Assembly: GCA_001803565.1 (NCBI GenBank)
Contig: MHDQ01000195.1
Location: forward strand, 1 to 5,022
Source of the DNA: Nitrospinae bacterium RIFCSPLOWO2_12_FULL_45_22
GTDB lineage: Bacteria > 2-12-FULL-45-22
DNA length: 5,022 nt
Direction: 5' to 3'
Shown: piece after piece, positions 1-5,022 of the stretch
Position numbering within the stretch: the stretch's first letter is position 1
Layout: each line of letters starts with the position of its first letter
Notes under the pieces: model-generated
What the model was told of the DNA's origin: nothing
The model's database searches: none
The model's input: only the letters and a program-made list of their open reading frames with translations
Made by a program: the position numbers and the translations under genes

Positions 1-8
1 TTGAACTA

Positions 9-50
9 CCGGGGTGAACGGATAACTCCCCGGACGGGACTTTAACCCGT
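9..50. repeat. Two adjacent small hairpins
   Basis: CCGGGG (9-14) pairs with CCCCGG (28-33) around a 13-base loop. ACGGG (34-38) pairs with CCCGT (46-50) around a 7-base loop. Both stems are perfect, G+C-rich and back to back in otherwise AT-rich DNA. No T-run follows, so they do not look like a classical terminator. They could be the 3' end of a mobile element or structured RNA to the left of the window, but I cannot name it. Confidence 0.45.
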
Positions 51-76
51 AAGAATAAACAAATGTTACTGCGTAC

Positions 77-178
77 GGACACCATACTTAATTATTGACT
101 CAGTGTTGAAAAACGGTCAAGATTCCCCAAGATACCACAAAAGGAAAGCGAAGATTCCTAAAATTAAGTTTAGTGTCC
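77..178. repeat. REPIN-like pair of inverted palindromic repeats
   Basis: The 17-mer GGACACCATACTTAATT (77-93) faces its inverted partner AATTAAGTTTAGTGTCC (162-178). 15 of 17 positions match when one is reverse-complemented. The roughly 68 bases between have no coding potential that I see. Sequences of the form GGGGACACcatACTTAATT often accompany IS200-like REP-associated tyrosine transposases (RAYTs); this is from memory, not a search. Two REPs in inverted orientation make a REPIN, a non-autonomous element mobilised by a RAYT elsewhere in the genome. A third copy lies at 781-797. Confidence 0.6.
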
Positions 179-190
179 CCAGAATTTGTT
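162..190. repeat. Left imperfect inverted repeat bracketing the 206-767 gene
   Basis: The stretch contains AATTAAGT..GTGTCCCC..AATTTGTT. Its reverse complement matches 771-797 (ACAAATT.TGGGGACAC, then ACTTAATT) with a few mismatches and a one-base length difference. The two arms lie about 15 bases before the preferred start and 3 bases after the stop of the intervening gene, so the gene and its ribosome binding site sit neatly between them. Confidence 0.6.
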
Positions 191-195
191 AAAAT

Positions 196-200
196 GGAGG
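196..200 (+). promoter_or_regulatory. Ribosome binding site GGAGG deciding the start at 206
   Basis: GGAGG lies five bases before the ATG at 206. A longer frame could begin at GTG 173, but that codon lies inside the inverted repeat and has no Shine-Dalgarno sequence. The ATG is therefore preferred. Confidence 0.7.
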
Positions 201-205
201 AAATA

Positions 206-767
206 ATGATCAATGCCGATTTTGTTCGTTTATGGGCAGCAAAATATCCCAAAGATTATGATACACAATGTTACGAACCTTATATTCAAGAAGCTCGCTC
301 TGTTGATATACAAGCTTTGAGAAAATTAACTGAATGGAAAAATGTAAGCAGGAACGTACAACCTATGAAATTATGGAAAACCCATGAAGTAGCATTTCAG
401 TATTTCATACATAACCTAAAAGACTACTTAAAAGAAAATGGTTCAGCAAAACTTCGTCTAGATTTCAAAGATCGTGCACCTGTATGGTCTGTTTTCTGGC
501 ATCACGTGCTTTACAATATACCTATTTTCGATGTTTACACTCACATGGCATATCACTTCAGCGCCACAGGAGAGATGCCGACAAAAAAAAGCGAAAATAT
601 CAGCACCAGGTCACTGGTCACTCTATGATCGATATGTCATATGGTTTCACCATACATTTGAAGCAGTAAAAGCCGAATTACATTCTTTGACAGAAAGAGA
701 ATTAGACCACGCTCTTGTATGTTGGGGTGAAGCACAGAACAAGTCAAGCAAGAACCTATGTTTTTGA
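206..767 (+). CDS. Uncharacterised protein, frameshifted at an A8 tract (possible OGG-like helical family)
   Basis: I do not recognise a named gene. The first frame starts at ATG 206 and stops at 628. At the eight-A run 583-590 coding character passes to the next frame, which ends with TGA at 765-767. Removing one A gives a 186-aa protein. Landmarks are a WKN motif (about 44-46), a conserved-looking aromatic helix ending IPIFDVYTH (about 93-113), WSLYDRYV (about 137-144) and a terminal LTERELDHALVCWGE helix (161-175). From memory, this order resembles a widespread hypothetical family with WKN and IFDQHVYRA motifs, perhaps related to 8-oxoguanine glycosylase-like folds. That link is weak. The frameshift may be a mutation, a sequencing error or transcriptional slippage. 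The long uninterrupted second frame suggests a recent or tolerated lesion. Confidence 0.65.
583..590 (+). other. A8 tract at the frameshift point
   Basis: Eight consecutive A residues follow ..CCGAC and precede GCG. The upstream frame reads ACA AAA AAA AGC and closes 36 bases later at TGA 626-628. The downstream frame reads CAA AAA AAA GCG and stays open to 767. One A fewer, or a +1 shift, restores a single protein. A-runs of this length are prone both to polymerase slippage and to sequencing indels. Confidence 0.7.
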
Positions 768-770
768 GAA

Positions 771-797
771 TACAAATTTTGGGGACACGTACTTAAT
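771..797. repeat. Right inverted repeat arm and third GGGGACAC..ACTTAATT copy
   Basis: The arm reads ACAAATTTTGGGGACAC, then GTACTTAATT. It is the inverted counterpart of 162-190. The core GGGGACAC..ACTTAATT is in the same orientation as the copy at 77-93. It begins three bases after the stop codon at 767. Confidence 0.6.
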
Positions 798-838
798 TCT
801 CTATGAATTAAAAATTCAGATAAAGGGGGTGCACTAAT

Positions 839-1381
839 ATGAAGTATCGTAACATAATGTCCATGTTGGTATTATCATTTATAATTGTTTCGTTATGCAT
901 TTCTTGTGCACAGCCCCAGATGAAATCATACGATATGCTAGTAGGGTCGAATTATCAAAATATGCAATCAAGGTATAGGGAGCCAATAAACCCTCAAAAC
1001 ATTGCAATGCAAATCAAACAAGAAAAAGATATATATAGCAAAGAATATCTATTAGATGCAGTGGATGTTATTGGTAAATGTGATAAATTCTTAAATACTC
1101 CCAAATATGAAATGTTTTCGGTTTCGTCTGAAATAAATACAGCTTTTAAAAAGCTTAAAATTAATCATGCCCAATATGCCAATTCCGTTCTTAATAAATA
1201 TTTATCAGAAGTAATTACTAAAATTTCAACTATATGCGACAATGCAAATTATGTCGATGCTCAGAATTCAAGACCCGGCAGTCAAAAAGATTATGCTGGA
1301 GCTATACATAAATTAGATGAAATTGGCATTTTGTTAGAAGAAATCAAACCATTAATTTCAGGAATTAATTCTGGACTATAA
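839..1381 (+). CDS. Probable lipoprotein of unknown function
   Basis: This is a 180-aa protein with a signal sequence: basic MKYR start, hydrophobic stretch at about residues 8-19, then CISC with the acceptor cysteine at residue 23. The box is imperfect because Cys rather than Leu is at -3, but A-Q-P-Q after the cysteine suits a lipoprotein. The mature part is largely helical and Lys/Asn-rich, with no catalytic motif I can recognise. Residues about 55-135 and 150-176 look like amphipathic helices, hinting at a periplasmic helical bundle. The start is supported by AAGGGGGT nine bases upstream. The gene stands alone between two repeat elements. It has low G+C and is on the opposite strand from the cassette genes, so it is probably not functionally linked to them. 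Confidence 0.75.
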   Translation: MKYRNIMSMLVLSFIIVSLCISCAQPQMKSYDMLVGSNYQNMQSRYREPINPQNIAMQIKQEKDIYSKEYLLDAVDVIGKCDKFLNTPKYEMFSVSSEINTAFKKLKINHAQYANSVLNKYLSEVITKISTICDNANYVDAQNSRPGSQKDYAGAIHKLDEIGILLEEIKPLISGINSGL

Positions 1382-1402
1382 ACACAAACCAAGGGGGTCT
1401 TT

Positions 1403-1449
1403 ACAGGCGGTCGGAGAAGTTTCGTTCCCGGACAGCCTGTTTATTCTTG
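1403..1449 (+). terminator. Weak candidate terminator downstream of the lipoprotein gene
   Basis: ACAGGC (1403-1408) can pair with GCCTGT (1435-1440), followed by TTATTCTT. The loop is long, the inner part pairs imperfectly and the T-tract is interrupted. The position just past the stop at 1381 is right for a terminator, but the structure is weak. Confidence 0.3.
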
Positions 1450-1465
1450 GAAGATCGAAAGGAAA

Positions 1466-1555
1466 GGATCACATCTTAAAAAATAAATATTGATATTTTC
1501 TATTGCGTTATTATAGTGCTTTCTTACCAATTATTTAAGAATTAAGATGTGACCC
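1466..1555. repeat. Second REPIN-like element, different palindrome
   Basis: GGATCACATCTTAA (1466-1479) and TTAAGATGTGACCC (1542-1555) are inverted copies with 13 of 14 positions matching, enclosing about 62 AT-rich bases without coding potential. The GGGTCACATCTTAA form resembles another family of palindromes seen around RAYT transposases (recollection, not a search). The sequence differs from the GGGGACAC type at 77-178. Confidence 0.55.
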
Positions 1556-1709
1556 TTACTCTGCCCCGAAATAGGTTTGTAGTTTTTTCAGATTTGATAA
1601 TGAGGAGAGGGAGATTCTCTATGGAGGGATTTTTATTACAGGAAACAGTGTTGTTTTATCAATAACGCAAGTATGCACTAGAAGGTTCTGAGATTAGTAT
1701 ATATTTCCG
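1556..1709. other. Non-coding stretch beyond the last cassette
   Basis: No convincing gene was found on either strand. This is the DNA directly after the cleavage point of the last attC. A further cassette would need a closing attC with the R'' box GTATAAC on the minus strand, and I do not find one between 1382 and 1709. The array therefore appears to end here, or its next cassette has decayed. Confidence 0.4.
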
Positions 1710-1805
1710 GTATAACGATAGAGTTCACCTGACGCCAACACTACAGGGCACAAACCTTTGAAAAACCACACGCTGTTGGCGGTCAAGTGTAGCGATTTGT
1801 TATGT
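1710..1805 (-). other. attC recombination site closing cassette 3
   Basis: On the minus strand the R'' box ACATAAC (1805-1799) and the R' box GTTATAC (1716-1710) enclose an imperfect stem. The arm CGCTACACTTGACCGCCAAC pairs with the reverse complement of GTTGGCG.CAGGTGAAC. A one-base bulge in the left arm (GACCGCC against GACGCC) fits the extrahelical bases that set attC polarity. The apical part (about 1741-1770) is less paired. It shares the CACTTGAC arm with the attC at 2216-2310. The site begins 50 bases past the stop of the cassette 3 gene. Confidence 0.8.
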
Positions 1806-1854
1806 GGCCACCTTTCAAATAGACCCCTAATGGCACCTAAATATGTTTGCCTAT

Positions 1855-2178
1855 TCAGGGCTTCAGGAAAGCGACAGCCAAGGAGCATAGCGAAATAAAC
1901 AATGCTACTATGGACATCCACATAGAAATTCTCCACCTTCTGTCCGATTTATTTTCATTTATTGTTTTTGCTATTAAGGCACCCATACAAGTATTCGCTT
2001 CCCACCAAGTCTCGTTGAGCTGATTATGCAGCTCTTTTACTTTTGCAAAATCCTTCCTATTTTCGGCTTGTTCTCGTATTAATAGTCCAATTTTCTGCCC
2101 TAGATTTTCAACCCTCCTTTTCTCCTCACAGTCTGGGAAATTGGCTAGGTCTGGCAAAAAAGCAGGTTGGTTAGACAT
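1855..2178 (-). CDS. Tail-anchored membrane protein with coiled-coil-like region (cassette 3)
   Basis: This is a 107-aa protein of unknown function. Residues about 17-62 are charged and helical (EEKRRVEN, REQAENRKDFAKVKELHNQLNETWWE), likely a coiled coil. Residues about 85-104 form one strongly hydrophobic segment (WMSIVALFISLCSLAVAFL) ending KP at the C terminus, so the protein is probably anchored by its tail with the helical part in the cytoplasm. The ATG at 2178 is preceded by AAGGA at a spacing of about eight bases and lies 38 bases after the cassette boundary. The frame stays open upstream to 2466, but that extension reads through the attC hairpin and a tRNA fragment, so I reject it. 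It is the only gene in its cassette. Confidence 0.75.
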   Translation of the reverse strand: MSNQPAFLPDLANFPDCEEKRRVENLGQKIGLLIREQAENRKDFAKVKELHNQLNETWWEANTCMGALIAKTINENKSDRRWRISMWMSIVALFISLCSLAVAFLKP

Positions 2179-2215
2179 TGTATTGTTCCTTCTCAAATTT
2201 TCATGCTGTGATGCC

Positions 2216-2310
2216 ACATAACGGGCAAGGTCACTTGCGCTGCCAATGACCCCTTGCTGCCCGTCAAGGCCGCAGACGTTCTCGGCGTCAAGTGAACCGC
2301 CTAGTTCGGC
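2216..2310 (-). other. attC recombination site between cassettes 2 and 3
   Basis: On the minus strand the R'' box GCCGAAC (2310-2304) and the R' box GTTATGT (2222-2216) enclose the arms GGCGGTTCACTTGACGCC and GGCAGCGCAAGTGACC. They pair through TCACTTG/CAAGTGA with an extra A and an extra T bulged on the left arm, as expected of attC. The middle (about 2245-2280) is G+C-rich and can fold further. The polarity of the bulges agrees with minus-strand cassettes. It lies about 340 bases after the stop of the cassette 2 gene, unusually far. Confidence 0.75.
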
Positions 2311-2329
2311 AATTTTCTGTATATGAAAT

Positions 2330-2358
2330 TGGCGGGGCGTGGGGGAATTGAACCCCCA
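2330..2358 (-). tRNA. 3' tRNA fragment (T arm, acceptor strand, CCA); not a full tRNA
   Basis: On the minus strand GGGGG-TTCAATT-CCCCC forms a perfect T arm matching the GGTTCRANYCC box. It is followed by exactly seven acceptor bases (ACGCCCC), a discriminator G and CCA. The spacing is that of a genuine tRNA end. No matching GGGGCGT, D arm or anticodon arm is found at the normal distance. A GGGGCGG at 2439-2433 is too far away and does not fully pair. Such 3' ends are typical attachment-site remnants of genomic islands. The amino acid cannot be assigned. It sits inside cassette 2. Confidence 0.5.
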
Positions 2359-2423
2359 GCGCTCACTCCCATATTTTAAGGGTATTATTTTGGGAAACTT
2401 ACCTCCTCCCGCAGTGATGGGTA

Positions 2424-2534
2424 TCACCCAGACCGCCCCAGAAGCGCTGTCCCCGCCGCTACGCACATCATCAAGATAGTTGAAACCATAATGCTTGCCT
2501 CCATTTTGATGTTCACAGTTACAAACAACGACAT
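2424..2534 (-). CDS. Possible hydrophobic micro-protein in cassette 2
   Basis: A short frame ends at TGA 2424. Three in-frame ATGs are possible, at 2534 (36 aa), 2504 (26 aa) and 2489 (21 aa). The last has GGAGG eight bases upstream and would give a peptide containing STILMMCVAAGTALLG, essentially one membrane-spanning helix. I do not recognise a family. Small hydrophobic peptides like this can be type I toxin-like or accessory membrane proteins, but nothing here proves that. It follows the nuclease gene on the same strand after about 110 bases and is in the same cassette. It may equally be chance, given its length. Confidence 0.3.
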   Translation of the reverse strand: MSLFVTVNIKMEASIMVSTILMMCVAAGTALLGRSG

Positions 2535-2647
2535 AGAGGTGACGATTTCAACTGAGAGAGCGCAGAGATTCCCCAAGAAAATACCCAAATAAGGGCTATT
2601 CTATCTTCAATTTCATATAAATTTTAATTACCGTCTACAAGTATAAG

Positions 2648-3430
2648 TCATTTCAAACAGTTATACGTTTTACTATATAGAAACGTCCCTTCTCTGCTAG
2701 GGTAGCCATGGTAGAGCACATTTTCACGATCCGTGAATGAAGTTGCCCAGAACACAGAGTGGAACAAGTCGTAACCCGTGGTATTAAGTAAAGCCTTCCG
2801 TGCATCCTCTGCGCTGCCGAAACCATAAGCATCATATAAAACGAGAAAAATTCTCGGACACTGAGCTGGAACTCCTTTGTTTTCAAGTTTCATTCGTTTC
2901 TTAGTCACAGCCTCCTGGATAAGCCCTTGAAGTTCGTTGTGAATTTCACCTTCCCATTTTGCTTCAGGTACTTTACCTAGACCAACGGCAGCACCAGTGG
3001 CAAATAACTTTTGGATACTCAAGTGCCCTTGCTTTTCATCCAACAGCAAGGTTTCTACTGTGGATTCTTCTGAGCCAGTATCTCGAATAAACAAGAGAGC
3101 GTTCTTACAAAGTTCACGCCATTCTGCAGTATTTTGGCGCGGAAGGTTCGGGTGCCTTTTTACGTGTAACCAATATGTGCCAATCAAGCACCCTTCATCG
3201 GTGGCGCTCTTATTCACTACATCTTTGAAAGTTGTACAGGCCGCATGATACGCCTGTTCATTGACAATGCTTGTGACTTCTACTGCATATCTTTGACCAT
3301 CAAGATCGATCCAAAAATCGGGAGGGTCGTTTGGTTCCCGATGAACTTTAACATCCTGGTATCCACAATAATGTTTCAGTTTGTGTGCCAAAGAATCAAC
3401 ACAGACGAGTTCCTCATCAATACGATTCAT
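2648..3430 (-). CDS. PD-(D/E)XK-like nuclease-fold protein (cassette 2)
   Basis: This is a 260-aa protein. Near the N terminus PPDFWIDLDGQRYAVEVTSI (residues 36-55) has the layout of the PD-(D/E)XK core: PD at 37-38, a beta hairpin, then ExT at 51-53 (EVT). In this superfamily the second acidic residue and a following Lys bind metal and help cleave DNA. Here Thr replaces Lys, a variation seen in some families, so activity is uncertain. A later strand CPRIFLVLYDAYGF (191-204) after a helix with KKRMKLENKG is also typical of these uncharacterised proteins. ATG 3430 has AAGGAG six bases upstream and lies 33 bases after the cassette boundary. No methyltransferase or partner subunit is adjacent, so a classical restriction-modification role is not supported. 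An orphan defence or repair nuclease is an inference. Confidence 0.7.
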   Translation of the reverse strand: MNRIDEELVCVDSLAHKLKHYCGYQDVKVHREPNDPPDFWIDLDGQRYAVEVTSIVNEQAYHAACTTFKDVVNKSATDEGCLIGTYWLHVKRHPNLPRQNTAEWRELCKNALLFIRDTGSEESTVETLLLDEKQGHLSIQKLFATGAAVGLGKVPEAKWEGEIHNELQGLIQEAVTKKRMKLENKGVPAQCPRIFLVLYDAYGFGSAEDARKALLNTTGYDLFHSVFWATSFTDRENVLYHGYPSREGTFLYSKTYNCLK

Positions 3431-3462
3431 CTAGTTCTCCTTTTTGTTACTTCGGATCCCAT

Positions 3463-3534
3463 GCCGAACGCTGGAGCTGAGACGCGGGAAACGCGCCAGC
3501 GTTTTCCCGTCGATTCTCCAGCGACTTGTTAGCC
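3463..3534 (-). other. attC recombination site between cassettes 1 and 2
   Basis: On the minus strand the R'' box GGCTAAC (3534-3528) and the R' box GTTCGGC (3469-3463) enclose a strong stem. CGCTGGAG (minus strand, 3523-3516) pairs perfectly with CTCCAGCG (3476-3469). Further inside, CGGGAAAACGC (minus strand, 3509-3499) pairs with the GCG-TTTCCCG arm at 3494-3485 apart from one unpaired base. The stop codon TAA of the upstream gene lies inside the R'' box, a common cassette arrangement that confirms polarity. At 72 bases it is shorter than the other two sites and of a different sequence family. Confidence 0.85.
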
Positions 3535-4179
3535 CTTAGACCTAAACACCGGCCTGTTGAGAATGCCGTGAAGTGTGCCCTTACCGGAGATGACCTCTCT
3601 ACAAGTCCTCTCAATATCGTCTACGATCTTGTCCAGCCGAGGATTGATGGGGTCTTCCTCCTGTAAACCTTCCCAGAACACTGCCTCATGTTTTTCAACA
3701 CTTCTTTGATGCTGCTCCCATTGTTGCTCGATTCTGAAGTTTTCGCGTGCCCATAGCCTGGCAAGCATTCTTGCCGAGACAATTATCTCGCTAACAATCC
3801 TCCGCAAATCATCAAAAGGCTTTGCTTTGTCTTTTCCAATTTGAGCCATGAAACGATACCGCATGGCATGCAACCTATTAAAAAGTTCCTGGTGATCGTT
3901 GTACCGTTTAAACACAACACTTGCGTTCTTTCGAGCCTCGTAAGAAGTCTTAGACTCATGTTCACCTTTTTCAATAGACTCAGTTTCGCTGGAATAACTT
4001 GCCGGGTGTCGAATATGCCGGATCGCATCTCCCGCCTCATAGAAGAGAGCCAGGGTCTCCTCAGCGAGCTCAATCTGCCTTCTTCCCCTGTGCTCTCGTC
4101 TCCATGAATCAATGCCGTAGATAGCAACCCAGGTTCCGATAAGAACTGATGCATCTCGTAGTGTTCCAATCCAGTCCAT
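3529..4179 (-). CDS. N-terminally membrane-anchored helical protein of unknown function (cassette 1)
   Basis: This is a 216-aa protein. Residues about 8-23 (RDASVLIGTWVAIYGI) form a short hydrophobic anchor, followed by the basic DSWRREHRGRRQ and then a long helical, charged domain (ETLALFYEAGDAIRHIR; KRYNDHQELFNRLHAMRYRFM; DLRRIVSEIIVSARMLARLWARENFRIEQQWEQHQRSVEKHEAVFWE). From memory, proteins beginning with a membrane segment and W-RREH-GKRQIELAE are scattered hypothetical genes in mobile regions, with no known function. The cytoplasmic part is probably a helical bundle. ATG 4179 has GGAG five bases upstream. The TAA stop overlaps the R'' box of the attC. I see no enzyme motif. Confidence 0.8.
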   Translation of the reverse strand: MDWIGTLRDASVLIGTWVAIYGIDSWRREHRGRRQIELAEETLALFYEAGDAIRHIRHPASYSSETESIEKGEHESKTSYEARKNASVVFKRYNDHQELFNRLHAMRYRFMAQIGKDKAKPFDDLRRIVSEIIVSARMLARLWARENFRIEQQWEQHQRSVEKHEAVFWEGLQEEDPINPRLDKIVDDIERTCREVISGKGTLHGILNRPVFRSKG

Positions 4180-4195
4180 ACGTACTCCAAAGAGG

Positions 4196-4202
4196 GGCTA
4201 AC
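4196..4202 (-). other. Orphan core box GTTAGCC opening cassette 1
   Basis: Minus-strand GTTAGCC lies 17 bases before the ATG at 4179. It is the exact reverse complement of the R'' box GGCTAAC closing the same cassette, as predicted for a cassette boundary. No attC hairpin is visible immediately upstream, so it may be the right half of an attI or of a decayed attC. Confidence 0.6.
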
Positions 4203-4207
4203 ATTGA

Positions 4208-4357
4208 TTAGATTGATCCGCATAATATGCGGAATACAGGTATTTTGCCCATATAACATGCCTTTGATATGGCAAATACTATCGTGATAATTACTCCAGA
4301 CACTGCCACTTGTGTCTCTTTGCACTTGTTATCATGTCGTCTTATACGGATCAGCAT
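4208..4357 (-). CDS. Possible small membrane protein upstream of the array
   Basis: This 49-aa frame has a basic N terminus (MLIRIRRHDNKCK) followed by a hydrophobic helix at about residues 17-36 (AVSGVIITIVFAISKACY) and a short tail. ATG 4357 has AAGGGG five bases upstream, the main argument for its reality. An in-frame TTG at 4390 has no ribosome binding site. It would be transcribed in the same direction as the cassettes and ends 28 bases before the next ATG, though the cassette boundary lies between. I recognise no family and chance cannot be excluded. Confidence 0.35.
   Translation of the reverse strand: MLIRIRRHDNKCKETQVAVSGVIITIVFAISKACYMGKIPVFRILCGSI
4217..4233. repeat. Perfect hairpin/palindrome TCCGCAT-AAT-ATGCGGA
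   Basis: Seven-base perfect arms surround a three-base centre just outside the cassette boundary at 4202. It overlaps the end of the small frame at 4208-4357. No T-run follows on either strand, so a terminator is unlikely. A protein-binding operator or a remnant of a recombination site is possible. Confidence 0.45.
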
Positions 4358-4390
4358 AAAATCCCCTTGTTCCATTTGATCTAATGACAA

Positions 4391-4551
4391 TAAGTCTGCT
4401 CCGTGCGGCTGTTGTAATGACGCGAGGATGATAGGAAATTGTTTTTTCTTTAAAGAGGATGATAATACAAAAATGAAGAAGATTGCAAGTTCTTTTTAGT
4501 TTTTTCTGAGGAAGGAACGGGAGCGAATCTCTCCTTGCTGGGAAAAAATAG
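4391..4551. other. Stretch without a convincing gene
   Basis: No supported gene was found. On the minus strand TTGCAA (about 4490) and TATTAT (4467-4462) could form a weak promoter, with a short 15-base spacer, pointing at the small frame at 4357 and the cassettes. On the plus strand GATAAT overlaps the same place. Neither is strong. A plus-strand frame near 4467-4566 has no start codon. Confidence 0.3.
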
Positions 4552-4580
4552 GGGGTCGCGTCTTGATTCTTGAATTTTAA
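4552..4580. repeat. RAYT-associated type repeat GGGGTCGCGTCTTGATTC..
   Basis: GGGGTCGCGTCTTGATTC followed by TTGAATTTTAA closely resembles the GGGGTCAGGTCTTGATTCTTGA form that I associate with the ends of IS200-like RAYT insertions (recollection, not searched). No inverted partner is seen in the window. It directly abuts the short minus-strand frame ending at 4577, as such repeats do with truncated or complete genes of inserted elements. Confidence 0.45.
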
Positions 4581-4729
4581 CTAACGCGAATCTGCCTCCT
4601 GACCGATCCCCCTGTCACGAACTCCCTGATGAGGGATGGAACCCTCGCCTCGTATCCGCCTGCCCCCGCTTCCACCAGCCGCTCAAGTTCAATCCGTTTG
4701 TGGTGGATAACAGGGATAGATATTGACAT
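4577..4729 (-). CDS. Short G+C-richer frame, possible gene remnant or small protein
   Basis: This 50-aa frame starts at ATG 4729 (MSISIPVIHHKRIELERL...) and ends at TAA 4577 inside the repeat at 4552-4580. Amino-acid use looks protein-like (ELERLVEAG, VPSLIREFVTGG) and third positions are richer in G and C than in surrounding DNA. There is no ribosome binding site. It is divergent from the PIN-like gene, with starts about 12 bases apart. It might be a remnant of a foreign gene carried in with the repeat, or a small partner of the PIN gene. Neither is shown. Confidence 0.35.
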   Translation of the reverse strand: MSISIPVIHHKRIELERLVEAGAGGYEARVPSLIREFVTGGSVRRQIRVS

Positions 4730-4741
4730 CTGGAGAGAAAG

Positions 4742-5022
4742 TTGATTACATTACACAAACCTCATTCCCCTTTTAAAAAGGGAGAAGATGCTATTTTTAC
4801 GATTTTTCAGCAGGGTGATTATGACGCTATCTGTAGTGATGACAAGAGATTTGTAAAAAGGTTACGCTTTTTTAATATTCCGTATATAACCCCTGCGGTA
4901 TTTATTGCAATTTTATTTAAAAATGGCAAATTAACAATACCTGAGGCTATGGAAAAACTGGATTCCTTGTCACCGTTTGTCAGTGATGAAGAATACAGCG
5001 CAATTAAAGCAATTTTAGGAAG
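4742..5022 (+). CDS. PIN-domain-like protein, 5' part unusual, runs off the window end
   Basis: From TTG 4742 the frame is open to the edge (93 codons). KGEDAIF (residues 13-19) and YDAICSDDKRFVKRL (27-41) match the central Glu and the later Asp-Asp motif of PIN nucleases. NIPYITPAVFIAILFKNGKLT (45-65) and a C-terminal EKLDSLSPFVSDEEYSAIKAIL match the end of the domain. PIN proteins such as VapC toxins are metal-dependent RNases. The usual N-terminal strand with the first catalytic Asp (VDTNV-type) is absent, and an in-frame TGA lies at 4724-4726. GGAG six bases before TTG gives a possible start, but 5' truncation at an insertion is as likely. The low G+C contrasts with the DNA just upstream. 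Confidence 0.6.
   Translation, partial: MITLHKPHSPFKKGEDAIFTIFQQGDYDAICSDDKRFVKRLRFFNIPYITPAVFIAILFKNGKLTIPEAMEKLDSLSPFVSDEEYSAIKAILG

Follow-up and report, generated by a model that had tools for sequence, protein, structure and literature searches.

A three-cassette array, very probably of integron origin, on a 5-kb contig of a Nitrospinae draft genome

Gene content of the contig and the three cassettes

The window analysed here is the entire contig C195 (5022 bp), which comes from an 85% complete draft genome (3.67 Mb, 321 contigs). The minus strand of the contig carries ORFs of 216, 260 and 107 codons, and each of them is followed by an attC-like site. All cassettes run in the same direction and contain one ORF each, with the attC shortly 3' of it. 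Cassettes 1 and 3 are compact, whereas cassette 2 has a tail of 337 bp. No confident family was obtained for any of the three ORFs in Pfam, PADLOC, NCBIfam or PHROGs.

Cassette 1 (733 bp, 3469..4201, minus strand) is delimited by putative G^TT cut points and encodes a protein of 216 aa (3529..4179, minus strand), the TAA stop codon of which lies inside the R'' box. By our own reading the protein probably has an N-terminal membrane segment. A plasmid search detected distant relatives of it on 3 plasmids with 27–38% identity, and no relatives of the cassette 1 and cassette 2 proteins were found in the viral contigs searched. Cassette 3 (506 bp, 1716..2221, minus strand, putative cut points) encodes a protein of 107 aa (1855..2178, minus strand), in which we read a C-terminal membrane segment.

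Cassette 2 (1247 bp, 2222..3468, minus strand, cut points likewise putative) encodes a protein of 260 aa without a known family (2648..3430, minus strand). Its PDFWIDL...YAVEVTS stretch looks like a PD-(D/E)XK-like core, which may serve as a lead. The single-sequence structure model of this protein reached a pLDDT of 47 and was too poor for searching. The plasmid search gave nothing for it, and there was no match in one related genome of the same order.

The tail of cassette 2 contains a structured segment (2318..2621, minus strand) whose ends form a perfect 12-bp inverted repeat (2320-2331/2608-2619) and which includes a hairpin resembling a tRNA T-arm. After this T-arm-like hairpin, GGGGGTTCAATTCCCCC, come an acceptor-like strand and CCA, and a cloverleaf is absent. 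A functional tRNA gene was considered for the tail and rejected, as a permissive Rfam search found no tRNA in it and, as its only match, 17 nt of a partial tmRNA; neither ARAGORN nor Rfam at gathering scores gave matches over the window. With the ends set at the inverted repeats, the tail folded with z of -4.2 and -5.3 versus shuffles, and 300-nt windows placed across it regardless of these ends gave z of -0.6 to -1.7 on the minus strand. Because the windows that ignore the inverted ends do not fold better, the choice of ends may have produced the fold signal. No relatives of the tail were found. It is doubtful that the segment 2318-2621 of the minus strand is a structured non-coding RNA gene of about 300 nt closed by the 12-bp helix. 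If it were, the integron would move an RNA gene besides the protein gene of cassette 2.

Several further features were observed outside the array. The gene at 206-767 has an apparent frameshift near 590-628, and this apparently broken gene is flanked by a 17-bp inverted repeat, GTGTCCCC...GGGGACAC (173-189 and 772-788; region 173-788), of which a one-mismatch pattern search detected no further copy in the genome. Between a lipoprotein-like gene and the array lies an imperfect 26-bp inverted repeat (1464-1557), AAGGATCACATCTTAA.../...TTAAGATGTGACCCTT, with a fold z of -4.2 on the minus strand for a 300-nt window over the repeat. At the contig end, a partial ORF on the plus strand (4742-5020) resembles, by our own reading, the C-terminal part of a PIN-domain protein; the Pfam search gave no match for it.

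Box pairs and attC sites

The preliminary description of this DNA had stated that each cassette opens with a 7-mer that is the exact reverse complement of its own closing R'' box. Reading the sequence and checking it by script proved this correct to the base for 3/3 cassettes. On the minus strand, the R'-type box GTTAGCC (4202-4196) opens cassette 1 and pairs with GGCTAAC (3534-3528), the R'' of attC1; GTTCGGC (3469-3463) opens cassette 2 and pairs with GCCGAAC (2310-2304); and GTTATGT (2222-2216) opens cassette 3 and pairs with ACATAAC (1805-1799). The last R' of the array is GTTATAC (1716-1710). Two accompanying statements were also borne out: the boxes are not matched inside a single attC, where 2/4, 1/4 and 2/4 of the variable bases agree, and the R' boxes depart from GTTRRRY at one position in each.

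The significance of the box match was estimated in several ways. When the three heads and three tails are paired in all possible arrangements, one of six gives three exact matches. For a null based on the genome itself, R' and R'' were paired randomly among 66 candidate sites of the genome, 3 of which are in the window; the probability of a 4/4 match was 0.039, which corresponds to about 6e-5 for three of three. The value assuming free bases is 6e-8. On other contigs, 13 of 32 intervals between neighbouring sites matched 4/4 versus about 1 expected, some of these 32 intervals spanning a missed site or including a false one. Such a match is the textbook outcome of G^TT cutting in R'. The pattern thus strongly supports cassettes that moved as circles cut in R', although the earlier wording that it arises only in this way was too strong. 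The box match is a property expected of every integron cassette and no peculiarity of this array.

For an independent view of the attC sites, the covariance model R1 was built from 9 attC sites that lie elsewhere in the same genome, on other contigs; the window sites and the twin of attC1 were left out. The loops were trimmed before building, since whole-site MAFFT alignments misplaced the palindromic stems. In the window, R1 gave three matches, all on the minus strand, and no others. They fall on 3463..3534 (attC1, 72 bp, E 1e-3), 2216..2310 (attC2, 95 bp, 28.2 bits, E 1e-5) and 1710..1805 (attC3, 96 bp, the last site of the array, 24.9 bits, E 7e-5), which is where the preliminary description had expected covariance matches. 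The score of attC1 was only 20.4 bits, and this was counted against the integron reading. A search with the filters off missed the three window sites and was not used; the miss is probably due to a mode that does not allow long loop inserts or limits match length. The loops of the window sites are 32–47 nt.

The alignment and the pair counts revealed the R''/R' boxes, the L''/L' stem and the unpaired extra base in L'' that are features of attC sites. In attC3 the extrahelical base of the bottom strand stems from an additional C in L''. The single-strand fold of attC1 on the plus strand, which is the bottom strand, had a z of -4.5, and those of attC2 and attC3 were no better than shuffles. The stem pairs covary, with 99 cells changed on both sides versus 37 expected and a covariation score of 0.393 versus 0.130 for shuffled and 0.03–0.11 for slid alignments; the alignment behind these values was fitted to the structure and contains a few wrong-strand twins.

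As an outside control, R1 was run on 42 named public loci carrying intI, which were oriented with intI on the plus strand. Of the 51 matches, 50 lay upstream of intI and, being on the minus strand, diverged from it, which is the canonical position of a cassette array. These results indicate that R1 recognises attC and not generic hairpins.

Integrase genes and attC sites elsewhere in the genome

No match to intI was found on the contig. The term integrase-less, used in the preliminary description, thus holds for these 5 kb but is false for the organism, as the genome has complete intI genes. Two were found, on C243 (467 bits) and C304 (439 bits), at a cut-off of 265. They are 57% identical to each other, and the closest public relative found for the pair is 81% identical and belongs to a Desulfobacteraceae MAG. 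Broken intI genes are present on C115, C136 and C317, and C-terminal pieces on C287, C95 and C106. The last three (L027:9372-9509, L028:6479-6622 and L029:4809-4940) match the last 40–50 IntI residues only. Two 596-bp blocks, L020:12129-12724 and L022:8560-9155, are 83% identical and each contains an intI relic. These two relics have a common internal deletion (residues 126-268) and, rather than diverging from the nearby attC sites, share their direction.

The remaining genome, where the earlier description had proposed looking for intI and more attC sites, thus holds both, and attC candidates amount to about 60 on about 30 contigs. C304 carries its complete intI together with a divergent array of at least 6 attC sites, one of which (C304:608-679) is identical to attC1 at 68 of 72 positions. 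Three of the four differences are in the R boxes and one is in the loop. No relatives of the window cassette proteins were found among the loci compared. As the draft is 85% complete and split into 321 contigs, C195 or C304 may have been binned in error.

Origin of the array and comparison with known systems

The box pairs, the R1 matches and the near-identical attC in the intI-bearing C304 array uphold the earlier assignment of the array to an integron. We are highly confident that it consists of three integron-captured cassettes forming a CALIN, which was either filled by a remote integrase or left by a decayed integron. In this reading the cassettes follow one another head to tail along the minus strand, with an attC closing each, and each would once have been a circle. 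IntI would cleave the folded bottom strand of an attC site between the G and the TT of R' and join the cassette into the site ahead, so that its first seven bases, the reverse complement of its own R'', complete the preceding R'. Most likely, either the cassettes were placed by an IntI encoded elsewhere in the genome into a site other than a canonical attI, or they are the remnant of an integron after loss of intI and attI. That the genome's IntI enzymes act on the window attC sites is inferred, as is how the array came to its present place.

The shortness of the boxes, together with two of the three sites folding no better than shuffles, could suggest chance GTT/AAC matches flanking ordinary intergenic hairpins. 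This explanation is extremely improbable, since it is contradicted by covariance matches at the exact coordinates, by the identity of attC1 to the C304 attC, by the low probability of three box matches against the genome's own boxes and by the behaviour of R1 beside public intI genes. It is also unlikely that the array is part of a complete integron that the contig end simply truncates. CALINs are overstated in draft genomes, and 820 bp lie between the first cassette, which opens at 4202, and the upstream contig end, but no attC or intI was found in these 820 bp, and they have no match in the remaining genome. The upstream end of the array is therefore contained in the contig. Unless an insertion has parted the array from its own intI, it is a true CALIN.

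Under either of the two routes named in our preferred reading, the array is still an integron product. Delivery in trans by IntI into a non-classical chromosomal site of the attG type, where the array never had its own intI, has close to an even chance of being correct. It is favoured by the two complete intI genes elsewhere, by the wide spread of attC candidates over the contigs and by the upstream DNA without an attC or intI remnant, compared with 276 bp between intI and the first cassette in the C243 integron. According to PMC8618304, a CALIN can arise when an IntI encoded elsewhere inserts cassettes off target, when intI is lost, or through rearrangement; insertion at attG sites is the form of the first route described in PMC12901181, citing Loot et al. 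2024. Neither an attI nor an attC was recognisable upstream of the first cassette, a point that the preliminary description had not discussed and that counts against the integron reading as a whole; against delivery in trans, this end could just as well be an attI or attC in decay. A tentative but serious alternative is that a complete integron once stood here and that deletion or rearrangement removed its intI and attI, leaving the present array. The broken intI genes on six contigs point to frequent intI loss in this genome, and such loss is itself among the published routes; against it, the contig contains no intI fragment and the upstream DNA is unmatched elsewhere in the genome.

The array shows that an integron product is recognisable in raw sequence by box logic alone, and it adds three further cassettes, none with a known protein family. 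With its two complete and several decayed intI genes and its many attC candidates, the genome is suited to studying how cassettes spread from an integrase.

Among known systems, the nearest within the same genome is the C304 integron, which shares the nearly identical attC and the same box rule within cassettes; it differs in having intI, which is absent from the window contig. Insertion of the attG type, as outlined in PMC12901181, resembles the present case in that cassettes lie at a place without a recognisable attI while intI is elsewhere, and differs in that the site is known here in its occupied state alone. Because the contig lacks intI, and so the adjoining integrase gene of a complete integron, the array is by position a CALIN, the IntegronFinder category for attC clusters lacking an integron-integrase. 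It agrees with this category in having three attC sites at spacings of 506 and 1247 bp and cassette genes in one direction, and it shows no difference in kind, the assignment resting on a 5-kb contig with 820 bp upstream and 1709 bp downstream of the array. The array is thus real, correctly recognised and ordinary in kind, as CALIN is already a named and well-described class.
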